This document shows, piece by piece, positions 1 through 64,000 of a stretch of 64,000 bases of DNA; position 1 is the stretch's first letter; each line of letters opens with the position of its first letter. Source of the stretch: Candidatus Gugararchaeum adminiculabundum (GTDB lineage Archaea; Micrarchaeota; Micrarchaeia; Burarchaeales; Gugararchaeaceae); assembly GCA_902384795.1 (NCBI GenBank), contig CABMDC010000010.1, positions 1 to 64,000 on the forward strand, read 5' to 3'. The position numbers were made by a program, and so were the translations under genes. The notes below the pieces were generated by a model. The model was not told the DNA's origin. It made no database searches and worked only from the letters and a program-made list of their open reading frames with translations.

Positions 1-165
1 TGCGCTTTGAACGACGATGTTTTGAGGCAGGTGATTTAACGCTTGAATGCCGCTTATGCGAAAAACGGCGGGCATTGTTTTGAGGGGGAGAAAAAGAAAG
101 CGGCGAAAGGAAATGAAGAGGAGAAAAGCGGAAGCTCAAAACAGAAAACTTTGGGCGAATTCTGA
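1..165 (+). pseudogene. 3' end of an upstream gene with an in-frame TAA before a PIP-box-like tail
   Basis: Frame 1 is open from the window edge to a TAA at 37-39, then open again in the same frame to TGA at 163-165. The 41 codons after the TAA use the same codons as neighbouring genes (GCG, GGG, AGC, AAA) and end in a charged linker followed by KQKTLGEF, which resembles the PCNA-binding PIP box found at the extreme C-terminus of archaeal replication proteins such as the RFC large subunit. The most economical reading is one gene whose last 41 codons are cut off by a nonsense codon (or by readthrough). I cannot name the gene because too little of it is present. The alternative is that the gene simply ends at 39 and the rest is chance. 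Confidence 0.35.
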
Positions 166-176
166 GTTAGAGCGAG

Positions 177-186
177 AATTTAAATA
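177..186 (+). promoter_or_regulatory. TATA box of the M64-like protease gene
   Basis: AATTTAAATA is centred about 26 nt before the ATG at 208, the normal archaeal TATA-to-start-site distance, so the transcript probably begins at or next to the start codon (leaderless). Confidence 0.6.
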
Positions 187-207
187 GCAAGGCGCGAAAA
201 TTGCCTT

Positions 208-2073
208 ATGCGTGCGCGGTTTTTCATTTTCGTATTCGCTTTTGCTATTATATTTGCCGGGACTGCTTTTGCCTGGATGTCAAGCCAGGGCGCGGAGTGC
301 AAGCAAAGTTGCCAGGATGACTATAATACAGGTGTAACCAATGCCCAGGCGCTGGCGGATGCCAGGCAATTTTACTCGGGTGACACTTCGTCGAACTGCG
401 GGAATTTGCGCGAGTCCAGGGCGGGCGCGAGAAGTTCGTGCATTGATAATTTGAGGGGAATACCGGATGGGGGTCCGGGTTACCCGGGAACGCAAGGTTG
501 CCTGAGCGGCTGCAATGATGATGCGTGCACAGCAGGATGCGATGCGCAATTCCAGACATGCTGCCTTGCGGCCGCAAAGGATAGCTACCAAATCTGGTAT
601 GACGAGTGCGTGGCGGGATGTCCGGCTGAGCAGACGGATTTATGCGCTGTGAGGGATATTCCGTGCCCGACGCTGGTGTGCGAGAACAGGATGCTGAAAT
701 GGGACGGGCAGTGCGACCATGCAACAGGCCAGTGCACATTTGGTTCAAACAAGGAATGCTATTATGGATGCAACGCGGGCGCGGATGACTGCAACCCTGA
801 GCCGGAAATCAACACGCCGCCGCCAACACAGGGATGCACCAACAGCTGCAGCCCCTATGAAGACCAGATGAGCGACTGCTCCTGCGTGAGAAAGACTTGC
901 GCAACGCAATGCCCGGCGGAAGACACCCAGGCGCCTTACCCAGACTGCTCCTGCGAGCCGGCCAACAAGTGCGCGAACAAAGTGTGCCCGAACTACTGCG
1001 CCCAGAGCCTTGCAAAAAACGGGCAGAAGAATGACTATGATATTGCGAAAAACACAGGGGACTGTGACCCTGCGACAGGCGAGTGCGTCGATTATGCGGA
1101 GGAGGAATGCAGCGCTGGATGCGCAATGACAACTGCTTCGATTCCGGAAGCGTACTGCATTGAGGACTGTGATAATGGGAAGGATGATGATTACAAGAAC
1201 GGGGCTGACTGCGAGGACAAGCCTGCATGCGCGAATTCACCCTACTGCTCGTGCCAGCTGGTTGAGCAGAATTATGGCTCAAGCGGAGGAAGCACGCTGA
1301 AAATCATTGTTGCCGGGTATAGGTTTGCACCCAGGAGCTTTGACACCACATTTAAGGAAAGGGACGCACAGATTATTGCGGATGCCAAGGAAGTTGGAAC
1401 GGCGCTTGGCATAAACGAGCCCTTCAGGGAAATGAATTTTGAAATTTATGCGACCAGGATGCCCATGGAAGCCGCAAGCGCCGGCAGATCGGACATACTT
1501 GCAAAATGTAGCAAAGAGTCCAAGATTAGCGGGGACCTTACAATCTCGATTAATTACATAGACGGGCTGGATCCGAACAGCTACAAATTCTCGGACCACG
1601 TGGATATGTATATGGCTACGACTCCGAGAAAGGATTTCCAGGCGACAATGATACATGAACTGGGGCACGCGTTCGCAGGCCTGTGGGACGAGTATAACAT
1701 CAGCACTTTGAATTTGGGAAGCGTGGATGAAACCAGAGCCTATGTGCGGGACCAGATCACCTCAAGAAGGAACTGCGCGGTGTTCACCCATGTGGAAGGG
1801 CTTTCAATCAGCGAGCTGGAACAGTGCCAGAGTTACTTTAATCAGTTCAATGGAGTTTCGTACCGGTGCTACAAGGGATGCAGCTGGGAGCAGTATTGGA
1901 GGCCGTCGGAAAAAAGCGTGATGCTGTACCCGGATGAAACGCCGGATTTCAATGAGATTAGCAAAAGCATAGTAAGGGACATGATAAAACAATGGACACA
2001 GCCTGCGGCAACTCCGATTTCGATCCCCATACCAAAGGGATCGACTGGAAAAAGGCCCGAGCCGTACAAGTAA
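208..2073 (+). CDS. Secreted cysteine-rich metalloprotease, M64 (IgA peptidase)-like
   Basis: A 621-residue protein with an N-terminal signal peptide (about residues 1-22, ending in TAFA). Residues 25-350 are very rich in cysteine (many CxxxC pairs and CSC/CVxxTC patterns), suggesting a disulphide-bonded extracellular stalk or binding region. From about residue 365 a catalytic domain follows, with HELGH at 483-487 in the context HELGHAFAGLWDEY. This HExxH plus downstream G..DEY pattern is typical of peptidase family M64, so a zinc metalloprotease is likely. The C-terminus is proline rich. The ATG at 208 is supported by a TATA box 26 nt upstream and by the signal peptide. The substrate is unknown; cell-surface or host-contact proteolysis is inference. 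Confidence 0.75.
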   Translation: MRARFFIFVFAFAIIFAGTAFAWMSSQGAECKQSCQDDYNTGVTNAQALADARQFYSGDTSSNCGNLRESRAGARSSCIDNLRGIPDGGPGYPGTQGCLSGCNDDACTAGCDAQFQTCCLAAAKDSYQIWYDECVAGCPAEQTDLCAVRDIPCPTLVCENRMLKWDGQCDHATGQCTFGSNKECYYGCNAGADDCNPEPEINTPPPTQGCTNSCSPYEDQMSDCSCVRKTCATQCPAEDTQAPYPDCSCEPANKCANKVCPNYCAQSLAKNGQKNDYDIAKNTGDCDPATGECVDYAEEECSAGCAMTTASIPEAYCIEDCDNGKDDDYKNGADCEDKPACANSPYCSCQLVEQNYGSSGGSTLKIIVAGYRFAPRSFDTTFKERDAQIIADAKEVGTALGINEPFREMNFEIYATRMPMEAASAGRSDILAKCSKESKISGDLTISINYIDGLDPNSYKFSDHVDMYMATTPRKDFQATMIHELGHAFAGLWDEYNISTLNLGSVDETRAYVRDQITSRRNCAVFTHVEGLSISELEQCQSYFNQFNGVSYRCYKGCSWEQYWRPSEKSVMLYPDETPDFNEISKSIVRDMIKQWTQPAATPISIPIPKGSTGKRPEPYK

Positions 2074-2112
2074 AAAGCAAACGGGAAATGAAAAAATGTA
2101 AATGTGGTTGGA

Positions 2113-2739
2113 ATGGATTTGAAAATCAGGATTGCATTGGGCGCGTTCGCGGTTGTTTTCCTAGCTTCATTGGTGTGCGCAGACGCGATGATGGTTACGG
2201 TTGCCTATGATGCGGATGTGTTTAGCATAAAGTATGCGGAAATGCTGCCAGGCGCAACTCCGTCCGTGAGCGGCGCAGGGGACCTTATTTTGGCCTATGA
2301 AACCCCGAGTGGAACAAAGGGGGTCACAAAATTCTACATGCCGGTGATTGAATCCACAAGCACTGAAATGAGGGCGCTGGACCATGCGGAGTATACGCTT
2401 GCAATCCCGGTTGAGCCAGGCGCGACGGATATTTCTGTTTACAAATTGGACGGAACTTTGCTTGCTATTTTCTCGCTGGAGGGAGTTTCACAGGTAGGGG
2501 ATGCGAAAGGGGATCCGCCTTCGGACAGCTATGCTGCGCAGAATGGGGAAAGGACAGTGAGCGCTGGGCTGGAAAAGGAAGTGGCTAAAACTGCTGAGAA
2601 TGCGCAGGCGAATACTAACACTAATGGGGATGACAACTCGAACGGAAGCACAACCGAGGAGCAGAAGAAAATGTGCCCGCTGGGATTGTTTGCGATTCCA
2701 TTGATTGCGTGTGTTGCGCTGTTTGCGAGAAGGAACTAA
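2113..2739 (+). CDS. Secreted protein with C-terminal membrane anchor, unknown function
   Basis: About 208 residues. The ATG at 2113 opens a clear signal peptide (positive N-terminus, hydrophobic core, cleavage near CADA); an upstream GTG at 2104 would only add three residues. The middle is a small beta-rich domain with no recognised family; residues about 150-185 are a Thr/Asn/Ser/Gly-rich linker. The C-terminus is CPLGLFAIPLIACVALFARRN, a hydrophobic helix followed by basic residues, i.e. a type I anchor or a sortase/archaeosortase-like sorting tail. It lies 39 nt after the M64-like protease and may be co-transcribed. It overlaps the stop of the convergent gene by 4 nt. Confidence 0.65.
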   Translation: MDLKIRIALGAFAVVFLASLVCADAMMVTVAYDADVFSIKYAEMLPGATPSVSGAGDLILAYETPSGTKGVTKFYMPVIESTSTEMRALDHAEYTLAIPVEPGATDISVYKLDGTLLAIFSLEGVSQVGDAKGDPPSDSYAAQNGERTVSAGLEKEVAKTAENAQANTNTNGDDNSNGSTTEEQKKMCPLGLFAIPLIACVALFARRN

Positions 2740-3245
2740 TTTTTTAATCCGAAATCGTGGTAGCATAAACCGCGGGTGACATCATCTGGGCGGATGTAAT
2801 TGCAGACTGAAGAATCATTTACTTTCAAGGCTAAATCGCGATAGCAGTCGGACGTAAAATTCCACATATCAGGGCCGAGCGGCGTTCTGCTGCATATTGA
2901 ATAGTCTCCTGTTTTTGCTGCTGCGGACACGTAACAATCAATAGTAATGGTGATATCGCCAAATGCTGGGCCGTATTTTGAATTCGAGTAAGTGCCGCAG
3001 CCGCCACCTGCTTTTGCACATAGGGATTCGTCCCCTTTTGCTTTGCCTATTTCATAATAGCACAGGCACTGGTATTTGGAGTCGCTTATCTGGCTGCAGC
3101 GGTTTTCATCAAGGCTTTTCACTGCGGATTCGTATTGCTGCTTGGCATCGGGAAAAACCAGTAGCGAGAGGATGAAAAGCGCCACTAGGAGAGATACTAT
3201 AATCAGGGCGAGTTTTGTTTTGCCCAGGTTCGGTAAAAGCGGCAT
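2736..3245 (-). CDS. Membrane-anchored protein with cysteine-pair repeats, unknown function
   Basis: About 169 residues when started at the ATG at 3245. That start is preferred because a TATA box (3265-3275) lies 25 nt upstream and because the extra upstream residues would not be coding-like. One N-terminal transmembrane helix (about residues 10-32) anchors an exported domain built of repeats of the form C-Y-x3-A-x4-D-x2-x-C. The same repeat is found in the lipoprotein at 46207-46878. The repeats suggest a helical-hairpin repeat fold stabilised by disulphides. Function is unknown. Confidence 0.65.
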   Translation of the reverse strand: MPLLPNLGKTKLALIIVSLLVALFILSLLVFPDAKQQYESAVKSLDENRCSQISDSKYQCLCYYEIGKAKGDESLCAKAGGGCGTYSNSKYGPAFGDITITIDCYVSAAAKTGDYSICSRTPLGPDMWNFTSDCYRDLALKVNDSSVCNYIRPDDVTRGLCYHDFGLKN

Positions 3246-3264
3246 GGAATTATTTGGCGGGCGG

Positions 3265-3275
3265 AATTTAAAAAA
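3265..3275 (-). promoter_or_regulatory. TATA box for the cysteine-repeat membrane protein
   Basis: On the minus strand the sequence reads TTTTTTAAATT, centred 25 nt before the ATG at 3245; this spacing decides the start codon and predicts a leaderless mRNA. Confidence 0.55.
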
Positions 3276-3299
3276 TGGACAGAAAATGAGGGATAAAAA

Positions 3300-3358
3300 C
3301 AAAATTTAAAGAAAAAATATAGAACAGGAAAGAACGCTTGCGCGTTCTCCCTGTTTCT
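3300..3358 (-). terminator. Hairpin plus T-rich terminator of the small two-repeat gene
   Basis: A perfect stem GAACGC/GCGTTC (3332-3337 and 3342-3347, loop TTGC) is extended by AACAGG/CCTGTT (3323-3328 and 3350-3355). On the minus strand it follows the stop codon at 3375 and is itself followed by a T-rich tract (3300-3320). This is a good intrinsic-type terminator for the gene at 3375-3599. Confidence 0.6.
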
Positions 3359-3374
3359 TTTAAGGATATGGACT

Positions 3375-3599
3375 TTACTTCTTGCCGCGCCTCTTCATCT
3401 TTGCGCGTGCAACGTATCCGGCTTTGTCAACGTAATACATGTAGCCGTCTGTCTTGCTGATCTTTTCAGTTCCCACTTTGCCCTTTCTTCCGCCAGTGGT
3501 GTGCTTCATTGGTGCTTCCCAAACATACCCATCTTTTCCGATGTAGTAGAGGTAGCCGTTTTTCCTGCTGATTTTCTCAGAACCAATTTTCTCTCCCAT
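3375..3599 (-). CDS. Small basic protein of two tandem GYxYYxxKxGYV repeats
   Basis: A 74-residue protein starting at the ATG at 3599, which sits 5 nt after a GAGGTGA Shine-Dalgarno; the GTG at 3608 overlaps that site and is less likely. It consists almost wholly of two copies of one unit: EKISRKNGYLYYIGKDGYVW at the start and EKISKTDGYMYYVDKAGYVA near the end, each followed by a short segment ending in MK, then a basic tail. Small proteins of this kind are, as I recall, widespread in uncultured archaea and candidate-phylum bacteria without a known role. It is monocistronic, with its own TATA box (3659-3668) and strong terminator, suggesting high independent expression. Confidence 0.75.
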   Translation of the reverse strand: MGEKIGSEKISRKNGYLYYIGKDGYVWEAPMKHTTGGRKGKVGTEKISKTDGYMYYVDKAGYVARAKMKRRGKK

Positions 3600-3658
3600 A
3601 CAATTCACCTCGTATCGCCGACGATAATAATGGCGAACAAAGCTTGTTTTACCGAGAG

Positions 3659-3668
3659 TATTTATAAA
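3659..3668 (-). promoter_or_regulatory. TATA box of the small two-repeat gene
   Basis: TTTATAAATA on the minus strand, about 60 nt before the ATG. The predicted start site near 3638 gives a leader of about 40 nt carrying the GAGGTGA ribosome-binding site. Unlike its neighbours, this gene is therefore leadered. Confidence 0.55.
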
Positions 3669-3713
3669 GGTTTTCCCTCGGTGTGTGAGCTTGCGGATTG
3701 CCGTACGCGTAGG

Positions 3714-3723
3714 CTTTTAAGTA
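3714..3723 (+). promoter_or_regulatory. Candidate TATA box of the purine operon
   Basis: CTTTTAAGTA lies about 110 nt before purS. It would give a leader of roughly 80 nt containing a weak hairpin (GCCTA 3741-3745 with TAGGC 3758-3762). The remaining 3669-3827 sequence shows no gene. The assignment is tentative because other A/T-rich tracts lie nearer to purS. Confidence 0.3.
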
Positions 3724-3827
3724 TTTTACCCCCTTAACTTGCCTAATATAGTGTGGGTAGGCTAGGTAATTTTTAGATAATTAGCCGAGATTAGCGGAAA
3801 CTAAATTCGGTTTTACGGGCGAAAACT

Positions 3828-4085
3828 ATGACTGAGTACACGGTGGAAGTTGTAATCGAGTCCAAGCCGGCTGCAAAGGACCCCGAGGGCGAGACCATTG
3901 CGCGCGAGCTTTTGATGAAGAACGGGTTCGGCCAGGTGCACAATGTAAGGACAGCGAAAATGCTGAAAGTGAAGCTTGAGGCCGAGAACGAGGAGCAGGC
4001 AAAGAATCTCGCCGAGAGAATGGTCAGGGAATTGCGGCTCGCGAACCCGGTGGCGCACATTTATTCGATCAACGTGAAAGGATAG
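3828..4085 (+). CDS. purS: Phosphoribosylformylglycinamidine synthase subunit PurS
   Basis: An 85-residue protein of the usual PurS length with the family signature: N-terminal beta strand (TVEVVIESKP), the KDPEGETIAR segment and a C-terminal NPVAHIYSI. PurS bridges PurL and PurQ in the three-subunit FGAM synthase that converts FGAR, glutamine and ATP to FGAM (step 4 of purine synthesis). It is the first gene of a plus-strand run purS-purQ-purL-purF-purD. Confidence 0.95.
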   Translation: MTEYTVEVVIESKPAAKDPEGETIARELLMKNGFGQVHNVRTAKMLKVKLEAENEEQAKNLAERMVRELRLANPVAHIYSINVKG

Positions 4086-4113
4086 TTTGTAACTTGGTGT
4101 TTGGTGAAAATAA

Positions 4114-4884
4114 ATGACCGTTAGCGGGGGGAATCAGGAGGAACCTCAAACTGAAGGGGGGCGGAGCCACCCTGCGGTTCGGAGTGAACGAAAGATAGCA
4201 GTGATAAGATTTCCAGGCTCGAACTGCGACCTGGATGTAGTGCACGCCCTGCGCGATGTGGTGAAAATCAATTGCGAGCTGGTGTGGCATGCTGATTTTA
4301 AGGGAAGCGAGTATGCGGGAGTGGTTCTGCCCGGTGGATTCTCATACGGAGACCACCTGAGGGCGGGGATAATTGCCGCATTCTCTCCTGCTGTGAAAGA
4401 AGTGAAGCAGATGGCCAGCGAGGGGAAGCCGGTGATTGGAATCTGCAATGGGTTCCAAATCCTAACCGAATCCGGCTTGCTGCCTGGCGCGCTGCTGAAA
4501 AATGAAAAGCTGAACTTTGTCTGCAAATGGGTTTCGCTCAGGATTGACAGTGAGAAGAGCTTCTTTACCAAGGGGCTGAGCGGAAAAAGATTGGAATTGC
4601 CTGTTGCCCATGGCGAGGGAAGATATTACATCGAGGAGGACAGGCTCAGGGAAATGGAAAGGAACGGGCAGATTGTTTTCCGCTATGCTGCGCGCGGACC
4701 GGAGGATAATGAGAATCCGAACCCCAATGGAAGCCTGTCGAATATTGCCGGAGTGTGCAATGAGCAGGGGAATGTTGTCGGGCTGATGCCGCACCCGGAA
4801 AGGGCGTGCGAGAAACTTCTTGGCGGAGAGGACGGATTGATGCTTTTGCAGAAATTTATCGAGATAGCGGACAGGAGAAAATGA
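4114..4884 (+). CDS. purQ: Phosphoribosylformylglycinamidine synthase glutaminase subunit PurQ
   Basis: 256 residues with a class I glutamine amidotransferase domain: nucleophile C111 in GICNGFQ and the His/Glu pair H227/E229 in MPHPERA. It supplies ammonia to PurL. The family normally begins at about KIAVIRFPGSNCD, here residue 27, so the ORF carries an unusual N-terminal extension of about 25 polar residues. A strong AGGAGG lies inside that extension (about 4136-4142) but no ATG/GTG follows it at the right distance, so the start is uncertain; the GTG at 4201 would cut into the first strand. It sits 28 nt after purS. Confidence 0.95.
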   Translation: MTVSGGNQEEPQTEGGRSHPAVRSERKIAVIRFPGSNCDLDVVHALRDVVKINCELVWHADFKGSEYAGVVLPGGFSYGDHLRAGIIAAFSPAVKEVKQMASEGKPVIGICNGFQILTESGLLPGALLKNEKLNFVCKWVSLRIDSEKSFFTKGLSGKRLELPVAHGEGRYYIEEDRLREMERNGQIVFRYAARGPEDNENPNPNGSLSNIAGVCNEQGNVVGLMPHPERACEKLLGGEDGLMLLQKFIEIADRRK

Positions 4885-4928
4885 GAAGGGATGAAAGCGA
4901 GAAATGAAACTAGCGCGGGGAAATTAAG

Positions 4929-7133
4929 ATGAATGAAAAAAAATCTGAAGAAAAAGAGAATGCTGCTGAACCCGGGACCAGTCTTACCCCTGACGAGCAA
5001 AAGGAAGTCAGGAAAAGATTGGGAAGGGAGCCGAACGCACTAGAATTGGGAATGATTGACATCATGTGGAGCGAGCACTGCTCCTACAAGAGTTCGCGCC
5101 CAATCCTGAAAATGCTGCCAACAACTGGCGGCGCGGTTGTTGTGGGGCCCGGCTATGATGCCGGAGTAATAGATATAGGGGGCGGCTGGTGCGCTGCGTT
5201 CAAGATTGAAACCCATAATCACCCGAGCGCCATTGACCCGTATAACGGGGCTGCAACTGGAATTGGAGGAATTGTGCGCGACATTTTGAGCATGGGCGCA
5301 AGGCCAGTGGCATTGTTTGATTCCATTCATTTTGGCTCGCTTTCAAGCCCGCATTCAAGGTGGCTGCTGAGAAATGTTGTGAAAGGAATCGGGGATTATG
5401 GAAACTGCATTGGGGTGCCGACAGTTGGAGGAGAATTGCAGTTTGACGAGGGATTTGAGAGAAACTGTTTGGTGAATGCCGCTTGCCTTGGGTTTGTGAG
5501 AAAAGACAAAATTATGAAAAGTGATACAGCGGGCGAGGGCGACCATATAATATTGGCAGGAGGTTCCACTGGAAGAGATGGAATTCATGGGGTCACTTTT
5601 GCTTCCAAGAATCTGAGCATGGAAAGCGAGGGTGAAAGGCCGGCGGTGCAAGTGGGCGACCCGTTCACGAAAAAGTTGTTGATTGATGCTACCTTGGAAC
5701 TGCTGGAAGCGGGATTGCTCAAGAGCCTGAAGGATTTGGGAGGCGGGGGGCTGACCTGCGCATCCAGCGAGCTTGCGTTCAAATCAGGGGGCGGGGCTGA
5801 CATTGACATTTCAAAAATTCACCTCAGGGAAAAGGGGATGTCCCCGTACGAAATCATGCTTTCAGAGTCCCAGGAAAGGATGCTGTATATTGCGGATGAT
5901 GCGAGAAAAGCGGGAGTGATTGCAATTTTGGAAAAATATGGAATTAGATACGCTGAGATTGGAAAAATAACAAAAGGAAATTACCGCGTGCTGGATGAGA
6001 AGGGAAAAGTGCTGGCTGAAATGAAGGCGAGTCTGTTGACCGAAGCGCCAACTGTGGACAGGCCCACAAAGGAACTGAAGTTTGAAGGAAAATGCATGAA
6101 GCTGAACAAGGATATTTCCTTTGCGCTTGGGCAGCTGATGGCGAGCGAGAACTTGTGCTCGCGCTCCTGGATTTACGAGCAGTATGACCATGAGGTAGGA
6201 GACAGGACAGTTGGGAAACCGGGGCATGATTCCGCTGTACTGCTTGCGCCCAATGGCGGGGCAGTTGTGGTGAAACTGGATTCCGATTCGCTCTGGTGCA
6301 ATATTGACCCGTACAAGGGAAGCGCAGGGGTTGTTTGTGAAGCTTACAGGAATGTAGTTAGCTGCGGGGGAAAACCTTTGGCATGCGTTGACAATTTGAG
6401 TTTCGGGAATCCGGAAAAGCCCGAAGTGATGTTCCAGTTCAAGGAAAGCGTGCGTGGAATTTCAGATGCGCTCAAAGCATTGGAGACACCTTGCGTTGGG
6501 GGAAATGTCTCATTCTATAATGAGGATGAGGAAACGAAATTGTCTATCAAGCCAACTCCAGTGATTATGATGGTTGGAGTGATTGACAGCCTGAAAAAAC
6601 TGAGGAAATGCAGGATGAACAAGGGGGAAAAACTTGTGCTGGTTGGCGAAACAAGGGCGGAAATCGGGGGAAGCGAATACTGCAGAACTATTCTGGGGGC
6701 GCACTGTGGGGTTTTGCCAGAGCCGGACCTTGCGGCTGAGAAAAGAAACGGGGAATTCGTGCTTGCAAACTGGGAGAACATAAACGCGGTCCATGATGTT
6801 TCACGAGGGGGAATTGCCTATGCGCTGCTGGAGATGTGCGTGCAGGCGGACATGGGGGCGAAAATCACCCTTGACCCGATTCCCATGAGCGGCAAGGAGC
6901 ATGTGCGCGAAGAGGACATTGTTTTCTCCGAAACCCATGGGCGCTATATTATAGCTACCAAAAAGGCCGAGGAGTTGCTGGCTGCTGCCGCGAAAGCCGG
7001 AGTGCCGGCTGCGGAAATTGGGATTGTGGGCGGCGGAAAAATCGAGATTGACGCTTACCAGTTCAAGCTCCAGGACATGAAAGAGGGCTATGGCAAAGCG
7101 CTATGGAAAGCAATGGAGCATAATAAAGTATAA
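4929..7133 (+). CDS. purL: Phosphoribosylformylglycinamidine synthase subunit PurL
   Basis: 734 residues, the length of the small (archaeal/Bacillus-type) PurL that needs separate PurS and PurQ. The N-terminal segment has MWSEHCSYKSS and the ATP/metal region FKIETHNHPS; the second half has the paired domain (DHEVGDRTVGKPG, then VHDVSRGG near the end). It uses ammonia from PurQ to aminate FGAR. It starts 44 nt after purQ. The first 20 residues are a charged, probably disordered tail. Confidence 0.96.
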   Translation: MNEKKSEEKENAAEPGTSLTPDEQKEVRKRLGREPNALELGMIDIMWSEHCSYKSSRPILKMLPTTGGAVVVGPGYDAGVIDIGGGWCAAFKIETHNHPSAIDPYNGAATGIGGIVRDILSMGARPVALFDSIHFGSLSSPHSRWLLRNVVKGIGDYGNCIGVPTVGGELQFDEGFERNCLVNAACLGFVRKDKIMKSDTAGEGDHIILAGGSTGRDGIHGVTFASKNLSMESEGERPAVQVGDPFTKKLLIDATLELLEAGLLKSLKDLGGGGLTCASSELAFKSGGGADIDISKIHLREKGMSPYEIMLSESQERMLYIADDARKAGVIAILEKYGIRYAEIGKITKGNYRVLDEKGKVLAEMKASLLTEAPTVDRPTKELKFEGKCMKLNKDISFALGQLMASENLCSRSWIYEQYDHEVGDRTVGKPGHDSAVLLAPNGGAVVVKLDSDSLWCNIDPYKGSAGVVCEAYRNVVSCGGKPLACVDNLSFGNPEKPEVMFQFKESVRGISDALKALETPCVGGNVSFYNEDEETKLSIKPTPVIMMVGVIDSLKKLRKCRMNKGEKLVLVGETRAEIGGSEYCRTILGAHCGVLPEPDLAAEKRNGEFVLANWENINAVHDVSRGGIAYALLEMCVQADMGAKITLDPIPMSGKEHVREEDIVFSETHGRYIIATKKAEELLAAAAKAGVPAAEIGIVGGGKIEIDAYQFKLQDMKEGYGKALWKAMEHNKV

Positions 7134-7192
7134 TGTGATAATAAAGTAGGAGTGTGGAGAGGGAAGAATTAGTGCTGAGATAGCGGGGTAAA

Positions 7193-8629
7193 ATGATGAT
7201 ACCGATTAGACTTGCCAGAAACGAAGAAGAGAAGCACGACAAATGCGGAGTGTTCGCCATAGCCGGCGAAAAAAATGTCACGCTTGATGTTTACGCCGGA
7301 CTGCTCGCGCTCCAACATAGGGGGCAGGAGAGCTGCGGGATCGCCACTGCGAACGGCGGAAAACTAAGGCTGTTCACTGGCATGGGGCTGGTGAGCGAAG
7401 TTTTCAAGCAGGATGACCTGGCGCTAATTGAAGGGAGCGCTGCCATCGGCCATGTGAGATATTCGACTACCGGCGCGAGCTCGGCCGAGAATGCCCAGCC
7501 GTTCTGCATCAGGAAGCAGGGGGAACTGGCGATCGGGTTTAACGGGAATTTGACAAATTACGATGAGCTGAAAAAAGAGCTTGAGGGAAGAGGAAGAAAA
7601 TTCAAATCATCCACTGACACCGAGGCCATTGGGTTCATGCTGATTGACGAGCTTTCCGAAGGGAAAAATATTTTCAAAGCTGTAGAGGACACGATGAAAA
7701 GATTGGATGGGGCGTATTCGCTGGTGAGTTTGCTCGAGGGGGGCGAAGTGATCGCCTGCAGGGACCCGCAGGGTTTCAGGCCATTGTGCGTTGGCAAAAA
7801 AGGCAAGGCGTACGTGGTCGCAAGCGAAAGCTGCGCCCTGGATGCGATTGATGCCGAGTTTGTGCGCGAGGTCGAGCCGGGCGAATGCGTGCTAATTATA
7901 GACGGGAAGCTGGAGTCGCGCATTTTGAAGACCGCGCCCAGGAAAGCGCAGTGCATGTTTGAATATGTTTATTTCGCAAGGCCGGATGCCGTGTTCTCGG
8001 GGAAAGTTGTCGGAGTGGTGAGGCAGAAGCTCGGGGAAATTCTGGCCGTGAAAAAGAAGCTTGATGTGGACCTGGTAATACCTGTGCCGGATTCGGGAAG
8101 AAGCGCCGCCTATGGCTATGCGCTCGCATCAGGGAAGCCGTTCGCAGAAGCGCTCATCAAAAATAGGTATGTGTACAGGACTTTCATAATGCCGAGCCAG
8201 AAGCAGAGGGTAAATAGCGTGCGGCTGAAAGTGAATTTCATAAAGAGCCTGGTGAAAGGGAAACGGATTGCGCTTGTTGATGATTCGATTGTGCGCGGGA
8301 ATACGCTCAGGAAAATTGCCGCGCTTTGCAGGGAGGCCGGGGCAAGAGAAGTGCATTTGGTGATTTCATGCCCGAAAATTATTGCCCCCTGCTTCATGGG
8401 AATCGATTTCCCAACCGGCGAGGAACTGATTGCGCACAACAACAAGAGCATTGAGGCGATTTCCAAGGAATTGGGGGTTGACTCGCTCACCTACATGGAC
8501 ATCGAAGGGCTCGTGGAAGCGATCGGGATTCCGAAAAACGAATTGTGCATGGCGTGCCTGAATGGCGATTACCCGGTGAGAATTTCTCCAGGAACAAAGG
8601 AACTGGGAAGAAGCAAGAGTTGCGGGTAA
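7193..8629 (+). CDS. purF: Amidophosphoribosyltransferase PurF
   Basis: 478 residues. The N-terminal Ntn-hydrolase glutaminase begins at C18 (HDKCGVFAI) after a short propeptide, so the mature enzyme needs cleavage before that cysteine. The phosphoribosyltransferase domain has the PRPP loop ALVDDSIVRGNT. Cysteines in AQCMFEYVY, VISCPK and NELCMACL match the four ligands of the 4Fe-4S cluster in Bacillus-type PurF, so an oxygen-sensitive clustered form is likely. It catalyses the committed step from PRPP to phosphoribosylamine. It lies 59 nt after purL. Confidence 0.96.
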   Translation: MMIPIRLARNEEEKHDKCGVFAIAGEKNVTLDVYAGLLALQHRGQESCGIATANGGKLRLFTGMGLVSEVFKQDDLALIEGSAAIGHVRYSTTGASSAENAQPFCIRKQGELAIGFNGNLTNYDELKKELEGRGRKFKSSTDTEAIGFMLIDELSEGKNIFKAVEDTMKRLDGAYSLVSLLEGGEVIACRDPQGFRPLCVGKKGKAYVVASESCALDAIDAEFVREVEPGECVLIIDGKLESRILKTAPRKAQCMFEYVYFARPDAVFSGKVVGVVRQKLGEILAVKKKLDVDLVIPVPDSGRSAAYGYALASGKPFAEALIKNRYVYRTFIMPSQKQRVNSVRLKVNFIKSLVKGKRIALVDDSIVRGNTLRKIAALCREAGAREVHLVISCPKIIAPCFMGIDFPTGEELIAHNNKSIEAISKELGVDSLTYMDIEGLVEAIGIPKNELCMACLNGDYPVRISPGTKELGRSKSCG

Positions 8630-8659
8630 AGTTTGGTTGAAAAATGAGTGTGGGATTGA

Positions 8660-10000
8660 ATGAACATTTTGCTTGTGGGAAACGGCGCGCGGGAACACGC
8701 GATTGCTGATGCTCTTTGCAGGAACCCCGGTGCTGTCTTGTATGCGTACATGGGCGCGAAGAATCCGGGCATAGCCGAACTCTGCTTGAAAAGCGGCGGC
8801 GAATTTTTAATAGGCGATATTTACCAGGGAAGAGCCATAGCCGAATGGGCGCTGGAAAGGGGGATCAGGCTCGCGGTTTGCGGGCCCGATGCGGTGCTTG
8901 AGGCGGGCGTGGTGGATGAATTGGAAGCCGAAATGATACCCTGCGCATCCCCGTGCAAGGAAGCTGCGCGCCTGGAATGGGACAAGACTTTTACAAGAAA
9001 TTTGATGAAAAAATATGCGATTCCTGGATGCCCGAAATTCGGAAATTTCACGGATGCGGATGAAGCGGGAAAATTCATTGACCAACTGAAGGGAGAGGTG
9101 GCAGTGAAGCCGGCCGGCCTCACGGGAGGAAAGGGAGTGAAGGTTGTCGGCTTCCAATTAAAGGACGCAAATGAAGCGAAGGACTATGCAAAGGAAGTGC
9201 TTGCGTCCAATATTGGAAAATTGGGCTCGGTTGTGATTGAGGAAAAACTGAGCGGGGAGGAATTCACGCTCCAGGCTTTTGTTGACGGAAAAAATGTTTT
9301 CGGGATGCCCATGGTGCAGGACCATAAGAGATTGGGCGAAGGGGACGTGGGCGTGAACACCGGGGGAATGGGGAGCTATTCGATTGGAAAAGTCCTGCCG
9401 TTTTTCAAGCCAGAAGTTTATGATGAGGCAATTGCGATTATGAAAAAAACAGTGGCCGCCTTTGAAAAAGAAACAGGGAAACAATTCAAGGGAGTCCTTT
9501 ATGGCCAGTTCATGATGGGAAAAACCCTGGAAGTGATTGAGTTCAATTCCCGGTTCGGGGACCCGGAAGCGATGAATGTCCTGAGCCTTCTTACAAGCGA
9601 CTTTGTGGAAATCTGCAAAAAAATTGCAAGCGGGAATTTGAAGCAGAGTGATGTGAGATTTGACGAGGGAAAAGCCAGCGTTGTGAAATATTTGGTGCCC
9701 CAGGGGTACCCGGAAAAGCCGATGAAAAATCAGAAGCTGGAAATTGACGCAAAGGGGATTGCCGCACTTGGGGCGAAATTATTCTATGCCAGCGTGGATG
9801 AGCGCGATGGGAGTGTTTACACCGGAAGCTCAAGGGCGATCGGAGTGCTGGCAGTTGCCGAGAGAATTGAAACCGCGGAGCAGATTGCTGAAAAAGCCTG
9901 CTTGCTGGTAAAGGGGCCGGTGGCGCACAGGAAAGACATTGGGACCAGGCAGCTGCTGCAGAGGAGAATCGATAATATGAAAAGGTTTGGAAACGCATGA
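8660..10000 (+). CDS. purD: Phosphoribosylamine-glycine ligase PurD
   Basis: 446 residues of ATP-grasp fold: N-terminal NILLVGNGAREHAI, ATP-grasp core with VKPAGLTGGKGVKV and the metal site EVIEFNSRFGDPEAMNV. It joins glycine to phosphoribosylamine to give GAR. It starts 30 nt after purF and is clearly part of the same run. No fused PurM/PurN domain is present. Confidence 0.95.
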   Translation: MNILLVGNGAREHAIADALCRNPGAVLYAYMGAKNPGIAELCLKSGGEFLIGDIYQGRAIAEWALERGIRLAVCGPDAVLEAGVVDELEAEMIPCASPCKEAARLEWDKTFTRNLMKKYAIPGCPKFGNFTDADEAGKFIDQLKGEVAVKPAGLTGGKGVKVVGFQLKDANEAKDYAKEVLASNIGKLGSVVIEEKLSGEEFTLQAFVDGKNVFGMPMVQDHKRLGEGDVGVNTGGMGSYSIGKVLPFFKPEVYDEAIAIMKKTVAAFEKETGKQFKGVLYGQFMMGKTLEVIEFNSRFGDPEAMNVLSLLTSDFVEICKKIASGNLKQSDVRFDEGKASVVKYLVPQGYPEKPMKNQKLEIDAKGIAALGAKLFYASVDERDGSVYTGSSRAIGVLAVAERIETAEQIAEKACLLVKGPVAHRKDIGTRQLLQRRIDNMKRFGNA

Positions 10001-10045
10001 ATGAGGGAGCATGGAGCGGATGAAGCATGAAGCCAATGAAAAGTG

Positions 10046-10822
10046 ATGGACATGGCGATTAAACCCAAAAGCAATGCAGAAAAAATTCTTTCGTTTCTCC
10101 AGAAGAGGGGAGGGGGAGCCTCGGAGGAGGAGCTGTGCAGGCACCTGGGGCTGGATGCCGGCGAATGCAAGGAAGCGCTGGATGAGCTCATAATGGAGGA
10201 CAAAATCAGGGGGTCTGAAATAGGGAAGGAGAAAATTTGGGGAACTAAAAAAGAGGAGAGCCTGTACGATTTCCTGCAGGGAAGATATTCGCTGGACGCA
10301 CTGAAGCTTGATGAGGAAAAAGGCGAGATAAAAAGTATTACTGGTTCGGTGGTGGCGATCATATCCAGGGAATTTTTTGCCCAGATGTACTCAACCATGG
10401 AAGGGGCGAAGTATGGCTCGATGTACCTGGGCGTTGTGAAGGAAATCGGCAGGGGAATTTCCCTAAAGCAGGCCGAGGAATACAAGAAAGTCCTGGGGAT
10501 AAAGCCGGACCACTATCTTGTGCACCTGGAAAAAATCATCAACGCGTTCAGGTACCACTGCATGACCGGATGGGGAAAACTTGAGGAGGTGGTTCCGCAG
10601 AAGGACGGGGTCGTCCTAAGGCTGAGCAACACTTTCGAATCAAGCGCGGTCATGAAATACTGTCCCCAAAACGTGCACGAACCAACGTGCGGAATTCTTC
10701 TCGGCAGGGCGCTGGGGCTGTTTGAAGGGTTCACAGGGGAGCAGTTTGAAGCAAAGGAAACCGCATGCCGCTCGCTGGGGAGCAAGTATTGTGAGTTCAG
10801 CATCACCCTGAAGAAAAAATAG
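10046..10822 (+). CDS. Winged-helix plus V4R-domain protein, probable regulator
   Basis: About 258 residues. Residues 8-60 form a small winged-helix-like domain (AEKILSFLQKRGGG, then EELCRHLGL). From about residue 95 to the end is a V4R (4-vinyl-reductase) domain, recognised by its closing cysteine pattern ACRSLGSKYCEF. V4R domains bind small hydrophobic ligands or metals and are commonly coupled to DNA-binding domains. It is 45 nt after purD and may be co-transcribed, so a link between purine synthesis and a small-molecule signal is possible but is inference. GTG 10043, ATG 10046 and ATG 10052 are all possible starts. Confidence 0.7.
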   Translation: MDMAIKPKSNAEKILSFLQKRGGGASEEELCRHLGLDAGECKEALDELIMEDKIRGSEIGKEKIWGTKKEESLYDFLQGRYSLDALKLDEEKGEIKSITGSVVAIISREFFAQMYSTMEGAKYGSMYLGVVKEIGRGISLKQAEEYKKVLGIKPDHYLVHLEKIINAFRYHCMTGWGKLEEVVPQKDGVVLRLSNTFESSAVMKYCPQNVHEPTCGILLGRALGLFEGFTGEQFEAKETACRSLGSKYCEFSITLKKK

Positions 10823-10847
10823 TTGCCGGGTTAAGTTGCTAGATTTT

Positions 10848-11192
10848 CTACTTTCTCTTTTTTCGTTTTAGTTTGCCGGACTTATGCTTCTGCTTTTTCT
10901 TTCTCGGAGGAAGCTGCTTCTTCGCCTGTTTTTTCGTCACTTTCTTGTGCTTCTTTTGCTTCTTCTTTGGCGCCTTCTTTTTCAGGCGCTCGAACTCGCG
11001 CTTCACCGCATCCTCAAAACTCCTGCGCGCGGTGGTCATTAGCTCGGAATCGGAAAGCAGAAGGGACTGGGTGCGCAGCTTTTCCTGCTGTTCTTTCTGC
11101 TCCTGAAGCTGCTTCTCAGGCCCGAATGCCTCGAACGGGTTCTGCTTCTGGAAAGGATCTGGCTCCTTCTTTTTCTCCTTGTGAGCGAACAT
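10848..11192 (-). CDS. Small lysine-rich protein, unknown function
   Basis: 114 residues from the ATG at 11192, placed 26-34 nt after a minus-strand TATA box (11217-11228). The first 40 residues are charged and Gln-rich, residues 45-75 can form an amphipathic helix (SEFLMT-like then RRSFEDAVKREFERLKKK), and the last 45 residues are almost all Lys, Arg, Gln and Pro. Such a tail is typical of nucleic-acid-binding proteins of ribosome or chromatin, but no family is recognised. It is convergent with the V4R gene and divergent from the structured element. Confidence 0.6.
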   Translation of the reverse strand: MFAHKEKKKEPDPFQKQNPFEAFGPEKQLQEQKEQQEKLRTQSLLLSDSELMTTARRSFEDAVKREFERLKKKAPKKKQKKHKKVTKKQAKKQLPPRKKKQKHKSGKLKRKKRK

Positions 11193-11216
11193 ACGCAACT
11201 GTTATAATTTGCCTGA

Positions 11217-11228
11217 TTTAAATATTTG
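11217..11228. promoter_or_regulatory. Shared A/T-rich TATA region of two divergent transcripts
   Basis: The near-palindromic TTTAAATATTT can act in both directions. On the minus strand it is correctly spaced for the lysine-rich gene; on the plus strand it would start transcription near 11250, just before the folded element and the flavoprotein gene. Confidence 0.45.
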
Positions 11229-11260
11229 CCCGTGGAGGAAATGGCGCCGCTGGTATTACT

Positions 11261-11387
11261 GGCGCCACCGCGCCGGGCGCTGCCGCCAACGAAGCGGTGC
11301 GCTCGAGCGCAAGTCGCCCCTCGTGGCGACCAATCGCGCTAAGCGCGATTGCCGCTGGCGCAGCGCCCATTTGGCGGTGGTGGCGCC
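11261..11387 (+). ncRNA. Highly folded cloverleaf-like element upstream of the flavoprotein gene
   Basis: Reading the sequence gives one nested fold. Outer stem: 11261-11269 with 11379-11387 (9 bp) and 11272-11274 with 11373-11375. Middle stem: GGGCGCTGC 11275-11283 with GCAGCGCCC 11360-11368, then 11285-11288 with 11356-11359 and GCGG 11294-11297 with CCGC 11352-11355. These close a junction holding three perfect hairpins: TGCGCTCGAGCGCA (11298-11311), GTCGCC/GGCGAC (11313-11318, 11325-11330) and AATCGCGC/GCGCGATT (11332-11339, 11343-11350). The element is far richer in G+C than its surroundings and ends 31 nt before the gene. It could be a leader RNA or riboswitch, an independent small RNA, or a mobile palindromic repeat; it is not a tRNA. 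Confidence 0.5.
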
Positions 11388-11418
11388 GATGGCGAAAGTT
11401 GTGTGGGAGTGGCTTACG

Positions 11419-11973
11419 ATGGCTGAGGAAAAGGAAAAAATCGCCTGGTGCATGACCGGTTCGGGGCATTTCCTGAAAGAATCCGTGGATGTGCTGGAAA
11501 AAAGCGCGAGGAAATTCAAGGTGCTGCTTTTCCTTAGCTCCGCTTCCGAGGAGATTTTGAAAATTTACGGGCTTGCGGGTCGGGTTGAAAAACTGGGGCT
11601 GAAAACCATCAGGGAAAAGGAACAGGGGAAAAGCTTCCCTGCGATTGGGGCGATGTATGGCCATGATTACAAACTGGCGGTGGTGGCGCCGGCAACTGCG
11701 AATACGGTGGCGAAAATCAGGTGGGGAGTAAGCGATTCGCTGGTGACGGGTGTTGTGGAGCAGGCCCAGAAAAACAGGATTCCTGTCGCAATTATGCCCT
11801 GTGATTTGAAAGCCGAGCAGGAAACGACTTTGCCCGATGGGACAAGGGCGAAAATCTACCCAACGGAAATTGATTTGGAAAATGTCGCTGAGCTGAGAAA
11901 TGGTAAAAGGAAATATTTGCAAGTGGTAAGCGGGCCGGATGAGCTTGCGAAGAGAGTTCTTGAGGGGATTTGA
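11419..11973 (+). CDS. Archaeal flavoprotein (AfpA/DmrB-like), probable dihydropterin reductase
   Basis: 184 residues from the ATG at 11419. The open frame extends back to 11209, but that part runs through the folded element and encodes an implausible Arg/Trp-rich stretch, so it is excluded. The N-terminus (KIAWCMTGSGHFLKES) and the VVAPATANTVAKIRWGVSD segment are typical of the archaeal flavoprotein family related to AF1518 and to dihydromethanopterin reductase DmrB, which bind FMN in a Rossmann-like fold. With the next gene being dihydropteroate-synthase-like, reduction of a pterin carrier is the likely role; electron transfer only is the alternative. Confidence 0.75.
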   Translation: MAEEKEKIAWCMTGSGHFLKESVDVLEKSARKFKVLLFLSSASEEILKIYGLAGRVEKLGLKTIREKEQGKSFPAIGAMYGHDYKLAVVAPATANTVAKIRWGVSDSLVTGVVEQAQKNRIPVAIMPCDLKAEQETTLPDGTRAKIYPTEIDLENVAELRNGKRKYLQVVSGPDELAKRVLEGI

Positions 11974-12000
11974 ATTATTCTAGTGATTACGTGCAGTGAA

Positions 12001-13086
12001 ATGTCTCCAATCGAAGGAGTGAAATATAAGATGATTAAAGGGATTGCAGCATTTTTGACTCCAACAATTGTTGCTGCGAATTTGAAGGCCGAGGATTTAA
12101 AGGGAATTGACGCTGTTCTGCTGCCCGGGGTTTTCCGGGGGGCAAAGGAGCTTGAAAAGAGGATTGGGAAGAGATGCGTGCTAGGCCCGCTGAATGCCGC
12201 TGATTTGGAACTGGCAGTGAGAAATGCGGAAAAGCTGGGCAATGAAAAGCCTGCTGACAAATTTCTGCAAAAGGAGATTGGGGCTAAAATTGCGGGAATT
12301 CTGCGCGAGGATGGAAAAGAGGAGTTTAGACTGGGGAATGTTAAGATTGGGAAAAATACGAGAGTAAAGGTGATTGCTGAGATTAATGATGCGCCGAAGA
12401 TGTGCGACGCGGAGCTAATGGCTAAAGCGGAATATTATGTTGCAAGCGGAGCTGATATTCTGGATGTGGGCGCTGTTTTCGGAGAGGAGAATTCCAGCGA
12501 GTATGAAAGAGTTTTTGGAATGCTGAAGCAGTTTGGAAAACCACTGAGCATTGATTCGCTGAATGTGAAGGAGATTAATGCTGCGATTGAGGCAGGCGCG
12601 CGATTGGTGTTGAGCGTGAATGCTGGGAATGCCGGGATTGTTTCTGGTTTGCCAGATGGAACTGGCGTGGTGGTGATTCCGGAAAAGCCAGGGGATTTGA
12701 AATCGCTGGAAAGGAATTTGGCGCTGGCTGAGAAAAATGCCGGGAATAGGGTGAGGATTATTGCCGACCCGATTCTGAATCCTGCTGGCTATGGTTTTGC
12801 CGAGTCGCTTTGCACTTACTCCGAATTCAGGAGGAAAAATTCCCTGCCCATGATGATGGGAGTGGGAAACTTGACCGAGCTGATGAATGCGAATCCTGAG
12901 GGAGTGAATGCCGTTTGCGCCGCGTTTGCGAGCGAAACCGGAGTGGAATTGATGCTCACGACCGAGGTGGCAAAGCACTGCGCAGGGAATGTGAGATCAC
13001 TGGCGCGCGCGGTCAGGCTGATGTTCGCAGCAAAAGTGAGAAAGCAGATTCCGAAAAGCATACCGGAAGAGGCGCTGCGGTGGTAA
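12001..13086 (+). CDS. Dihydropteroate synthase-related protein (archaeal type)
   Basis: About 361 residues; the start may be ATG 12001 or ATG 12031, the latter preceded by GGAGTGA. The C-terminal two thirds is a TIM barrel of the pterin-binding kind: VKVIAEINDAP, then SGADILDVGAVFGEENS, PLSIDSLNVKEINAAIEAGA, IIADPILNPAGYG and MMMGVGNLTELMNAN. It matches the archaeal DHPS-related family (TIGR00284 type), implicated in joining pterin to an aminobenzoate unit in methanopterin or folate synthesis. At about 360 residues it appears shorter at the N-terminus than the roughly 500-residue methanogen versions. It lies 27 nt after the flavoprotein gene. Confidence 0.8.
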   Translation: MSPIEGVKYKMIKGIAAFLTPTIVAANLKAEDLKGIDAVLLPGVFRGAKELEKRIGKRCVLGPLNAADLELAVRNAEKLGNEKPADKFLQKEIGAKIAGILREDGKEEFRLGNVKIGKNTRVKVIAEINDAPKMCDAELMAKAEYYVASGADILDVGAVFGEENSSEYERVFGMLKQFGKPLSIDSLNVKEINAAIEAGARLVLSVNAGNAGIVSGLPDGTGVVVIPEKPGDLKSLERNLALAEKNAGNRVRIIADPILNPAGYGFAESLCTYSEFRRKNSLPMMMGVGNLTELMNANPEGVNAVCAAFASETGVELMLTTEVAKHCAGNVRSLARAVRLMFAAKVRKQIPKSIPEEALRW

Positions 13087-13174
13087 GAAGGAGAGTGGGG
13101 TTGCAGGGCGAGAACCATTGGGTCTTGCCCTGCCCGGAAGAATCGCTGAAATGGTGAAAAAAGAGGAAACGTAA

Positions 13175-13726
13175 ATGAACACACTGAAAAAAATTGGCAT
13201 GAAAAGGAAATGGATTTACGAGGGAGTGCTCCAGACTGCTTGGAGCGGAGCTGCGAAAAGAAAACGAAATTACGCACCCATGGGCTACTGGAGCGATGAT
13301 TTGAAATTGGTAAAAATCAAAGCGTATGATGGAAGCAAAACTGCGGAAAATCTGGCCCGCATGAAGAAAGGAGAAAAAGCAAAACTTTATTTACCAGATG
13401 AAATCGGAGCTGTTTTTTGGGCCTATTTTGGGAAGTTCAGGCCGGGCAAAAATGTCTCGAAGATTGGGCTGGAAAAGATGCGTTCAGAGAGAGGGAAAAA
13501 GTTCGCGGTTTATTCGTTTAAACCAACGGAAATGGCGCTTGCGATGGGGGCAAAAGTGTTGACCCGTGAACCATGGATCGCGCTGGAAACGCTAATCTAC
13601 TGCACCAAGCCCTGGGCAAAAAAGGCGGTCCTGAAGAGCTCGCTCAGGACCCTGAAAAAGGTGGCCCCAAACTCAAAATTCGCCGGTGTTTTGGAGCGTT
13701 TGCTCGAGAGAAACAAAGCCTTATAA
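13175..13726 (+). CDS. DUF447-like putative flavin-binding split-barrel protein
   Basis: 183 residues beginning KKIGMKRKWIYEGVLQT and containing NYAPMGYWSDDLKLVKIKAY, the arrangement of the archaeal DUF447 family (FMN-binding split barrel related). Residues 60-110 (KAKLYLPDEIGAVFWAYFGK) are less typical, so the family call is moderate. It follows the flavoprotein and DHPS-related genes by 88 nt, and the three probably act together in reduced-pterin synthesis; that is inference from context. Confidence 0.55.
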   Translation: MNTLKKIGMKRKWIYEGVLQTAWSGAAKRKRNYAPMGYWSDDLKLVKIKAYDGSKTAENLARMKKGEKAKLYLPDEIGAVFWAYFGKFRPGKNVSKIGLEKMRSERGKKFAVYSFKPTEMALAMGAKVLTREPWIALETLIYCTKPWAKKAVLKSSLRTLKKVAPNSKFAGVLERLLERNKAL

Positions 13727-13728
13727 AG
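13720..13728 (+). promoter_or_regulatory. TATA box of the 1512-residue protein gene
   Basis: CTTATAAAG overlaps the stop of the preceding gene and is centred 26 nt before the ATG at 13750, which supports that start and a separate, leaderless transcript. Confidence 0.5.
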
Positions 13729-13749
13729 TTCCGAATGCTTAAATATAAT

Positions 13750-16700
13750 ATGCGTTGCGGGATATGGGTAATTGTGTTTTGCCTCGTTTTCGCTAGCACT
13801 CTTTTTGCACCTGGCACGGGAACGGTAACGACTGCGGACCAGCCGCGCCAGTCTGATTTTATCGGATGCAATAATCCGACTTGCAAGTATTCCTATTTGG
13901 AAATGGCGATTGACCAGGATGGGAATGTGGCCGTAACCATCAGCTATATCACCTTGAAGTATGACAAGAACGCGCCCAAGAGCGCGATTATCGAAGGGCT
14001 GACCGATGGGCAGATATCCCCGAAAAATGTCATAAATGAAATTACCCGGGAGCTCACTGCCACTGACAGCCAGCAATATGACTATGGAAAAGTGAATGGG
14101 GTGTTGGTAGATTTCAGCATGAACGGGGAGCCGATTATTGGATGCCAAAAATTGCCCAGCGGGGGGGGCGGAGTGGACGGGGTCGTTGTCTGCCCTGCCG
14201 CGAAAATCAAGGAATCCGCGCTCACCTGGGGAACTGCGAAATGCGGGGAGATTGAGGCTGCTTTCGCCGGGGACGTGGACCTTGGGCTGTTCCCTGGAAG
14301 CTCTGCCACTTACTATTGCCAGGAGACCCCGATGGTTCCGTTCGGGGCGCCAGGGGTGATTTTCAGCGATGCCGCAAAAACGAATATCCTGCCCCAGTGC
14401 CTTTTCGCATTCCTGATTGGCGGAATTTTTGTGGGCGCGATTTACGCGCGCGGCGGCAACCCGCTTGCGATGTTTGACCTGACCACCCCCAGGGTGCCGA
14501 AAGGAAAGAAATACCAGTTCAAGCGGGGAGTGGTGGTCACCACCTGGATGCACCTGAGGCAGGCGGTAAAAATCGAGGGGACGAGGCTGGCCGTTGCGCT
14601 GGGAAAGGCGAACGCTGAGTTTGCCAGAAGGCTGGGAATGGCGGGAGTTAATGCCGGCTCGATTGAGAGAATCATGAAGAGCAGTGTTTCTGATGAAAGA
14701 AAGGCGTTGGCCCTGAAAGCCCTGGCCCTGGGAATCAGCATGAATGAAATTGAAAGGATACTCACCGGGCAGCTGGGAAAGGAAAAAATGTGGGAGCTTT
14801 ACTCGGACAAGATCCACGATACATACTCAACGAAAAGGCAACTGCGCGAAAGCCTGATGCTGGTGGACAACGCGCTCCTGAGAAAAGATGTTAACAGGAA
14901 TGCGAACCTTGAGCTTGACAAAACTATTGGGACAACCGGATGGGTAGGAAAAGTTCCGCTGGTGGCGAGCGCGCTCGGGAACATGAGGGTTTATGGGAGA
15001 ATTGCGGCAAGCGGAGGGAAAACCCTGCTCCTTGAAAGCGGCGGGGCGCGGTACAGCCTGAAGCTTGCCGAATTGATCGCAGGAAGGCAATTGGACAAGT
15101 ACAGGAACTGGATTGCAAGAAATTCCGTTGACGGAAAGGTAATCGCTTCCATACATGATTCCCCCAGGGCGCTGAGCAAGGATTTGGGAACCATGGAGAA
15201 AACGATAGTGCACGAACTGGCAGCAATGCTGAAACATAATAATGAGCTCATGAAAGAACTGGGATTGACTGGCAAAGAGGGAAGGGAAAAACTCAGCCGA
15301 CTCGTCGACCTAATGTTGCTCGGTTCCCCGAACGAAATGAGAAAGTTCATGAAGGAAACGGGGATGACCAGGGACAGTCCGGAGTACAAACTTTTGATCG
15401 GAAAAATGAAACTCGCAATGGAAATCAGGGATCTCACCAGGCAGGCGCGCAATGTCCTGGCTGCGGAGGAAAATGCCGGGCTTGATGCAGAGGGGCTGAA
15501 CAGGAGTGACAGAAAAAGAGCCGGTGACCTGGAGCAGCTTTTGAGAAAAATAAGCGACAAAACCGCAAGTTTCAGCGGCTTTGACAGCTATGAAAACATG
15601 CTGCTCCACAGCAAAAGGGATTATGAAACAATGCTTGACCACACGCTCAGGGTGCATGCGGACATGAATGCCCTTAATGAGAGAAATGAAAGGCTGAGAA
15701 AGCTCGCCGCGAGGAATGATGTTGAATGGAAGGAAGGAATGGGCTACCAACAGGTATTGGACAAGCTGAAAGGGAAGCTGGGCACCTCGCCTGAATTGAC
15801 AGGCATACTAAATGATTACGAGGATTACCGAAAGAGGATATATTTGGCGGGAGTAAAGGATCGCGACAGGGAAATTGCCAGCAGGGAGGTTGGAAAGGAC
15901 ATCTCAAAATCAAAAGCTGAAGATTTAATGGAATTGGAAAACCTCCGGAAGCGGGCGGAAAAGTGGGAAACATATGGAGGGACAGGAGTACAGAGATTTA
16001 CAAAGGATGAAAGAGAAATGAGCAGGCTACAGAATTACGCTGACGCGATTGGCCTGAACCATTTGCCTGATGTCTTGGACAGGATGCACAGGGAAATGAA
16101 AATCTACAACGCGGTTGTTGAAAAGAACCTGAGGCCAGGGCAGGATTTCACTTATAAGATGCTCAAGGAAGGCGCCTGGTTCCACACCTATGACAAGACA
16201 ATGATTCCATATATACCGCACTTCACGATTGCCCTTACTGACAAGCCGCTGGGAAGGATGATTTACACTGATGCGCAGGGCAAGAAACAGCTCTATGACC
16301 AGGCAAAACACGGGGACATAAACACCTTGGTGGCTCAGGGCAGAGTGGAAATGAGGAGCAGGTTTGAGCCGCTCAACTTCTGGGAAACCGTCACGAAACT
16401 CCCGTTCATGAAGCTGGAAAGGCTGTTCATAGGAACCGCCTGGAACGAAATCAACCAGCAGACCAAAACCTATTCATTACTGGAGTTTAACAGAAAGCTT
16501 GCTGCGACTTTCATGGATGACGTTGAAAGGGGCAGGTTCAGCCAGCTTATGGAAGACAGGAACAAGCTGCTTGGAGAGATGCAGACACTCATGAGAAATG
16601 AGTATTTTATAAGGCATGGGAAGCAGCCGCAGATTGGCGGATTGAGCCAGGAAGCAAAGGATGAGTTGATGCGTACGCATGGGATCGCGGCGCATGAATT

Positions 16701-18288
16701 CGGTTCCCCTGATTTGCTTGCCAAGAGGATTGGAGAGCTGGGAAAGCAAATTTCCAAAGAGGATCATTTGAAGGAACTGAGAAAACTCTATTATGCTACC
16801 CACTATGCTGACACTGTGGCAGACTACCAGTTCATCCGTGACGGAAGGACATTGCCGGGTTACGGTGTTGAGCAGCACATCAGGCAGGGATACCAGTTTG
16901 GTACTGCCAGCATTGGAAGTGTTGCAAAGAACTTCGGGGGCTATGGCCCCATGGGCTGGAACTACCCCGGAGCAAGGATTATTTCCATGTTCAGCAAGCC
17001 TTCCGAGTATTTGAACCAGGCGTTCATACGCGCAACAAGGCAGCCTATATTGGGAATGATGGGTTACCCCGGCCCTTACAACCAGCAGATGTCCGAGCAC
17101 AAGGCAATGAGCTTGCCTGGATTTGCAAAGTCGTTCAGGGATATACTCAAGACCCATGAATACAAGGAATCCACGGTGCCTGTTTTCAGAGGGCTGTTCA
17201 AATCGAGAGTGGTTGAGCAAGTTGATCCTATTACAGGCAAGGAAACAACAGGAATGCTACAGCCAAGATGGGGAAGAGGAGCGCAGGGAGGGGACATGTT
17301 CGGAGGGAGGATGACGCGCGGCACTTGGTTTGCAGGAGGAGGATGGGGAGAAGGAATCGCAGCGTCAGCAAAAGGAGAGTCAATGGCTGGAACACGAGGT
17401 TTCGGAAATAAATTCTACATACCGTTCATTGGAGCCACAAGCGTGCCTTTCCTAAGCTCAAGGGTTTATGGAAAAGGAAAGTTCACAGAAGCCGCTACTA
17501 CTGGTTATCACCACTTATATAAGGGAGGAACGGGCGGACCGGCTGCGGTTATGCCTGAAGATTTGTGGTATACCCAGAGGACCATGCCTGGCTCTGGGGC
17601 AAGCTTGCTGAGATATAAGCAGCTCGCATTGGTGGAAAGGGATGTTACAGAATTCAGCGAAAGCACTAGCCTGACCAAAAAGAGCGGGGTTGAAAAAAGA
17701 GACAGAATGAGGCAGGCGTTTGCAAGCTATCTGGAGAAGGATTTCTCCGAGTACATGAATATTCCAGAATTGAAGGGTTCGTTCTATAGTGATTGGATGC
17801 GGAGAAGCAAAACTTTGTCAGACCAGACTTTGAAGAACCTGGTTTCGAATGATCCGCAGGAGCGCGAGGAAGCGTCCATGAAATTCAGAAAAGCGTACTT
17901 GCCAGACCCGAAGACAGCGAGATACGAGCTCAACCCGGTCACCGGGCAGTATGAAGTGAAGGCCAGGTCCTATCTTACCGGAGACCAGTGGGCGGCCAAC
18001 CTTGCGATGGAAAGGGGGATGTACCTGCTCCACAAATTCCCCATGAGCGGAATAATCAGCCCGCTTGCAGGAGCTTACTTCGTGGGCAAGGGGATTTATG
18101 GAAAAACAAGGAACGCGCTGAGCTCCGCCCACAGGGCGCAGGCGGCGCATGAAAAGGAATACCAGGTTTTTGCAAAGAAAATTAAGTACTGCGACGTCTG
18201 CGGAGGGGCGCACATTGATGGCTGCACCTGCCCGCACAAGCTCCAGGCGACCACTGGAATCGGCGGGGCAGTAAGAAGGGCGGCTTAG
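13750..18288 (+). CDS. Giant exported/membrane protein of unknown family with C-terminal zinc-ribbon motif
   Basis: About 1512 residues from the ATG at 13750 (TATA box 26 nt upstream). The frame is open further upstream, but that part overlaps the preceding gene. A signal peptide (1-20) is followed by an exported domain of about 190 residues, one transmembrane helix near 214-236 (LFAFLIGGIFVGAIYARG), then about 1270 residues, largely charged and helical, with coiled-coil-like stretches around 450-780. Residues about 1050-1300 are rich in Gly, Tyr and Trp (GGYGPMGWNYPGARIISMFS). The C-terminus has CDVCGGAHIDGCTC (from C1481), a zinc-ribbon-like Cys set. I recognise no family. Its topology, and the M23 lipoprotein just downstream, suggest a cell-envelope machine, perhaps a secretion or attachment apparatus; this is inference. 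Confidence 0.7.
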   Translation: MRCGIWVIVFCLVFASTLFAPGTGTVTTADQPRQSDFIGCNNPTCKYSYLEMAIDQDGNVAVTISYITLKYDKNAPKSAIIEGLTDGQISPKNVINEITRELTATDSQQYDYGKVNGVLVDFSMNGEPIIGCQKLPSGGGGVDGVVVCPAAKIKESALTWGTAKCGEIEAAFAGDVDLGLFPGSSATYYCQETPMVPFGAPGVIFSDAAKTNILPQCLFAFLIGGIFVGAIYARGGNPLAMFDLTTPRVPKGKKYQFKRGVVVTTWMHLRQAVKIEGTRLAVALGKANAEFARRLGMAGVNAGSIERIMKSSVSDERKALALKALALGISMNEIERILTGQLGKEKMWELYSDKIHDTYSTKRQLRESLMLVDNALLRKDVNRNANLELDKTIGTTGWVGKVPLVASALGNMRVYGRIAASGGKTLLLESGGARYSLKLAELIAGRQLDKYRNWIARNSVDGKVIASIHDSPRALSKDLGTMEKTIVHELAAMLKHNNELMKELGLTGKEGREKLSRLVDLMLLGSPNEMRKFMKETGMTRDSPEYKLLIGKMKLAMEIRDLTRQARNVLAAEENAGLDAEGLNRSDRKRAGDLEQLLRKISDKTASFSGFDSYENMLLHSKRDYETMLDHTLRVHADMNALNERNERLRKLAARNDVEWKEGMGYQQVLDKLKGKLGTSPELTGILNDYEDYRKRIYLAGVKDRDREIASREVGKDISKSKAEDLMELENLRKRAEKWETYGGTGVQRFTKDEREMSRLQNYADAIGLNHLPDVLDRMHREMKIYNAVVEKNLRPGQDFTYKMLKEGAWFHTYDKTMIPYIPHFTIALTDKPLGRMIYTDAQGKKQLYDQAKHGDINTLVAQGRVEMRSRFEPLNFWETVTKLPFMKLERLFIGTAWNEINQQTKTYSLLEFNRKLAATFMDDVERGRFSQLMEDRNKLLGEMQTLMRNEYFIRHGKQPQIGGLSQEAKDELMRTHGIAAHEFGSPDLLAKRIGELGKQISKEDHLKELRKLYYATHYADTVADYQFIRDGRTLPGYGVEQHIRQGYQFGTASIGSVAKNFGGYGPMGWNYPGARIISMFSKPSEYLNQAFIRATRQPILGMMGYPGPYNQQMSEHKAMSLPGFAKSFRDILKTHEYKESTVPVFRGLFKSRVVEQVDPITGKETTGMLQPRWGRGAQGGDMFGGRMTRGTWFAGGGWGEGIAASAKGESMAGTRGFGNKFYIPFIGATSVPFLSSRVYGKGKFTEAATTGYHHLYKGGTGGPAAVMPEDLWYTQRTMPGSGASLLRYKQLALVERDVTEFSESTSLTKKSGVEKRDRMRQAFASYLEKDFSEYMNIPELKGSFYSDWMRRSKTLSDQTLKNLVSNDPQEREEASMKFRKAYLPDPKTARYELNPVTGQYEVKARSYLTGDQWAANLAMERGMYLLHKFPMSGIISPLAGAYFVGKGIYGKTRNALSSAHRAQAAHEKEYQVFAKKIKYCDVCGGAHIDGCTCPHKLQATTGIGGAVRRAA

Positions 18289-18322
18289 ATCAGGCTAGAA
18301 TGAATGAACCGGTTTAGTTAGC

Positions 18323-18334
18323 TTATTATTATTT
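18323..18334 (+). promoter_or_regulatory. TATA box of the M23 lipoprotein gene
   Basis: TTATTATTATTT is centred about 24 nt before the GTG at 18352, supporting GTG as the true start of a leaderless message. Confidence 0.5.
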
Positions 18335-18351
18335 AGCACTGAAAGCTTCTC

Positions 18352-21282
18352 GTGGGATTCAACGGAAAGCATGCATTGATTTCTGCATTTGCCATTGTCA
18401 CATTACTGATTGCCAGCGGCTGCCTGGGCGCCATGGATAAAAAAACAGAGAAATTTCCAGCGGAAATAACCTCTGCGGATTTCTGCGCCAAGAACTGCCA
18501 GTGCATGTTCTGCACCAGCGTCAACAAGGGAGTCCCGTATATCAATGCAAGCGGAAGCACGGTCACCTATGAGGAGAACCTTTTTGGGGGAACGTGCGAC
18601 TTTTCTGACTGCAACTCGCAGGGCATAAAGGAATACCTTGAGGAGAAGGCAAAAGCTTTGGATAAACAGACCAAATACAACGATGTCGCCCTCCATAGTT
18701 TCATGGTCGGGATGGGAAGCTCTTTTGCAGATTTTGACGAGGCGAACACCTACTGCGGAAACGGGATGCAGATTGCGGTGCAGTGGCTGATTGGAAAGAA
18801 CGGGGAAGCGCCGCCGCTGCCAACGCTGAAGAGAACCAAGTGCTATCTTGAGAACAATGTGATCCCGCTTTATGTGGTTTATACCGATGCCAAGGGAAAG
18901 AGCACGGACCCTGCGAAGGTCGGGGAGATTGCAAAAACGCTCAGCGGGCAGGGGCCGGTGATGATAACCGCAGAAGCGAACTATGATTCGAGCAATGACC
19001 AGATAGTGGAGAATGTAAGGAAACAGGTTGTTGAGATACGCGCGAACTGCAAGGATTGCAAAATCATCCTCATGCCCAAGAACCTGGATATGCAGGGGCT
19101 GGACATGGTAATGGGCAACGATGAGGTCAAGGCCGACGTGAATATTATAGGGCAGGGGATTCTGGCTAACAATTACTCAGTGCCGAATTGCGATATGGAA
19201 ATGATTGTGCAGCAAAACCTGGACTTCTCGCGCCAAGTTTTGCAGAAATACGGGAAGCCCACCATTTGGGTTTACTTCGGGGTCGCCGAAGGGCAGAACT
19301 TCTATGAAACGTGCGAGTTCTCAAAGGATGCGACCGGGAAAGCGTATGAGTATGTTTTCTCGCGCATACCGGAACTGGTCGGGAGCGGGGTGATCGGCTT
19401 TGCCGGCTACCAGCTCTATGACGGGCAGTCGCACACCGAATTGCATTACATAAACAAGGATGGAAGCGAAGGGAGGAAGTTTGACCCGGCATGGGGATTG
19501 TACACTGGCGTCGGAAAGCCCAGGGAATCGGCCTATTACGGGTTCTTTGACAAGTGCCAAAAATATTATGGAGATAGCGGAGTGTACCAGGTCGCGGCTT
19601 CGTTTTCAAAGGGAGGGACGAGTGAGCCCCTGGGCGGGGTCAGCTGCAGCATGCCGACCGCTGTTTCAACCCTTACGTTCACAGGATTGTCAAGCTCGCC
19701 GGGAACGCCCCAGGGGACTGTCCTGCAGTCTACTATGAAATTCTCGTGCAATGACTGCGAGGATACGGGGGTAGCCGGCACAGTGGCCGGGCAGGTGAGC
19801 GGAACCCTGTGCACCGACTGGAAAACTGAAATTGATGGTGCCGTGAAATCATGCCCTTCGACCTTTGACCCCTATTTCCTCAGGGCGCTCATGTGGCAGA
19901 ACTCAGGGCTTTCAGAAGAGCAGAAAACACAGATGCAGGACGAGGGGGAAACGGAATTTGATGTTTATGCATTCACCTGCCGCGATGAGAACACCGCGAT
20001 TGCAGAGGGATTCAAGATCGGGTGCGCCACTGATTTTGGCGGAGTTGCCCCGCCAAAGGATTTCAAATGCTTGATTGCTGGAGAGAAGCCGATAAAATGC
20101 GGGCTTACTGGTGCGACCAACAAATATGAGGGAGCTTCGGATGGAAAAGGAGGCTGCGGCGGAGTTCCTGGCTATGATCCGTTTGACCCGCAAAAGAACA
20201 TCCAGTGCGGGGCGAATAATGTTTGCAACCTGCTGGGGATTGTCGAGAGCACGGTGATTTCGAGCACGAACAACTACTACCTTGCGCTGGGCGTTAAGCT
20301 GGATTTCAGCGGGCCCTTTGACAGGCAAAAATTGTATTACCTAACAGCGCTGGCAGAGAATTACGGGATAGTGCAGACAAAGCAGTGGCTTGACGACTAT
20401 GCAAAGCAGGCGGTGTGCAAGGAAGAGAAAGGAGACATGATCCTCAGCCCTGCGGAAACGATTGCCAGGTGCAACAATCCGAGTGAGATTAACCAGTGCT
20501 ACAAGGTAAAGGCATGCTGTGACCTGGCTAGCAGCACCAACCAACAGGTGATTGCCAATGCGAACAAGGGATGCGGCAATGACGATTTTGAAAAGTACAT
20601 GGAGGAGTATCAGAACCCGTTGCTGAAGGAGAAAATCACCTATGCAAGGGAAGTGATTGACAAGTATACTTTGCTCAGGCAGAAATGCGCAACGAATTGC
20701 GGAAGCAATTTGCAGATGTTTGGCGCGCCCCAGACCCCTGACTGGTGCCCGTACCAATGCGGATTCACCGGATGCCAACTTTCAAGCCCGCTGCCGCCCG
20801 GAGCGGTTGTGACCAGCGCGTTCTGCGATGCAAAAGGGACCCACTGCAGGCCGCTTGCGCACCAGGGGGTTGACCTGGATGTCGGGAATTCCGTGAATAT
20901 TCCGGTATATTCCGCACAAGACGGAGTAGTTACGGCAGGGAAGGAAGCGGGATGCGGCGGAGACGGAGGATGCCACGTGTATATTCAAAATACGGTGACT
21001 GGATGCCAGACCAGGTATTACCATCTGGCGCCAGGCTCGGTCGCAGTAAGCGCAGGGGACACTGTTTCAAATGGAAACACAGGGAAACCGCAAACAAAGA
21101 TCGGGGTGATGGGGGAGAGCGGCCATGCTTCAGGGATACATTTGCATTTTGAAATCTGGTATAAGGGAGTGCCTGTCAATCCGGGCATATACAATGCTAA
21201 CCTGGGCTTCACGCACTATCCAGACCCGGTATACTGCTCGGCAGTCAACACGGCAAAGGAGACCTGCACTGTTCCGGTCTGA
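18352..21282 (+). CDS. Large lipoprotein with possible TIM-barrel region and C-terminal M23 (LytM) peptidase
   Basis: 976 residues, GTG start. The N-terminus is a lipoprotein-type signal with LLIASGC. Residues about 115-390 alternate strands and helices like a TIM barrel (NVIPLYVVYTDAKG, KIILMPKNLD, KPTIWVYFGVAEG, GVIGFAGYQLYDG), resembling glycoside-hydrolase barrels, though no family is assigned. Several Cys-rich segments follow. The last 170 residues are an M23 peptidase: H837 and D841 (HQGVDLD) and H930/H932 (HLHFE) are the zinc ligands and catalytic His. M23 enzymes normally cut peptide cross-links of bacterial peptidoglycan, which archaea lack, so a target on another cell, or a non-catalytic structural role, must be considered. 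It probably works with the giant protein 63 nt upstream. Confidence 0.8.
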   Translation: MGFNGKHALISAFAIVTLLIASGCLGAMDKKTEKFPAEITSADFCAKNCQCMFCTSVNKGVPYINASGSTVTYEENLFGGTCDFSDCNSQGIKEYLEEKAKALDKQTKYNDVALHSFMVGMGSSFADFDEANTYCGNGMQIAVQWLIGKNGEAPPLPTLKRTKCYLENNVIPLYVVYTDAKGKSTDPAKVGEIAKTLSGQGPVMITAEANYDSSNDQIVENVRKQVVEIRANCKDCKIILMPKNLDMQGLDMVMGNDEVKADVNIIGQGILANNYSVPNCDMEMIVQQNLDFSRQVLQKYGKPTIWVYFGVAEGQNFYETCEFSKDATGKAYEYVFSRIPELVGSGVIGFAGYQLYDGQSHTELHYINKDGSEGRKFDPAWGLYTGVGKPRESAYYGFFDKCQKYYGDSGVYQVAASFSKGGTSEPLGGVSCSMPTAVSTLTFTGLSSSPGTPQGTVLQSTMKFSCNDCEDTGVAGTVAGQVSGTLCTDWKTEIDGAVKSCPSTFDPYFLRALMWQNSGLSEEQKTQMQDEGETEFDVYAFTCRDENTAIAEGFKIGCATDFGGVAPPKDFKCLIAGEKPIKCGLTGATNKYEGASDGKGGCGGVPGYDPFDPQKNIQCGANNVCNLLGIVESTVISSTNNYYLALGVKLDFSGPFDRQKLYYLTALAENYGIVQTKQWLDDYAKQAVCKEEKGDMILSPAETIARCNNPSEINQCYKVKACCDLASSTNQQVIANANKGCGNDDFEKYMEEYQNPLLKEKITYAREVIDKYTLLRQKCATNCGSNLQMFGAPQTPDWCPYQCGFTGCQLSSPLPPGAVVTSAFCDAKGTHCRPLAHQGVDLDVGNSVNIPVYSAQDGVVTAGKEAGCGGDGGCHVYIQNTVTGCQTRYYHLAPGSVAVSAGDTVSNGNTGKPQTKIGVMGESGHASGIHLHFEIWYKGVPVNPGIYNANLGFTHYPDPVYCSAVNTAKETCTVPV

Positions 21283-21324
21283 ACAATTGAAAAGATTAAA
21301 ACTGTGTTTGTGCAAATGATTTGT

Positions 21325-22569
21325 ATGGGCGAACTAAGGAAAACCGATGCAGCGATTGCGGACATTGCAATGAGGGAGCTGAAGCGCCAGCAGGAAACTT
21401 TGGGCCTTATTGCGAGCGAAAACTATGCCTCCCTGGCTGTGCTTGAGGCGCAGGCAAGTGTTTTGCAGAATAAATATTCAGAAGGGTATTCCGGGAAGAG
21501 ATATTACGCAGGAAACCAGTTCATAGACGACAGCGAGACTCTGGCGATTGAAAGGGCAAAAAAGCTGTTTGATGCCGAGCACGCGAATGTGCAGCCGCAC
21601 GCAGGCTCGCAGGCCAACATGGCTGTTTTCTATGGGCTGATGGAGTATGGCGATAAATTCCTTGGATTGTCTTTGGACCAGGGAGGGCATTTGACCCATG
21701 GATCTCCGGTGAATTTTTCTGGTAAATTGTACAAGCCGATTGCCTATCACTTAGATAAGAAGACTCATTTGATTGACTATGATGAAGCTGAGAGATTGGC
21801 GAAACAGGAAAAGCCAAAACTGATTTTGTGTGGTTATACCGCTTATCCAAGAAAGATTGATTTCAAGAGATTTAGGGAAATTGCTGACTCAACTGGCGCG
21901 TATTTGATGGCGGATATTGCGCACATCGCGGGCCTGATTGCAGGAAAAGTGCATGATAATGCTTTCCCCTACGCGGATGTGGTTACCACTACCACGCACA
22001 AAACTCTGCGGGGGCCGAGGGGCGCGATGATCATGTGCAAAGCTGACTTGGCACAGAAGATTGACAAGGCTGTTTTCCCTGGATTGCAGGGTGGGCCGTT
22101 TGACCATGCGATTGCCGCCAAAGCTGTCTGTTTCCAGGAGGCGCTGCAGCCGAGCTTCAAGGAATATGCAAAGCAGATTGTGAAAAATGCGGGCGCGCTG
22201 GCTGGTGAATTGAAAGGAAAAGGATTTGCGCTTTCAAGCGGAGGGACGGATAATCATTTGCTCCTCGCTGATGTTACGAACAAAGTGGAAAGCGGAAAAG
22301 TGGCCCAGGAGAAATTGGAAAAAGCGGGCATTATTTGCAATAGAAATATGATTCCCTATGATGCTAAGAGCCCGTTTGTGACTAGTGGAATTAGATTGGG
22401 AACACCATGCTTAACTACCAGGGGAATGAAGGAAAACGAGATGAAGCAGGTGGCTGAGCTGATTGGGCGCGGGCTTGCGGCAAAGGATGATGCTGAGCTT
22501 GCGAAGTTGGGGGAAGAAGTGAGATCACTTGCGCTTAAGTTTCCGATTTACAAGGATGTGAAGTATTAG
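21325..22569 (+). CDS. glyA: Serine hydroxymethyltransferase
   Basis: About 414 residues from the ATG at 21325; in-frame starts at 21304 (GTG) and 21316 exist, but family members begin near LRKTDAAIADI. Signatures include LIASENYAS, NVQPHAGSQANMAVFYGL and the PLP lysine in VTTTTHKTLRGPRGAMI. It transfers the serine hydroxymethyl group to a reduced folate/pterin, making glycine for PurD and methylene-carrier for FolD. It opens a one-carbon run glyA-folD-folC-cyclo-ligase. Confidence 0.96.
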   Translation: MGELRKTDAAIADIAMRELKRQQETLGLIASENYASLAVLEAQASVLQNKYSEGYSGKRYYAGNQFIDDSETLAIERAKKLFDAEHANVQPHAGSQANMAVFYGLMEYGDKFLGLSLDQGGHLTHGSPVNFSGKLYKPIAYHLDKKTHLIDYDEAERLAKQEKPKLILCGYTAYPRKIDFKRFREIADSTGAYLMADIAHIAGLIAGKVHDNAFPYADVVTTTTHKTLRGPRGAMIMCKADLAQKIDKAVFPGLQGGPFDHAIAAKAVCFQEALQPSFKEYAKQIVKNAGALAGELKGKGFALSSGGTDNHLLLADVTNKVESGKVAQEKLEKAGIICNRNMIPYDAKSPFVTSGIRLGTPCLTTRGMKENEMKQVAELIGRGLAAKDDAELAKLGEEVRSLALKFPIYKDVKY

Positions 22570-22584
22570 TTTTAGGTAATTGAA

Positions 22585-23442
22585 ATGGCTGCAAAAATTC
22601 TGGATGGGCTAAAGACGCGCGAGCAGATGATGTCCGAGCTGAAGCGCGAAATTGAACAGAAGCAGCTGAAGCCGAAGTTGTCCAATGTGCTTGTGGGAAA
22701 TGACCCTGCTAGTGTCACCTATGTTGGCATAAAGGAAAAAGTGGGCAGGAGCATTGGCATTGTGGTGGAAACCCACAGGCTTCCGGAGAATACGGGCGAA
22801 AAGGATGTTATTGCATTGGTGAAGAAGCTGAGCGCGGACAAAAAAGTGAATGGAATTCTGGTGCAGCTTCCACTTCCAAAAAATATCAACGCCACAAAAG
22901 TGCTGGACTGCGTTTCTCCTGAAAAGGATGTGGACGGGTTGCACTATGAGAATTTGGGGAAGCTTGCTTCCGGGAGAGAATGTTTGCCCACGTGCACTCC
23001 GCGTGGGGTTATTGAATTGCTGAAAAGGAATGGGGTGGAAATTTCAGGCAAGCATGCGGTTGTTGTTGGAAGAAGCTTATCGGTGGGAAAACCTCTGGCG
23101 CTTCTTTTGCTTGCCGAGGATGCGACCGTTACGATTTGCCATTCGAAAACCAGGAATTTGAAGGAGATTACCAAGCAGGCGGACATTCTGGCGGTTGCCA
23201 TTGGCAAGGCGAAATTTGTTACTGCGGACATGGTGAAACAGGGCGCAGTGGTTGTGGACGTGGGAATCAACAGAAACGCTGCCGGGAAAATGGTGGGCGA
23301 CGTTGATTTTGATGCTGTTTCCAAGATTGCGGGCGCGATTACCCCGGTGCCCGGTGGAGTTGGGCCGATGACTGTTGCGCAGCTCATAAAGAACGTGGTT
23401 GAAGCAACTAAGAAACAGAGTGGAAAGCAAACTGCAAAGTGA
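22585..23442 (+). CDS. folD: Methylene-THF dehydrogenase/methenyl-THF cyclohydrolase FolD
   Basis: 285 residues, standard length. The active-site region is YVGIKEKVGR, followed by GILVQLPLPKNIN, the NADP-binding VVGRSLSVGKP and the C-terminal TPVPGGVGPMTVAQ. It interconverts methylene-, methenyl- and formyl-THF, giving the formyl donor for PurN. It starts 15 nt after glyA. A FolD implies a folate-like carrier rather than, or in addition to, methanopterin. Confidence 0.96.
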   Translation: MAAKILDGLKTREQMMSELKREIEQKQLKPKLSNVLVGNDPASVTYVGIKEKVGRSIGIVVETHRLPENTGEKDVIALVKKLSADKKVNGILVQLPLPKNINATKVLDCVSPEKDVDGLHYENLGKLASGRECLPTCTPRGVIELLKRNGVEISGKHAVVVGRSLSVGKPLALLLLAEDATVTICHSKTRNLKEITKQADILAVAIGKAKFVTADMVKQGAVVVDVGINRNAAGKMVGDVDFDAVSKIAGAITPVPGGVGPMTVAQLIKNVVEATKKQSGKQTAK

Positions 23443-24674
23443 GCTGGATGAAATACTCCGAGATGATTCGAGAACTCTATTCCTTTAGAAGGCCTGCAGG
23501 GGAGAATTGGAATCTTGAAAAGATCACTGAGCTGTGCTCATTGCTTGGAAACCCTGAGAGAAAATTCCCAAGTTTGCATGTGACAGGGACTAATGGGAAG
23601 GGAAGCGTCGTGGCAATGGGCGCGGGAATTCTGCGCGAAGCTGGTTTCAAGGTTGGGGCTTATTTTTCACCGGATGTGGATGGCTATGAGGAGAGGTTTC
23701 AGATTAATGGAAAGCCGGTGAGCAAGGAGAAAATTGCGGAAGTTTATGAGAGGATTAGGCCGAGCGTTCTGAAAGTTAGGGGGATCAGTTTTTTTGAGAT
23801 CACCACCGCCATTGCATTTCAGCTGTTTGCCGACGAAAAAGTTGACTATGCCGTGCTTGAAACCGGGCTGGGCGGGAGATTGGATGCAACGAATTTGTGC
23901 GATTCGAAAGTCTGCGTGATTACCAATGTTTCCATTGAGCACACGGATTTGCTGGGAAAGACCATTGAGGAGATTGCACGCGAAAAAGCTGGGATCATTA
24001 GGAAGAAAGGGAGCGCCGTTGTTACTGGGGCTGAAGGGAAAGCGCTCGCAGTAATTGAAAAAAGGTGTGAAGAGATTGGCTGTGAATTGCAGGTTGTTGC
24101 AAAAACACAAAAATACGAGGGAAAGATTGGGCTGAGAGGGGAATTCCAGAAAACAAATGCAGCGCTTGCAATTGAGGCTGTGAAAGCGCTGGGAATTAAA
24201 GTTGGGGAGAAATGGATTGAAGCGGGGATTAGCGAGGCATTTTTGCCAGCTAGGATGGAAACTGTTTCTGAAAAGCCTTTGGTGATTATGGATGGGACGC
24301 ATAATCCAGCTGCCATGAAAGTGCTGGCTGGTGAAATAAAGAGGATGAATGAAAAGGATGGCGCAATAGAGAGAAAGGCGATTGTAGTTTTTGGGATTAT
24401 GAAGGACAAGGATTGCGAAGGAGTTTTGAAAGAATTGGCGCCTGTTGCTGAGATGATTATTGTGACCCAGCCGAAGGTTGGAAGAGCCAGAGATGCTGAG
24501 GAAGTGGCTGAAAAAGCGAGGAAAGTCTGCAAGAAAGTTGTGAAGATGGCGAATAGCGCTGAAGCTTTCGCATATGCTAAAAAGCAGGCAGGGGGAAAAG
24601 GGTTTGTCCTGGTCACTGGGTCATTTTATCTGATTGGAGAGATACGCGGGAAGAAAATGAATATTGACAGTTGA
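23439..24674 (+). CDS. folC: Folylpolyglutamate synthase (FolC/Mur ligase family)
   Basis: 411 residues with the Mur-ligase P-loop VTGTNGKGSVV, then LETGLGGRLDATN, SIEHTDLLG, KAGIIRKKG and the C-terminal MDGTHNPAAM. It adds glutamates to the carrier (and may also be a dihydrofolate synthase). The GTG start overlaps the folD stop by 4 nt; an ATG three codons later is an alternative. Tight packing indicates translational coupling. Confidence 0.92.
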   Translation: MSWMKYSEMIRELYSFRRPAGENWNLEKITELCSLLGNPERKFPSLHVTGTNGKGSVVAMGAGILREAGFKVGAYFSPDVDGYEERFQINGKPVSKEKIAEVYERIRPSVLKVRGISFFEITTAIAFQLFADEKVDYAVLETGLGGRLDATNLCDSKVCVITNVSIEHTDLLGKTIEEIAREKAGIIRKKGSAVVTGAEGKALAVIEKRCEEIGCELQVVAKTQKYEGKIGLRGEFQKTNAALAIEAVKALGIKVGEKWIEAGISEAFLPARMETVSEKPLVIMDGTHNPAAMKVLAGEIKRMNEKDGAIERKAIVVFGIMKDKDCEGVLKELAPVAEMIIVTQPKVGRARDAEEVAEKARKVCKKVVKMANSAEAFAYAKKQAGGKGFVLVTGSFYLIGEIRGKKMNIDS

Positions 24675-24678
24675 GCCT

Positions 24679-25233
24679 ATGGAAATTGCAAAAGAAAAGG
24701 GGGAAGCAAGGGAGAAAGTTTGGCAGGTGAACAGCAGTCATATGGCTAGCGAGAAAACTGAGAAAAGCAGGCTGATTCTAGAAAGGGTGGTAGCACTCAA
24801 TGAGTATGCGAAGGCGAAGAAGATTTTTGCTTATGTTTCGAGGGAAGATGAGGCGGGGACGCGGGAGCTGATTGTCAGGATGCTGAAGGAAGGGAAGCAG
24901 GTTTTTGTGCCGAAGATTTATGAGAAAGAGATGGTTGCAGTTCGAATTGGTTCGCTTGAGGAATTGAAGGAAGGGAAGTTCAAGGTGCTGCAGCCAACCA
25001 ATGCCAAAGAGACGAGTGAGGAATTTGACCTGATTTTCATTGTGGGCGTAGGGTTTGATGCGAAAAGAAACCGGATTGGCGGGGGATTCGGGTATTTTGA
25101 CAAATTCCTTGTGAAAGTGAAGGGGAAGAAGGTGGCACTGGCGTTTGACTGGCAAGTGGTTGATAAGGTGCCGACTGAGAAGCATGATGTGAGAATGGAT
25201 AAAATCATTACTGACAAAAGGGTTATTGAGTAG
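24679..25233 (+). CDS. 5-formyltetrahydrofolate cyclo-ligase family protein
   Basis: 184 residues from the ATG at 24679, 4 nt after the folC stop (a TTG at 24664 is less likely). The family signature is GVGFDAKRNRIGGGFGYFDK, equal to the FDxxxxRxGxGxGYYD motif of MTHFS. It converts 5-formyl-THF to methenyl-THF with ATP and so rescues the carrier from a dead-end form. The substitution of a Tyr by Phe in GYFD is minor. Confidence 0.88.
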   Translation: MEIAKEKGEAREKVWQVNSSHMASEKTEKSRLILERVVALNEYAKAKKIFAYVSREDEAGTRELIVRMLKEGKQVFVPKIYEKEMVAVRIGSLEELKEGKFKVLQPTNAKETSEEFDLIFIVGVGFDAKRNRIGGGFGYFDKFLVKVKGKKVALAFDWQVVDKVPTEKHDVRMDKIITDKRVIE

Positions 25234-25262
25234 GGAATTAGGAAAGAGTTAAGAAGAACAAA

Positions 25263-27281
25263 ATGCTAAAATCACTCATGGCGGGTACGAAGGACGCATC
25301 GAAGAAACTGCCGGTTTGGGAAAAGACTGGCGAGGCGTATTTTGATGGCTTCCCGAAATTCTACGCATGTTTAGGGGGCTACCCCAGAACACAACCTGGG
25401 GCTGAAAACTTTTTCAGGCTCGAGAACAAGGATCCTCCCCCTGACGAAGTCCTGCATGGCAGAAGACACCCTGCCTTTATCATAGACCCGCAACTGATAA
25501 GCCACACAATTAACAAGACATATGTTTCGCCGGGCTGGAAGAACGGCGTTGATTCCTCATTCCTTGACATAATAGCAGTTGTGAAAACTTATGAAGCGCT
25601 TTATCCCGACCTTGCCCCTGCCGAGATACTCCATATGGCGCTAGGCACAATTATTTCTTATACAGATGTGAGTGGCCAAAGCAACGTGGCAAGGGTTGAT
25701 CCGCGCATTGTGCTAAAGAACATTTCGAAGATAGTGGGAGTTGGTAAGAGTAAAGATGTGGAGGTAACAGCGGCAGCAGTGAAGATGGCAGAAAATAGGG
25801 ATAGAACACTCGATAAAAAGAACGTAATGCTGTTTTCAGGAAACTCCGGCATTAATTATTCGTCTATAGGACTGACGGTGTTTCCCGGAGGGCTATTTGC
25901 CTTCAAACCAGGGCACGTTCTAACTTTTCTACTTTCGGCGTATGACACAAATGCCAATGTTAAGGACGAATCGCTTCTTCGGATGCAGCAGTGGTGGTAT
26001 TTGGCATTGAACCTCTTCTCAAGCCAGATCCAAACACATGATCCGACCACATTGAAGCGCTTCCCAGTTATATCCCCGCCACTTGCTGTTCTTGCTCCGA
26101 GATTTTTCTCTGAAAAAGAATTCGGAAAGCACAACTACGAAAATGCAAGCATGTCCCCCGACCAAATTGGATCTGATGTGTTCTCGCGTGCGTACAGGAC
26201 AGTTAGCAACGGGCTCATTTTCTGGCTGAAACCTGGGATTCTGCGTGATTGGCGTGATGCCGATAAAGCAACCGGAACGTCAAATCCCAGTCTGCTCAGG
26301 GGGGGTCGAGTTATGAAGCTGCCGCTAACTTTCCTGAGGACCTTTGAGCATGCCATTGGGGCCAAGGATGAGCAAATCAATAAATTATTTAGTGCGGGTG
26401 GAAAAGTAGACTTGCGCGGCGAGAATCGACTTGACTGGGAAAGGTATCATGAAGACATGTCTGGCGATATGCTCGGACTGGCGCTCATTGACTATATCAA
26501 GGAGAAGGGATGCTCTGGCAAGGGGCCCAAGATTTCAGAAATTCTCGCTGGATTTTTTGACCAGCTTCTTGGCAAGTATATAGAAGGATTCGAAACCTAT
26601 GCGAAGAAGTACCCCGCGTATGCTGGCGAATACAAGCGGTGTATCGAAGAGTTGCGCAAGGCGAAAAAGGAACTTTCAGCGCAAGGAAATATTGCTGATG
26701 ACAAGCTGATGAAGAAGCTCAAGATTGACGCACTTGTCAACGCAGCGCTCTATTACTACACCTATAATGAATATGCCAAGGATTTCCTGCACACTGCGCT
26801 GAACACGGAAAGCCTGCTGAAGAAATTCGAGAAAACTGAAAAGAATAAGGGAGAAACAAGAGCGAGGATAAGAGAATTGATAAAAATTATTTTGGACCCA
26901 AACTCGCCTCCTTTTGGTTTCGTAACTGCGAGAAATGAATTCACAGATATTTTATGCACGCTTAAAGGGGACACTGACTTGCGAGTGAAGAGTAATGTTG
27001 AAGACAAGCTTAAAATCACGAAAAAAATCCGCGAAATCACTGATTTAATGGGGGAAAATCGGCCACAGATCAACTTCCTCAATGATTCGCTTTCTAAACT
27101 TTCAGCCATGATCGGCACTCCGCAGAAAGACCTTGAGAAACAGATAAAACAGCTAGCGGATACCGAAACAGTTTTCAGGAAAAGTTCTCAAGACAAGCTC
27201 GCATTCGTTGAGAAACTATTTAGTGTAAGTGAGAATAAGCAGACTCTTATCAAAGAGCGTCAGGCAACTATGACGCACTAG
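25263..27281 (+). CDS. Large soluble protein of unknown family
   Basis: 672 residues with no signal peptide or transmembrane helix. Residues 1-330 are mixed alpha/beta and include PPPDEVLHGRRHPAFIIDP, DIIAVVKTYEALYPDLAPAE and QQWWYLALNLFSSQIQTHD; residues 380-672 are mostly helical and charged with coiled-coil character near the end. I do not recognise it. It lies between the cyclo-ligase and purN, 29 nt after the former, and breaks the one-carbon gene run, so it may be a later insertion. Confidence 0.65.
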   Translation: MLKSLMAGTKDASKKLPVWEKTGEAYFDGFPKFYACLGGYPRTQPGAENFFRLENKDPPPDEVLHGRRHPAFIIDPQLISHTINKTYVSPGWKNGVDSSFLDIIAVVKTYEALYPDLAPAEILHMALGTIISYTDVSGQSNVARVDPRIVLKNISKIVGVGKSKDVEVTAAAVKMAENRDRTLDKKNVMLFSGNSGINYSSIGLTVFPGGLFAFKPGHVLTFLLSAYDTNANVKDESLLRMQQWWYLALNLFSSQIQTHDPTTLKRFPVISPPLAVLAPRFFSEKEFGKHNYENASMSPDQIGSDVFSRAYRTVSNGLIFWLKPGILRDWRDADKATGTSNPSLLRGGRVMKLPLTFLRTFEHAIGAKDEQINKLFSAGGKVDLRGENRLDWERYHEDMSGDMLGLALIDYIKEKGCSGKGPKISEILAGFFDQLLGKYIEGFETYAKKYPAYAGEYKRCIEELRKAKKELSAQGNIADDKLMKKLKIDALVNAALYYYTYNEYAKDFLHTALNTESLLKKFEKTEKNKGETRARIRELIKIILDPNSPPFGFVTARNEFTDILCTLKGDTDLRVKSNVEDKLKITKKIREITDLMGENRPQINFLNDSLSKLSAMIGTPQKDLEKQIKQLADTETVFRKSSQDKLAFVEKLFSVSENKQTLIKERQATMTH

Positions 27282-27316
27282 CACTCGAAAAGGCTTAAAT
27301 GAATGAGAAGATGGCT

Positions 27317-27958
27317 ATGGCAAAAATCAGGATTGCGGTTCTTGCGAGCGGGAATGGCTCGGATTTCCAGTCAATTATTGACGGAGTGGAAGCCAAGAAA
27401 GTGAATGCCGAGATTGTGGCGCTTATCACGGATAATCCGAACGCGAACGCGTTGAACAGGGCGAAAAAGCACGGGATTGCTTCCCAGGTGATTGATTTCA
27501 AGAGCTATTCTGACAGGATGAAATTTGATTTGGATGTGAAAAAGAAATTGGATGAACTGAAGCTGGATTTGGTCGTGCTTGCAGGTTATATGAAACTGAT
27601 TAAGAGCAAAGAGTGGCTAAAGGACTATGCCGGGAAAATGATTAATATTCATCCTTCGCTTTTGCCGAAGTTTCCAGGGGCGCATGGCCAGCAGGATGCG
27701 TTTGAAACAGGCGAAAAAGTGAGCGGCTATACCATCCATTTTGTGGATGATTCGCTGGATGGAGGGCCGATTATTCTGCAGGAGAAGGTGGACATTTCAA
27801 ATTGCAAAAGTGTGGATGAAGTGAAGGCGAAAATCCTTGCCCAGGAGCACGTGGGACTGCCGAAAGTTGTGGACATGTTTTCCAAGGGCGGATTTGTAAT
27901 AGAGGAAGGGAAAAAAGGGGAAATGAAAAGAGCGAAGTTTGTGCCGGATAAGCAGTAG
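27317..27958 (+). CDS. purN: Phosphoribosylglycinamide formyltransferase PurN
   Basis: 213 residues from the ATG at 27317 (MAKIRIAVLASGNGSDFQ, the usual family start; ATGs at 27299 and 27311 are alternatives). Catalytic features are the N/H/D set: INIHPSLLPKFPGAHG, with the Asp in HFVDDSLDGGPII. It formylates GAR with formyl-THF. The last 14 codons (about KKGEMKRAKFVPDK) are repeated downstream at 28540-28580 as a 41-bp copy with one mismatch, so the present C-terminus looks like the product of an insertion that rebuilt the gene end. Confidence 0.93.
   Translation: MAKIRIAVLASGNGSDFQSIIDGVEAKKVNAEIVALITDNPNANALNRAKKHGIASQVIDFKSYSDRMKFDLDVKKKLDELKLDLVVLAGYMKLIKSKEWLKDYAGKMINIHPSLLPKFPGAHGQQDAFETGEKVSGYTIHFVDDSLDGGPIILQEKVDISNCKSVDEVKAKILAQEHVGLPKVVDMFSKGGFVIEEGKKGEMKRAKFVPDKQ
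27911..27951 (+). repeat. 41-bp direct repeat, copy 1 (inside purN)
   Basis: Identical to 28540-28580 except for one base (A against G in the AAATGA[A/G]AAG segment). It encodes the C-terminal KKGEMKRAKFVPDK of PurN. Confidence 0.9.
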
Positions 27959-28002
27959 ATAGTATTATAAGTGATATATTGTATATATTATTGGATGATA
28001 CT

Positions 28003-28254
28003 ATGAATGTTAACTTGGGTGCATATTACGAGCAGAAACTACAGGAGATTATGGCTAAAGGAGTTGCTTCGAACAAGACTGAAGCTTTGAGAATGGCGGT
28101 TATAGCTTATGAGCGGATGCTTGAAGCGGAAGAAGAGAGGCTGGTTGTCCAAAGAATAGCGAAAGATGAGGAGCGATGGAAGAAAACCGGGGCTAAATGG
28201 ACTAGCTTTGATGAAGTGCTAAGAAGAAACAAGATGGACAAAAAAGACCTTTAA
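28003..28254 (+). CDS. Probable antitoxin of a RelE-type toxin-antitoxin pair
   Basis: 83 residues from the ATG at 28003. The N-terminal MNVNLGAYYEQKLQEIM and SNKTEALRMAVIAYERM have the strand-helix-helix pattern of ribbon-helix-helix DNA-binding antitoxins; the C-terminal half is charged and would wrap the toxin. An A/T-rich TATA-like tract about 26 nt upstream suggests its own leaderless promoter. It is 14 nt before the toxin gene. Confidence 0.7.
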   Translation: MNVNLGAYYEQKLQEIMAKGVASNKTEALRMAVIAYERMLEAEEERLVVQRIAKDEERWKKTGAKWTSFDEVLRRNKMDKKDL

Positions 28255-28268
28255 AGCGTGATTTCTGC

Positions 28269-28535
28269 ATGTACGAGATTTCTTTTTCTGAAGATGCCTT
28301 AGGGGAATTTGAGGAACTTGACGGCTCGGTTAAGAAAGTCTTTGCGAAACATATTAAAAAGATAAGCAATAACCCTCCAAAAAAATTCCTGGGCGGGGGG
28401 AGCGGTATTGCAGTGGAATGGGTGGGCCAGGGAAAGATCGCCTGCAGAGTGAATGAAAGCGAGAATGAGATTAGAATACTGCATATTTTTACAACGCATA
28501 AAGAATATGAGGCTTGGTACAGGATGCTTTTGTAA
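28269..28535 (+). CDS. RelE/ParE-superfamily toxin
   Basis: 88 residues with the compact RelE fold pattern: N-terminal YEISFSEDALGEFEEL helix, then VKKVFAKHIKKI, the KIACRVNESENEIRILHIFTTHKEYEAWY sheet with basic residues. Such toxins cleave mRNA at the ribosome. With the antitoxin it forms a module of about 590 bp flanked by the purN direct repeats. Confidence 0.75.
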   Translation: MYEISFSEDALGEFEELDGSVKKVFAKHIKKISNNPPKKFLGGGSGIAVEWVGQGKIACRVNESENEIRILHIFTTHKEYEAWYRMLL

Positions 28536-28539
28536 TAGT

Positions 28540-28580
28540 AAAAAAGGGGAAATGAGAAGAGCGAAGTTTGTGCCGGATAA
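28540..28580 (+). repeat. 41-bp direct repeat, copy 2 (downstream of the toxin gene)
   Basis: 40 of 41 bases match copy 1 at 27911-27951. The two copies bracket the toxin-antitoxin module and look like an insertion-associated duplication. Confidence 0.9.
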
Positions 28581-28587
28581 AGCTTAA
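28540..28587 (+). pseudogene. Orphaned 3' end of purN
   Basis: In the purN reading frame this copy reads KKGEMRRAKFVPDKA followed by TAA, a plausible original purN terminus that was displaced when the toxin-antitoxin module arrived. Its TAA overlaps the stop of the convergent gene at 28584. Confidence 0.7.
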
Positions 28588-29444
28588 TTTTTTGAAGCGA
28601 ACGGGGGATCGGTTATCATCAAGTCAAAGAATCTTGGGTCGCCTAGTTGTTTTTGTATGAACTCTTTCACAGTACACTCTTTGTAATGTCGCTTCATGCC
28701 CAAATCAGCTTCAGTTTCGAGGATATACTGAAGACCGCCTTTTGCATTAGGATAAGAATATTGGTTGTGCTTGTTTCGTACTCCGATTATCAGGCTCTGG
28801 ACGAAACCAAGAGCTACCTGTTGCAAGGCTGGTCGGTAGGGAGCGCAGCATAACGCATTGATTGCAAGCAGTTGCAGATGGAGCGCAGGCGCTTCGTCAA
28901 CCCAGCGCCTTAATTCGATTAGTGAACGCAGATCAATGTTTTGAGAAAGCTGCCGTATCCTTAGTTGCGTTGTTCCTCTGGCAATCTGCCAAGTAGTTTT
29001 GTTGGCTCTTGTGCTGAGTGCGAGAACGAGATCGTTGAAATCTTTTTCTTCGAAAGTTTTAATTTTCATATGTTGTATGGCAGAACTTGTTAATTCGAAA
29101 GTGGCCATGTCTGCTTTGGATCGGGAATCTGAACCGATCCAGGCTTCTTCTGACCATCGAACAAGTTCATAATAAGCGTTTTGCCGTTCTGCTCCAGCTG
29201 TAGTTTTCAGCTGGGTTATGAGCGTGTCAATCCTCTTGCCAGCAAGGCTGAGAACCAGCTCTTTTTCATCTTTTTTATAGCGAGTGAAAACATTGGCTCG
29301 CTGCTGATCGGCAATCCTGGCGCTTTTCTCCATTACCTCGTAGAATGATTTATTGCCCGGAGTTTGGTACATTTCCCGTACTGCATCCATCCTTCTTCCG
29401 CGGATGAGAGAATTGAGCGAAGCTTGTTTTGTCATTTGGCGCAC
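28584..29444 (-). CDS. Helical protein of unknown function
   Basis: 286 residues from the GTG at 29444 (283 from the ATG at 29435). Almost entirely helical and charged, no signal peptide or membrane helix, with NAYYELVRWSEEAWIGSD and LRSLIELRRWVDEAPALHLQL as recognisable helical blocks. No family recognised. It ends inside the region adjoining the displaced purN terminus, so it may belong to the same accessory patch as the toxin-antitoxin pair. Confidence 0.55.
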   Translation of the reverse strand: MRQMTKQASLNSLIRGRRMDAVREMYQTPGNKSFYEVMEKSARIADQQRANVFTRYKKDEKELVLSLAGKRIDTLITQLKTTAGAERQNAYYELVRWSEEAWIGSDSRSKADMATFELTSSAIQHMKIKTFEEKDFNDLVLALSTRANKTTWQIARGTTQLRIRQLSQNIDLRSLIELRRWVDEAPALHLQLLAINALCCAPYRPALQQVALGFVQSLIIGVRNKHNQYSYPNAKGGLQYILETEADLGMKRHYKECTVKEFIQKQLGDPRFFDLMITDPPFASKN

Positions 29445-29532
29445 CGGTAAAATGTGTCTTGTAGTAGTATTTAGTGGACACTAGTTTAAAATCGTTCTGC
29501 GGGCGCTAAATTGCCGGATTGAACTGGGCGGC

Positions 29533-30738
29533 TTACAGCGAATCAAACTGCTGCTTTGTCAAGCCAAATCTTTCCCAGAATGGTTTCGCATTCTTAGAAA
29601 TTATGGACTTGTAGCGCTCGATTCTTTCAATCGCGGTTTTCTGCAGGAACTCCTTTGCCTGCTGGCTATCCCCGCCGTTCTGCACTGCGATTGGAAGCGC
29701 TTCCTGGAAAATTGCACGGCCGCCGAACATGCCGCTGCAGCCGTTCTTGGTCGAGAAATCTATGTTCTTTTCGAATTCCTTGTCCTTTACCCCGGCCGAG
29801 AGCATGACCCAGGGGGTTGCGCACTCCCTGTCCAGCCTCTTGCATGCTTCGGTGATTATCTGGTCTGCTGAAGCTGACTCTGGAAGCCCGAGCTTCCATG
29901 CCATGTGCTTTCTTGTTTCCTCAACCTGTTCATTCGTAACTTTGTTTGCTGTAGCGAATTCAGGCAAAAGGAATTTCAAATCTACTGGGAATTCGACTTT
30001 GAAAACATCGCAGATGGAACTGAGGTCCCTGGTTGTTTGGAGGACTATGTCGAATTTCTGCTTTGCGAAATCAATGTTCTTTTTGTCGCTCTTCTTCTGC
30101 CCGTTTGCGTCCAATACGAAAAAGAAGCTCATGGGCTCGAGCAACAGAGGAATGTCTTTTTCATTGCTCACTTCATAGAGAATTTTGAGCCTGCGGGCCT
30201 GCTCGCGCGCGTGCGCTGGCTCGTGAATCGGATTGTAATTCAGCAGGAGCTTGATTGCGTGTGCGCCCTTTGCCTTGAGGAAATCGAATGCTTTTCCTAC
30301 GCGCTGCTTGTATTCTGCATCGCTCCCCTGGCTTCTTTCGCCGCCCTCGGGAATCGGTTCGAAGTAAATCATATTGCCCTGCTTGTCAGTGACGCTTGTG
30401 CTTGCTTCCAATTTCAGGAGAAGGCCCGTAGCCTTGTCAACATGGGGAATTCCTTTTATTCCATAGGGGGTTGTGTCCAAAAGAATTGCGCTCACATTTT
30501 TTGATGCGATTGCCGCGAACTGGGTTTTGAGCGGGGAGGCGACTGCGATTATTTCATCCTCGGTGATTTGCTTTGCGTCCACTCCCTTTTTCTTTGCGAG
30601 CTCGTCCTTGATCGCCTTCTGGAAAGAGCCCACCTGGTCAACTGCGAACACCTGGAAATAGCCGTTCCTGGTGATTTTCTTAAGCCCAGCGATTTTGCCT
30701 TTTCCCATGTTCTTGAAATAGTTTGCCTTGACAGCCAT
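29533..30738 (-). CDS. Class I aldolase of the LacD/tagatose-1,6-bisphosphate family, probable fructose-1,6-bisphosphate aldolase
   Basis: 401 residues from the ATG at 30738, preceded by GAGGGGAT as a ribosome-binding site. The (beta/alpha)8 barrel has VFAVDQVGSFQ, the HAIKLLLNYNP segment and the Schiff-base strand VFKVEFPVDLK, then WVMLSAGV and GGRAIFQEA at the phosphate site. LacD-type enzymes split tagatose- or related ketose-1,6-bisphosphates. Because a separate FBPase lies divergently next door, use as a glycolytic/gluconeogenic aldolase is likely. About 70 residues longer than typical LacD. Confidence 0.8.
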   Translation of the reverse strand: MAVKANYFKNMGKGKIAGLKKITRNGYFQVFAVDQVGSFQKAIKDELAKKKGVDAKQITEDEIIAVASPLKTQFAAIASKNVSAILLDTTPYGIKGIPHVDKATGLLLKLEASTSVTDKQGNMIYFEPIPEGGERSQGSDAEYKQRVGKAFDFLKAKGAHAIKLLLNYNPIHEPAHAREQARRLKILYEVSNEKDIPLLLEPMSFFFVLDANGQKKSDKKNIDFAKQKFDIVLQTTRDLSSICDVFKVEFPVDLKFLLPEFATANKVTNEQVEETRKHMAWKLGLPESASADQIITEACKRLDRECATPWVMLSAGVKDKEFEKNIDFSTKNGCSGMFGGRAIFQEALPIAVQNGGDSQQAKEFLQKTAIERIERYKSIISKNAKPFWERFGLTKQQFDSL

Positions 30739-30786
30739 ACAAGATCCCCTCACGAAAAGTTGAATGCAAATTGATTCAATTCAAAA

Positions 30787-30796
30787 GTTTTTAATG
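30787..30796. promoter_or_regulatory. A/T-rich core of the aldolase/FBPase divergent promoter
   Basis: GTTTTTAATG lies in the 89-nt gap between the two divergent genes and is spaced suitably for FBPase on the plus strand (start about 36 nt on) and for the aldolase on the minus strand, so both may share one control region. Confidence 0.35.
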
Positions 30797-30827
30797 GTTT
30801 GTCTGCAAAGAGAAATTAGGTGAAAAT

Positions 30828-31742
30828 GTGGCAGAAAAACCTTCCTTAAAGCAGCATTTGTCTGGCCTGAAGGACAGGCAGCTCGCTGAATTGATTTACT
30901 CGATTAGCACGCTTTCCCAGGATGTGCGCAAGGAATTCCCGCACAGGCTGATTACCGAGAACGCGCAGATGAACAAGTATGGGGAGATTGCCAAGGAACT
31001 GGACACCTGGACGAATGAATTCTTCTGCAATGCAATGCTCAGGACCAAACTGGTCAGGGCGGTTTATTCCGAGGAATTGGAAGAGCCGCGCCTGGGCGAT
31101 AAAAACGGGCCGTTTGTGGTGACCATTGACCCGCTGGACGGGAGCTCGAATATTGCCACGAATAATCCGTTTGGCACTATTATTGGAATCTGGAAAAAGG
31201 ATTTGCCTGCAAAAGGAAGCGAGCAGGTGGCGAGCCTGTACAAATTGTACGGGCCGATTACCACGCTGGTTTATACTACTAAGGAAACGGGGAAGGTTGC
31301 GGAGTTTGTAAAGCACAGGAAGGGTGAGATTGAGTATTTCCTGCTTTATGACAATATGAAGCTGCCAGAGCCCGGGAGCGTTTATGGGATTGGTGGAAGC
31401 CCGATTGAGTTTGATGACAAGTATAATGACTTTTTTAGGAGACTGGTGTTTGAGCACAAACTGAAAAATAGATATTGCGGGGCATTTGTTGGAGACTTTT
31501 CGCAGGTGCTGCACTATGGCGGGTATTTCGCATACCCTGGCACCCCGAAGAAGCCCCAGGGAAAGTTGCGCTTATTCTATGAAGGGAACCCCATGAGCCT
31601 GATTATTGAAAATGCGGGCGGGGCGAGCTCGAATGGGTTCAAGAGCGTGCTGGATGTGACAGGAGACGATATTGATGCGCGCACGCCGGTGCACATCGGG
31701 AACAGGCACATAATCAAGGAGCTCGAAGAAATGCTGCGCTAG
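30828..31742 (+). CDS. fbp: Fructose-1,6-bisphosphatase, class I
   Basis: 304 residues, GTG start. The metal site TIDPLDGSSNIATNNPFG and the substrate segment YEGNPMSLIIENAGG are diagnostic of class I FBPase, a type common in bacteria and eukaryotes; many archaea use the bifunctional class V enzyme instead. It removes the 1-phosphate from fructose-1,6-bisphosphate in gluconeogenesis. It is transcribed away from the aldolase gene across a short shared promoter region. Confidence 0.93.
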   Translation: MAEKPSLKQHLSGLKDRQLAELIYSISTLSQDVRKEFPHRLITENAQMNKYGEIAKELDTWTNEFFCNAMLRTKLVRAVYSEELEEPRLGDKNGPFVVTIDPLDGSSNIATNNPFGTIIGIWKKDLPAKGSEQVASLYKLYGPITTLVYTTKETGKVAEFVKHRKGEIEYFLLYDNMKLPEPGSVYGIGGSPIEFDDKYNDFFRRLVFEHKLKNRYCGAFVGDFSQVLHYGGYFAYPGTPKKPQGKLRLFYEGNPMSLIIENAGGASSNGFKSVLDVTGDDIDARTPVHIGNRHIIKELEEMLR

Positions 31743-31781
31743 GCGCAGATTGGTAGTAGAACGAGGAAGGATAGGGGAAAG

Positions 31782-31791
31782 GGATTATAAC
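31782..31791 (+). promoter_or_regulatory. TATA box of the cyclase gene
   Basis: GGATTATAAC is centred 28 nt before the ATG at 31815, giving a leaderless transcript independent of fbp. Confidence 0.5.
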
Positions 31792-31814
31792 CTGTCTTGC
31801 TATAATTTACAACT

Positions 31815-34619
31815 ATGAAGAGCGCGGGAGTAGTGCCTAAGGGAGCGATTAAACAACCATTGCCAATGGACAGGCTGCCCGAAGTGCAGAAAAAAGAACT
31901 TGTTTTTAAAAAATATGACGAATTGAATGGCCGGCTGGATTCGGCCAAAGGATTGTCCAGAGTGGTGTGTAAGTGGAAACTGCACAGGCTTTGGAATGAA
32001 CTCAGCTTTTTTCACAAGTGCAAGGTTTTGGCGGGGCGCGATGACCCGAGGGAATTGGAAACTTTTGTCAGAAAACTCAACAATGTCCATCCCTTCATCC
32101 GCGCGGCCAGCACGGATGCAGTCAAAAAGGTGGCCATGGGAGAAAGCTTCGCTGTGGAGGAAGAGGACGCGAAACTTGAAATATTCCTAAAAACGCGCGG
32201 ACAATTCCCAAACAAGAGAATGCTCACTTTTGGAAAAATTGTAGTGCCGCTTCTTGCAACGGCTTTCGGCGGAACGACTATGCTGGTGCAAAATGCAAGC
32301 AAATATGAATTCAAGAGGCAAGCGGACAAGCTGGAAGCAGATCAGGCGCAGCAGATGCGCACAAAGCTTAGCAGCATGTCAAGCAAAATTTTTGATTTAG
32401 TAAATGATATTATTTCGGATTTTGGAATAAGAGCTGATGCGAAAGGGTCGACCGTGGCATATTTCGCAAGCCAGACCGAGAAAATCTTTGATAGCTATAT
32501 TTTGGATGATGGGACAGGAGTGATGAAATCCTGCTTGTTGATAGATGCGAAAGGAAATTATGTAGGAGGGTATGTTAACGGAGAAAAAGCTGCTCCGGGA
32601 GATAACTTCCTGAACCTGGTTAAAGGCCACAGATTCACGCAGGATGAGAATGGGCTGAACTTTTTCGTGAGCGCTCTGCCAGCTGAAAAAGTGAAAGAAA
32701 CGGCGGATGAGGCGGTCAGGGTTGTTTACAAAGTCAAGATTGAAGGAAAACTTCACTACCTAGTGGCGCAATTTTCATCCAAAAATGTTCTGGAGACTGC
32801 TGCTTCGGAGCTATTCAGTAAAAAAGAGTGGCTTAAGCTCACCAAAGGCGGGAGTGGGAAAGATATCTGGCCAGGCTATTTCCTTGTGCAAAACGAGGCA
32901 GGTAATACGGTGACAACGTTTTCAACGATTCAGAATGATAGGCTGATAAAAAATGCGATTAAGAAATCTGGGCTTGAGCCGATTTATCTGGGCAGATATG
33001 ATGCGGGAGAACGGGTGGTTCAGAAAACCATGAAGTTGAAAGTTGACGGAAAGTGGGTGGGATTCAGGCTTGACCTGAAGGCATTTTACAACGGGAACAG
33101 GATGAATGTTGTCGGAATGCTGCAGCCGGAAGCAGTCTATAACGCTTCGTTGTCAACTGAGCTGGAGAAAACCCAGATGAGAATTTCGAGAAATACGCTT
33201 GGCACAATTGGAGGGTTTGGGAGTTTGATGCTTGTCTTGTCAATTTATGCCGCCGCACTGACTATGACGAGCGTTAAAGTGAGAGAAGAACTGGCGCGCG
33301 CTGAAACAGACGCAATGAGCAAGGATTTGAAAAATTTGGCTTTGGAGATGGCTTTGGAAAACAATAAAGCTTTCTTGTCGGGGATGGCGAGGGAAGCCGT
33401 GAGAAACGGATGGAAACTGACGCTTTATTCTGAATTGAAGGATGTGGTTTTGGCGTTTATGGACATAAGAGAGTTTACCAAATACGCATCAAAGACGACC
33501 GGAGAAAGGCTAGGGACGGAGTATAACATTCTTTGGAGCCTTTTGCTGCTTCCGCAGATGATCAAGGATTCCGAGTGGGAACCGGTAAAACTCAGCGATG
33601 AGCAGATCAGTAGGATATTGGAGGATGTTAGGAAAGGCAAGGAAGCAAAGGATATTCCGGAGCTTAAGTTTTTGCAGGATGTTGGATGGCTAAAAGAACT
33701 GCTTGATGCACACGACAAGCTTTGGAAGCAAAAAGAGGATGGAAAATCGGACCGCACAATAGTGGAAAGGGATTTCCCTGAAAAGTTTTTGCGAATGCAA
33801 TTTGAACAGGACTTGAAATGCGAACCAGTAAAGCTGATGGGGGATGCAGTGCTCTTGAATTGGGATGATAGGGATTCGCTTGCTGCGGTGCAGGGCGCGA
33901 TAACAATGCAGCGAACTCTTGGGTTGTTCAACGAATACATGGTGAACAGCGGCAAGAAACCGTTTGAAGTGGGATTTGGAGTGAACACTGGAACTGTGCT
34001 TAAAGGAAACTTTGGCTCACATGTAATTATGTGGTCCGATATTTTGGGGGATGAGGTCAACCAGACCTCTAGATTTGAGAGCATGACTAAGCAGTGGGGA
34101 ATCAAATTCATAGCTACGGAGAATGTTTTCGCAAAACCCGGATTACTGGATATGGAGGTAGAAGGATGGGGAGGGGAGAAGCAGGCAGTGGGCAACTGCA
34201 TTAGGGGATTCGGGCGTGTTTCTCCCAAGGGCAAGGAACAGCCGGTGGAACTTTTTGAAGTATTCGCAAATGAGAAACCTGAAGTGAGAAAACTGAGGAT
34301 AGACAACATGGATGTGCACAACGAAGCAGTTGGATCGTTTAGGAAAAAGAAGTTTGATGAGGCAAGGAAGGGATTTGAAGCGATTAGAGAAAACTACAGC
34401 GCAGCAGGCTTGAAAGATGGAGTTGCAGAGGCCTATTTGAAAGCGATGGCAGAGCGCGAGGAAGGAAAGCTCGACCCGGTAATTAAGCAAACATTGACCG
34501 ATTCTGGAAAGTTCTCAGGGGAAACGATTGAAGAGATGATGAAAGCGCGGGCCGAAAGCAGAACTTTTGAAATCGTTGAAAAAGATGATGGCGCGTATAT
34601 ACAGATGAAGAACAAATGA
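31815..34619 (+). CDS. Membrane class III adenylate/guanylate cyclase with extracytoplasmic sensor domain
   Basis: 934 residues. An N-terminal cytoplasmic region (1-135, helical), transmembrane helix 1 (about 138-158), an exported Cache-like sensor domain (160-455; LLIDAKGNYVGGYVNG), transmembrane helix 2 (about 462-484), a linker helix and a class III cyclase domain (543-815). Key residues are all present: metal Asp D550 (FMDIREFT) and D677 (KLMGDAV), adenine-selecting K673 and D742 (SDILGD), and transition-state N749 and R753 (VNQTSRFE). An insertion of about 100 residues separates the first two motifs. The C-terminal 110 residues are TPR-like. It should make cAMP in response to an external ligand. 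Class III cyclases are uncommon in archaea. Confidence 0.88.
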   Translation: MKSAGVVPKGAIKQPLPMDRLPEVQKKELVFKKYDELNGRLDSAKGLSRVVCKWKLHRLWNELSFFHKCKVLAGRDDPRELETFVRKLNNVHPFIRAASTDAVKKVAMGESFAVEEEDAKLEIFLKTRGQFPNKRMLTFGKIVVPLLATAFGGTTMLVQNASKYEFKRQADKLEADQAQQMRTKLSSMSSKIFDLVNDIISDFGIRADAKGSTVAYFASQTEKIFDSYILDDGTGVMKSCLLIDAKGNYVGGYVNGEKAAPGDNFLNLVKGHRFTQDENGLNFFVSALPAEKVKETADEAVRVVYKVKIEGKLHYLVAQFSSKNVLETAASELFSKKEWLKLTKGGSGKDIWPGYFLVQNEAGNTVTTFSTIQNDRLIKNAIKKSGLEPIYLGRYDAGERVVQKTMKLKVDGKWVGFRLDLKAFYNGNRMNVVGMLQPEAVYNASLSTELEKTQMRISRNTLGTIGGFGSLMLVLSIYAAALTMTSVKVREELARAETDAMSKDLKNLALEMALENNKAFLSGMAREAVRNGWKLTLYSELKDVVLAFMDIREFTKYASKTTGERLGTEYNILWSLLLLPQMIKDSEWEPVKLSDEQISRILEDVRKGKEAKDIPELKFLQDVGWLKELLDAHDKLWKQKEDGKSDRTIVERDFPEKFLRMQFEQDLKCEPVKLMGDAVLLNWDDRDSLAAVQGAITMQRTLGLFNEYMVNSGKKPFEVGFGVNTGTVLKGNFGSHVIMWSDILGDEVNQTSRFESMTKQWGIKFIATENVFAKPGLLDMEVEGWGGEKQAVGNCIRGFGRVSPKGKEQPVELFEVFANEKPEVRKLRIDNMDVHNEAVGSFRKKKFDEARKGFEAIRENYSAAGLKDGVAEAYLKAMAEREEGKLDPVIKQTLTDSGKFSGETIEEMMKARAESRTFEIVEKDDGAYIQMKNK

Positions 34620-34622
34620 TTG

Positions 34623-35264
34623 CTAAAATTTGAAAGCAGACGGGCAAATCCTGTTTAATTTGCATTCATTGCATTTTGGCTTTCTGGCTGTGCAGATGTA
34701 TCTTCCGTGAAGCACCAGTCTTCCGTTGAATTCGCCCCATTCGCTTCGGGGAAGAATTTTCATCAAATCTTTTTCTATTTTGTTCGGGTCTTTTTGTTTT
34801 GTGAGGCCGAGCCTTTGCGAAAGCCGCATCACGTGAGTGTCAACAGCTATTCCTTCAACCAGGCCGAAGCCATTGGTGAGAACTATGTTCGCTGTTTTGC
34901 GCGCAACTCCAGGGAGCTCAATCAGCTCTTCTATTGTTTTCGGGACTTTTCCATTGAACTTCTGGACTAGGAGCTTGCAGGCTGATTTGATGTTCCGGGC
35001 TTTTGCATGATAGAAGCCAGTGGAATGGATGGCGCGCTCAAGCGCATGAATGTCGGCTTTTGCAAAATCCCTGGGCGAATTGTATTTTTTGAAAAGGTCT
35101 TTTGTGACCAGGTTCACGCGCGCGTCAGTGCACTGGGCCGAGAGAATTGTGGAAATGAGGAGCTGGAATGGGTTGGAATGAATTAGCTGGGTGGTGGAAC
35201 TGGGGTGCATTTTCTTTAGGAGCGAGAGCATTTTCTTGACGGATGCACGGGGAGGAACTGCCAT
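34623..35264 (-). CDS. nth: Endonuclease III (DNA glycosylase/AP lyase)
   Basis: 213 residues. The helix-hairpin-helix LPGVARKTANIVL carries the catalytic Lys, the Asp is in IAVDTHVMRLSQRLG, and the C-terminal CTARKPKCNECKLNRIC is the C-x6-C-x2-C-x5-C ligand set of a 4Fe-4S cluster. It removes oxidised pyrimidines and cuts AP sites. It converges with the cyclase gene with 3 nt between stops. Confidence 0.95.
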   Translation of the reverse strand: MAVPPRASVKKMLSLLKKMHPSSTTQLIHSNPFQLLISTILSAQCTDARVNLVTKDLFKKYNSPRDFAKADIHALERAIHSTGFYHAKARNIKSACKLLVQKFNGKVPKTIEELIELPGVARKTANIVLTNGFGLVEGIAVDTHVMRLSQRLGLTKQKDPNKIEKDLMKILPRSEWGEFNGRLVLHGRYICTARKPKCNECKLNRICPSAFKF

Positions 35265-35339
35265 GAAATCAGCCGATTCTTAATAGAATAAATGATGCCG
35301 TTAGCCTTTTAATAATTGGATGGCAAAAATTCTCTTGCT

Positions 35340-36287
35340 ATGAAGTCTACTACTGTCGGCTTGTATCCACGGCCAGAGTATTTGCAACCGGCCATAAGGC
35401 ATTTTGCCAAGGGCAGGATTAGCGCCGAGCAGCTGGAGCAGGAATACCGCAAGGCCGCGAAGAATTACATTGAACTGCAGGAGAAGGCGGGAATTGATTA
35501 CATTACGAGCGGAGGGTTTAGCTGGGATGATGTGATTACGCCCTATGCCGCGAACACTTTTGGCTTCAAGCTTGGCGGGCTGATTAGATTTTTTGACAAT
35601 AATAATTACTACAGGAAGCCGAGTTTAACAGTAGGGCTGATTGCGCGCGAATGGAAAGTTGCGGATGAAATGAAGAAAAAGGCCGAGTTAAAGGCGATAG
35701 TGCCGGGGCCGTTTACCCTTGCGAAAATGTCTGAAATTGCTCCGTTTACAACTGAGGAATTTGTTGCCATTGCAGGCCAGGTTTTGAATGCTGAGGTGAA
35801 AGCCCTCTATGCGGCTGGCTGCAGGAATTTCCAGATTGACGAGCCTTCGCTTGTTTTTGAGAAGAATATTCCCGATGAGGAAGTGGATGCAGCGAGCATT
35901 GCATTTGCCGAATTGAGAAAGGGAATTGACTCGCAATTCTGTCTGCAGACTTACTTTGGCGGTGCTGGAGAAGTTTATGAAAAATTGCTTGATTTCCCCG
36001 CTGATTTGATTGGATTGGATTTTGCCAGTGTTGCAAGTGGAAAGGAGAACTTTGATCTTGTGAAGGAGCACGGAACCGGCGGAAAGAAGCTGGTTGCAGG
36101 CGTGATTGATGCCAGGAATACTAAGATGGAAACTGAAGCGGATGTGAAGAAAGCGATTGAAAAAATCCGCTCAGGAATGAAGGATGGCGCGGTGATACTC
36201 GCACCCAATGCTGCGCTGGAATATTTGCCGGAAGTGATTGCCGAGAAGAAAGTGAAATTTTTGGGAGAGGTTGCGAGGAAACTTTAA
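35340..36287 (+). CDS. MetE-like TIM-barrel protein lacking zinc ligands
   Basis: 315 residues from the ATG at 35340, supported by CCTTTTAATAATT about 28 nt upstream. It shares the plan of the MetE catalytic barrel (TTVGLYPRPEYL, IVPGPFTLAKMS, NFQIDEPSLVF). Where the zinc enzyme next door has H-x-C and a later Cys, this protein has CLQTYFGG and LAPNAALEYLP, so the usual His/Cys ligands are missing. It is therefore more like the non-catalytic N-terminal half of long MetE, or a partner of the following gene, than an active methionine synthase. 25 nt separate the two genes. Confidence 0.75.
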   Translation: MKSTTVGLYPRPEYLQPAIRHFAKGRISAEQLEQEYRKAAKNYIELQEKAGIDYITSGGFSWDDVITPYAANTFGFKLGGLIRFFDNNNYYRKPSLTVGLIAREWKVADEMKKKAELKAIVPGPFTLAKMSEIAPFTTEEFVAIAGQVLNAEVKALYAAGCRNFQIDEPSLVFEKNIPDEEVDAASIAFAELRKGIDSQFCLQTYFGGAGEVYEKLLDFPADLIGLDFASVASGKENFDLVKEHGTGGKKLVAGVIDARNTKMETEADVKKAIEKIRSGMKDGAVILAPNAALEYLPEVIAEKKVKFLGEVARKL

Positions 36288-36312
36288 TTGAGATTATTGA
36301 TGTGATGAGATT

Positions 36313-37281
36313 ATGGCAAAGGAAATTTTTCCAACAACGATTGTGGGCAGCTATTCAAAGCCCGATTACCTGAATGACGCTTTCAAGGAGTATTACGCAG
36401 GCAAAATTTCCCATGAGCAGCTGCACAAGCTGGCCGAGAAGGCGATTGTTGACGTGATTAAGGACCATGAAGAAGCGGATGTTGATATTGTTTCAGATGG
36501 GGAGATGCGCCGAAGCGAGATGACGGAATTCTTCGCAGAGAACATTGGTGGGTTCAAAATGTTCGGGCCTGTCCGGGTTTGGGGGAACAATTACTACCAG
36601 AAACCGAGCATTATTGAAAAAATGACCTACAAAAAACCGATCTTAGTGGATGAGTATAATTACACGAAATCACTGACTAAAAAGAGGATTAAGGTGCCGA
36701 TTACAGGGCCTTACACAATTGTTGACTGGAGCTTCAACGAGGCGTACAGGAACAAGGAGGAAGCGATTTACGCGCTTGCTGAAATTGAAAACAGGGAGCT
36801 GAAGGCGCTGGTAAAAGCCGGCGTTGATTTCATTCAGATTGACGAGCCTGCGCTGTCAACCCATCCCGAAGAAATTGAAATTGCGCGCAAGGCGATTGAA
36901 ATCACGACCAAGGGGATTGATGTGAAAAAAGGGCTGCACATCTGCTATGGGGAGTATGATAAAATTTACCCTGCTGTTTTGGATTTCAATGTGGACCAGA
37001 TTGATTTGGAATTGGCAAACAGGAAATGGGATATTGATTTCCTGAAGGAACATGAATTCACCAAGGAGATTGGCTATGGCGCTTGCGATGTGCACAACCC
37101 ACGCGTGGAAACAGTTGAGGAAATCGTTGCAGGCGTGAGAAAGGGATTGGAGCTTGTGTCGCCGGAGAAACTGTTTGTAAAGCCTGACTGCGGGCTTAAG
37201 ATGCTTCCGCGAAATATTGCCTTTGAGAAACTGAAAGTGATGGTCAAGGCGGCTAAAGTTTTGAGAAAGGAGTTTGAGTAA
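36313..37281 (+). CDS. Methionine synthase, cobalamin-independent core type (MetE C-terminal-like)
   Basis: 322 residues, the single-barrel archaeal 'core MetE' form. Start TTIVGSYSKPDYLNDAF; IDEPALSTHP at the homocysteine side; zinc ligands from LHICYGEYD (His and Cys) and KPDCGLKMLP (Cys). It transfers a methyl group to homocysteine. The donor may be methyl-THF made by the folate genes in this window or a corrinoid protein. It probably pairs with the ligand-less paralogue upstream, the two together recalling the two barrels of long bacterial MetE. Confidence 0.85.
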   Translation: MAKEIFPTTIVGSYSKPDYLNDAFKEYYAGKISHEQLHKLAEKAIVDVIKDHEEADVDIVSDGEMRRSEMTEFFAENIGGFKMFGPVRVWGNNYYQKPSIIEKMTYKKPILVDEYNYTKSLTKKRIKVPITGPYTIVDWSFNEAYRNKEEAIYALAEIENRELKALVKAGVDFIQIDEPALSTHPEEIEIARKAIEITTKGIDVKKGLHICYGEYDKIYPAVLDFNVDQIDLELANRKWDIDFLKEHEFTKEIGYGACDVHNPRVETVEEIVAGVRKGLELVSPEKLFVKPDCGLKMLPRNIAFEKLKVMVKAAKVLRKEFE

Positions 37282-37319
37282 AGTAAATAGAAGAAGCGGT
37301 AGACTAATGGGCTAAAACA

Positions 37320-38279
37320 TTAGAAACCGAACTGGGCTGCTTTTGACAGTAATTTATTCCCCAGCGAGCGGATTCGTTTCTGGTCTTCCAGATTTTTGAT
37401 GAACTTTTTCGGGATGCCTTTCATCCCCAGGTGTGCGCCTGAGAGGGCGCCGGTGATGCAGGAGATGGTGTCGGTATCGCCGGGAATGCTATTCACTGCG
37501 AGAAGAACTGCTTTTTCATAGCTTGTCTGGTTGTGCAGGAAACAGTAGACCGCATAGGGAACGCTTTGCAGGACTGTTTGTCTTGTGCCTAAAATTTTTG
37601 CAACTTTTTCCGGCTTTTGCTTTCTATAGCGGATTGCCTTTTTGAAGCGGTTTTCCAATCTCTTGTCCTTTATCATGTCCAGGGAAGCTTTTGCCGCCTG
37701 GAGCGGGCTTTTGCCCAGATGCACCATGAATGAAATCATGGAAGCGATGTAGGCGGCTGCTTCCTTGCATTCGCGCTTGTCATGGGTCGGGATGCTGGAA
37801 ACGCGCGCCTTGGATGAGGAATTTCTTGGGTTGCGGTAGAATAAACCAATGGGAGCCACGCGCATAACCGAGCCATTGGAAAGCGAATATTGCGAGCCGC
37901 TCTCGAATGGGCTGACTCCCAGTGAAAGCTTTCTGCAGCCAGCCCAGCTTGTTTTTCCAATTCCCCGGTTCATTGAGGGAACTCCTGCTGAGATTCTCCA
38001 CCAGTTGGCCAATCGCTTTGAAAAATTGTGAATGTCCAGCCCCTTGTCCTGAACCAGGGAATTGGCGAGTATGAGAAGCTGCTCCGTATCGTCGGAATAT
38101 TGGCCGGGCTGGAGGCTTCCGTGCAGGCCAGGGGGGGAAGGGACGAAATCATGGATTCCGTTTGGGAAATATTTTTCGTACATGGTGATGGTGAGGCCTT
38201 CGGACGGAACACCCAATGCATCTCCGATGGCAGCGCCGTAGAGGGTTGCGAGAAAATGAGATTTGAGGTCCTTGCGCAT
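37320..38279 (-). CDS. ADP-ribosylglycohydrolase (DraG/ARH) family protein
   Basis: 319 residues with the dinuclear metal sites of the family: YGAAIGDALGVPSEG, GQYSDDTEQLL and PGDTDTISCITGALSGA. Members remove ADP-ribose from proteins or small molecules. The nearby ammonium/nitrogen genes are too far away to imply a nitrogenase-regulating role. It is convergent with the MetE-like gene and stands alone. Confidence 0.88.
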   Translation of the reverse strand: MRKDLKSHFLATLYGAAIGDALGVPSEGLTITMYEKYFPNGIHDFVPSPPGLHGSLQPGQYSDDTEQLLILANSLVQDKGLDIHNFSKRLANWWRISAGVPSMNRGIGKTSWAGCRKLSLGVSPFESGSQYSLSNGSVMRVAPIGLFYRNPRNSSSKARVSSIPTHDKRECKEAAAYIASMISFMVHLGKSPLQAAKASLDMIKDKRLENRFKKAIRYRKQKPEKVAKILGTRQTVLQSVPYAVYCFLHNQTSYEKAVLLAVNSIPGDTDTISCITGALSGAHLGMKGIPKKFIKNLEDQKRIRSLGNKLLSKAAQFGF

Positions 38280-38320
38280 AAAATCAATAATAAGAGAAAA
38301 AGCCGGGTATTAATAGTTTG

Positions 38321-38836
38321 TTATTGGATTGTTTGCAGAGAAATTTTTACATCCGCCCATTTTGCATCAGATGTGAAGGCAGAGTGCGTTTCAAAAACTT
38401 CTATTGTGAGAATATCTCCGTTCTGGAGGGAAACGTTTTCCTTGCCCACTGGCTCGACTAGCCGTTCAGCTATCTTGACTCCGTTTTCATCGTATATTGA
38501 GAAAGCTGCTAGATACGGGCAATCAGCCATTTGGCAAAGCTCTATGTCTCTAAGTTGCACATCATAATCACCGATTGTCACCTTTTCGCCTACGTGCAAT
38601 TTCACTATTTCCCCTGTTCCGTTTGAAAGCTCTGGCGACTGGTTTGCGGAATCGTTAGCAGATGCAGCCGGTTCTGGCATGGCTGGCGGGCTTGCCACTG
38701 TATCATTCGGGAAACTGGGCACAGAAGGCGCACTGGTTGCATTTTTTTTCTCAAACTCTATTTCCTGCGTGCAGCCGCTTGCCAGAATCAGCAGGCCGAG
38801 CATGGCTAGCACTAACATTTTTGCAGATTTTTCCAT
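38321..38836 (-). CDS. Small surface lipoprotein of the shared beta-domain family
   Basis: 171 residues. Lipobox LILASGC near residue 22, a Ser/Pro/Asn-rich linker (30-70), then a domain beginning VKLHVGEKVTIGDYDVQLRDI and closing with WADVKISLQ. The same 100-residue pattern (G-E-x-[VF]-T-x-G-x-Y-x-V ... W-A-[DE]-V) recurs in the next genes of the cluster. A GGGTGAT ribosome-binding site precedes the ATG. It is the last gene of the surface-protein operon, 5 nt after its neighbour. Confidence 0.75.
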   Translation of the reverse strand: MEKSAKMLVLAMLGLLILASGCTQEIEFEKKNATSAPSVPSFPNDTVASPPAMPEPAASANDSANQSPELSNGTGEIVKLHVGEKVTIGDYDVQLRDIELCQMADCPYLAAFSIYDENGVKIAERLVEPVGKENVSLQNGDILTIEVFETHSAFTSDAKWADVKISLQTIQ

Positions 38837-38841
38837 TCAAA

Positions 38842-40569
38842 TCACCCTATGAGCGTGCATTCTTTCCCTGCTTTTACTGCCAGGGATTCCCCTAAAAATG
38901 AATCCGTGATTTCGTACGAGTCAGGAAGCGGGCCCTGCCATTTCTGCGCAGAATTGTCCCAGTAATAGGCTTTCATGCTTCCGCAATTCCAGAAAATGTG
39001 CTGGAGAGTATTTCCTTTCATCCATTCCTGGGCGAGGATAAGGTTCCAGCCTTTTTCCAATTTTAGCAAATTCAAATCATTTGTTCCGCCTGCCGAAGGG
39101 GCGAGCGAGGAGCGGATGCTGGAATTCAGCTGGCATTCGGCATTGGTGTAGACCCAGGCGGAGGAGAATGGGGCGAGCGATTTCATTGTGGAGGCATCTC
39201 CGTTCCTTTCATGGAATGAGATTCCCTCGGTTGAATTGGCGAACTCAAGGGAGCTGGAGAGCCCGTAATATTTCTTTTCCTTTGGGGAATAGGCCCAGGC
39301 GCTCGTCTCGCTGCAGGTTGAGGAAACTTTTGCCCCGGAAATGAACTGCACCAGGTTCCAGCCCTTTTTCAGCGAGTAGGAGTAGTTGGCTGAAGTTGGC
39401 GGAGAGACAGCTGCATTGAATTCGAAAATGTTGTTTGTCTCGTTTTTCTCAAAGATGTCGTGGTTTGAATCCAGTTCGACTTTTATTTTGTACACGCCTT
39501 CGCCTTTCGGAGTCCAGGTGAGTGAAGCTGTTTCTTCTGATCGCAGAGTAAGAGTGCCGAACTGGACCCAGCCATAGCCACGGTCTAAATAGAACGAGGC
39601 AGTGTAGGGGTGCAGGATGTTGTTGGAATAAATTTGCGTGATGAGCTGGACAGGAACATCAACTTCAGGGGTCCCTTTCAGGTTCACGGAAATTATTGCG
39701 AGTTCTGGCGCAGGGTCCTGGATTGCAAAGTTTGCTGTGCGCGAAACAGTCTCATGGGCATCTGCGCAGGAAACTGTGTACTGGTAGACTCCGTATTGGA
39801 GCTGCGAAAGCTGGAAAGAGCCTTCGTAGTCTGAGCCCAGGTCTGACCATGCGCCTGAAAATGTGAGAGTGCCGGAGATTGCGCCGCTTGCAGAGCAGGC
39901 TGCATCGGAAATTATTTGGCCGTTTTTGTCCTGGAGAAACGCCCTGACCGAAAGCCGGCCTCCGGAAATTGAATGGGAGACGCTTAGGGCGTTGCCTGCT
40001 TCTATTTTGCTGATTTCAAACCTTGCGAACTTTCCCGGGTAATCAATTTCATTTGCCCTGAATTCGAAATCCTTCCCTTTCACCGAATCATTGATTGCAA
40101 GGACTCCGGAATCGTATTCCTCGCTCAGGAAAACTTCTGCCCAGTCGCTGCCGACCCTGCCCAGGCCGATCAAAATTGGCGTGCCGTCCTGGGTAAACGC
40201 CTTGAACTGCGTGTCTGATGAAAGTGTCAGGGAAGAGCGCGACATTCCGGTTTCAGGGTCGAATAATTTCTGCTTTGTTCCGTCCGTGTAGAGCGAAAGG
40301 ACTGCCGTGTTTCCGGAAATCTCCTCCACTGCCACCGAATAGCCGCCTGCGGAGATATTTTGCCCGAGCTTCACGACTCCGAACGCCTTTTCATCCAGGG
40401 CTGAGACTGAAACAGTGCCCTGGGCCACGCCAAACACTGCGAGCGATGCGCTTTTCCCGTCTATTGTTTTATGGTAAAGCGAATTATCGGGAATCGTCTC
40501 CACTAGCGCGAAAGAGAAAAATGAAAAGAGTATCAATGCCAATGCTGCCAGGAGTTTCAGTTTCACCAT
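38842..40569 (-). CDS. Secreted protein with CARDB-like domain, surface operon
   Basis: About 575 residues from the ATG at 40569, with AGTGAT before it. A signal peptide (1-22) is followed by the shared beta-domain (GVVKLGQNISAGGYSVAVEEI, ending SDWAEVFLS), an Ig-like region, a CARDB-type domain around 290-390 (LDSNHDIFEKNETNNIFEF), and two repeats starting KKGWNLVQF and EKGWNLILA. A cell-surface adhesive or structural protein is likely. Its frame overlaps the stop of the upstream gene, indicating coupling. Confidence 0.75.
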   Translation of the reverse strand: MVKLKLLAALALILFSFFSFALVETIPDNSLYHKTIDGKSASLAVFGVAQGTVSVSALDEKAFGVVKLGQNISAGGYSVAVEEISGNTAVLSLYTDGTKQKLFDPETGMSRSSLTLSSDTQFKAFTQDGTPILIGLGRVGSDWAEVFLSEEYDSGVLAINDSVKGKDFEFRANEIDYPGKFARFEISKIEAGNALSVSHSISGGRLSVRAFLQDKNGQIISDAACSASGAISGTLTFSGAWSDLGSDYEGSFQLSQLQYGVYQYTVSCADAHETVSRTANFAIQDPAPELAIISVNLKGTPEVDVPVQLITQIYSNNILHPYTASFYLDRGYGWVQFGTLTLRSEETASLTWTPKGEGVYKIKVELDSNHDIFEKNETNNIFEFNAAVSPPTSANYSYSLKKGWNLVQFISGAKVSSTCSETSAWAYSPKEKKYYGLSSSLEFANSTEGISFHERNGDASTMKSLAPFSSAWVYTNAECQLNSSIRSSLAPSAGGTNDLNLLKLEKGWNLILAQEWMKGNTLQHIFWNCGSMKAYYWDNSAQKWQGPLPDSYEITDSFLGESLAVKAGKECTLIG

Positions 40570-40571
40570 AA

Positions 40572-41492
40572 TCACTTCCTTACAAATGCTATTGTCTTGA
40601 TCGCATCAGGCTCGCCCCAGGAAGCGAGGTTCGCCCATTCAAGATGCGCCCTGAGCCCGCAATATTCCTGGCCCTCAACTATTTTCACAGGCTGATGGCC
40701 GTCGGTGTTTATTACTACGCTTCCTCCGTCATCCTGGCATGCCCCGACTTCTGCAACCGCCTCGGTTTGCGAGAGCCAGTAGGTCTGGAGAACGCTTAGT
40801 CCAATCCGGTCATTGTTTGGGAATGACTGCCTAAAACCCATTCCGGGCAGGATGTAATTCTCGTAGGTTTCACTTCCAGAAGAAATCACAACCACTGCTG
40901 GCGCATCGCAGTTCTCGCATGCCGGGAACAGGAGTTCCTTAAACTGCACAGTATAATTGCCCAGGGTGAATGACTCTCCTGCTTTCAGGGATTTGATTTC
41001 AGCTGGAATGCAGTCTGGAGGATTGATTTTTGAAATGATTGCCGGCTTTCCCGAGAATTTTAACGGGGAGTAGGAATTCTCATTGCTTAAGCCCGGTATG
41101 AAAGTCACCGAATAGGTGGAGAGGTCGCGGTACTCGCTCGAGCGGTAGATGAACCCCCTGCTTTCCTTGTATTCGCTTTCGGCATTGGAAACCTGACTAG
41201 GGAAATTGCAGAACCAGTATTCGCCCTTTGCTGACTCCTGGACCAATGGCTTTGCTTCACTATTGGCAGAAGAGGCTGGAGAGCCATTGCTTTCTCCGGC
41301 TATTGAATTGGCGATTGCAGAACCTGGATTTCCTGGTCCTCCCTGTTTTTCTTTTGCCGAATCATTTGCGCTGGCATTTGCCGAAGAATTGGCGGTTGCG
41401 CCGCTTGAATTCCCCAGGGCATTGCCTGGCTGGGTGCACCCGAACAGGAGCACGAATGCCAGAATAATTCCGAACGCTGTTTGTTTTCTCAT
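40572..41492 (-). CDS. Surface lipoprotein with shared beta-domain
   Basis: 306 residues. Signal ends in LLFGC (lipobox, Cys near 19), then a long Ser/Asn/Ala-rich linker (to about 90), then a domain with IKSLKAGESFTLGNYTVQFK that matches the neighbours. GGGGTG precedes the start. No enzyme signature; probably a cell-envelope component. Confidence 0.7.
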   Translation of the reverse strand: MRKQTAFGIILAFVLLFGCTQPGNALGNSSGATANSSANASANDSAKEKQGGPGNPGSAIANSIAGESNGSPASSANSEAKPLVQESAKGEYWFCNFPSQVSNAESEYKESRGFIYRSSEYRDLSTYSVTFIPGLSNENSYSPLKFSGKPAIISKINPPDCIPAEIKSLKAGESFTLGNYTVQFKELLFPACENCDAPAVVVISSGSETYENYILPGMGFRQSFPNNDRIGLSVLQTYWLSQTEAVAEVGACQDDGGSVVINTDGHQPVKIVEGQEYCGLRAHLEWANLASWGEPDAIKTIAFVRK

Positions 41493-41521
41493 ATAAACAC
41501 CCCTTATGCATCATGTTCTTT

Positions 41522-43903
41522 TTATTCTAGCGCAAGACCGAGCAGGCGCAGAAGAATCTGCAAAAAATTGGGAGAGCTTGAAGCTGGAAACGCATCGGTG
41601 TTGCTTACTGCACCAATGGCGCTTGCTTCTCCGTGGCCTCCGGTTTCCGTGCTTGGCCCGCCTGAATTATTTTCAGGGGCTGGCGCATCATTTTTGATTA
41701 TTGAAAGTTTCCCGTAGTGGGTGTTGCCTGACCACTCGGTTCCCTGCATTTCAACCGAGTACTCGCTTCCCATGACCCTGCCGCCAATTCCTATGCGCTG
41801 CCTTGCCTCCTGTTCGTATAGCTGGATTTCCGCAACATCGCTGCTGCTGGAAACTCCAACGCGCGTTGCGCTAACTCGGATTACCGCAACCTTGCCGTCC
41901 GAATAGGCGTGCTTGATTATGGCCCCATCTTCTAGATCAAAGGATTCTGCCGGGTAGCCCGAGCGGCTCAGCGTGAAAGAGAGTTTGTTTTGTTTTCCCT
42001 TCTTTTCCGCTTTTTCCAGCGAAGTGAGCTCCAGCCCATAGCCATTTCCCCTGATGCTTTGGCCGACCTGCAGTTGCTTTCCGTCAATATAGGAGAGTAT
42101 TGAAACATCCAGGTGCGTGTAGTCGTCCGGGATTGTTTCAGCCAGGATATGGGCGGAAATGCCGTTGATTTCCTTTGAGTAAATCGTGTCAAGAGGCGCG
42201 TTTATTTCGCTAGTATGCTTGTAGACATACGCTATTGTGCCACTGGCAACTTCCTGCATGGTCTCGTCTGAAACAAGCTTTACTGTGATTTTGTATTCTC
42301 CTTCCGATGCATTTTCCGGAGGGGTGACGGCCAGGTAGCTATAGGAGTTCCAGGTGGACATGGTGATTTTGCTGCCATCGGTGATTTCCGCTTTCCAGCC
42401 TTTTGGCGCTTCTGCGTACAGATGGTAGGTTTTGTAGCTGCAGCCGTCACCCGTGGTTCCGGCAATGAGAGTTAGGGTGAAATCTTTTTCCTGCGTGCCG
42501 GTTCTCGTGCTATCGCTAATCCATAGCAGCGGGTCCCGGTATTCGCAGGGGGTCGGGATGTAGTAGCTAATGTCTGCGTAATAGGTTTGCTGCTTGCCTT
42601 CGGCGATGGGAACTATTCGTATGCTATGCTGCTCGCCTTTTGCAGCATCCAAGGGGGAGGTTATGGAAACATTTATTTGCGAGGAGTTCTGCGGGGGGAT
42701 ATTCCCCAAAGGCGAATTGCTGGCTGTCCAGCCATCGGCCGGAAGCTGCACCATTAGCTTGTAGTCCGCAGCCGGGCAGCCATAGTCATCATTGTTGGTG
42801 ATTGTCACTGGATAGATTTCAGTTTTTCCCTGCTCTGAACTTTTGTAGGAGTTCCAGGTGTAGATTGTTAATGGCCTGCTGCACGAATGTGCCAGGGAAA
42901 ACGAACCGTTTGCGCTCCCATGTTCATAGCCTGGCTTGGTGCAACTGACCGTATAATTATAAATTCCTTCAGTGGCCAGGGGGCGCTTGGAGTAGGTTAG
43001 TTCATAGCGCCCATTGGCATAGTTGGCTGGCGAACCGCTGGCCCAGCCTAGGCCGTTGCCGGAAACATAACAATTTGCGCCCTCGATTGGCTCGCCATTT
43101 GAAGCATAGGAAATGGAGAACTTCAGCTTGTCGCTTAAATCATTTGCTGCGAAAGTCAGGATCGCTGGCTCGAGTTTTGTGAAAATCTCGAATGCTGCAG
43201 GATGAAAGCCCCAGGTGTCCAGGCCGATGTCGGCCAATTGTATTACCGGCTCGCGCGTGCTGACGTATTCGCCGACGTGATAGTTGCCGTAGATTTTTTC
43301 CTTTACCAGGGTGATTTCAGGATTGGAGATTCGGGAAAGTAGGTATTCGTTGTCCATCAGCTTCAGCGGGATGCGCATGCTTTGGTAATGCTCTGGATAG
43401 TGCTCGGCGCACGTTTCGTCTTCGCATCCTGGCAGATCGTGCGACTTGAGCGCAGGGGTGAAAACCACGCGTGAATAATAGTCTTCGCCGTTGTAAGTGG
43501 AACCGTCCCAGTCGTCCTTTATTGTGAATGTCTTGGGGGTTGAGCTTTCAAAAGCTCCTACGAATTGTATTTCCTTGATTCCCTGTCCTTCCCAAATCAG
43601 TTTTACCTGGTAGCCGTTGTACTTTGAATCGTTCCCCAGTTGCAGGTATTCTGAAAGGACTGCCACTTCTGCCCATTTTGAGTTTAGGGTGTAGCCCGGG
43701 GAGGTTTGGTAAACGAACAGGTAGCCGTAGCTTTCATTGAATGGTGGAATTTTGTAGGCTGTTCCCGGGGCCACCTGCATTTCAGAATAGCCGGTTTGCT
43801 CCGCACAGGCGAACAGGGGAATCGCAAGCACGAATGCAAGCGAAAAGATTGCAAAGATAAATGCTTGATTTTTTTTCATTTTATTTTTCATGCTCAGGTT
43901 CAT
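41522..43903 (-). CDS. Large secreted surface protein with tandem beta-sandwich domains
   Basis: 793 residues; AGGTGAT 7 nt before the ATG at 43903 supports the start. Signal peptide (to about residue 34), an N-terminal shared beta-domain (YTLNSKWAEVAVLSEYLQLG), then several Ig/NPCBM-like beta domains (NDDYGCPAADYKLMVQLPADG; GDGCSYKTYHLYAEAPKGW), two more copies of the shared domain near 600-735, and a Ser/Pro/Gly-rich tail ending in a short hydrophobic helix. Likely an S-layer-associated or adhesive protein. Confidence 0.7.
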   Translation of the reverse strand: MNLSMKNKMKKNQAFIFAIFSLAFVLAIPLFACAEQTGYSEMQVAPGTAYKIPPFNESYGYLFVYQTSPGYTLNSKWAEVAVLSEYLQLGNDSKYNGYQVKLIWEGQGIKEIQFVGAFESSTPKTFTIKDDWDGSTYNGEDYYSRVVFTPALKSHDLPGCEDETCAEHYPEHYQSMRIPLKLMDNEYLLSRISNPEITLVKEKIYGNYHVGEYVSTREPVIQLADIGLDTWGFHPAAFEIFTKLEPAILTFAANDLSDKLKFSISYASNGEPIEGANCYVSGNGLGWASGSPANYANGRYELTYSKRPLATEGIYNYTVSCTKPGYEHGSANGSFSLAHSCSRPLTIYTWNSYKSSEQGKTEIYPVTITNNDDYGCPAADYKLMVQLPADGWTASNSPLGNIPPQNSSQINVSITSPLDAAKGEQHSIRIVPIAEGKQQTYYADISYYIPTPCEYRDPLLWISDSTRTGTQEKDFTLTLIAGTTGDGCSYKTYHLYAEAPKGWKAEITDGSKITMSTWNSYSYLAVTPPENASEGEYKITVKLVSDETMQEVASGTIAYVYKHTSEINAPLDTIYSKEINGISAHILAETIPDDYTHLDVSILSYIDGKQLQVGQSIRGNGYGLELTSLEKAEKKGKQNKLSFTLSRSGYPAESFDLEDGAIIKHAYSDGKVAVIRVSATRVGVSSSSDVAEIQLYEQEARQRIGIGGRVMGSEYSVEMQGTEWSGNTHYGKLSIIKNDAPAPENNSGGPSTETGGHGEASAIGAVSNTDAFPASSSPNFLQILLRLLGLALE

Positions 43904-45276
43904 TTTGAATCACCTTTTTTCGTGCCTGCCTTTGCGGCATAGGGGACGGATAGGACAAAAGTCACGCGCTCTGCTTGGATCTCACCGCTTGTGGTTACGG
44001 TTTCAGTGATATTTTCCACATACAGAACTCCTCCGTTTTGGAGGTACAATGTTGCTCCTTCCTGCAGCTCTACAAGGCGTGTTGCGCCATTCTCGGTTAG
44101 ATCAAACAGGACGCGCTCGTCGCTTACATTCACCGAAGTGCTGCCGTCCGGGTTGTGGCCCGCTGAAATATTCTGCATTATTGAATTCACTGAAATGCTG
44201 ATGCCTGGCGCGATGGCTGCGGAATCTCCTTCCCCCAGGGTCACTTCCTTGTTGGTATTGGTTGTGACCACTTCGCCTTCTGCAACTGGCCTGAAACTGA
44301 ACTGGATGAATCCGGTTTCATTGATTTGCCCCGGCTGATCGGGATATTCTTTTGTGAGGATTATGTAATTCAGCCTTCCATCGCTAACCCCGATGCTTTC
44401 AACGAACCAGTCGTCTTTGGTAATTGAACCGTTAGCCATGGTGAATATGCTGGTCTGGAGGGACATTTCGGCCCAGTGGGAATTGTCGGATACGCCGTTC
44501 ATTGTCTGGTAGACAAGAAGCGTGAGTGTTTGGCCAGAAGGCGTGACATAGGTAAACGGTTCGCCCGGCATGACGCTGAATGGGCTGCCGATGGGAGCCC
44601 CGTTTGGATCCTCCAGCTGGAGAATTGCGGGCCCAAGGCTGCTGCCCCAATTTGCATTGCCGATGCCAATGAGCTTGAATGTGACTTCCCCGGCATTTAG
44701 CCCGTTTCCAACGCTTACGCAGCCGTAAGCTGCCTCCTGCGCGAAACTTATTGAAGGGTTTCCGGATGTTTTGATATTGGTAACGGTCCAGTTTCCCCTT
44801 CCTCCGCTCGCCCCTATTGTGAAAGGGTTGTGCAGTGCAAGAAGCCCCAATAAATCTTCTGGCGCCAATCCAGGGTCGATATTTATCGACCAGCTTACTT
44901 TTGTATTTCCTGTGGCAAGATGCTCGGCCCTTATGCTCTGCGCTTCCACATATTCACCTTGCATATTGTCTTGCCAGGCCGACCAGGCCAGCGGCTGGAC
45001 TACCCCGGGTTCGAGCAAGAATGAGGTAAAGGGGAGCTGGAGAAGATAATTTGCCACTTCGGAGGATTCTGATTTGCCTGAGGGTGCCGGTATAATAATA
45101 GCCGCAGGGGGCTTGCATCCTGGGAGCGCAGTTAAAACACTCGCCCCTAAAAAAACAACGGCTGCCGCCATGCTGAGTGAATGCAGGAACACTCGCCCCG
45201 GAATTATTTTTTTATTATTTGCATTTGCAGGATTGGCATGATTGAAATCCGTTTTGCAATTTGGTATTTTTTGCAT
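43900..45276 (-). CDS. Secreted lipoprotein-like surface protein
   Basis: 458 residues; AGGTGAT precedes the ATG at 45276 by 7 nt. The hydrophobic segment lies at about 30-55 and ends in ALPGC, so the true mature end may be that Cys; the first 30 residues would then be a long leader. It has two copies of the shared beta-domain (GEPFTYVTPSGQTLTLLVY ... HWAEMSLQT and GDSAAIAPGISISVNSI). Overlaps the next start by 4 nt, i.e. coupled with it. Confidence 0.65.
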   Translation of the reverse strand: MQKIPNCKTDFNHANPANANNKKIIPGRVFLHSLSMAAAVVFLGASVLTALPGCKPPAAIIIPAPSGKSESSEVANYLLQLPFTSFLLEPGVVQPLAWSAWQDNMQGEYVEAQSIRAEHLATGNTKVSWSINIDPGLAPEDLLGLLALHNPFTIGASGGRGNWTVTNIKTSGNPSISFAQEAAYGCVSVGNGLNAGEVTFKLIGIGNANWGSSLGPAILQLEDPNGAPIGSPFSVMPGEPFTYVTPSGQTLTLLVYQTMNGVSDNSHWAEMSLQTSIFTMANGSITKDDWFVESIGVSDGRLNYIILTKEYPDQPGQINETGFIQFSFRPVAEGEVVTTNTNKEVTLGEGDSAAIAPGISISVNSIMQNISAGHNPDGSTSVNVSDERVLFDLTENGATRLVELQEGATLYLQNGGVLYVENITETVTTSGEIQAERVTFVLSVPYAAKAGTKKGDSK

Positions 45277-45398
45277 TGAACATCACCTGTGCAGTATTGT
45301 AGCTGGAACCTGTAGTTATCGGTTGGGCGGAACGATAGGGAATTCGGGGCAAGAAAAAGGCTGCTAATAAAAAAAGAAGCTTGAAAATCGTTCCGTTT

Positions 45399-46220
45399 TC
45401 ATTTTGCGCTTAAAAACCAGTCGCTTAGGGAGATTTCGGCAGTATTCAGGTATTTTTCCTGTTTGATTATGTTGCGATTTTCCAAAGCGCGAGTCAATCT
45501 GAAGAATGTGGTTTTTGGAATCCGCAAATCATAGCGCACTTTTGACTGGCGCGCTTTTCCGCCATGGGAGATTAGATATTCAACTATTGCCGCCTGCTTT
45601 TCTTCCAGGGTTTTGATTATGTCGCTCATCTTTTTTGTGCGGATTACTTTTGCCGCGCCAGCTGTTGCAGGTGGCTCCGGCTCTGCGAGTTCCGCCTGCT
45701 CTTCTGGGCTGATTTCGAATTTTTCTTCTTTTTCTTCCCGTGCCGCGGATTTTTCAAAATCGGTTTTCATGTTCAGGAGAATTTTTTTGCCGTACCAAAT
45801 TACTGTGAAAATGACTGCAAGCGAAACTAAGATGAAAAAAATGAGAGGGATGAAATCTGGAGTCGAGGGTGGGCGTAAGGTGAGCTTCAGCGATGCGGTT
45901 TCGCCCGATGCAATGCTGATGGAGGCGTTTGCTGTTTGCTCTCCGCTTTCCGCCGAGATCAGGCAATTGCCGGAAACTTCTGCGAAAAGAGCCGAGCCGC
46001 TGGAGTTTGTTTTTTGAGAGAAGGAGACAGGTGGGCTGCAACTGAGGGATATTGAGGCGCCTTCGATGGGGGCGCCTGATTCGCCTGAAACAGTGACCAG
46101 GAGCGAGCCTGCGCCCTCGTCCGGGAATGGGGGCGGGGCCAGGGCTGCGAATGTGAATGAAGCTAGTAAAAAGACAAGAATTGCTGGAATACCCGCAATG
46201 GCCCGGTTATTTGATTTCAT
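45399..46220 (-). CDS. Membrane-anchored protein with cytoplasmic winged-helix domain
   Basis: 273 residues from the ATG at 46220. A signal peptide, an exported carboxypeptidase-regulatory-like beta domain (about 30-115; GSLLVTVSGESGAPIEGASI), one transmembrane helix (about 125-148), then a charged linker and a C-terminal MarR/IclR-like winged helix (YLISHGGKARQSKVRYDLRI, then FFRLTRALENRNIIKQ). This arrangement puts a sensor outside and a DNA-binding domain inside. It sits just upstream of the surface-protein operon and may control it. Its start lies inside the preceding lipoprotein gene (14-nt overlap). Confidence 0.75.
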   Translation of the reverse strand: MKSNNRAIAGIPAILVFLLASFTFAALAPPPFPDEGAGSLLVTVSGESGAPIEGASISLSCSPPVSFSQKTNSSGSALFAEVSGNCLISAESGEQTANASISIASGETASLKLTLRPPSTPDFIPLIFFILVSLAVIFTVIWYGKKILLNMKTDFEKSAAREEKEEKFEISPEEQAELAEPEPPATAGAAKVIRTKKMSDIIKTLEEKQAAIVEYLISHGGKARQSKVRYDLRIPKTTFFRLTRALENRNIIKQEKYLNTAEISLSDWFLSAK

Positions 46221-46878
46221 CGTAACAATGATCTTTGGTGTAACCCTTAAAAAAACTATTAGCTGTGGCATTGTCCGGAATTTTTTCGCAAAGAGAGGAA
46301 TCGTTCAGGAATTCCGCTAGTTCGTAATAACAATAATCTTTGACTTCGTTATGCTTGATTTGCGCGCAAATTGCCGGGTCCCTTTTTTTGCTTGCGATGA
46401 TTGAATAGCAGTCTCCTATAGTCGTTAGTTCCGCTGTAGAATTTTGATATTTGTCATAGAAAATCCCGCAAATGGATGAATCGCCCTCCATTACTGCGAT
46501 TTGGTAGTAACAGGACGTGATTGTTGGGGCGGCTCTTGCTCTTTGATTGCAGAAACCGCGATAGCAGGCGTCTTCCGTGAGGCTGAGCTGCGCACGTGAG
46601 ATTTTATCGCAGACTGAAACGTCCTGTTTTGCCACTGCAACTTTTTCATAGCAGTAGTCTTTGTCAAATATGTCTTTCAATAGTTCGACTGGAATTTTTT
46701 CGCAGATTAACGGCTCCTTTTTTTCTTCTGCAAAATTTAGGTAGCAGTCTAGCTTCTTTTCCTTATCAGGGAGATTCCCACAAGCGGCATTGGCTGAAGC
46801 CACGGGGTCTTGCACGCAGCCGCTGGCAAGCATTAGCGCTGCAAGAAAAAACGCGAAAAAGAGGGTTCTTTTGACCAT
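46207..46878 (-). CDS. Lipoprotein with cysteine-pair repeats
   Basis: 223 residues, lipobox MLASGC (Cys 21), then five to six repeats of the type D-x-C-Y-x3-A-x4-D-x2-x-C-x2-I, for example DYCYEKVAVAKQDVSVCDKI and DYCYYELAEFLNDSSLCEKI. The same repeat is in the protein at 2736-3245. The repeat implies a solenoid of disulphide-linked helical hairpins on the cell surface. Function unknown. It is the first gene of the minus-strand run, with the membrane HTH protein overlapping it. Confidence 0.75.
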   Translation of the reverse strand: MVKRTLFFAFFLAALMLASGCVQDPVASANAACGNLPDKEKKLDCYLNFAEEKKEPLICEKIPVELLKDIFDKDYCYEKVAVAKQDVSVCDKISRAQLSLTEDACYRGFCNQRARAAPTITSCYYQIAVMEGDSSICGIFYDKYQNSTAELTTIGDCYSIIASKKRDPAICAQIKHNEVKDYCYYELAEFLNDSSLCEKIPDNATANSFFKGYTKDHCYDEIK

Positions 46879-46911
46879 AATGAATGCCTAGCTAACTCTT
46901 GCTGCAGAGCA

Positions 46912-46921
46912 ATATTTAAAA
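46912..46921. promoter_or_regulatory. TATA box between purP1 and the cysteine-repeat lipoprotein
   Basis: ATATTTAAAA is centred 29 nt before the purP ATG at 46946 and, read on the minus strand, 37 nt before the lipoprotein ATG at 46878. It may serve both directions. Confidence 0.5.
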
Positions 46922-46945
46922 GTTGTCCATTCGATAGTAAAGACT

Positions 46946-48073
46946 ATGGCTGATGTTTCGCGCATGGGCGAGGTTGCTGCAAAATATAAGGGGCTTAGCG
47001 TAGCGGTGCTCGGCTCGCACTCGGCGCTGGATGTTTGTCAAGGGGCGAAGAGCGAGGGGCTGCCGACCATTGTGCTGTGCGAAAAGGGGCGCGAGAAAAC
47101 CTATTCCCAGTATTACAAGTATGACGCGAAAAGCAAATTGGGAGTTGTGGATGAAGCGATTGTGCTGAATAAGTTCGCTGACTGCGCTGGTGAAGCTGTT
47201 ACGAAAAAGCTACGGGAGAAAAGCGCCATCTTTATACCCCACAGGAGCTTTTGCGTTTATGTTGGCTATGATGCCATTGAAAAGGAGTTCGAGGTGCCTA
47301 TCTTCGGCAATAGAAAGCTTCTCAGGGCCGAGGAAAGGACAGCTGAAAAGAACCAGTATTATTTGCTGAAACAAGTGGGAATCAGGATGCCGAAGCAGTT
47401 TTCCAGCCCTTCCCAAATTGACCGGTTGTGCCTGGTAAAGGCGAGCGAGGCGAAGAGGAGCTATGAAAGGGCGTTCTTTTTTGCGAGCAATGCGGATGAG
47501 TGGAAGAGCAAGGGAGAAGAGTTGATTGCTAAAGGAGTGATCACGCGCGAGGGGCTGAAGAGTGCGGTAATCGAGGAGTTCTGCCTTGGCGCGCAGTATA
47601 ATTTCAATTTCTTCTATTCGCCGGTTGATGAAAGATTAGAGCTGATGGGAACCGATATGCGAAGGCAGACCAATTTGGACGGAGTGCTCAGGCTGCCTGC
47701 GCCCCAGCAGATTGATGTGCTGAAACAGTTGCGCGTGAATAATATTGAAATCGGGCATGTGGCCTGCACCATAAAGGAAAGCATGCTGGAAAAAGTTTTT
47801 GAAGCAGGGGAAAAATTTGTTGAGGCTTGCAGGAAAGAATATGCTCCGGGAATAATCGGGCCGTTTGCGCTCCAGGGCGCGGTTGTCCCTGCCGAGAAGG
47901 GAGAGGAGATTGTAGTTTTTGACGTGAGCTTCAGGGTGCCGGGTTCGCCTGGAACCAGGTTCACGCCTTACACGGAATATTTGCATGGAAAGAGCATTAG
48001 CGTTGGAAAAAGAATTGCCATGGAACTGAAAAAAGCCAAGGCCAAAAAGATGCTAGGGAAAGTGGTGACCTAA
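46946..48073 (+). CDS. purP: PurP-like ATP-grasp protein, divergent paralogue
   Basis: 375 residues of the PurP family (formate-dependent AICAR formyl ligase): VAVLGSHSALDVCQGAKSEG, GNRKLLRAEERTAEKNQYYLL and FDVSFRVPGSPGTR. Compared with the next gene, the ATP-grasp glycine-rich loop is lost (KASEAKRSYERAFFF here, KTPGAKGGKGYVIV there) and the metal-side motif FEISARIVAGTN is changed. It may be a regulatory or differently specific subunit of the oligomeric enzyme. Leaderless promoter at 46912-46921; ends directly against the second copy. Confidence 0.85.
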   Translation: MADVSRMGEVAAKYKGLSVAVLGSHSALDVCQGAKSEGLPTIVLCEKGREKTYSQYYKYDAKSKLGVVDEAIVLNKFADCAGEAVTKKLREKSAIFIPHRSFCVYVGYDAIEKEFEVPIFGNRKLLRAEERTAEKNQYYLLKQVGIRMPKQFSSPSQIDRLCLVKASEAKRSYERAFFFASNADEWKSKGEELIAKGVITREGLKSAVIEEFCLGAQYNFNFFYSPVDERLELMGTDMRRQTNLDGVLRLPAPQQIDVLKQLRVNNIEIGHVACTIKESMLEKVFEAGEKFVEACRKEYAPGIIGPFALQGAVVPAEKGEEIVVFDVSFRVPGSPGTRFTPYTEYLHGKSISVGKRIAMELKKAKAKKMLGKVVT

Positions 48074-49123
48074 ATGATTTCAAAGGATGAGATTGACGCA
48101 ACAGTGAAGAAATACGAGAAAAAAGGCAAGTTTGCCATTGCGACAGTATGCTCGCACACAGCGCTGCAGATTTTCCATGGGGCGAGGCAGGAGAAAGTGA
48201 AAACCATCGGAATCTGCACCGAGGACAGGAAAAAAGTGTATGAAAGCTTTCCCTATGGCGCGCCGGATGAGTTCATAATTGTTGATGACGTGAGCGAAAT
48301 CCCGACTGAGGAATTGCTGGAAAGGAATGCGGTGCTGATTCCGCACGGCTCACTGGTGGAATATGTCGCCAAAAAAATTACAGAGATTCCGGTGCCGATT
48401 CTGGGAAACAGAAAAAGCTTGGAATGGGAAGGGGACAGGAAGAAACTGTATGAATGGATGAAGGATGCCGGGCTGGAGACTCCTGAAATCTTGCAGCCCT
48501 ATGAAATTGACAGGCCGTGCATTGTGAAAACCCCTGGGGCAAAAGGCGGGAAGGGCTATGTGATTGTGAAAAACCAGGAGGAATTCGAGCAGAAGGTGAA
48601 AACCGACAATGTGGTGATTCAGGAATATTTGATTGGAGTCAGGGCTTACCCGCACTATTTCTACACTCCGCTTACCAAGGACGGGTACAGGGCGAGCGAG
48701 GGAAGCGTTGAATTGATGAGCGTGGACAGAAGGGTGGAAAGCAATGTGGACGAGAGCTACCGGACGCAGATTGCGCTCATGAACATTGAGCCGAGCTTCA
48801 CTGTGATGGGAAACGAGTCGCTGGTGTTGCGCGAGAGTTTGCTTGGCGAAGTTCTCGAAATGGGAAAGGGAGTAGTGGAATCTGCTGAGAAATTGTTCGG
48901 AGGGATTCCAGGCCCATTCTGCATTGAAACCGTGGTGGATGAGAACCTGCAATTCTTTGCGTTTGAAATTTCTGCGAGGATTGTGGCTGGAACAAATCTG
49001 TTTACCCAGGGATCGCCGTACACTGATTACAAGTTCGGGGAGCCCATGAGCACAGGAAGAAGGATTGCGCGCGAAATAAAGCTGGCTATGAAAAATAAGA
49101 AGATGGAGAAAATATTTTACTAG
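48074..49123 (+). CDS. purP: 5-formaminoimidazole-4-carboxamide ribonucleotide synthetase PurP
   Basis: 349 residues with intact ATP-grasp motifs (VKTPGAKGGKGYVI, IQEYLIGVRAYPHYF, FEISARIVAGTNLF). It makes FAICAR from AICAR, formate and ATP, replacing the folate-dependent formyltransferase half of PurH in archaea. Its ATG directly follows the stop of the paralogue upstream (no intergenic bases), so the two are translationally coupled. No PurO/PurH cyclohydrolase is in the window. Confidence 0.93.
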   Translation: MISKDEIDATVKKYEKKGKFAIATVCSHTALQIFHGARQEKVKTIGICTEDRKKVYESFPYGAPDEFIIVDDVSEIPTEELLERNAVLIPHGSLVEYVAKKITEIPVPILGNRKSLEWEGDRKKLYEWMKDAGLETPEILQPYEIDRPCIVKTPGAKGGKGYVIVKNQEEFEQKVKTDNVVIQEYLIGVRAYPHYFYTPLTKDGYRASEGSVELMSVDRRVESNVDESYRTQIALMNIEPSFTVMGNESLVLRESLLGEVLEMGKGVVESAEKLFGGIPGPFCIETVVDENLQFFAFEISARIVAGTNLFTQGSPYTDYKFGEPMSTGRRIAREIKLAMKNKKMEKIFY

Positions 49124-49161
49124 TTGGCAAGGGGAGAAAACAGGGGAAAGGGGCAAACTGC

Positions 49162-50079
49162 ATGGCTAAAAGCGAAGTTGTGACAATCGGGCATATTCTC
49201 TATGATACCAGGTGCTATGTGGACGGATTCCCGAGCCCGAGCAGGACCACTTTTACGCAAAAGCCGATTGCCACTGGCTGCGGAGGAAGCGCGGCGAATA
49301 CTGCCGTGAATTTGTGCAGGCTTGGGAAGAAAGCGAGCATGATCGGAAGGATAGGCGATGATTTCACAGGAAGGCAGCTGCTCCATGAGCTGGAGAAAAA
49401 AGGGGTCGGAACCGCGGGCATACAGAAAAGCAAGGGAACCCATACTGGGATTTCCATTGTGCTGATTGACAAAAACGCGGAAGTTGAAGTGATTGAGGAT
49501 GTGGGGGCGAATGAGCCGCTTGCCTTGGGAAAGGAAGCGGAGAAAGCGATTAAGGCTGCGAAGCATTTGCACCTGACTGGAACGAGCATAAAAGCCCTGG
49601 AAAAGGCGAGTGCTATTGCCGAGAAAGCGGGAACAACTGTGAGCTTTGACCCTGGGAGAAGCAAATCGCACCTTGGGAAAAAGGGGCTTGGAAAAATCCT
49701 TGAGAATGTTGATTATCTGATTTTGAACAGAGCGGAATTGGGAAGAATCACCAAGGCCTGGAATCCATTGACTGGGGCAAGGGAACTGGTGAAAGAATTC
49801 AACCTGAGCTGCGTGATCAAGAGCGGGGAGAAACCGATAATTTTTGAGAGCAGGCACGAGCATTTCTCTGTTTATCCTGTTCATTTGAAACCGATTGACA
49901 CCATTGGCGCAGGGGATGCGTTCTCAGCGGGCTTTATCTGCGGCCTGCTGGAAGGGAAGAAGCATATTGACTGCGTGAAACTCGGAGCAGCCTGCTCTGC
50001 TGCTAAAATTCTGAGGCAGGGCGCGCAGTCGCTGCCGCCCAGGAAAGATGTGGAGAAATTTTTGAAAAGAGTGAAGTGA
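49162..50079 (+). CDS. PfkB-family carbohydrate/nucleoside kinase
   Basis: 305 residues with both PfkB signatures: TGCGGSAANTAVNLCRLG near the N-terminus and the anion-hole motif DTIGAGDAFSAGF near the end. It phosphorylates a sugar or nucleoside with ATP; the substrate is not readable from sequence. It lies 38 nt after purP2 and may share its transcript, which favours a nucleoside or ribose substrate (inference). Confidence 0.88.
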   Translation: MAKSEVVTIGHILYDTRCYVDGFPSPSRTTFTQKPIATGCGGSAANTAVNLCRLGKKASMIGRIGDDFTGRQLLHELEKKGVGTAGIQKSKGTHTGISIVLIDKNAEVEVIEDVGANEPLALGKEAEKAIKAAKHLHLTGTSIKALEKASAIAEKAGTTVSFDPGRSKSHLGKKGLGKILENVDYLILNRAELGRITKAWNPLTGARELVKEFNLSCVIKSGEKPIIFESRHEHFSVYPVHLKPIDTIGAGDAFSAGFICGLLEGKKHIDCVKLGAACSAAKILRQGAQSLPPRKDVEKFLKRVK

Positions 50080-50124
50080 AAGTGAGCGAATGGGAGAAAG
50101 AAGTGAGATAAGCGAAAGTGGAAA

Positions 50125-51240
50125 GTGAATTCAATGCGGACTATGACTAATTTGGAGTATCATTTTGTTATTGCCGAGCTGGCGCAGGGGCTGGAAAACG
50201 CGAGGCTGGATAAGGTTTATCAAATTGGGGAAAAGGAATACCGCCTGAAATTCCGCGGGAAGGATGTGACCGCTGTTTTGGGAGAAAGAATCCATTTTAC
50301 CAAGTACATCAAGGATGCGCCTGAAGAGCCGAACCAGTTTGTGATGCTGCTCAGGAAATACCTGGAAAACGCGAAAGTTGCCGCAGTGAAACAGCATGAG
50401 TTTGACCGCGTGGTGGAAATTGATTTTGAAAAAGGCGATGAGAAACTAAGGCTGATTTTTGAAATGTTTGCCAAGGGGAATTTGATTTTGGTTGGCGCTG
50501 ACGGGAAAATCATAACCTGCTATTCCAATGAGGAATGGAGCGACCGAAAAACCAGGAGAAATGAGGAATACAAATTTCCAAAATCCCCAAAAGTGAATTT
50601 GAAAGCAGGGCTGAAAGAGCTGGAGAAAATCCTGCAGGATGCCGGAACGGTTTACATTTCAAGCGCGCTGATCAAGAATTTTCCCCTGGGAAAACAGTAT
50701 GTGAACGAGCTGCTTGCGCGCAGTAATTTCGAGGAGAAAAAGCCTGCCAATTCGCTTAGGGAAAAAGAAGTCGAATTCCTTGCAGAGAATTTGCAGGGGA
50801 TGCTTTGGAAACTGAAGCCAAGGATTTATTTGCAGGAAGGGAAGCCTGCTGAGTATGGGCTGAGTGAATTTGGCACCAGGAAGGAACTTGAGGAAAAAAG
50901 TTTTGCGAGCCTTAGCGAGGCATTGGATGAGTATTACATTAATGCGCCTGTGAGCGAAGGGGAAAGCGGAGAGGGAGCTGGGTTTGCCAAGGCGAAAGCC
51001 AAGGTGATGAAGAAGATTGAGGACCAGGAGAAGGCTGTTGGGGAGCTGGAAAAAGAGGCAAGCGAGGCGAAAAGCGCCGGAGATAAGATTTACGAAAATT
51101 ACCAGAAAGTCGAGGAAATCCTGAAGAAAGTGAAGGAACTGCGAAAAATGAACAAAACTCCCAGGCAGATTGCCGCTGAAATCAGGGAAAAGGGAGTGGA
51201 ATACGACGAGAAAACAGGAAAAGTAATGGTCGAATTTTAA
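50125..51240 (+). CDS. RqcH/NFACT-family protein lacking NFACT-R domain
   Basis: 371 residues with the NFACT-N domain (1-235: TNLEYHFVIAELAQGLENARLDKVYQIGEKEY..., KGNLILVGADGKI), a helix-hairpin-helix/linker region, and a coiled coil (about 290-345; EKAVGELEKEASEAKSAGDK). Full RqcH/Rqc2 proteins are about 600-700 residues and carry an NFACT-R domain after the coiled coil; here the gene ends at KVMVEF soon after it. RqcH binds stalled 50S subunits and recruits Ala-tRNA for tailing. It is either a natural short form (with the missing domain encoded elsewhere) or a truncation. Starts at 50125 (TTG-like) or ATG 50134/50143 are possible. Confidence 0.8.
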   Translation: MNSMRTMTNLEYHFVIAELAQGLENARLDKVYQIGEKEYRLKFRGKDVTAVLGERIHFTKYIKDAPEEPNQFVMLLRKYLENAKVAAVKQHEFDRVVEIDFEKGDEKLRLIFEMFAKGNLILVGADGKIITCYSNEEWSDRKTRRNEEYKFPKSPKVNLKAGLKELEKILQDAGTVYISSALIKNFPLGKQYVNELLARSNFEEKKPANSLREKEVEFLAENLQGMLWKLKPRIYLQEGKPAEYGLSEFGTRKELEEKSFASLSEALDEYYINAPVSEGESGEGAGFAKAKAKVMKKIEDQEKAVGELEKEASEAKSAGDKIYENYQKVEEILKKVKELRKMNKTPRQIAAEIREKGVEYDEKTGKVMVEF

Positions 51241-51251
51241 AAAAGAAAAAG

Positions 51252-51366
51252 TGCTCCGTCCGGGATTTGAACCCGGGTCGCCGCCTATCTTCTGGCGGAT
51301 CCACCTTTCGTAAGGGCACCGCGCCTTGAAAGGGCGATATCCTTGACCGAGCTAGACGAACGGAGC
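51252..51366 (-). tRNA. tRNA-Glu (TTC) with a 40-nt intron
   Basis: On the minus strand the acceptor stem GCTCCGT/ACGGAGC, D arm (GTCTAGCTCGGTC), anticodon stem with loop CTTTCAA and T arm (CCGGG TTCAAAT CCCGG) are all present; the discriminator is A and no CCA is encoded. Exon 1 is 51327-51366, exon 2 is 51252-51286. The intron (51287-51326, 40 nt) lies between positions 37 and 38, the canonical archaeal site. It ends 11 nt from the convergent RqcH-like gene. Confidence 0.92.
51287..51326 (-). other. tRNA-Glu intron
   Basis: 40 nt that interrupt the anticodon loop after position 37. Removing them restores a five-base-pair anticodon stem (TCGCC with GGCGG, one G-T pair). The intron ends can pair with the exon to form a bulge-helix-bulge for the splicing endonuclease. 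A one-base shift of the junction is possible because both sides begin with A. Confidence 0.85.
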
Positions 51367-51390
51367 AAAGTTCTATTCTTTTGGTTGATA

Positions 51391-51404
51391 GTTTATTTAA
51401 ATAT
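51391..51404 (+). promoter_or_regulatory. TATA box of the membrane acyltransferase-like gene
   Basis: A/T-rich GTTTATTTAAATAT is centred about 28 nt before the ATG at 51425, supporting that start over the ATG at 51416. Confidence 0.4.
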
Positions 51405-51424
51405 AGAAGCAATAGATGAACTTG

Positions 51425-52360
51425 ATGCAAAGGGATTCTTCGCTGGATTTTTTCCGGGCAATCGTTGTGGTGCTGTTCGTATTCTTCAATATGCTCGCCA
51501 CTTTTGTGCTTGCCGAGAATATTCCCGTCCTATTGACGCACAATGTGCACAACACGCTTCTTCCCCTTGATTTTGTTGCCTCTGCTTTTGCGTTCATTCT
51601 TGGAGCCGGACTGCTGTTTTCTTTTGAGAACAAATTCAAGAAATTCGGAATTGAGGCGATAGCGAAATATGGGAAGCGGTTTGTGCTGCTTTCTTTAATC
51701 GGGATATTTTTGGATGGGATTTTCGCCAATGGGCTGCTTGGGTCGGCTATCCACTGGGGAGTGCTGCAAAGCTTGGGAGTTGCGGGGCTGGTGGCAATCC
51801 CATTTTTGGCTGTGAGGAACAATAGATTGAGGATTGCGGTTGCAGGGCTGCTAGCCGGGGTTTATGCGTTTGCGATTTATGGAAAATCAATTGATTTTGG
51901 GATTGCTGAAATGACGACCCATGGCGGAATTGTTGGCGCTATTGGCTATGGAATTGTTTCTGTTTTCGGGGTGATTTGCGCAAGCTATCTGCTCCGGGGG
52001 AAGAGGAATTATTTGCCAGTGATAGGAGTGGCTTTGATTGCGGTTTCGATTTATGCGAGCCAAACCATTCCATTTGACAAATGGACAGTGAGCATTTCCT
52101 ATGCGCTGATTTCCGCGGGAGTTGCTGCGATTGTTTGGTATTTGCTTGGGCTCGTGAAATTTGGCGAGGGAAGCAGAGTGATGGAAGTGGTGAATGTTCT
52201 GGGAAGAAATTCGCTCCTGTTCTGGATTCTGCAGTATTTGCTGGTCTGGTATCCGCCGGTGTTTGTGAAGCTGTGGGGGGTTTATCCGCTTGCCCTGGGC
52301 GCGGGTATAGCGCTGGCAGTGGTAGTGCTGTTTTACCTGATTACGAAAAAAATGAGCTAG
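51425..52360 (+). CDS. Multi-pass membrane protein, HGSNAT/DUF1624 acyltransferase-like
   Basis: About 311 residues (314 if started at 51416). Begins DSSLDFFRAIVVVLFVFFNM, the SxDxxRG-like opening of membrane acyltransferases related to heparan-glucosaminide N-acetyltransferase and DUF1624. About nine or ten transmembrane helices follow, with LGRNSLLFWILQYLLVW near the end as in this superfamily. Likely transfers an acyl group to an envelope glycan or small molecule; the substrate is unknown. Confidence 0.65.
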   Translation: MQRDSSLDFFRAIVVVLFVFFNMLATFVLAENIPVLLTHNVHNTLLPLDFVASAFAFILGAGLLFSFENKFKKFGIEAIAKYGKRFVLLSLIGIFLDGIFANGLLGSAIHWGVLQSLGVAGLVAIPFLAVRNNRLRIAVAGLLAGVYAFAIYGKSIDFGIAEMTTHGGIVGAIGYGIVSVFGVICASYLLRGKRNYLPVIGVALIAVSIYASQTIPFDKWTVSISYALISAGVAAIVWYLLGLVKFGEGSRVMEVVNVLGRNSLLFWILQYLLVWYPPVFVKLWGVYPLALGAGIALAVVVLFYLITKKMS

Positions 52361-52393
52361 AGAAATCTGCGAATCTCTTTCTGATTGCCCGAT

Positions 52394-52993
52394 TTAAGCG
52401 AGCTTCAAAATCGCTTCCTGAATCTGCTTGCTCACAACTTCCACATCCTGCTCAGCGTCAAGGATGACCCATTTTTTGGAAAGCGCTTTCTTGCTCGCGA
52501 GCTTCAAATAGCGGTTGCGCACCTGCCTCAGGAACGCGCGGTCTGATTCGAACCTGTCGCGCTTCTTCTTTTTCTGCCGATACTTGCGCTCGAGCGCAGT
52601 GTCAGCGGTGATGTCCAATAGAATTGTCAAATCCGGCTCGATGAAACCAAGATCGCGCACTAATTTGACTCCTTCCTCGACCCTGCCGCACTGATAGGAA
52701 ACTGTCGAGGCGATATAGCGGTCAAGGAACAGTATGCGGTTCGGGTTGGCATTCTCGGTTTCCATGACTTCCTGGTCCTTCATAATGTCAGAAAGGAAGA
52801 GGAGCAGGAGCGATTTGCGCGTGAGCTCGAGCTTTTTACTGAGGAACGCGTGAATTGTCTGTCCGAGAGTGCCCCCGAGGTCAGGGTACTTATAAAATTT
52901 AGAGCGTATGCTATTCTTCTTGAGCCAGGTGCGCAAAATGCGTATATGCGTCTCCTTGCCAGCCCCGTCAATCCCTTCAAATACCACGAGCAT
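52394..52993 (-). CDS. tmk: Thymidylate kinase
   Basis: 199 residues, P-loop VFEGIDGAGKETH, LID-less form typical of archaea, DRY-like RYIASTVSYQ, and LLDITADTALERK. It phosphorylates dTMP to dTDP. The ATG at 52993 lies 26 nt from a minus-strand TATA box (about 53014-53025), so it is probably leaderless. It is divergent from pyrB. Confidence 0.93.
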   Translation of the reverse strand: MLVVFEGIDGAGKETHIRILRTWLKKNSIRSKFYKYPDLGGTLGQTIHAFLSKKLELTRKSLLLLFLSDIMKDQEVMETENANPNRILFLDRYIASTVSYQCGRVEEGVKLVRDLGFIEPDLTILLDITADTALERKYRQKKKKRDRFESDRAFLRQVRNRYLKLASKKALSKKWVILDAEQDVEVVSKQIQEAILKLA

Positions 52994-53000
52994 AGCGATG

Positions 53001-53025
53001 ATTTATAAAGCCCATTATTTAAAAT
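53001..53025. promoter_or_regulatory. Divergent TATA boxes of tmk and pyrB
   Basis: ATTTATAAAG (53001-53010) faces pyrB on the plus strand; the A/T tract 53014-53025 faces tmk on the minus strand. The two transcripts probably start in opposite directions within one 47-nt gap, which allows shared control of pyrimidine genes. Confidence 0.45.
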
Positions 53026-53040
53026 ATAATTGGGTTCGAC

Positions 53041-53955
53041 TTGAAGAAAAAAGACTTGATTTCGATCAGAGACTTGGGCAAAGATGAGATAGAAAACCTG
53101 TTTTCTCTCGCCAAAAAGATGGAGGGAGCGGCCAAGTCCGGAAAGAAGTTTTTCAACGATAAAATCGTATTTAACCTGTTTTTTGAGCCCAGCACCAGGA
53201 CCAACCTTTCATTCCAGGCAGCCGCAGCCAGGCTCGGGTGCACGCCCGTGGCATTCAACCCGCAGGTGGGTTCGGTGCAGAAAGGGGAAACGTTTAGTGA
53301 CACCATCAAGATTATCGACGGCTACTGCGATGTCATAGTGATAAGGCACGCGCTGGAGGGGTCTGCCAGGTTCGCTTCCCAGATTGCCGAACACCCGGTC
53401 ATAAACGCAGGTGACGGCGGGAACCAGCACCCGACGCAGACACTCATAGATTTGTACACCATTAGCAAGATTAAGGGGAAAATCAAGGGGCTCAGCGTGC
53501 ACCTGGTGGGCGATTTGAAGCATGCGCGGGCCATGAGGTCGCTCCTCTATGGATTGGGCATGTTTGGGGCCGAGGTGACGCTTACCGCGCCGGTTGGGCT
53601 GGAAATGGACCCGGCGATCATCAACGAGGTAAAGGAGAAGTTCGGCACCAAAATAAGGCTGACCGGGAAGGTCGACCTGAAGGATGCGGATGTGCTCTAT
53701 GTCTGCCGGGTGCAGAAGGAGAGGTTCGCCGACCCCTACGAGGCCGAGAAAATCAAAAAGGAGTTCAGGATTAACCCCGAGTATTTGGAAAGGGCGAAGG
53801 ATGACATGATCATACTGCACCCGCTGCCGAAAATCGACGAGATTCCCGAGGAAGTCGACAAATCAAAGCATGCGAAGTATTTCGAGCAGGCGCGCAACGG
53901 AATCCCGATCAGGATGGCGGTGCTTTACACAGTTCTTGGAGGTAGCGGCGCATGA
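53041..53955 (+). CDS. pyrB: Aspartate carbamoyltransferase catalytic subunit
   Basis: 304 residues. Carbamoyl-phosphate site FFEPSTRTNLSF, the mobile Lys in GSVQKGETFSDT, and NQHPTQTLIDLYTI are all intact. The first codon is TTG at 53041; no ATG/GTG fits upstream and the domain begins immediately, so TTG is probably the genuine start. Followed by pyrI with a 4-nt overlap. Confidence 0.95.
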   Translation: MKKKDLISIRDLGKDEIENLFSLAKKMEGAAKSGKKFFNDKIVFNLFFEPSTRTNLSFQAAAARLGCTPVAFNPQVGSVQKGETFSDTIKIIDGYCDVIVIRHALEGSARFASQIAEHPVINAGDGGNQHPTQTLIDLYTISKIKGKIKGLSVHLVGDLKHARAMRSLLYGLGMFGAEVTLTAPVGLEMDPAIINEVKEKFGTKIRLTGKVDLKDADVLYVCRVQKERFADPYEAEKIKKEFRINPEYLERAKDDMIILHPLPKIDEIPEEVDKSKHAKYFEQARNGIPIRMAVLYTVLGGSGA

Positions 53956-54389
53956 GCATAAATGTCGAGCCCATTGAAAGCGGAAGCGTCATAGACCACA
54001 TCAAGGCCGGCAGGGGGCTTAAGGTGCTGAGAATCCTCGGGATTAGCGAGGAGTTCACCGGAAGGGTTGCGCTGGTGATGAATGTCACGAGCAAGGCCAT
54101 GGGGAAAAAGGACATTGTGAAAATCGAGGGGATACATATTGACGAGAAGACCGCTGACAAGATTTCGCTGATTGCCCCGAACGCTTCCTTGAACATTGTG
54201 AAGAATTCCAAAGTGGTGGAGAAAAGGAAAGTGGTGATGCCCGAAGTGCTTATCGGTGTCGCCAAGTGCCCGAACCCGAAATGCATAAGCAGCTTTGAAA
54301 GCTCCGAGACCAGGTTCAAGGTTGAGAAGATGGGGCTGCGGTGCGCGTTCTGCGAAAGGGTTTTCCAGCCGGAAGAGCTATTGAGCTAG
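53952..54389 (+). CDS. pyrI: Aspartate carbamoyltransferase regulatory subunit
   Basis: 145 residues: nucleotide-binding N-terminal domain (IDHIKAGRGLKVLRILGI) and a zinc domain with four Cys (AKCPNPKCI and RCAFCERVF). It gives CTP/ATP control to the PyrB catalytic trimer. The ATG overlaps the pyrB stop. Confidence 0.95.
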   Translation: MSINVEPIESGSVIDHIKAGRGLKVLRILGISEEFTGRVALVMNVTSKAMGKKDIVKIEGIHIDEKTADKISLIAPNASLNIVKNSKVVEKRKVVMPEVLIGVAKCPNPKCISSFESSETRFKVEKMGLRCAFCERVFQPEELLS

Positions 54390-54426
54390 AGAGTAACCAC
54401 TTTACATAGATAGCCGCTTAGATTAA

Positions 54427-54436
54427 CTATTTAAAA
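54427..54436 (+). promoter_or_regulatory. TATA box of the small 101-residue gene
   Basis: CTATTTAAAA is centred about 27 nt before the ATG at 54458, predicting a leaderless message. Confidence 0.5.
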
Positions 54437-54457
54437 GTTGGCTGGCAAAGTTAAACT

Positions 54458-54763
54458 ATGACAGATAGGCAAGCTATGAAGTATGTCCCGATCTATCCCA
54501 TTTTTTTTAGAGAGAGAAACTGGGGCGAGAAGGACACACGCAAGTTTGGATTGGGCGGCTTTGTTCCTAATTTGCTGTTCTTGAGGAGCCTGAGGTTCGC
54601 GATTCTGGAAACAAGAATTGAACTTGCTAAGAAACCAATAAGCAGGATGGACAGAGTGCTTTCAGATGAAGAAAGGGAGAGAAGGGACGCGAAGATAGAG
54701 AAGCTGAAAAAGAAGCAAGACGGTTTGGCGCGAGTTACCTTTTGGCACAAATTAAAGGATTAG
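54458..54763 (+). CDS. Small basic protein, unknown function
   Basis: 101 residues, no signal peptide. Residues 10-50 are aromatic rich (YVPIYPIFFRERNWG, NLLFLRSLRF) and residues 60-95 form a charged helix. No family recognised. Its own TATA box and correct coding pattern support it as real. Confidence 0.55.
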   Translation: MTDRQAMKYVPIYPIFFRERNWGEKDTRKFGLGGFVPNLLFLRSLRFAILETRIELAKKPISRMDRVLSDEERERRDAKIEKLKKKQDGLARVTFWHKLKD

Positions 54764-54783
54764 CTGGGCGGATGACTGAAGAG

Positions 54784-54793
54784 TTTAATTAAT
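54784..54793 (+). promoter_or_regulatory. TATA box of prs
   Basis: TTTAATTAAT is centred 25-26 nt before the ATG at 54814, so prs is probably leaderless and separately transcribed. Confidence 0.5.
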
Positions 54794-54813
54794 TTCTTCT
54801 TCTAAGTTTACTT

Positions 54814-55668
54814 ATGGAAAAAGTGATCCTCGCAAGCCCGAATTCCACTGACTTGTTTTCAGGGAATGTTTTTGAAGTGAAGAAATTCCCTGATTCTGAA
54901 AATTATATCCGCCTGACCGCGGATGTGAAAGGAAAGGAGACCGTAATCGTGCACAGGTGCTGGCCTGACCAGGATGGAGAATTAATGAGATTGTTTTTCA
55001 TGGCTGATGCCGTGAAAAGGGGCGGTGCTGCCCGGATTTCTGCAGTTGTCCCCTATGTCCCCTATGCCAGGCAGGACAAGCTTTGGCTGAGCGGGGAGGC
55101 AATGAGCGCCGAGGTCGTGTGCGGACTGATCAGGCACGCGGGAATCGAGGAGCTGATTACTTTTGACTGCCACTTCCTGAAGAAGAAGGGGACTTTCGAG
55201 TATGGCGGGCTGAAAATTGTGAACAGGAGTATGAATGACAAGCTGCTTGCCGAGGCGAAGAAAAGGGCCGGAAAGGATGCGCTTGTGATTTCGCCGGATA
55301 TGGGAGCGAAATACCTGGTTGAGGATTATGGCGGAAAGAGCATGAAGAAAGTAAGGGGGGAATACAAGAAAGGAGAGACGACTGAAGCTTACAGGGAAAT
55401 TGAGAGCATGAAGGCGGATTTTGAAGTGAGCGGCAAGAATGTGATTATTATTGATGACATGATTGCAGGCGGGGGAACGATGATCAAGGCCGTTGAGAAA
55501 TGCCTGCAGGGAGGGGCAAAGAAAGTTTTCTGCGCCACAACCCATGGGCTGCTGTTGAATAGTGCGCTCGAGAGATTGAAGAAAGCAGGCGCCGAAGATG
55601 TGATTTGCACCAATACGATTAAGACGCCGGTTTCGTACGTGGATGTGAAAGAAGAGCTGAAATTCTGA
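54814..55668 (+). CDS. prs: Ribose-phosphate pyrophosphokinase (PRPP synthase)
   Basis: 284 residues, the short archaeal length (class II-like). PYVPYARQDK, the catalytic flexible-loop region TFDCHFLKKKG, and the PRPP loop IIIDDMIAGGGTMI. It makes PRPP from ribose-5-phosphate and ATP, the substrate of PurF and of PyrE-type enzymes. Confidence 0.94.
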   Translation: MEKVILASPNSTDLFSGNVFEVKKFPDSENYIRLTADVKGKETVIVHRCWPDQDGELMRLFFMADAVKRGGAARISAVVPYVPYARQDKLWLSGEAMSAEVVCGLIRHAGIEELITFDCHFLKKKGTFEYGGLKIVNRSMNDKLLAEAKKRAGKDALVISPDMGAKYLVEDYGGKSMKKVRGEYKKGETTEAYREIESMKADFEVSGKNVIIIDDMIAGGGTMIKAVEKCLQGGAKKVFCATTHGLLLNSALERLKKAGAEDVICTNTIKTPVSYVDVKEELKF

Positions 55669-55674
55669 ACTAAA

Positions 55675-56022
55675 TTACTTTTTCCTGTAGCCGAATTTTT
55701 TGTTATACTCGTCATGGTCTAGAATGTCAAGGATTACTATGGCGATTTCTGCGTCTTTGGCTTTGATGGTATAGAGCATTCTCCAGAAATTTGGAAGTTC
55801 GACCCTGAATAAGTTAGTCACATTGTACTTTAGAATATATTCCTGGGGTATGAGGCTTTTTGCAATTGAATCGCCATAATGAATATCTGCCTTGATTAAA
55901 TCTGATTTCTTCTTTAATCCATTAAGGATTGATCTGCTAATTTTGGACGTAGGCGCCTGTTTTTCTAAAACAGAGTACGCCTCGCTTGCTTCAGGAGAAG
56001 GGACTATGACGGTAGATTTCAT
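55675..56022 (-). CDS. Probable RelE-like toxin of a second toxin-antitoxin pair
   Basis: 115 residues: a helical start (SEAYSVLEKQAPTSKISRSIL), then FRVELPNFWRMLYTIKAKDAEIAIVILDILDH and NKKFGYRKK, the beta sheet plus basic end of RelE-type ribonuclease toxins. An SD-like GGAGATT lies before the ATG, which overlaps the antitoxin stop by 4 nt. It stands at the other end of the window from the purN-associated pair. Confidence 0.65.
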   Translation of the reverse strand: MKSTVIVPSPEASEAYSVLEKQAPTSKISRSILNGLKKKSDLIKADIHYGDSIAKSLIPQEYILKYNVTNLFRVELPNFWRMLYTIKAKDAEIAIVILDILDHDEYNKKFGYRKK

Positions 56023-56327
56023 AATCTCCTGCCCGTAGCTATAATCCGATTCAAATTAGGATTGTCATTGTATACCCAAGTAATTCCCTTTAGGCTGACA
56101 ACTATTTTGTTGCCGGATTCCAGATATAGCAGAATTGCCCGAAGAGTATTATGATTGACTTGCCTTGGAAGCAACCGTTTTAATTCAGCGATTGTCAACA
56201 GGCTTTCATCAGCATTCTTTAGCGTTTCTTCCACCATCAGAATTGTTTCAAGCGTTGGCGAATGAACGGATTGAGATGCGGATTTTCGCAAATGCGCACT
56301 GGACGGGCTTTTTTTTAGGAAAACCAT
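56019..56327 (-). CDS. Probable antitoxin with winged-helix-like region
   Basis: About 102 residues from the ATG at 56327 (109 from an upstream start at 56348). SLLTIAELKRLLPRQVNHNTLRAILLYLESGN and IVVSLKGITWVY match a small archaeal helix-turn-helix family seen beside RelE-like toxins. Gene overlap with the toxin and an inverted-repeat operator at its start (56328-56358) fit an autoregulated module. Confidence 0.65.
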   Translation of the reverse strand: MVFLKKSPSSAHLRKSASQSVHSPTLETILMVEETLKNADESLLTIAELKRLLPRQVNHNTLRAILLYLESGNKIVVSLKGITWVYNDNPNLNRIIATGRRL

Positions 56328-56358
56328 AGTTATCACCTTTTGATACAAGTTGATAACT
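56328..56358 (-). promoter_or_regulatory. Inverted-repeat operator of the second toxin-antitoxin pair
   Basis: Perfect 8-bp inverted repeats AGTTATCA (56328-56335) and TGATAACT (56351-56358) are separated by 15 nt and touch the antitoxin ATG. A TATA-like tract (about 56374-56383, minus strand CTTATATAC) lies just upstream. The position suits repression by the antitoxin. Confidence 0.55.
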
Positions 56359-56401
56359 AATTGTTACGAAGTTGTATATAAGGGTTTGGTTCTTCAGTGC
56401 C

Positions 56402-57139
56402 TTACTTCTTCTGGTTCTCCAGAGCTTTTCGAACCAATTCCAAAAATAGCGGAGCCGGCTTTTCCAATCTGCTCTTGAATTCCGGGTGAGCCTGGGTCGC
56501 AATCCCGAACTGGCCCGGCCATTCGCAAATTTCAGTAATGTCTCCTTTTTCAGTTGTGCCCGAGATGATGAGTCCGGAGTCCTTGAGCTTCTGGACATAT
56601 TCTGGGTTGACCTCATACCTGTGCCTGTGGCGCTCGGAAATTGTTTCTTTTTTGTAAATATTGTGAGCAAGAGTGCCTTTCTGCACTTTCACGCTCCAGG
56701 CACCGAGCCTCATGGTTGCCCCCTTGTCAATTATGCGTTTCTGCTCCGGAAGAATGTCAATCACTGGATGAGGGGAATCTTTGTTGAATTCAGTTGAATT
56801 GGCATCTTTTAATTTTGCCACATTCCTTGCCCATTCAACTACCATCAGCTGCATTCCAAGGCATAGTCCCAGGAAGGGAATCTTGTTTTCACGGGCGTAT
56901 TGGATGCACTGGATTTTTCCCTCTGTTCCACGAGCCCCGAATCCCCCCGGAGTAATCAATGCGTCAACATCTTTCAAGGCGGCGGCTGCGGTTAATTTGC
57001 CGTCTTCAATGTGAGTTGTTTCAACCCATTTTAATTCAACTTCGCAGTCCAAATGAGCGCCTGCATGGCGCAGTGATTCATGGATTGAAACATAGGCATC
57101 GCGCAGCGCTGTGTATTTGCCGGTAATTGCGATTTTCAC
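56402..57139 (-). CDS. pyrG: CTP synthase, glutaminase (GATase) part, separated by an in-frame TAA
   Basis: 245 residues beginning at the GTG at 57139 (MKIAITGKY; this is Val in the fused reading). It is the C-terminal GATase domain of CTP synthase: nucleophile in LGLCLGMQLMVVEWARNV, and the His/Glu pair in AHPEFKSR. The 15 codons between the TAA (57185-57187) and this GTG read EWSKLVGRIIKPSKK, exactly the linker of normal PyrG, in the same frame. So this half can be made by restart at GTG, or only as part of a readthrough product. Ammonia made here is needed by the synthetase half. Confidence 0.9.
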   Translation of the reverse strand: MKIAITGKYTALRDAYVSIHESLRHAGAHLDCEVELKWVETTHIEDGKLTAAAALKDVDALITPGGFGARGTEGKIQCIQYARENKIPFLGLCLGMQLMVVEWARNVAKLKDANSTEFNKDSPHPVIDILPEQKRIIDKGATMRLGAWSVKVQKGTLAHNIYKKETISERHRHRYEVNPEYVQKLKDSGLIISGTTEKGDITEICEWPGQFGIATQAHPEFKSRLEKPAPLFLELVRKALENQKK

Positions 57140-57184
57140 TTTCTTCGAGGGTTTTATGATTCTGCCAACTAATTTGCTCCATTC

Positions 57185-58012
57185 TTACAGGTCATGCTTC
57201 TTTGTTTTCAGGTCAAGCGACTTGGTTATTATTTCCCCGACATTTGCTTTTTCGAATAATTCCGGGAGCTCGTAAATTGTCTTTAGGTCCGGATCGTCGA
57301 TCACTGCCTCGGTCGGAACACCGCAGAAGAGCGAGATTTTTTCCTTTACTTCCTTGCCCAGGGGCTCGGTTTCCCTGCAGATTACCAAGTCAGGCTTTAT
57401 TCCCAGCGAGAGAATTAGGCGGTTCGCGTGCTGTGTTGGCTTGGTTTTCTGCTCGCCGGTTGTTTCCATCATGGGAACATAGGTGAGCTGGACAAAGAAC
57501 ACTTTTTCCTCGTTCTTCAGCTGGCGCATGGCCTCAATGAAATAGGAATTTTCCAAGTCTCCGACCGTGCCGCCAACTTCAATTATTACAACATCGGCCT
57601 TGCGCTTTTCCCCGACCCCGCGCACCCAGTCCTTGATTTCATTGGTGAGATGGGGGACGATTTGCACGTCGCGCCCGAGGAATTCGCCGCGCCTTTCCTT
57701 TTCAATTATTTTCTTGAAAATCTTGCCGCCTGTGATGCTCGAATCGCCATCAATGTCAATGTTCAGGAAGCGCTCGTAGGTGCCGAAATCCATGTCGCAT
57801 TCCGTGCCATCGTCAAGAACGAAAACTTCGCCGTGCCTGTAGGGGTTCATGGTTCCGCAGTCGACATTAAGATAGCCGTCGAATTTGATCGGGATTACGC
57901 TGAGTCCCTTGGCCTGGAGAATTTTTGAGATAGAAGAAGAGACGATGCCCTTGCCCAGCCCGCTCATCAACGAGCCGAGTATGACGATATACGCACGGTT
58001 GGAAGTCTGCAT
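57185..58012 (-). CDS. pyrG: CTP synthase, amidoligase part, ended by an in-frame TAA
   Basis: 275 residues, ATG at 58012 with a TATA box (58033-58042) 26 nt upstream. It is the N-terminal synthetase domain: LGSLMSGLGKGIVSSS (P-loop), KFDGYLNVDCGTMNPYRHGEVFV, GGTVGDLENSYF and QTKPTQHANR-type UTP-site motifs (KTKPTQHANR). It ends KKHDL then TAA, where ordinary PyrG continues through the linker. Alone it could make CTP from free ammonia but not glutamine. The downstream domain is in the same frame (see 56402-57139). Confidence 0.92.
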   Translation of the reverse strand: MQTSNRAYIVILGSLMSGLGKGIVSSSISKILQAKGLSVIPIKFDGYLNVDCGTMNPYRHGEVFVLDDGTECDMDFGTYERFLNIDIDGDSSITGGKIFKKIIEKERRGEFLGRDVQIVPHLTNEIKDWVRGVGEKRKADVVIIEVGGTVGDLENSYFIEAMRQLKNEEKVFFVQLTYVPMMETTGEQKTKPTQHANRLILSLGIKPDLVICRETEPLGKEVKEKISLFCGVPTEAVIDDPDLKTIYELPELFEKANVGEIITKSLDLKTKKHDL

Positions 58013-58066
58013 AAGTAATTGTGGAATTCAAAGCTTAAAAAAGTAAGCGTATTACGAGAGAAAAAT

Positions 58067-59476
58067 TTAATGTCCGTAAGCGGTTTCCCCCAATTGCGCC
58101 AAATCAAGCCCCTTTTCCTGCGACTCCCTGTCCTCGCGCACATTCATGAAAAGCCCGAGGCCTTTCAGGATGACTGCGGTTATGATGAACGCGTACAGGG
58201 CGACTGCGAAAACTGCAAAAATCTGGTTTAGGACCAAATGCGCGTTTCCGTAAATGAGGCCGTTCGCGCCAGCCGGGTTCACTGCCGTGCTCGCGAAAAC
58301 TCCGGTGAGAATCGCGCCCGTGATCCCGCCTACCCCGTGCGCCGCGAAAACGTCAAGAGTGTCATCGATGTGCGAGCCGATTCTCCAGGAGACCACTGCG
58401 AACGAGAGAAGCCCGGCGATGATGCCGATGGCGATTGCAGACAGGTTGTCAATAAATCCCGAAGCTGGCGTGATTGCGACCAAGCCGACAACTGCGCCAA
58501 CGCACATACCAACTAAACTTGGCCGTTTGTTGAAGAACCAGGTGGCGCACATCCAGGTGAGCGCGCCTGCCGCAGCTGCGGTGTTTGTCACCACGAACGC
58601 GTTGGCCGCAAGGCCGCTGGCCGAGAGCGCACTGCCCGCATTGAACCCGAACCAGCCAAACCAGAGAAGCGCTGTGCCTAGAACTATGTAGGGGATGCTC
58701 GAGGGTTTTTCTTCGCTGTGATTGTTCCCATTTCCATTGGCGCTTCCGCTGCTGTTGCCGTTGCTGTTTCCATTTTTGCTTCCATTGTTTCCGTTCCCGT
58801 TTCCATTTCGGAAATTCACGCGCGGCCCGATTATGAGCGCGCACGCGAGAGCTGAGATGCCAGCGGTCACATGCACCACTAATCCTCCTGCGAAATCAAG
58901 CACGCCCATGGATTTTATCCAGCCTCCCGCGCCCCAGACCCAGTGGGCAACAGGGTAGTAAATCAAAAGGCTCCAGAGGATTACGAATAAAATGAAAGCA
59001 GGGAAGCGGAACCTGCCAACGAATGCACCTATCATTAGTGCAGGAGTGATGATGGCGAATTTTGCCTGGAAAATCATGAACACCAGGTGGGGAATCCCAG
59101 GGGCATAGAGATTGAATGGCTGGAGCCCGACTCCCCTGAGCCCGGCCCAGTCCAGCCCGCCGATTATGCCTTTGATGTCCGGGCCGAATGCCAATGAGTA
59201 GCCGATGAGCACCCAGAGAAGGCTGGCTATGCACAAAATCACGAGGCTGTGCATGAGAAGCGAGAGCAGGTTCTTTTTGCCGACCATGCCTGCGTAAAAG
59301 AAGCCGAGCGCAGGCGTCATGAGCATTACCAAAGCCGAGGCAGCGAGCATCCAGGCGGTGTCGCCGGAATTTATTGCCGATGTGGAAGTGGGCTGGGCGA
59401 ACGCTAAAACTGAGAAAACCGCCAGCACGGTTAGAAGCAAAGCTATGTGGGAAAATCTAGGCAGCAAATCAAACAC
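58067..59476 (-). CDS. amt: Ammonium transporter (Amt/MEP/Rh family)
   Basis: 469 residues, GTG start 29 nt after a minus-strand TATA box (59501-59510). A signal-like first helix is followed by about eleven transmembrane helices; GDTAWMLAASALVMLMTPALGFFYAG, VVHVTAGISALACAL and FAAHGVGGITGAILTGVF are Amt signatures. Between two helices there is a low-complexity loop of about 33 Asn/Gly/Ser residues, unusual for the family. No GlnB/GlnK gene adjoins it. Confidence 0.93.
   Translation of the reverse strand: MFDLLPRFSHIALLLTVLAVFSVLAFAQPTSTSAINSGDTAWMLAASALVMLMTPALGFFYAGMVGKKNLLSLLMHSLVILCIASLLWVLIGYSLAFGPDIKGIIGGLDWAGLRGVGLQPFNLYAPGIPHLVFMIFQAKFAIITPALMIGAFVGRFRFPAFILFVILWSLLIYYPVAHWVWGAGGWIKSMGVLDFAGGLVVHVTAGISALACALIIGPRVNFRNGNGNGNNGSKNGNSNGNSSGSANGNGNNHSEEKPSSIPYIVLGTALLWFGWFGFNAGSALSASGLAANAFVVTNTAAAAGALTWMCATWFFNKRPSLVGMCVGAVVGLVAITPASGFIDNLSAIAIGIIAGLLSFAVVSWRIGSHIDDTLDVFAAHGVGGITGAILTGVFASTAVNPAGANGLIYGNAHLVLNQIFAVFAVALYAFIITAVILKGLGLFMNVREDRESQEKGLDLAQLGETAYGH
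58721..58811 (-). repeat. Low-complexity Asn/Gly/Ser-coding tract in amt
   Basis: An imperfect repeat of hexamer-like units coding Asn, Gly and Ser (plus strand shows repeated TTCCATTTCC, TTGCCG and similar words) forms an inserted loop of about 33 residues. It stays in frame, so it has probably expanded by slippage in a permissive loop. Confidence 0.75.
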
Positions 59477-59500
59477 CCCGTATCTCTTGTGAAAAGTTAG

Positions 59501-59510
59501 GTATAAAAAT
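59501..59510 (-). promoter_or_regulatory. TATA box of amt
   Basis: ATTTTTATAC on the minus strand, centred 29 nt before the GTG at 59476. The rest of the gap 59511-59709 holds no gene; a second TATA-like tract (CTTTAAATAAA, 59656-59666) faces the aminopeptidase gene. Confidence 0.5.
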
Positions 59511-59709
59511 GTTGCTCAAACTTGCTGAAAAATGAAACAATGTTTAATTTTAATGGGTTTAAAATGGATGAAATGCTATTTTTTGCATGGAAAATTGATT
59601 AATGTGCGATAAATTGCCAACGAGGAGAGTTTGAAATGGGAAGCAGACTAAACTTCTTTAAATAAACCATGGAATAATAGTCTGAAGAAAATGATTATAG
59701 GTGATTGTG

Positions 59710-61248
59710 ATGACTGAAACAAAAGTTCATTTTAGGAAAGAGGAACCTGAGAAGTCGGAAGCTGAAACACTCGCGTTCTTTGTTTTCGAGGGGGAAGTGC
59801 CTGGCGCTGCCCGGGGGATTGATGCAAAACTAGGGGGGGAAGTGAAGAAACACGCTGACAGTGACAAGTTCAAGGGAAAGGGGCTGGAAGTCTTTGTCCA
59901 CCACACGCTGGGGAAATCATCCGCCAAAAGGGTCATGCTCATCGGGCTGGGAAAAAAGGAGGAATTTTTCTTTGACCAGCTGAGAAGGGCCGCCGCCATC
60001 GGGGCGATTTATGCGCGGGATAGCACATTTAAGTCCGCGGTGTTTGTGCTGCCGAATCCAAGTGAGCTGAAAAGCGATGCGAGGAGCGTGGCACGGGGAA
60101 TTGTTGAAGGCGCGCTGCTCGGGGTTTACAGGTATGCCGAATTCAAAACAGAGCAAAAGGAAATCGATGAGCTGAAAGAAAAGGAGCTCAAGGAGATTAC
60201 GATTATTGCAAGCAATGGGATTAATGAAAAAGAGGCCGAGGAAGGGAAGAGAATCGGGGAGATTTTGGGAAGGTCTGCCAATTATACCAGGGATTTGGCA
60301 AACGCGCCAAGCAACATTCTTACCCCCAGGGGATTGGCTGAAAAGGCGGCCGAGCTTGCGAAAATGCACGGGCTGAAGAATTCCTCGATTGTTGGAAAAG
60401 AGGCGTGCAAAAAAGCAGGGTTCGGGGCGCTCATGGCAGTGAATTCAGGAAGCGACCAGGACCCGGCGATGATTGTGCTGGAATATTCCTGCGGGAAGAA
60501 AGATGCGCCAACCATTGCGGTTGTTGGAAAGGGAATCAACTTTGACTCGGGCGGGATTTCCATAAAGCCGAGCAAGGGAATGGAGCTCATGAAGCATGAT
60601 AAAAGCGGGGCAAGCGCTGTGCTGGGGATAATGGATGCTGCGTCACACCTGAAACTGGATGTGAATCTGATTGGGATTGCCGCATGCACTGAAAATATGC
60701 CCAGTGGCAGTGCCTACAAGCCAGGGGACGTGGTGAAAACTTACAGCGGGAAGACAATTGAAATATTAAATACGGATGCCGAGGGAAGGGTGATTCTGAG
60801 CGATGCGCTCGCGCTGGCCGCAAGCAAAAAGCCGGATGCTATTATTGACATGGCAACGCTGACCGGCGCTGTGGTCATTGCGCTCGGAAGCATTGTTTCC
60901 GGGGAAATGGGAAACAACAAGGATCTGCTGAAGCAGATTTTTGAGGCGGGGGAAAAGAGCGGTGAAAGGACCTGGGAACTGCCCATGTATGCTGATTACA
61001 ACGAGCATGTGAAGAGCACGATTGCTGACGTGAAAAATGTCGGGATTGGGGAAGCGGGCCCGATTTCCGGGGCGAAATTATTGGAAAAATTCATTGAAAA
61101 AGTTCCCTGGGTGCATCTGGATATTGCGGGAACTGCGTACTATGAAAAGGAGAAGCCTGGGTTCTGCCTAGGTGCTACGGGCTATGGGGTGAGAATTGTA
61201 ATTCAAACTCTTATGGACTGGAAAGAGCTGAAGAAAGAGAAAAAATAA
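59710..61248 (+). CDS. pepA: Leucyl aminopeptidase, family M17
   Basis: About 512 residues from the ATG at 59710, preceded by GGTGATTGTG as ribosome-binding site. The C-terminal catalytic domain has GKGINFDSGGISIKPSKGM, HDKSGASAVLG and the signature NTDAEGRVILSDAL, together giving the two-metal site. It removes N-terminal residues from peptides; typically hexameric and cytoplasmic. The N-terminal third is a typical M17 macro-like domain. Confidence 0.93.
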   Translation: MTETKVHFRKEEPEKSEAETLAFFVFEGEVPGAARGIDAKLGGEVKKHADSDKFKGKGLEVFVHHTLGKSSAKRVMLIGLGKKEEFFFDQLRRAAAIGAIYARDSTFKSAVFVLPNPSELKSDARSVARGIVEGALLGVYRYAEFKTEQKEIDELKEKELKEITIIASNGINEKEAEEGKRIGEILGRSANYTRDLANAPSNILTPRGLAEKAAELAKMHGLKNSSIVGKEACKKAGFGALMAVNSGSDQDPAMIVLEYSCGKKDAPTIAVVGKGINFDSGGISIKPSKGMELMKHDKSGASAVLGIMDAASHLKLDVNLIGIAACTENMPSGSAYKPGDVVKTYSGKTIEILNTDAEGRVILSDALALAASKKPDAIIDMATLTGAVVIALGSIVSGEMGNNKDLLKQIFEAGEKSGERTWELPMYADYNEHVKSTIADVKNVGIGEAGPISGAKLLEKFIEKVPWVHLDIAGTAYYEKEKPGFCLGATGYGVRIVIQTLMDWKELKKEKK

Positions 61249-61359
61249 GGAAGAGATGAGTAGAGGGCAATAAACGAAAAATGCGGGGGACAACGACACG
61301 TGCCGAATCAATGTATGTTTTTAATGATTCGTTGCCAAAAAGTTTGAGAAGGTAGGACA

Positions 61360-63126
61360 ATGGTTAACGAGATCAGCTGGAAGATTGGCGGGGAAGCGGG
61401 CTATGGAATAGATACCAGCGGCCAGGCTTTTGCCAGATGCTGCTCGCGCGGCGGGCTGAATGTAAGAACCGTTAGTGAATACCCGAGCCTAATCCGGGGA
61501 GGGCACAATACTTTCCATGTGACTGCGAGCGAAGGGGATTTGCAGTCGCCAAAGAAAGAATTGGACATGCTGGTGTGCCTGAACAAGGAGACAGTGGACA
61601 GGCACTATAAGCAGGTGAAGAAAGGCGGGATTATTGTTTATGATGCGGATGAAGTGAAAATTGAAACCGCAAAGTATAGGAGCGATGTGGAATGGTTCTC
61701 CGTGCCGCTGCTGGCAATTACCGTTGAGCTGAAAATTGACAAGGTGATGAGGAACACGGTCGCGGTGGGCGCGTCCATTGGGCTGCTTGATTATGATATT
61801 GAAATTCTCAGGGACATGATGGGAAAGAAATTCGCCAAAAAAGGCGAGAGCGTCATTAGCGCGAATTTGGGCGCCATTGACAAGGGATACGAATATGTGA
61901 AGAAGAATTACAAGGGGAATTTCAAGGCGAAGCTGAAAAAATGCACCGGGCCCTGCGCAAGGCCGCTGCTGAACGGAAATGACGCACTCAGCATCGGAGC
62001 GATAAAGGCAGGATGCAAATTCATCTCGGCTTATCCGATGACGCCGGCCACGAGCGTTATGATCAATCTGGCTTCTGTGGAAAAGGAATATTCGATTGTT
62101 GTAAAGCAGACAGAGGACGAAATTGCCGCAGTTAACATGACGATTGGAGCCTCCATTGCAGGGGCTCGCGCAATGACCGCAACCAGCGGGGGCGGATTTT
62201 CGCTTATGGTTGAAGGGCTTAGTTTGGCAGGGGCCACTGAAACTCCCATTGTGATTGTGCTGGCGCAAAGGCCAGGGCCGAGCACGGGATTGCCGACCTG
62301 GACCGAGCAGAGCGATTTGAAATTCGCATTGCATGGAGGCCAGGGGGAATTCGCCCGCATACTTATTGCGCCAGGGGACCATGAGGAATGTTTTTGGGCG
62401 GGCGTTGAATCTTTCAATTTGACTGAGAAATGGCAGTGCCCGGTAATTATATTGACTGACAAGCATCTGGCGGATGGATTCTCCACGGTGAACATTGACG
62501 AGAGCAAGGCGAAAATCGACCGCGGGCTGCTGATGACCGATGCCCAGGCGGCAAAGGAAACCGATTACAAGAGGTACGAGTTCACTGCCAATGGGGTTAG
62601 CAAAAGAGCGGTGCCTGGAATGGTGAACTTCATGCACGTGGCAGTGGGCGACGAGCACGAGGAGCATGGAAGAATCAATGAGGACGAGGGGAACAGGACG
62701 GACATGAGTGACAAGAGGAACAAGAAACTGAATTTCATACTCAAGGAATTGCCTGAGCCGAAATTGTACGGGCCGGAAAATGCGGAGATAACTTTGATTT
62801 CCTGGGGCTCGTGCAAAGGGCCGGTTCTGGAGGCCATGAAAGAGCTTGAGGCCCAGGGAATAAAGGCGAACTTTTTGCATTACATTTATGTGTGGCCGCT
62901 GAAGACTGAAAAACTAGTAAAACTCATGGACAAGGCTAAGAAAACTGTTGTGATTGAGAATAACAAGACTGCGCAATTGGGGGCGCTGATCAGCGAAGTG
63001 ATTGCCAAGCAGGTGAAATATAAGGTGCTGAAATACAATGGAAGGCAGTTTTACCCGAGTGAAATAACCGAGAAAGTGAAGGAGATTGCGAAGAACGGGA
63101 AGGAAACGGAATTGGTAGTTAGGTAA
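61360..63126 (+). CDS. korA: 2-oxoacid:ferredoxin oxidoreductase, fused gamma-alpha subunit
   Basis: 588 residues. Residues 1-190 are the gamma domain (WKIGGEAGYGIDTSGQAFA, SLIRGGHNTFHVT); residues 200-580 the alpha domain (AYPMTPATSVM, the YPITPxS-like motif, and TSGGGFSLMVEGLSLAG). With the beta subunit downstream it oxidises 2-oxoacids such as 2-oxoglutarate or pyruvate with CoA, reducing ferredoxin. The sequence does not fix the substrate; kor is assigned because of the fused gamma-alpha form. Confidence 0.85.
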   Translation: MVNEISWKIGGEAGYGIDTSGQAFARCCSRGGLNVRTVSEYPSLIRGGHNTFHVTASEGDLQSPKKELDMLVCLNKETVDRHYKQVKKGGIIVYDADEVKIETAKYRSDVEWFSVPLLAITVELKIDKVMRNTVAVGASIGLLDYDIEILRDMMGKKFAKKGESVISANLGAIDKGYEYVKKNYKGNFKAKLKKCTGPCARPLLNGNDALSIGAIKAGCKFISAYPMTPATSVMINLASVEKEYSIVVKQTEDEIAAVNMTIGASIAGARAMTATSGGGFSLMVEGLSLAGATETPIVIVLAQRPGPSTGLPTWTEQSDLKFALHGGQGEFARILIAPGDHEECFWAGVESFNLTEKWQCPVIILTDKHLADGFSTVNIDESKAKIDRGLLMTDAQAAKETDYKRYEFTANGVSKRAVPGMVNFMHVAVGDEHEEHGRINEDEGNRTDMSDKRNKKLNFILKELPEPKLYGPENAEITLISWGSCKGPVLEAMKELEAQGIKANFLHYIYVWPLKTEKLVKLMDKAKKTVVIENNKTAQLGALISEVIAKQVKYKVLKYNGRQFYPSEITEKVKEIAKNGKETELVVR

Positions 63127-63198
63127 GGAATGGGAATGAGGAGAAAACGCGAATAGAAAAAGGATGAATGAAAAACACAGATGAAAATGAATGGTGAA

Positions 63199-64000
63199 AT
63201 GATGGCAATAAAAATCACTGACTTGAACACTCCTGAAACCATTACCTGGTGCCCGGGATGCGGGGACATGGCTATCCTAATGGGAGTGAAAGGCGCGATT
63301 GCCGAATTGGGGGTCGAGCAAAAAGATATTGTGATTGTTTCGGGAATCGGATGCTCTTCCTACGTTCCGCAGTATGTGAAAACCTATGGGGTCCACTCAT
63401 TGCACGGAAGGTCGCTTCCTGTTGCAAGCGGAATCAAATTGGCCAATAATAAATTGACAGTTATTGCAGAGGGCGGGGATGGGGATGGCTATGGGATCGG
63501 CATGGGCCATTTCATCCACATAATGAGAAGGAACATTGACCTTACTTATATTGTCCACAATAATGCGATCTATGGACTGACCAAGGGGCAGACTTCGCCC
63601 ACCAGCAAAAAGGGAATGGTGACGAAATCAACTCCTGCCGGGAGCCTTGAGGAGCCGGTGAATCCCGAAGCTCTTGCAATTTTAGGAGGCGCGACTTTTG
63701 TTGCGAGAGTTTACGCTGGAGATGTAGTGCACATGAAGAAAATCATGGTTGAGGCGGTGAAGCACAAGGGATTTGCGCTCGTGGATGTGCTCCAGCCGTG
63801 CGTTACTTACAACTCGTTTAATACTTACCAGTTCTGGCAGCAGAGGGTTTACAAGCTGGAAGACGAGAAGGGCTATGACGTGAAAAACAAGTGGAAGGCG
63901 CTGGAAAGGGCGAGCGAGCAGGGGATGCATGCTGACAGGATTCCCATTGGGATTTTCTATAAGGAAGAGAGACCTACTTATGAGGATGGGGTGCCGGAGA
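63199..64000 (+). CDS. korB: 2-oxoacid:ferredoxin oxidoreductase beta subunit (3' end outside the window)
   Basis: Partial, at least 267 residues; the reading frame is open to the window edge. TPP-binding features are clear: TWCPGCGDMAIL, CSSYVPQYVKTYGVHSLHGRSLPVASG and GDGDGYGIGMGHF followed by YIVHNNAIYGLTKGQTSPTS. It binds TPP and, with the gamma-alpha subunit 72 nt upstream, forms the oxidoreductase. ATG 63199 or 63202 with GGTGA just upstream is the start. Confidence 0.9.
   Translation, partial: MMAIKITDLNTPETITWCPGCGDMAILMGVKGAIAELGVEQKDIVIVSGIGCSSYVPQYVKTYGVHSLHGRSLPVASGIKLANNKLTVIAEGGDGDGYGIGMGHFIHIMRRNIDLTYIVHNNAIYGLTKGQTSPTSKKGMVTKSTPAGSLEEPVNPEALAILGGATFVARVYAGDVVHMKKIMVEAVKHKGFALVDVLQPCVTYNSFNTYQFWQQRVYKLEDEKGYDVKNKWKALERASEQGMHADRIPIGIFYKEERPTYEDGVPE

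Follow-up and report, generated by a model that had tools for sequence, protein, structure and literature searches.

A branched palindromic repeat upstream of an archaeal flavoprotein gene is very likely an old copy of a MITE-like element with IS5-type ends

A folded element upstream of a flavoprotein gene

Intergenic regions that fold strongly can hold a leader RNA or a repeat, and one such region in Candidatus Gugararchaeum adminiculabundum raises the question of which of the two it is. The window analyzed here is a stretch of 64,000 nucleotides (contig CABMDC010000010.1, positions 1 to 64,000 of the forward strand), and all positions given below without a locus handle refer to it. Its gene repertoire and type of promoter mark the host as archaeal. 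The element is 127 nt long (11261–11387) and precedes a flavoprotein gene. The sequence-only reading had considered both a leader RNA that senses a flavin or pterin and a mobile palindromic repeat.

Folding confirmed the interrupted stem and the three hairpins that had been noticed at this locus (11298–11311, 11313–11330, and 11331–11351). The minimum free energy of the element as RNA is −90.3 kcal/mol, compared with −64.4 ± 3.8 kcal/mol in shuffled sequences (z −6.9, 0/200). The minus strand folded as RNA gave a z of −6.6, and DNA folding parameters gave a z of −7.8. The G+C content reaches 70% in the element and is 49% across the window. The earlier judgment that chance is an unlikely origin agrees with these RNA and DNA values and with the recurrence of similarly folded copies; because copies with an identical fold exist elsewhere, a chance fold is excluded. 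The parts of the element, all on the plus strand, are as follows.

11261–11387, plus strand: whole folded element, the repeat core; folds as RNA and as DNA
11261–11274, plus strand: trunk segment 1, 5′ side, pairing with 11373–11375 and 11377–11387 around a 1-nt bulge at 11376 (helix 1 of the fold)
11373–11387, plus strand: trunk segment 1, 3′ side (helix 1)
11369–11372, plus strand: 3′ bulge within the conserved CATTTGGCGG; in the fold and kept across copies
11275–11288, plus strand: trunk segment 2, 5′ side, pairing with 11356–11368, with a 1-nt bulge at 11284 (helix 2)
11356–11368, plus strand: trunk segment 2, 3′ side (helix 2)
11289–11293, plus strand: 5′ bulge within the conserved CCGCCAACGA; in the fold and kept across copies
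11294–11355, plus strand: four-way junction, with a short closing stem (11294–11297/11352–11355) and three arms (helix 3)
11298–11311, plus strand: arm P3, a palindromic hairpin with a TCGA apex (helix 4 and apex survey)
11313–11330, plus strand: arm P4, with a conserved GTC/GAC base and a variable tip (helix 5)
11331–11351, plus strand: arm P5 (helix 6)

The same anatomy characterizes the family of copies described below. From the outside in, the family trunk consists of segments of ~8 bp, each followed by a 1-nt bulge, ~3 G-C pairs, and a bulge of 4–5 bases. The outer large bulge lies on the 3′ side and the inner one on the 5′ side, and the junction of P3, P4, and P5 follows. The sequence CCGCCAAATG, which is the reverse complement of the 3′-bulge CATTTGGCGG, agrees with the 5′ bulge motif. 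One of the strands has the bulge motif CCGCCAAnnn when read from the left, and the opposite strand has it when read from the right.

Genomic setting and the case for a leader RNA

The surroundings of the element in the window are listed below.

10848–11198, minus strand: divergent upstream ORF (ATG 11192), 114 aa, lysine-rich, without a Pfam match
11216–11225: TATA-like tract ATTTAAATAT
11241–11260, plus strand: outer flank of the element, ATGGCGCCGCTGGTATTACT
11419–11973, plus strand: downstream flavoprotein gene (PF02441; ATG 11419)

The element does lie between the TATA-like tract and the flavoprotein start, as had been noted. However, the position of the tract fits the minus-strand ORF no less well, at ~28 nt upstream of its ATG at 11192 and ~200 nt from the flavoprotein ATG at 11419, and therefore the tract need not mark a flavoprotein leader. 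An in-frame extension of the flavoprotein ORF to a TTG at 11209 runs through the element and is outside the PF02441 domain. The same holds for ORFs that read through other copies: the Pfam domain, where found, is located outside the element. A search of genome contigs for an orthologous flavoprotein locus gave a distant cyanobacterial match only.

A flavin- or pterin-sensing leader RNA or riboswitch that serves the flavoprotein (pterin) gene would account for the strong RNA fold, the location just upstream of this gene, and the covariation reported below. Comparison with Rfam, which had been proposed for the TPP, FMN, and THF models, gave no gathering-level match in the window; at E < 1 there were two weak matches to bacterial sRNAs, both far below gathering. 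Furthermore, other copies of the element adjoin unrelated genes (IF-2B, KH domain, FAD oxidoreductase, and calcineurin-like), and several copies, such as L010, L023, and L030, are antisense to both neighbors under a rough ORF choice, which makes a flavin- or pterin-sensing role of the element unlikely. Given also that G-U pairs amount to ~3% equally on both strands and that better-kept copies bear mobile-element ends and target duplications, we regard a leader RNA at this locus as extremely improbable.

Distribution of the cloverleaf family

A BLASTN search with a 171-base query found seven places in the genome that contains the window (1.47 Mb in 26 contigs), all of which fold alike. Covariance models built on these seven places (R1) and on 21 copies (R2) found ~19 places in this genome and further copies in three genomes of the same order (G001, G003, and G006), while the element was found in none of the 12 other genomes of the order. 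The R2 model had zero matches in a 577-kb set of unrelated DNA. A search of the phylum (301 genomes), with stricter filters that may miss weak matches, added two further genomes with strong matches (G049 and G063). The five other genomes with copies all belong to the same class, and the rest of the 301 were without copies in this search. A third model (R3) was built on 17 copies from other genera only, with own-genome copies excluded. This model still recovers 11263–11384 in the window (E ~1e-14), which identifies the window copy as a member of the family; the one other match of this model covers these positions on the complementary strand.

Like MITEs, the members of the family are dispersed in several copies and carry no transposase gene. 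In some copies, extra hairpin pairs are inserted in the trunk (L017, L024, L025, L042, and L044), and larger hairpin sets are present in L117–L119 and L123. What first looked like a transposase ORF next to L117/L118 is such a larger hairpin set inserted in the bulge. Viral contigs with the end or core motif were also inspected, and the fold is present in none of them. A two-hairpin module (GCGATTTGTCC..GGACAAATGCGCCCATTTTTCGG..CCGAAAAATCGGGC) was observed in opposite orientations in L024 and L025, with a variant in L017.

Terminal inverted repeats and target duplications

Well-kept copies (L013, L036, L039, L044, and L111–L119) terminate in inverted GGCTCTGYAGAA, and direct repeats of 8–9 bp are found just outside these ends. 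Flanking duplications are perfect (8/8 or 9/9) in L036 (8 bp), L039 (9 bp), L044, L085, and L119, reach 7/8 in L111, L113, and L115, 7/9 in L013, and 6/8 in L116 and L004/L015; L043 has none. In a chance control, 0.3% of random flanks reached 7/8.

The shared terminal inverted repeats of the better-kept copies are not found at the window copy, which has no GGCTCTGYAGAA end in its outer flank and no convincing or recognizable target-site duplication. The segment TGGCGCCG of the outer flank reappears at 11381–11388, although it is nearly self-palindromic and no proof of a target duplication. With neither ends nor a convincing duplication, the window copy is best read as old and immobile, and we infer its former mobility from its membership of the family.

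IS5-type transposons with the same ends

The end GGCTCTGTAGAAW occurs ~104 times in the 301 genomes, compared with ~5 times for a reversed control. At L220, a gene for a 387-residue IS5-family-related transposase begins within 80 bases downstream of this end; the protein matches PF01609 above the cut-off and NF033579 with an E-value of 3e-36 and 126 bits, below the curated cut-off of 140 bits. The same left end is present in seven other loci (L222, L230, L231, L233, L234, L236, and L239), and right ends are present in L232, L235, L237, L238, L240–L243, and L245. These left and right ends are mostly located at contig breaks, as expected for a multi-copy element. Three left/right pairs have perfect 8-bp flanks in common (L236/L232, L233/L235, and L239/L240). 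These pairs, together with the common ends, indicate that the cloverleaf family uses IS5-type ends and target duplication, the duplication having a fixed length of 8–9 bp in the family and 8 bp at the three autonomous insertions.

In these IS5-type elements (L220:1501–1620, L230:2500–2600, L233, and L239), we also observed a pair of leader hairpins ahead of the start codon of the transposase. In the second hairpin, the loop TTATTTGGCG is kept although the stem letters vary in concert, and the 3′ arm reaches right up to the ATG. The sequence CGCCAATAA, which is similar to the letters of these leader hairpins, recurs in the trunk bulges of the cloverleaf family.

Searches of the genome that contains the window (93% complete) with PF13610, PF12762, and PF01609 found no IS5-type partner with these ends and yielded only a SWIM-DDE protein that lacks them. 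A partner transposase in the same genome is usual for active MITEs and is not required for relics. As for other types of partner, no IS6-type transposase (PF13610) was found, and one IS1595-type transposase (PF12762) in G003 has different ends (TTTTTGGTGATT). The SWIM-DDE_Tnp_1 proteins of G000, G001, and G006 are associated with other inverted repeats and are not flanked by the family ends. These proteins are DDE_Tnp_1 transposases with an N-terminal SWIM zinc finger (L199, L200, and L201) and occur as a single copy in each of the three genomes; those of G001 and G006 share 66–67% identity with the own-genome copy.

The suggestion that the element could be a mobile palindromic repeat is therefore borne out by the scattered copies, the inverted ends shared with IS5-type transposons, and the 8–9 bp target duplications. 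It is very likely that the element belongs to a group of non-autonomous, MITE-like transposable repeats with IS5-type ends, as an old copy that no longer moves, and that its pairing is kept at the DNA level. The better-kept members, which have inverted GGCTCTGYAGAA ends, were inserted with duplication of 8–9 bp of the target. These repeats were presumably moved in trans by the transposase of the IS5-family transposons that occur in other members of the phylum. The body of the repeat is a branched palindrome, with a bulged trunk, a four-way junction, and three near-perfect palindromic arms. The window copy itself is probably neutral or affects expression in no more than an incidental way.

Maintenance of pairing and turnover of arms

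In an alignment of 21 copies, 96.6% of the pairs are intact, both sides have changed in 42 of 46 pairs, and changed cells number 226 for both sides vs. ~12 for one side. The corresponding values for the 17 foreign copies alone are 95.0%, 36 of 46 pairs, and 165 vs. ~13; because the structure guided both alignments, the counts lean towards it. The sequence-only reading held that many scattered copies without covariation would favor a repeat. The many copies were found; covariation is massive, yet it is DNA-like rather than RNA-like. An RNA would be expected to have G-U pairs on the strand of the RNA itself; in this family, the G-U share is 36/1313 pairs (2.7%) on one strand and 39/1302 (3.0%) on the other. 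Among 76 four-base apices, 44 are self-complementary (~5 expected), and TCGA is the apex of 35 of the 76 four-base arm loops, across genera (L008–L044 and L111–L118).

These observations also bear on a structured non-coding RNA with a function of its own that was spread by transposition on a mobile element. Conservation of the junction, the bulges, and the bases of the arms, combined with tips that vary, is a feature of many RNAs, and the occurrence of the family is patchy but wide, both of which would suit such an RNA. However, the G-U content is very low and strand-symmetric, and a majority of the four-base apices is self-complementary. In addition, the trunk motif CCGCCAA is found as a 5′ bulge on both strands, as would be expected of DNA more than of a single RNA strand. 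A mobile non-coding RNA is thus very unlikely.

The seven copies in G063, which represent a recent expansion, differ by 4.1% in the trunk, ~23% in P3 and P4 (the value for P4 is based on a gapped alignment), and 9% in P5. The differing arms change in blocks that remain palindromic, and the arm-by-arm pairs comprise 180 Watson-Crick, 3 G-T, 2 A-C, and 7 other pairs. Among pairwise differences, those in P3 affect both sides in 38 cases and one side in 12, while those in P5 affect both sides in 5 cases and one side in 32; because the P5 changes are mostly one-sided, not every arm change is compensated. The copies L111, L115, L116, and L119 also show arm versions in new combinations. The rarity and strand symmetry of G-U pairs and the arm blocks that stay palindromic point to maintenance of pairing at the DNA level, and not by selection on RNA.

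Template switching in replication creates multi-base compensatory changes of this kind (PMC8794818) and is most likely the source of the kept pairing. Switching between the arms of a palindrome would keep the pairing whether or not a cruciform is also selected for. Template switching alone leaves the shared and retained TCGA apex unaccounted for. It is conceivable, if unlikely, that an active process centered on this apex rewrites the arms and preserves the palindromes, for example, by cutting extruded hairpins or synthesizing them anew in the course of transposition; if true, copies would bear different arms on a near-constant trunk through such a process.

Selection by the host would enter if once-mobile copies had been domesticated as cruciform sites, such as for nucleoid organization or transcription punctuation. 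In the own genome, the ends and duplications of L013 and L004/L015 are eroded to the 7/9 and 6/8 matches given above, yet ~97% of the pairs are intact, which would be consistent with such upkeep. Nonetheless, template switching can keep pairing without selection (PMC8794818), no positional rule was seen among the copies, and the element is absent from most genomes of the order, such that domestication appears quite unlikely.

Relation to known systems

The closest known systems are IS5-family transposons and their MITEs (NF033579 IS5_2; PF01609), with which the cloverleaf family shares GGCTCTGTAGAA ends and 8-bp target duplications. Short ORF-less derivatives with the same ends exist in the same phylum, and the short elements L204, L205, and L214 have IS5-type ends but not the cloverleaf. 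Similarity of the family to the autonomous elements is established for the ends only and not for the cloverleaf body. Open-literature searches found no description of the cloverleaf family.

In the keeping of a folded structure, the nearest analogues are mitochondrial palindromes. Fungal mitochondrial double-hairpin elements are mobile, short, intergenic, and G+C-rich, and their fold is kept. The palindromic GC clusters of yeast mitochondrial DNA have these traits as well, and their palindromic units are reported to merge and to be shuffled (PMC4478555). Unlike the cloverleaf family, GC clusters are organellar and have no IS5-type ends, and GC42 (42 nt) targets AG. REP/BIME and REPIN sequences are similar to the family as dispersed extragenic palindromes moved by a transposase in trans. 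REP/REPIN hairpins are short, single or paired, and have a tagged end, an architecture that differs from the cloverleaf. REPs are 20–40 bp long (PMC3733652) and are tied to HUH Y1 transposases (PMC2817692), whereas members of the cloverleaf family are ~130–240 bp long and have inverted ends and 8–9 bp target duplications.

Hairpins maintained by template switching resemble the family in their multi-base compensatory changes and in stems that stay perfect, but those hairpins were described for RNA genes (PMC8794818), whereas the cloverleaf family is mobile DNA. Textbook covariation, with both sides changed in nearly all pairs, thus does not indicate a functional RNA here, and RNA discovery in poorly known archaea therefore needs a test of strand symmetry and G-U content. 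The recent copies, in which different arms sit on a trunk that hardly varies, provide a direct test system for the upkeep of palindrome pairing.

A long perfect palindrome was also observed in another context in G003 (contig C34). In L132:1108–1320, for which ARAGORN with default settings reports no tRNA, a tRNA-like sequence (GCCTTGATAGTGTAGTGG ... GGGTTCGAATCCCGGTCAAGGCG) is apparently split near the anticodon by such a palindrome.

Follow-up and report, generated by a model that had tools for sequence, protein, structure and literature searches.

An in-frame TAA in the interdomain linker of a Micrarchaeota pyrG gene is best read as a sporadic nonsense change in an ordinary CTP synthase gene

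Introduction

In the metagenome bin of Candidatus Gugararchaeum adminiculabundum (Micrarchaeota), the gene for CTP synthase, pyrG, carries a TAA between its amidoligase and glutaminase domains, and the reading frame is open on both sides of it. This raises the question whether CTP synthase is made as two proteins in this archaeon, whether the stop codon is read through, or whether an ordinary gene has been hit by a stray change, either in the cells or in the assembly. The window, i.e., the whole stretch of DNA that was analyzed, comprises 64,000 nucleotides of a bin of 1.47 Mb in 26 contigs with an estimated completeness of 93%.

Results

An in-frame TAA divides pyrG in the interdomain linker

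The gene is located on the minus strand of the window and consists of the following features:

58012-56402, minus strand: whole pyrG frame, 537 codons with one internal TAA (direct translation)
57185..58012, minus strand: 5' part of pyrG, amidoligase (synthase) domain, 275 aa from the ATG start to the TAA (PF06418 match)
57185..57187, minus strand: in-frame TAA, codon 276 of the 537 codons of pyrG (direct translation)
57140..57184, minus strand: remaining interdomain linker, 15 in-frame codons EWSKLVGRIIKPSKK, aligned with relatives and a solved CTP synthase
56402..57139, minus strand: 3' part of pyrG, class I glutaminase domain with a possible GTG restart at 57139-57137 (PF00117 match)

Translation of the minus strand confirmed that the TAA directly follows KKHDL, as the sequence-only reading had claimed, and that the 15 linker codons continue without frameshift into V(GTG)KIAITGKY at the start of the glutaminase part. 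The part upstream of the TAA matched the N-terminal amidoligase domain of PyrG (CTP_synth_N, PF06418; 3e-106, residues 8-268), and the downstream part matched the glutaminase domain (GATase, PF00117; 6e-37, residues 303-527 of the read-through protein) and carries the Cys motif GLCLGMQ and the HPE motif. Since the TAA lies between these two domains, it is placed in the interdomain linker, which in the CTP synthase of E. coli comprises residues 267-286 (PMC9138612). The codons downstream of the TAA had been described as an intact PyrG linker, and they indeed align with the linkers of relatives and with that of a CTP synthase of solved structure.

The read-through protein matched the PyrG model TIGR00337 end to end with 718 bits and a single TAA, and could be aligned over its whole length with solved CTP synthases. 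No frameshift, no second internal stop and no other sign of decay were observed in the frame, so the earlier description of one nonsense codon dividing an otherwise intact gene was right. As a full domain is open in the same frame on either side of the TAA, the arrangement is not due to chance. The protein resembles known PyrG (TIGR00337; PF06418 and PF00117) in the order of its domains, the position of its linker and its similarity from end to end, with up to about 66% identity to PyrG of Micrarchaeota relatives. It differs from these by the in-frame TAA in the linker: the two domains, which in PyrG share an uninterrupted polypeptide, are separated at codon 276 of the assembled sequence.

Codon 276 is a sense codon in related pyrG genes

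A protein search identified named relatives mainly among Candidatus Micrarchaeota bins, and the aligned pyrG genes were about 46-66% identical to that of the source bin. In these alignments, codon 276 corresponds to a variable linker site, which is Lys in 42 sequences, with Ala, Glu, Gly and Asp among the more frequent alternatives. An alignment of related pyrG genes had been proposed as a check, and it gave a sense residue, most often Lys, at the site of the TAA; a stop was present in the source bin alone and in none of the aligned relatives.

The comparison was extended to a phylum sample of 245 genomes; in 191 of them a pyrG match scored above the family cut-off. Within the listed matches of full length, a stop was found only in the source bin (TAA) and in another Micrarchaeota bin, G137 (TAG), and a second split in the linker was not found. 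The TAG of G137 lies inside the amidoligase domain (EVAE*SNADVV), where it could not result in a working two-part enzyme, and the many other genomes of its genus with listed pyrG matches all have uninterrupted copies. A partial pyrG at the start of contig C70 of G246 does have a linker TAG (PDLKE*KKLVER), but only eight codons separate it from the end of the contig and the downstream half is unseen; it was not accepted as a conserved split. Most of the other short matches were likewise due to contig ends, and the partial pyrG of G232 is interrupted by a frameshift. A natural split that is conserved in relatives was rejected on these grounds. In about 14 of the 96 good-quality genomes of the sample a pyrG match was missing.

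These results bear on the possibility that the TAA is fixed and that a separate amidoligase and a GTG-started glutaminase assemble as a two-subunit CTP synthase. In archaeal GMP synthetase, glutaminase and synthetase are separate proteins encoded by separate genes that are conserved across lineages, and the analogous arrangement for PyrG would be a class I glutaminase domain with a coding sequence of its own. The stop is positioned at the domain boundary, both domains have intact frames and family matches, an in-frame GTG is located 16 codons downstream of the TAA just before KIAITGKY, and G246 also has a stop in the linker. However, the split of GMP synthetase is conserved, whereas that of pyrG is seen in one bin, with neither conservation nor a ribosome-binding site, no second linker split could be identified among the listed full-length matches, and the downstream half in G246 is out of view. 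The restart at GTG 57139 that the sequence-only reading had offered is possible: the in-frame GTG is present, but a Shine-Dalgarno-like motif in front of it is absent. This motif is also absent from the normal pyrG start and is only weakly enriched genome-wide (29% versus 21% in shuffled sequences), which lessens the weight of this point. Overall, a two-subunit enzyme in a lineage where the TAA is fixed is considered very unlikely, and only a very small chance is given to a naturally split CTP synthase that assembles in trans and was caught at or soon after its founding nonsense change. A literature search, with many journals outside its coverage, gave no report of a naturally split CTP synthase. 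If the split were real and fixed, CTP synthase would be shown to function as two separate chains, which would be relevant to the way in which glutamine amidotransferases become fused or separate again.

No dedicated decoding machinery or signal accompanies the TAA

Alternatively, the TAA could be read through or recoded, which would restore full-length PyrG. The frame is unbroken past the TAA, and several genes of the source bin contain internal stops, of two kinds (see below); both points speak for this option. Against this, TAA is an ordinary terminator: 142 of 394 long frames in the sample terminate with it, as does pyrG itself, and the interruptions are caused by both TAA and TAG. PylS was absent from the whole genome; the control search gave a match above the cut-off in one named genome. 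The sampled stretches, 823 kb out of 1.47 Mb, revealed no suppressor tRNA. The RNA after the TAA was no more structured than shuffled sequences (z 0.44), and Rfam gave no match above the gathering score near pyrG. Programmed readthrough, one of three options offered in the sequence-only reading, is unsupported by these results and was rejected; any decoding of the TAA as sense is hardly credible.

Single stops interrupt other genes of the same bin

Further stops with coding-like sequence on either side were judged by eye in about 56% of the genome (some 823 kb out of 1.47 Mb), including the window. Most of the output consisted of ordinary neighboring genes or antisense frames, and two further clearly interrupted genes were identified. 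The first is trpA, with an in-frame TAG on the minus strand of contig C15 at about 8393; in seven relatives this site is Lys (five sequences), Glu or Arg. The second encodes a long repetitive beta-helix surface protein with an in-frame TAA between similar repeats, on the minus strand of contig C7 at about 25305, for which the label right-handed beta-helix (NosD-like) was assigned by eye and not by a family search. Including pyrG, three single stops of two kinds (TAA and TAG) were thus found in unrelated genes within 823 kb. That trpA and the beta-helix gene are interrupted inside single domains also argues against a two-subunit CTP synthase.

To compare with a relative, 374 of its ORFs were searched in the source bin, where 97 were matched. 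The pyrG stop was recovered, and upon inspection the remaining alignments that contained stops were antisense frames, repeats or gene edges. No frameshift was flagged among the 97 matched reference ORFs, which indicates that the assembly is not generally poor. As a random substitution in pyrG was computed to create a stop in about 4.3% of cases, the three stops suggest roughly 70 substitutions in 823 kb, or about 1 in 12 kb. This rough estimate is probably a lower bound, since the scan was conservative, and such a frequency is plausible for the consensus of a bin.

EF-2 was considered as a control for background stops and was dropped. The only interrupted copy among those listed, on contig C11 of G058, contains its TAA in an insertion of ∼12 codons in the P-loop (HGK-...-TTLSD) and, since this is not a nonsense substitution, gives no background rate. 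Rough stop counts showed no significant difference between pyrG and EF-2.

A sporadic nonsense change in an ordinary pyrG best explains the TAA

Because a stop is absent from the site in relatives and similar stops occur in trpA and the beta-helix gene, a sporadic single-base nonsense substitution in an ordinary pyrG is favored as the explanation of the TAA, with a probability of about 0.87. The TAG within the amidoligase domain of G137 also speaks for this reading. A variable linker codon of an ordinary full-length Micrarchaeota pyrG would have received one such substitution; the simplest case is a one-base change of a Lys codon to TAA. The change could be an error in the metagenome-assembly consensus or, in the sampled population, a mutation that is recent or carried by a minority, so that two of the three options mentioned above both remain. 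We infer that codon 276 was ancestrally a sense codon and that its change to a stop serves no programmed function. The TAA looks like neither a programmed nor a conserved device, nor like a new way of making CTP synthase.

The position of the stop exactly in the interdomain linker, together with the linker stop of G246, speaks against a sporadic change and gives mild support to a split. The linker holds 16 of the 182 codons of pyrG that are one step away from a stop, so a sporadic stop would fall in the linker by chance in about 9% of cases.

Of the two possible sources, a consensus error is put slightly ahead of a recent mutation. Many pseudogenes with internal stops are assembly errors, dependent on coverage and assembler (PMC11017572). 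The pyrG of the source bin resembles the cases described there (Cooley and Wright, 2024) in that a single stop occurs in an intact conserved gene and that several such stops are present per assembly; it differs in that reads were at hand for those genomes, whereas for the source bin the analysis covered the consensus. Against an assembly error stand the lack of flagged frameshifts and the minority of good Micrarchaeota bins without a pyrG match, which make a real loss possible. Indeed, since about 14 of 96 good genomes are without such a match and loss thus appears tolerable in the lineage, a genuine mutation is quite possible. Cells in which the TAA is real would make an amidoligase-only protein, which could use free ammonia, and little or no glutaminase part, barring a restart of ribosomes at the GTG.

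The biological form of a sporadic nonsense change is real decay of pyrG, with CTP or cytidine obtained from a host or the surroundings, so it shares part of its probability with the main reading. The minority of near-complete Micrarchaeota bins without a pyrG match and the interruption of trpA are consistent with such decay. On the other hand, the rest of pyrG is free of decay, frameshifts and second stops, the genome, at 1.47 Mb, is rather large compared with others of its class, and the gene is single-copy: no second pyrG was identified in the source bin, in which the only other match was a weak 25-bit glutaminase-like stretch. Decay is regarded as a minority possibility, with clearly less than even odds.

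More generally, caution is advised with isolated in-frame stops in metagenome bins, as these are often one-base noise, and relatives together with other genes of the same bin offer a quick test for stray stops.

Additional observations

At the window start (1-162), a frame ends with SKQKTLGEF, which is PIP-box-like, and contains a TAA at 37-39 after 12 codons. As base 1 of the window is base 1 of the contig, only these 12 codons precede the TAA, and a search of 40 relatives gave no credible homolog of the frame (best E 0.07). The second possible case of an in-frame stop, which the sequence-only reading had placed here, found no support.

Between prs and pyrG, two small overlapping ORFs are located on the minus strand (window 55675-56348). 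By size and arrangement they look like a toxin-antitoxin pair, with a sub-threshold ParE-like match (E 0.04).

In EF-2 of G168 (contig C39), an intein-like insertion (CVSGKTRL...FIHN) was observed in the P-loop at HGK/TTLSD, the same place as the insertion of G058. The insertion of G168 reads as a full intein, and that of G058 is perhaps an intein remnant or a small intron.
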